Assembly: GCA_002400895.1 (NCBI GenBank)
Contig: NVRO01000162.1
Coordinates: forward strand, 1 to 7,017
Source of the DNA: Planctomycetota bacterium
GTDB taxonomy: Bacteria > Planctomycetota > UBA1135
Length of the DNA: 7,017 nucleotides
Direction: 5' to 3'
The position numbers were made by a program, and so were the translations under genes. Numbering within the stretch: the stretch's first letter is position 1; the number at the start of each line of letters is the position of its first letter. The notes beneath the pieces were generated by a model. The model saw nothing but the letters and a program-made list of their open reading frames with translations. It was not told where the DNA came from and did no database searches. Of the stretch, positions 1 through 7,017 are shown piece by piece.

Positions 1-1
1 C

Positions 2-970
2 GGAGACCGCCGTATTCACATTTCGATGGTTGATTACGAAGAAGACGGGGATCTGTCCCGGGTTAAGTTCAACCGTCCGGACGCGATGAATGCCCTCAAT
101 GTACAAGTAGGCATTCAATTGATGACCGCGATTGAGCGCGCCCGGGTAAGTGGGAAAAAAGGCCTGGTGCTTCAAGGCACCGGCAAGGCATTCGTCGCCG
201 GCGCCGACATCAAGTTTTTTGTCGACAATCTAGAGCGCGGCTCCTTCGAGCCAATTTACCATTTTGCCCGGGTCGGCCATGACTGTTTTCGAACCCTTAG
301 CGGCAAGCGGCAGCCGAGCATTGGCCGAGTGCAGGGAATGTGCTTGGGTGGTGGCGCCGAACTTGCGGTTTCCTGTGATTTTATTATTGTCTCCCCAAAA
401 GCCATGTTTGGATTTCCCGAAACCGGAATTGGAATCATTCCCGGACTGGGAGGAACCCAGCGCGTGCCGCGCCGAATCGGATTGCCTTTGGCAAAGTGGA
501 TGATTTACACCGGTCAGATGGTTGACGCCAAAACAGCGGTTGACATTGGGCTTGCCGACAAGATGGTCCCCTTTTCGGAACTGGACTCGGCCTGCGACAA
601 GTGCGCCGAGATGGGGCGGCAGGGAGAACGAATCGCTCCCGTCACCGCGCCAAATGAAAAGTGGTTGGCGATATGGGACTTTTTCACCGATTACACCGTG
701 GAGCAGATTCTGTCCGGTCAAGCAGATACCAAAGATGACCCGGCGCTGGAAGGAGCAGTCAAAAAGATGGGCTTCAAGTCCGCCCATGCGCTGTTCGCGG
801 CCGAGGCAATGCTCAATGATTCCAAAGTTCTCGGAATGGAAGCCGGGCTGGACAAGGAGCTCGACCTCCTCCGAGACGTCTTCCTGCATGCGGACGCGCT
901 TGAGGGAATGAAGGCCTTGCTTGAAGGTCGCAGACCAGAATTCAAGCCGCTGGCGGCGCTTTCTGCCTGA
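2..970 (+). CDS. Enoyl-CoA hydratase/isomerase (crotonase fold), probably the C-terminal part of a fused 3-hydroxyacyl-CoA dehydrogenase/enoyl-CoA hydratase; 5' end cut by the window
   Basis: Predicted to hydrate trans-2-enoyl-CoA to 3-hydroxyacyl-CoA in fatty-acid beta-oxidation, in the cytoplasm. Numbered from the Met codon at 26 (314 residues), it shows NRPDAMNAL at 17-25, the CoA/oxyanion motif AGAD at 58-61, GGGAEL at 108-113 and FGFPETGIG...PGLGGTQR at 129-146. The two catalytic acids of the crotonase family, E112 and E132, are both present. The C-terminal helices (about 250-305) end in the usual GRRPEFK. The frame is open from base 2, and the eight codons before ATG 26 (GDRRIHIS) prolong the first beta strand. 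No ribosome binding site precedes ATG 26. The wording around residues 70-90 and 125-165 resembles the hydratase half of fused dehydrogenase/hydratase proteins. I therefore favour a truncated larger gene; a stand-alone hydratase starting at 26 is the alternative. The gap to the next gene is 30 bases. Confidence 0.88.
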   Translation, partial: GDRRIHISMVDYEEDGDLSRVKFNRPDAMNALNVQVGIQLMTAIERARVSGKKGLVLQGTGKAFVAGADIKFFVDNLERGSFEPIYHFARVGHDCFRTLSGKRQPSIGRVQGMCLGGGAELAVSCDFIIVSPKAMFGFPETGIGIIPGLGGTQRVPRRIGLPLAKWMIYTGQMVDAKTAVDIGLADKMVPFSELDSACDKCAEMGRQGERIAPVTAPNEKWLAIWDFFTDYTVEQILSGQADTKDDPALEGAVKKMGFKSAHALFAAEAMLNDSKVLGMEAGLDKELDLLRDVFLHADALEGMKALLEGRRPEFKPLAALSA

Positions 971-1000
971 TTAAAGAAATTGGGGTAATATCCTGGCAAG

Positions 1001-2227
1001 ATGATTTTTCTCTCAGTATTCCTTCTCTGCCCCCAAACGACTCTGTTCTACGAAGACTTCGGTTCCGGAGTAGTCCCGCCCGCCAACTGGATTGAACTTA
1101 ACAACAGCAACTCTGCCGGTTGGGAATCGGGAACTCTAATTGGGAATGCCGCTTTCCACGACGATTATGCCGGGTTCAATGACAATCGCCTGGTATCGCC
1201 ACAGATTGACACCAGTGCGGTAACCCAACTAGGGCTTCACTTTGAACAAACGGTTGTGTTCGCAAGCTGGCGCGATCACCACTACATTGACGTTTCCCTG
1301 GACAATGGAGTAACTTTTATCAACGTCGCCGATGATGCCTCCCCTGATGGAACATCTTCCTTGAGTGTTGATATTAGTTCGTTTGCTGGCATCAACGGAG
1401 TAAACGTAGCCTTCCACTACACCGGTGATTACGCCTCGGAATGGACCATTGATGAGGTCATCGTCAGCGACTCGCCGACTCCCCCGCCGCCGGCAATTCT
1501 TTCCACCTCAATCAATCCGGCCAATGGGCATACTTATCACTTGCTCGAGTCCACAACCTGGACTCGGGCGGAGGCGGCGGCCTTGTCGCTCGGCGGAAAC
1601 CTTGCAACTGTCCGCAGTCAAAGTGAAAACGACTGGATTTTTCAACAGTTTGGTTACTTCGCTGGCCAGGAGCGCGATCTTTGGATTGGCCTTAACGATG
1701 TCGCCTCGGAAGGCAACTTCGTTTGGACCAGCGGAGAGCCTTTTACTTATGGCAATTGGGCGGTTGGCCAGCCGGACAACAACGGCGGGGTCGAAAGTTT
1801 CGTTCATATTTACGGAGCCAATAGTCCGTATGGCCCAGGATTATGGAATGACATGTTTGATGCTGCCAGTGCCGGGTGGAGTCCCGGATATTACGGAGTT
1901 GTTGAAATTGGAGGTGGCGTACCCTTCATGACGATTACAAATTTGGTCGCTGGTCAAATCGCCAACGTTTCCATTACCAACTGTACGCCGAACAAACCGG
2001 TTTATTTTGTGTGGTCGGCGGCTGGCGGTGGCCCCATCAACACTGCATTTGGGGTCGGCTATGTTTCGCCGCCATTCCATCTCATCCCCTTGATGTCTGA
2101 TGCTGCTGGAAATGCCGTGCTCAACCAATCGGTTCCTGCTCATGTTTCCGGGCTCCAGCTCTGGTTTCATGGTGCCGATCCTGGCTCATTAAGTATGCTC
2201 AACCCACTGGCGATGGTTGTCGGATAG
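1001..2227 (+). CDS. Secreted choice-of-anchor J / C-type lectin-like domain protein
   Basis: Probable exported carbohydrate- or protein-binding protein of 408 residues; no enzyme motif seen. Residues 1-14 form a short hydrophobic leader (IFLSVFLL) with no positive charge, which is weak for a signal peptide. ATG 1001 is nonetheless the first start after the in-frame stop at 986. Residues 17-157 match a choice-of-anchor J (MAM-like jelly-roll) domain: YEDF at 17-20, WES at 41-43, LVSPQID at 64-70, and the closing WTIDEV at 148-153. After a proline linker (159-164), residues 175-304 form a C-type lectin-like domain with A...L.GNLATV at 192-204, DLWIGLND at 226-233, QPD at 257-259 and WND at 282-284. 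Only two cysteines exist (C10, C328), so the usual lectin disulfides are missing. Residues 308-408 form a beta-rich module (YFVWSAAGGGP, then SPPF and SDAAGNA) resembling C-terminal modules of planctomycete secreted proteins. The ligand is unknown. Confidence 0.85.
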   Translation: MIFLSVFLLCPQTTLFYEDFGSGVVPPANWIELNNSNSAGWESGTLIGNAAFHDDYAGFNDNRLVSPQIDTSAVTQLGLHFEQTVVFASWRDHHYIDVSLDNGVTFINVADDASPDGTSSLSVDISSFAGINGVNVAFHYTGDYASEWTIDEVIVSDSPTPPPPAILSTSINPANGHTYHLLESTTWTRAEAAALSLGGNLATVRSQSENDWIFQQFGYFAGQERDLWIGLNDVASEGNFVWTSGEPFTYGNWAVGQPDNNGGVESFVHIYGANSPYGPGLWNDMFDAASAGWSPGYYGVVEIGGGVPFMTITNLVAGQIANVSITNCTPNKPVYFVWSAAGGGPINTAFGVGYVSPPFHLIPLMSDAAGNAVLNQSVPAHVSGLQLWFHGADPGSLSMLNPLAMVVG

Positions 2228-2241
2228 ATAAAAATCCGATA
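2218..2241 (+). other. Hairpin across the stop codon of the lectin-domain gene
   Basis: TGTCGGAT (2218-2225) pairs with ATCCGATA (2234-2241), giving eight base pairs including one G-U and an eight-base loop. It overlaps the TAG stop at 2225-2227. No T-run follows, so it is not a standard intrinsic terminator. It may protect the 3' end of the mRNA, or be chance. Confidence 0.25.
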
Positions 2242-2290
2242 GTCCTGCCTACGAAGTCACTCCAGGGGATAATTTTCGTAAACTTCAAGG

Positions 2291-3388
2291 GTGCGTGCCG
2301 GATTCTCTACGCCGTTACTGTTGGCCACCTTGACAACGATGTCTTGCGGGTCCAATCTTGATTCTGTGGCAATGAACCCGCTACGAGGAGTAACCCTTGC
2401 CGGACCTGAGTTCGGAACTCAAAAACCTGGCTTTTGCGCAGGTGACTCTGGTGTCTTTGACCGCGACTACACCTGGAATTCGCGCCAAACCGTTCGGTGG
2501 TTTGCCAGCCGCGGGTTTGGTGTATTTCGAATTCCGTTTCGCTGGGAAAGAATGCAGCCGGAGCTGGGAGGCGCCCTGGACGTTGCCGAGATTAGACGCC
2601 TTAAAAAGACTGTCGACTGGATTGAGAGCTGTGGGGGCGAAGCGATTTTGGATCTCCACAACTTTGGACACTACACCTTTTCCACTCCGAATGGCCCCCT
2701 TGAAGTTGCCCTGGAGCAAGAAGTTGGCGGCGAAAAACCTCTCACTGCAGCCCATTTGGCCGATTTTTGGACCCGTATATCTGTTGTGTTTTCCAACACC
2801 GCGGGGGTCAAGGCCTATGGGTTGATGAATGAACCTCACGATTTGCCGGATGGAGCCTGGAAATTGTGTTCGCAGGCAGCGGTAAGTGCGATTCGTAAGC
2901 GTGGCGACAAGACCGCCGTCCTGGTTGCCGGGGACGATTGGTCCAACTCGGAACTTTGGGAACAGGCAAATGGACCAAATAGCTGGATTGATGACCCCGC
3001 CAACAACTTCATTTATGAGGCCCACTGCTACTTTGATTACGACGCAAGCGGAGAATATAAAACTGGTTATGACCGGGAGCTATGGCTTGACCCAGATCTC
3101 ACAAAGCGTCCACAGACCCGGCTGCAACCATTTATCAATTGGTGCAGGCGCAACCACGCAAGGGGCTTAATGGGAGAAATCGGGGTTCCTGGACATGAAA
3201 AGCGCTGGGAACCTCTCTTGCGGGACGCAATTGCCCTTTTAGACATGGCAGAAATTCCTAGTTGCTATTGGGCGGCGGGAGAATGGTGGGGCGACTACCC
3301 GCTCTCGCTTCAACCACGCAATGATTTCACGGAGCAATCATCACAGATGAGCTGGTTTCTTGGGGGAGAAGGCGGAAAAAGACCCTAA
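2291..3388 (+). CDS. Glycoside hydrolase family 5 beta-glycanase (cellulase-like), probable lipoprotein
   Basis: Predicted retaining endo-beta-1,4-glucanase or related beta-glycanase acting outside the cytoplasmic membrane; 365 residues, normal for a single GH5 TIM barrel. The barrel starts near 'LRGVTLAG' (31-38). GH5 landmarks follow in order: R80 in FRIPFRWE, H123 in LDLHNFG, the acid/base E181 in LMNEPHD (178-184), H245 and Y247 in EAHCYFD, the nucleophile E296 in MGEIGVPG (294-301), and W327 in CYWAAGEWWG. The start is GTG 2291, the first start after an in-frame stop at 2279. AAGG touches the GTG directly, so the ribosome binding site is poor. Residues 1-18 look like a lipoprotein leader, with TMSC (16-19) as a loose lipobox and C19 as the lipidated residue. 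The next gene, 195 bases downstream, encodes a cellulose synthase-like protein, suggesting a role in trimming or releasing the nascent glucan like BcsZ, which is normally GH8. Mannan or xyloglucan as substrate cannot be excluded. Confidence 0.9.
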   Translation: MRAGFSTPLLLATLTTMSCGSNLDSVAMNPLRGVTLAGPEFGTQKPGFCAGDSGVFDRDYTWNSRQTVRWFASRGFGVFRIPFRWERMQPELGGALDVAEIRRLKKTVDWIESCGGEAILDLHNFGHYTFSTPNGPLEVALEQEVGGEKPLTAAHLADFWTRISVVFSNTAGVKAYGLMNEPHDLPDGAWKLCSQAAVSAIRKRGDKTAVLVAGDDWSNSELWEQANGPNSWIDDPANNFIYEAHCYFDYDASGEYKTGYDRELWLDPDLTKRPQTRLQPFINWCRRNHARGLMGEIGVPGHEKRWEPLLRDAIALLDMAEIPSCYWAAGEWWGDYPLSLQPRNDFTEQSSQMSWFLGGEGGKRP

Positions 3389-3583
3389 ATTTACCTAGAC
3401 GACAATCAATAGGCCATCGTAAGGCCTTTGTCACAAAAGCCAGGGCAGGAAGTTGTATATGGTGTATCCTAGGAATACTGGTTTTAGTCTGTCTTCTTTG
3501 ATTCCCACGTAAGTTGTGTCCTCACCTGTAGTTCGCCCCCCCTTGGTGGCCTGCGCCAATACAAAGCACCGGCTGGTGTTCTG
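3389..3583 (+). promoter_or_regulatory. Intergenic leader of the synthase gene, candidate regulatory region
   Basis: This is the longest non-coding gap in the window, between the GH5 gene and the synthase gene. It holds the weak hairpin at 3411-3427, a TTGTCA box at 3428-3433 resembling a -35 element but without a good -10 at the usual distance, an imperfect palindrome around CCTAGG (3464-3478) and a run of seven C (3536-3542). The synthase frame is open back to 3488 but has no start codon before ATG 3584, and the sequence does not look coding. A separate promoter for the synthase here is plausible but unproven. Confidence 0.3.
3411..3430 (+). terminator. Possible weak terminator hairpin after the GH5 gene
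   Basis: AGGCC (3411-3415) and GGCCT (3423-3427) form a five-pair stem with a seven-base loop, followed by only a short T-stretch (to 3429). It lies 23 bases after the GH5 stop. It is short for an intrinsic terminator, so transcription may well continue into the synthase gene. Confidence 0.25.
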
Positions 3584-6500
3584 ATGTTGACCCGCGGAAT
3601 GCGCCAAGCCCTGATGGTCCTCGCCCTCGCGGTGTCCATCCTGTATCTATGGTATAGGGGTCAATACACTCTGAACCTGGAGACAAACTACGCTATTTTT
3701 GCCTCGTTGCTGCTGTATTCGGCCGAAGCATGGGGTTTTCTCTCGATGTGCCTTTACTTCTTCCAGGTATGGGACCTCTCAGAGCCTGCCGAACAACCCA
3801 TTCTCGAGGGTCGCACCGTAGACGTTTTTGTCCCTACCTATAACGAGGACGTTCTGCTGCTTCGCACCACCCTGCAGGCTTGCCTTGATCTTGACTATCC
3901 CCACCGGACCTATGTACTCGACGATGGCCGACGCGATGAGGTCCGAGAACTGGCTGACGAGCTCGGAGTCCGCTACATCACTCGTGACTCCAACCAACAT
4001 GCCAAGGCGGGCAACCTAAACCATGCCCTTGAACAAACCGACGGTGAGTTCATCATCATTTTTGACGCCGACCACGTCCCACAGAAGCGCTTTATCAACC
4101 GCCTAATCGGCTACTTCCGGGATGAAAAATGCGGATTCGTGCAAACCCCGCACGCTTTCTACAACTTCGACAACTTCCAGGGTTCTTGCAATTTCAACAA
4201 GAAAAAGTACTGGGACGATGGGCTGCTATTCTACAAAGTCATCCAGCGTGGGCTAAACCGCTGGAATGCTGTTATTTTCGCCGGCTCAGCCGCCATTTTC
4301 CGTCGCAAGGCCTTGGAGGAGGTTGGCTACATTGCAGTGGAAACGATTACCGAAGACATGCACACCGGTATCCGCATGACTGCTCTGGGGTGGAAGACGG
4401 TATACGTCTCCGAACCATTAATCTCCGGACAGGCCGCTCCCGACGTTACCACTTTCCACTCCCAGCGGCTGCGCTGGGGCGAAGGAAACTTGTCGATTCT
4501 GTTCATTGACAACCCCCTGTTAATGCGCGGACTCACAATCCCCCAGCGGCTGTCTTACTTTTCGTCAATAATTAGCTGGAGTGCGGGGTTCTCGCGCATC
4601 GCGTTGTACCTGACCCCTCCATTGCTATTACTGACCGGGGTTGCTCCACTCAAAGAATTCACCTGGACCTTGGGTATCATCCTCGCTTCCTATCTGTTAA
4701 TTACTCAGATGTCGCTGCGCCTGGTTTCCGGAAAAAACTGGTCCTTGTTCGATATCGAATTGTTTTCGATGGCAAGTTTCTGGACTCAAATTCGCTCGAT
4801 GTTCCGCGCGGTTTTCAGGCGTAAGAAATCCAAGTTTGTTGTCACCAGCAAGCGTGGTCGCCAAAGCGATTCGCTGGCACCATACATCGCTCCGCAATTG
4901 GTATTAATCAGCATCAGCTTCATTGCACTTGTATGGGGCGCACTGCGCCTGGTCTTCAACACTTCAAGCGATTGGTATGGACCTGGCATTGGCGGCCCCT
5001 TGTGCATGTTCTACATATATCTTGCCTGGGTGGTTGTACGCCGCGCCATGGGTGCTGCCGACCAGCGTTTCGCGTACCGCCACAATGCGGTTCTTCCAGT
5101 CTCCTTCAGCTTTGAAGACACCGGGGGAGAAGCGCTTCGAGGCATGGGGGTGACCGCTGACTTGTCGGAAGCCGGAATAAACCTGGTCAGTTACCGCCCG
5201 CTTGAGGTCGGTATGTCGGGCCGATTCATGCTTCGCGCGGGAGAACAGGCTTTTGAATGCCGCGGCAAGATTTGTCACGCCGAAGACGTTAACATTCCAA
5301 AAGAGGCAATAGAAAATCCTGAAATCCCGGTTACCTACCGTTACGGTGTTCACTTCTCGGACTTGTCACCCGAACAAACCGACGAACTTCACCGCATTGC
5401 GCTGCACTTTGCTGTTCCCCAACTATACAGCCACTTTGACAGCCGCGTTTCCCGTACCAAGCGCTTGGCTTTCCGTATTCTTAATGTCAGCGCGTGGAAA
5501 AAGCGCGAGGGACGGAAGCCTTATCGCATGCCTCTCGTGCTCGGCGGAGAACCAGGCGGGGCCTCGACCTTTGCGGTCAGCGAGGACTTGAGCCGTTCGG
5601 CCGCCCGCCTGTTAACATCAACATCCTTTGAAGTTGGCCGTGAGACTAGGTTCCTGATCTCCACTCCGCTTGGTGAAATTGAAGGCAAGGCGAGGATTGT
5701 CAGAAGTGACAAACGAACTTTTGGCCCATTGGAAATGTGGGAAAACGTTATTGCGTTTACCAAGTTCGACGGACAAGGGCGTGGAACTTTGCACTCGCTA
5801 TTGCAGCCGCTCGACGAAGAAAGCGTTCAATATGCCCTGTGCGCCCGCAGCAAAGACGCGCCGCAACCTTTGTTCCAGCCATTGGCAATCGGACTGCTTT
5901 CGGCCGCAGTCCTGGTCCCCAGCTCAATGGCGGTTTTCCGTTCGATAAATAGCGACGACTTGTTCTTGCAAGAGGCTGTTTCTGTCGGATTGCAGGACGA
6001 GATGGATTACCAAAGATTTGAGTCGATTTACCGCAAGGCACTGAACAGCCTGCCTTCAAATTCCCAGTTGTCGATGCTCGGCGAGCTGATGATGCGCCAG
6101 GATCGTAGCGCGGAAGCCGAAGAGCTGACTCGTTTGATGTTATCCTCGGAGCCCCACAATCTGGATTTGAGAAAGGCCCTGGCCGACACCCTGGCCAACC
6201 TCAAACAACACGAAGAGGCGGAGCAGGAGTATCTGGCGATTCTTGAGACCTTGCGCACAACTACCGACATTGTCGGAATGTCGGCAGAAACAGTGCTGCT
6301 TGCTTCCGCCCGTAATCTGGTACATTCTGGAAATACCGAGCTTGCGCTTGAGCGTTTCGGCGAACTGATTGAAACGGCAAGAGCTGTGGATCACTCCGTG
6401 ATTTCTGAATACGCCGGTGTCCTGGTTAGCACCAAACAATATGGAAAAGCCGAAGAATTGCTTGCCAACAGCCACGGCGACCCGGACTCCTTGTTCACGC

Positions 6501-7017
6501 TTGCCGGAATCTACTCGGCTCAAGAACGATTTGATGAAACCGAAACGGTCTGCCGAAGAATCTTGTCGATTCGTCCGGAACACATTGGTGGCCGTCGCTT
6601 GCTTGGCGATGTCCTTGCCTGGCGCAACGACTTCTCTTCCGCAGCATTGATTTTCGCGGAACTCATGGAAGACGAGCCCGACAACGTCGACTTTGCCCGC
6701 CGGTATGCCGAACTAACTTTATGGGGCGGCAGCCACGAGAGCTCTCTGGAAATCTATCGTCAACTACTAATCGAAGATATTAGCCGTACCAGTCTGTGGC
6801 AGGGATTCCTCGATGCCGCCGCAGGCGCCCAAACCAAGGCCAGTCGCGACTTGGAGTTGTGTGCGGAAATTGGCAAGAGACTGAATCTTACCGACAGTGA
6901 CGATACCGAATTGCTCTCCAGATTGGCTAGCGTTCTGTTGAACGCCGGGCAGCCCAAGCAGGCAATTACCCTGCTTGAAAACGTAATCCGACAAAGCCCC
7001 CGTGATCGCCGTGCGCG
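3584..7017 (+). CDS. bcsA: BcsA-like cellulose synthase (GT2) with tandem PilZ domains, fused to a C-terminal TPR region; 3' end cut by the window
   Basis: Predicted inner-membrane synthase polymerising UDP-glucose into beta-1,4-glucan and extruding it. One unbroken frame of at least 1144 codons runs off the window. Numbered from ATG 3584 (the first in-frame start after the stop at 3485; ATG 3599 is the alternative; neither has a clear ribosome binding site): two membrane helices (about 8-24, 36-61); a GT2 domain with PTYNED (84-89), DDG (113-115), HAKAGNLN, DADH (161-164), TED (256-258) and QRLRW (294-298); about four helices between 329 and 488; and the gating-loop motif FxVTxK at 418-423. 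PilZ domain 1 has RxxxR (495-499) and DLSEAG (526-531), the full c-di-GMP signature. PilZ domain 2 has RxxxR (644-648) but DLSRSA (668-673). A further helix (766-785) leads to TPR-like helical repeats from about 800 onward, placed in the periplasm if the topology holds. BcsA proteins usually end soon after one PilZ domain. No BcsB gene is visible; it could lie downstream. Confidence 0.9.
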   Translation, partial: MLTRGMRQALMVLALAVSILYLWYRGQYTLNLETNYAIFASLLLYSAEAWGFLSMCLYFFQVWDLSEPAEQPILEGRTVDVFVPTYNEDVLLLRTTLQACLDLDYPHRTYVLDDGRRDEVRELADELGVRYITRDSNQHAKAGNLNHALEQTDGEFIIIFDADHVPQKRFINRLIGYFRDEKCGFVQTPHAFYNFDNFQGSCNFNKKKYWDDGLLFYKVIQRGLNRWNAVIFAGSAAIFRRKALEEVGYIAVETITEDMHTGIRMTALGWKTVYVSEPLISGQAAPDVTTFHSQRLRWGEGNLSILFIDNPLLMRGLTIPQRLSYFSSIISWSAGFSRIALYLTPPLLLLTGVAPLKEFTWTLGIILASYLLITQMSLRLVSGKNWSLFDIELFSMASFWTQIRSMFRAVFRRKKSKFVVTSKRGRQSDSLAPYIAPQLVLISISFIALVWGALRLVFNTSSDWYGPGIGGPLCMFYIYLAWVVVRRAMGAADQRFAYRHNAVLPVSFSFEDTGGEALRGMGVTADLSEAGINLVSYRPLEVGMSGRFMLRAGEQAFECRGKICHAEDVNIPKEAIENPEIPVTYRYGVHFSDLSPEQTDELHRIALHFAVPQLYSHFDSRVSRTKRLAFRILNVSAWKKREGRKPYRMPLVLGGEPGGASTFAVSEDLSRSAARLLTSTSFEVGRETRFLISTPLGEIEGKARIVRSDKRTFGPLEMWENVIAFTKFDGQGRGTLHSLLQPLDEESVQYALCARSKDAPQPLFQPLAIGLLSAAVLVPSSMAVFRSINSDDLFLQEAVSVGLQDEMDYQRFESIYRKALNSLPSNSQLSMLGELMMRQDRSAEAEELTRLMLSSEPHNLDLRKALADTLANLKQHEEAEQEYLAILETLRTTTDIVGMSAETVLLASARNLVHSGNTELALERFGELIETARAVDHSVISEYAGVLVSTKQYGKAEELLANSHGDPDSLFTLAGIYSAQERFDETETVCRRILSIRPEHIGGRRLLGDVLAWRNDFSSAALIFAELMEDEPDNVDFARRYAELTLWGGSHESSLEIYRQLLIEDISRTSLWQGFLDAAAGAQTKASRDLELCAEIGKRLNLTDSDDTELLSRLASVLLNAGQPKQAITLLENVIRQSPRDRRA

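What the first reader, a model, noticed from the sequence alone, without database searches (positions are those of the whole stretch)
3584..7017. Cellulose synthase fused through an extra membrane helix to a TPR scaffold
A single open frame joins a complete GT2 synthase, two PilZ domains, a hydrophobic helix (residues 766-785, bases 5879-5938) and at least 340 residues of TPR-like helical repeats, for example EAEELTRLMLSSEPHN and the LAW...A..IF.ELMEDEPDN pattern near 6620-6690. In classical systems the catalytic BcsA and the periplasmic TPR protein (BcsC N-terminal half) are separate genes. Here the odd number of helices would put the TPR part in the periplasm, physically coupling synthesis at the inner membrane to export across the envelope. 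The gene is cut by the window, so the C-terminus could even include an outer-membrane barrel or another domain. I do not recall this as a standard architecture.
Basis: partly seen in the sequence, partly recalled or inferred. Interest (0 to 1): 0.8.

Follow-up and report, generated by a model that had tools for sequence, protein, structure and literature searches.

The report
Cellulose synthase with built-in periplasmic arm
In one group of Planctomycetota bacteria, the enzyme that appears to spin a cellulose-like glucan through the inner membrane carries, in the same protein chain, an extra membrane helix and a long repeat arm that probably reaches into the periplasm towards a separate outer-membrane export pore, while the usual helper protein BcsB was not found.

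Summary
The fused frame is real and conserved. The window gene (3584-7015, cut) encodes BcsA-like GT2 + two PilZ + membrane helix + TPR array. A database copy differing by 2 residues is 1182 aa long: 38 residues are missing from the window, and there is no barrel in the chain. In one class of Planctomycetota, 31 of 154 genomes show the PilZ-helix-TPR junction. The 34 fused rows of the tree form one clade (100/100). Catalytic and gating-loop motifs are kept; the helix is present in 37 of 37 rows. BcsB was found in 0 of 30 genomes. A separate TPR/16-strand barrel protein is in 27 of 29 loci, a GH5 cellulase in 26 of 29; the barrel's five best VIA matches are PelB, BcsC and PgaA. Nine of ten unfused two-PilZ planctomycete loci read have a helix-TPR protein as a separate neighbour. 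Best reading: a BcsB-less synthase that brings its own seventh helix and a periplasmic TPR arm that hands glucan to a BcsC/PgaA-like porin. Topology, contact and polymer are inferred, not shown. New variant of a known kind.

The parts
3584..7015 (+). Fused gene, BcsA-like GT2 - PilZ - PilZ - membrane helix - TPR; cut by window end, 38 codons plus stop missing if it ends as P0002 does
3596..3751 (+). First two membrane helices (residues 5-23 and 38-56); the structural alignment begins at model residue 1 and residue 58 of R. sphaeroides BcsA (4p00), so BcsA TM1-2 appear to be lacking
3818..4483 (+). GT2 catalytic domain (residues 79-300) with DDG 113-115, DAD 161-163, TED 256-258, QRLRW 294-298
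4598..5038 (+). Four further membrane helices (339-357, 363-381, 439-457, 467-485) with gating loop FVVTSK 418-423 (4835-4852)
5051..5398 (+). First PilZ domain with RxxxR (495-499) and DLSEAG (526-531), the c-di-GMP motifs
5504..5803 (+). Second PilZ-like domain, motifs degenerate across homologues (boundaries approximate, from AlphaFold2 strands)
5873..5947 (+). Seventh membrane helix (residues 764-788); D[DE]xxL follows at 791-795 in 36 of 37 rows
5951..7015 (+). TPR helical array (residues 790-1144 in the window; continues to about 1168 of 1182 in P0002)
2291..3388 (+). GH5 cellulase-family gene, the likely BcsZ counterpart; 195 bases upstream of the fusion, same strand

Best explanation
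A c-di-GMP-controlled, cellulose-type glucan synthase in which BcsA carries its own replacement for BcsB. The six BcsA channel helices (equivalent to TM3-8) pass the glucan across the inner membrane; the first PilZ domain gates the enzyme by c-di-GMP; a seventh helix, which BcsB supplies in classical systems, crosses back to the periplasm; the TPR array attached to it forms a periplasmic arm that docks on, or aligns, the separately encoded TPR/16-strand outer-membrane porin; the GH5 enzyme trims misdirected glucan. Shown here: frame, domains, conserved motifs, helix conservation, gene neighbourhood, BcsB not found, fused rows in one clade. Inferred: topology, docking to the porin, the replacement of BcsB, c-di-GMP control, the role of GH5 and the identity of the polymer.
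Against: No experiment. Topology rests on hydropathy, charge bias and structural homology; K/R is 2 before and 1 after the helix in the window protein, equal in 6 and reversed in 2 of 37 rows. The strict DxSxxG motif is kept in only 10 of 37 rows (the window protein is one). Contact with the porin was not tested; no complex was modelled. TPR profile matches are partly generic: the porin TPR matches the fusion TPR at E 4.4e-24 and the helix+TPR stretch, through TPR only, at E 2.3e-6. Foldseek itself ranks generic TPR proteins first for the porin, BcsC at ranks 23 and 29. The porin gene is not seen in the window (upstream lies a lectin-domain gene; downstream is cut). BcsB-less cellulose systems with other helpers exist (cyanobacteria, PMC12430437; Clostridium, PMC7710045), so an unrecognised helper here is possible. 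The NCBIfam cut-off is not reached (411.5 of 699.1 bits), so the product could be another polymer.
Confidence: 0.6

Rival explanations
1. The TPR arm is periplasmic but its job is not bridging to the porin: it recruits the cellulase or other periplasmic proteins, or drives synthase multimerisation.
For: TPR arrays are generic protein-binding scaffolds (recalled); GH5 is found in 26 of 29 loci; arm length varies widely, from a separate protein of 135-161 aa to the 1661-aa fusion P0006, which fits poorly with one fixed trans-periplasmic distance.
Against: The porin is linked as tightly (27 of 29) and itself has a long TPR solenoid; BcsC TPR contacts the inner-membrane complex in E. coli (PMC11379886 passages).
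Confidence: 0.25
2. Helix 764-788 does not cross the membrane; like a C-terminal helix of BcsA it lies on the inner face and the TPR part is a cytosolic scaffold, for example for c-di-GMP enzymes.
For: The structural alignment to E. coli BcsA runs through this region (9fnn_A, model 1..783 to chain ..848); the tail of an E. coli BcsA copy also has a hydrophobic stretch (KD 1.46).
Against: KD mean 2.14, no charged residue in 34 of 37 rows, mean hydrophobic moment 0.08 against 0.17 for the E. coli tail; in unfused relatives the matching segment is near the N-terminus of a TPR protein behind a basic stretch, the form of a signal-anchor with a periplasmic domain.
Confidence: 0.08
3. Gene-calling or assembly artefact: two genes joined by a missing stop or frameshift.
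For: The window is from an unnamed record and the named records that carry the fusion are metagenome-assembled; some matches are flagged with one or two stops (G001, G013, G028, G030, G031, G109).
Against: 31 of 154 genomes carry the junction; 29 loci with a stop-free stretch over it were used for the neighbourhood counts; helix and D[DE]xxL motif conserved; one clade; 22 database clusters of 1152-1183 aa with GT2, PilZ and TPR domains (two of them are the query's own and P0005).
Confidence: 0.01
4. The synthase makes a polymer other than cellulose (another beta-glucan or a mixed polymer) with the same machine logic, comparable to the NfrA/NfrB system of E. coli. This is compatible with the best explanation except for the polymer.
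For: NCBIfam equivalog score under cut-off; NfrB/NfrA is a c-di-GMP-regulated GT2 plus TPR-barrel pair for another glycan (PMC8669472 passages).
Against: QR[LM]RW, FxVTxK and TED motifs and a linked cellulase-family enzyme, GH5 in fused loci and GH8 in four unfused loci scanned.
Confidence: 0.25

Closest known systems
BcsA-BcsB-BcsC cellulose secretion systems (E. coli, R. sphaeroides)
   Same: GT2 core, gating loop, PilZ with c-di-GMP motifs, TPR/16-strand porin, linked endoglucanase
   Different: BcsA fused to helix and TPR arm; two PilZ domains; BcsA TM1-2 apparently lacking; BcsB not found (0 of 30 genomes); GH5 found beside it (GH8 was not searched for in the fused loci)
BcsAB and BcsZC gene fusions in Zymomonas / Alphaproteobacteria (PMC7112194, passages)
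   Same: Fusion of cellulose secretion subunits into one chain
   Different: Those fuse BcsA with BcsB or BcsZ with BcsC; here no PF03170 match in the chain and the fused partner is a helix-TPR arm
BcsB-less cellulose systems: cyanobacterial XcsA/XcsB/XcsC (PMC12430437, passages) and clostridial CcsA/CcsB/CcsZ (PMC7710045, passages)
   Same: Cellulose synthase without BcsB; another membrane-anchored protein is proposed in its place; endoglucanase linked
   Different: There the substitute is a separate HlyD-like or CBM-type protein; here it would be a fused helix-TPR arm, with a TPR-barrel porin
NfrB/NfrA (NGR exopolysaccharide, E. coli; PMC8669472, passages)
   Same: Inner-membrane GT2 with a c-di-GMP domain plus TPR-barrel porin
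   Different: NfrB uses an MshEN-like domain; the passages mention no TPR in NfrB; different glycan
Plant CesA and the seven-helix type of cyanobacterial synthase
   Same: Seven helices, two of them near the N-terminus (cyanobacterial type: PMC12430437 passage); in 7 of the 8 plant CesA/CslF6 rows shown the alignment runs on to model residue 784-789, for poplar ending at 954-958 where TM7 is 932-958 (PMC10592267 passage)
   Different: Here PilZ domains lie between helices 6 and 7 and a TPR array follows; only alignment end points were seen, not coordinates
Unfused planctomycete and verrucomicrobial loci
   Same: BcsA with PilZ, helix-TPR protein; TPR-barrel porin in several; GH8 in four scanned
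   Different: Helix-TPR encoded separately (135-161 aa in Planctomycetota, 559-563 aa in Verrucomicrobia)

Membership tests
BcsA, UDP-forming cellulose synthase | DDG, DxD, TED, Q(Q/R)xRW and FxVTxK motifs | tested here: met
   every row that covers them
BcsA, UDP-forming cellulose synthase | PilZ domain with RxxxR and DxSxxG | tested here: met
   met in the window protein; across 37 rows RxxxR 37, DxSxxG 10, D-x-[SNT]-x-x-G 37
BcsA, UDP-forming cellulose synthase | Score over NCBIfam cut-off TIGR03030 / NF008558 | tested here: not met
   411.5 of 699.1 and 350.9 of 992 bits
BcsA, UDP-forming cellulose synthase | BcsB (PF03170) partner | tested here: not met
   0 of 30 related genomes (28 fused, 2 unfused); genome completeness not told; window's own genome not held; positive controls
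BcsA, UDP-forming cellulose synthase | Makes cellulose from UDP-glucose | not testable with these tools
   needs biochemistry
BcsC | C-terminal OM barrel in the fused protein | tested here: not met
   P0002 ends after TPR
BcsC / PgaA / PelB porins (the separate partner) | TPR solenoid plus 16-strand barrel | tested here: met
   predicted model
BcsC (the separate partner) | NCBIfam NF008520 cut-off and Pfam BCSC_C | tested here: not met
   on 5 porins: no BCSC_C row at E 0.001 (the L002 list shows 25 of 29 families); NF008520 at most 55.6 of 858 bits
BcsAB fusion | BcsB domain in the same chain | tested here: not met
   no PF03170 at E 0.01
NfrB | MshEN-like c-di-GMP domain | tested here: not met
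   no such Pfam row at E 0.01 among the 23 families; PilZ instead

The most novel reading that the evidence does not exclude
BcsB has been dispensed with: the covalently attached seventh helix completes the glucan channel as the BcsB anchor (or plant CesA TM7) does, and its TPR arm takes over the tethering of the outer-membrane porin, so that synthesis, c-di-GMP sensing and periplasmic hand-over sit in one polypeptide and a two-protein trans-envelope machine suffices.
Probability: 0.4. Interest if true: 0.75.

Novelty: new variant of a known kind. Interest (0 to 1): 0.6.

Why it matters
BcsB is required for BcsA activity in the systems cited, yet how much of that need is its membrane helix and how much its periplasmic domains is, as far as I know, open. 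A natural synthase without recognisable BcsB, with its own seventh helix and a TPR arm, would make that question testable and would give a smaller trans-envelope glucan machine. The split and fused series (small separate anchor, large separate anchor, fused arm) also suggests an evolutionary path.

Tried and rejected
Whole-genome look-up for the window: none held. Barrel at the C-terminus of the same protein: rejected. Viral carriers: 2 weak GT2 hits only. Plasmids: 694 records match, none covers 80% of the query; of the 8 rows listed 6 are annotated bcsA, 1 hypothetical, 1 unannotated. The porin profile against PDB sequences gave TPR, repeat and designed proteins and no exopolysaccharide porin among the 60 shown of 163; Foldseek ranked generic TPR proteins first, with BcsC at ranks 23 and 29; the VIA second look put the exopolysaccharide porins first. 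Verrucomicrobial anchor segment against the fusion segment: not convincing (Prob 8, E 0.004); against the small anchors, Prob 0.5. RNA families in the window: no match at gathering scores. A tblastn script failed on a Python path, so its zero counts are void; repeated.

Papers: seven searches of the held PMC library. I saw listings, and found passages of PMC11379886, PMC8669472, PMC7112194, PMC10592267, PMC12077881, PMC10237404, PMC12430437, PMC4594306 and PMC7710045; no paper was read whole. No listing or passage that I saw describes a BcsA-TPR fusion. The library lacks most subscription journals. JGI's own names for two database homologues join the cellulose-synthase-like glycosyltransferase name with 'tetratric...' (P0015) and 'Flp pilus...' (P0034), so the combined domains are already recorded by annotation.

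Rows dropped: of 38 loci, the neighbourhood counts use 29 (dropped: L118, duplicate of L141; L143, N-terminus only; L144-L147, other synthases; L095, L117, L007, too little flank); one search adds the window. By called frames GH5 was in 23 of 30 and the porin in 27 of 30; by tblastn 26 and 27 of 29. Searches use 37 rows, of which P0001 and P0002 are the same gene and L002/L003 near-copies. The tree leaves out P0001, L118, L141 and L142; treekit warned of long branches and of odd letter make-up in several unfused rows, and the unfused group is not one clade (3 changes; L171 falls elsewhere and a Methylomirabilota row falls inside). Of the 16 unfused genomes, 13 loci were read and G166, G342 and G430 were not. 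Only 4 candidates a genome were scored, and 2, so counts are lower bounds.

Mended: 9 of 9 became 9 of 10 unfused loci, since no helix-TPR gene was recognised in L171; the label anammox, which no call supports, was removed; the strict DxSxxG count (10 of 37) and the BcsB-less systems known from other phyla were added.
Full report
What is there. The window's last gene (3584-7015, + strand) is one uninterrupted frame, 1144 codons to the window end. Pfam finds GT2 (79-300), PilZ in two stretches and TPR families over about 808-1144. A database copy, P0002, differs at 2 of 1144 residues and is 1182 aa long: 38 residues more, TPR helices to 1168 and a short tail, no barrel. Upstream on the same strand lie a GH5 cellulase-family gene (2291-3388), a lectin-C / choice-of-anchor-J protein (1001-2227) and an enoyl-CoA-hydratase-family gene.

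The extra helix. Seven segments of P0002 pass a KD mean of 1.4: six in the synthase, and 767-785. The seventh is present in 37 of 37 rows (KD 1.67-2.41), with no charged residue in 34 and one in 3, and D[DE]xxL follows in 36 of 37. Six helices put PilZ in the cytosol; the seventh would put the TPR part in the periplasm. This is an inference. K/R is more frequent before than after the helix in 29 of 37 rows, equal in 6, reversed in 2, and only 2 against 1 in the window protein. As a control, the tail of an E. coli BcsA copy also holds a hydrophobic stretch, weaker and with charge (KD 1.46). In 7 of the 8 plant CesA/CslF6 rows the alignment continues to model residue 784-789; for poplar it ends at 954-958, and TM7 there is 932-958 (PMC10592267 passage). 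That hints that the helix may pack like CesA TM7; only end points were seen.

Distribution. In the class of genome G002 (record: Planctomycetota bacterium ALOHA_ZT_45), 36 of 154 genomes match at E 1e-60: 27 over nearly the whole length, and 31 across the PilZ-helix-TPR junction. In a sample of 392 genomes of the phylum, 23 match: 7 fused, all seen before in that class, and 16 whose matches stop before the TPR part. In the class of G008 (Verrucomicrobia), 3 of 240, all unfused. The protein database gave 5 fused clusters from the window protein and 22 from L005, P0005 being in both. One fused row, L007, is in a genome labelled Bacteroidales; it groups with P0006 inside the fused clade and may be a mis-binned contig. 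The 34 fused rows of the tree form one clade with 100/100 support; the unfused rows lie outside it but are not one clade.

No BcsB. PF03170 was found in 0 of 30 genomes (28 with the fused gene, 2 unfused), while it rings in E. coli and B. subtilis among 14 controls. Completeness of the genomes was not told. Other Planctomycetota loci, L175-L177, do have BcsB (E 2e-104 or better) beside BcsA, so the family is detectable in the phylum.

Where the arm came from. I read ten unfused planctomycete loci of the two-PilZ type. In nine (L009, L163-L170) a small gene of 135-161 aa lies beside the synthase(s): basic stretch, membrane helix, 'ELLLQ'-like motif, TPR; in L171 I recognised none (a 208-aa neighbour has cytochrome c matches). 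The small protein's profile matches the fusion from mid-helix through the juxtamembrane segment into TPR (E 1.8e-12), and helix/juxtamembrane alone at E 6.5e-6, Prob 85. A control, the porin TPR against the same fusion stretch, gives E 2.3e-6 through TPR only, so the TPR share is partly generic. Its TPR pair also matches the last TPR pair of the fusion (E 6.3e-11, 36% identity). In Verrucomicrobia (L008/L174, L173) the neighbour is a 559-563 aa helix-TPR protein; its anchor segment alone is not convincingly similar (Prob 8), and its TPR match (E 5.5e-29) is not far above the porin-TPR control (E 4.4e-24). So fused and split systems appear to share their parts, and the tree fits a single joining of synthase and anchor.

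Mechanism. In studied systems BcsB adds one helix to the TM3-8 channel and is needed for activity (PMC10237404 passage), and in E. coli the terminal BcsB tethers BcsC's first TPR (PMC11379886 passages). Here BcsB is not found, and exactly one helix and one periplasmic-type arm are attached to the synthase. The simplest reading is that the attached part takes over both roles, with the porin receiving the glucan and GH5 clearing faulty product. The contact, the topology and the polymer are untested.

Known relatives. Published fusions in this pathway seen in passages are BcsAB and BcsZC (PMC7112194). BcsB-less cellulose synthases with separate substitutes are described in cyanobacteria (PMC12430437) and Clostridium (PMC7710045), so lack of BcsB alone is not new. 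NfrB/NfrA is a comparable GT2-plus-porin machine with another c-di-GMP domain (PMC8669472). Seven searches of the held library showed no paper on a BcsA-TPR fusion in the listings and passages I saw; the library is incomplete.

Noticed in passing
L009:5999-10390, L163, L164, L165, L167, L170: Six unfused planctomycete loci carry two neighbouring BcsA-like synthases (one of the L165 pair is broken into two frames) beside one small helix-TPR protein.
   Followed up: partly
P0006 (1661 aa): A fused homologue with a much longer, apparently duplicated TPR arm.
   Followed up: no
window 1001-2227: Protein with choice-of-anchor J and C-type lectin domains just upstream of the cellulase gene; it is in none of the neighbour clusters of 4 or more loci that one search printed.
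   Followed up: partly
L007:4801-7584: Fused synthase, cut by the contig end, in a genome labelled Bacteroidales; two neighbours are M16 peptidases; may be mis-binned.
   Followed up: partly
L004, L005, L121-L125: Several loci carry two GH5 genes near the fusion/porin pair.
   Followed up: no
L120:1759-6069 and 6 other loci: A large downstream ORF (median 1341 aa, 7 loci); in L120 it has di-haem cytochrome c peroxidase and beta-helix matches.
   Followed up: partly
L175, L176, L177: Other Planctomycetota carry BcsA with BcsB (Pfam, all three) and, in L175, a GH8: a classical-looking system in the same phylum.
   Followed up: partly
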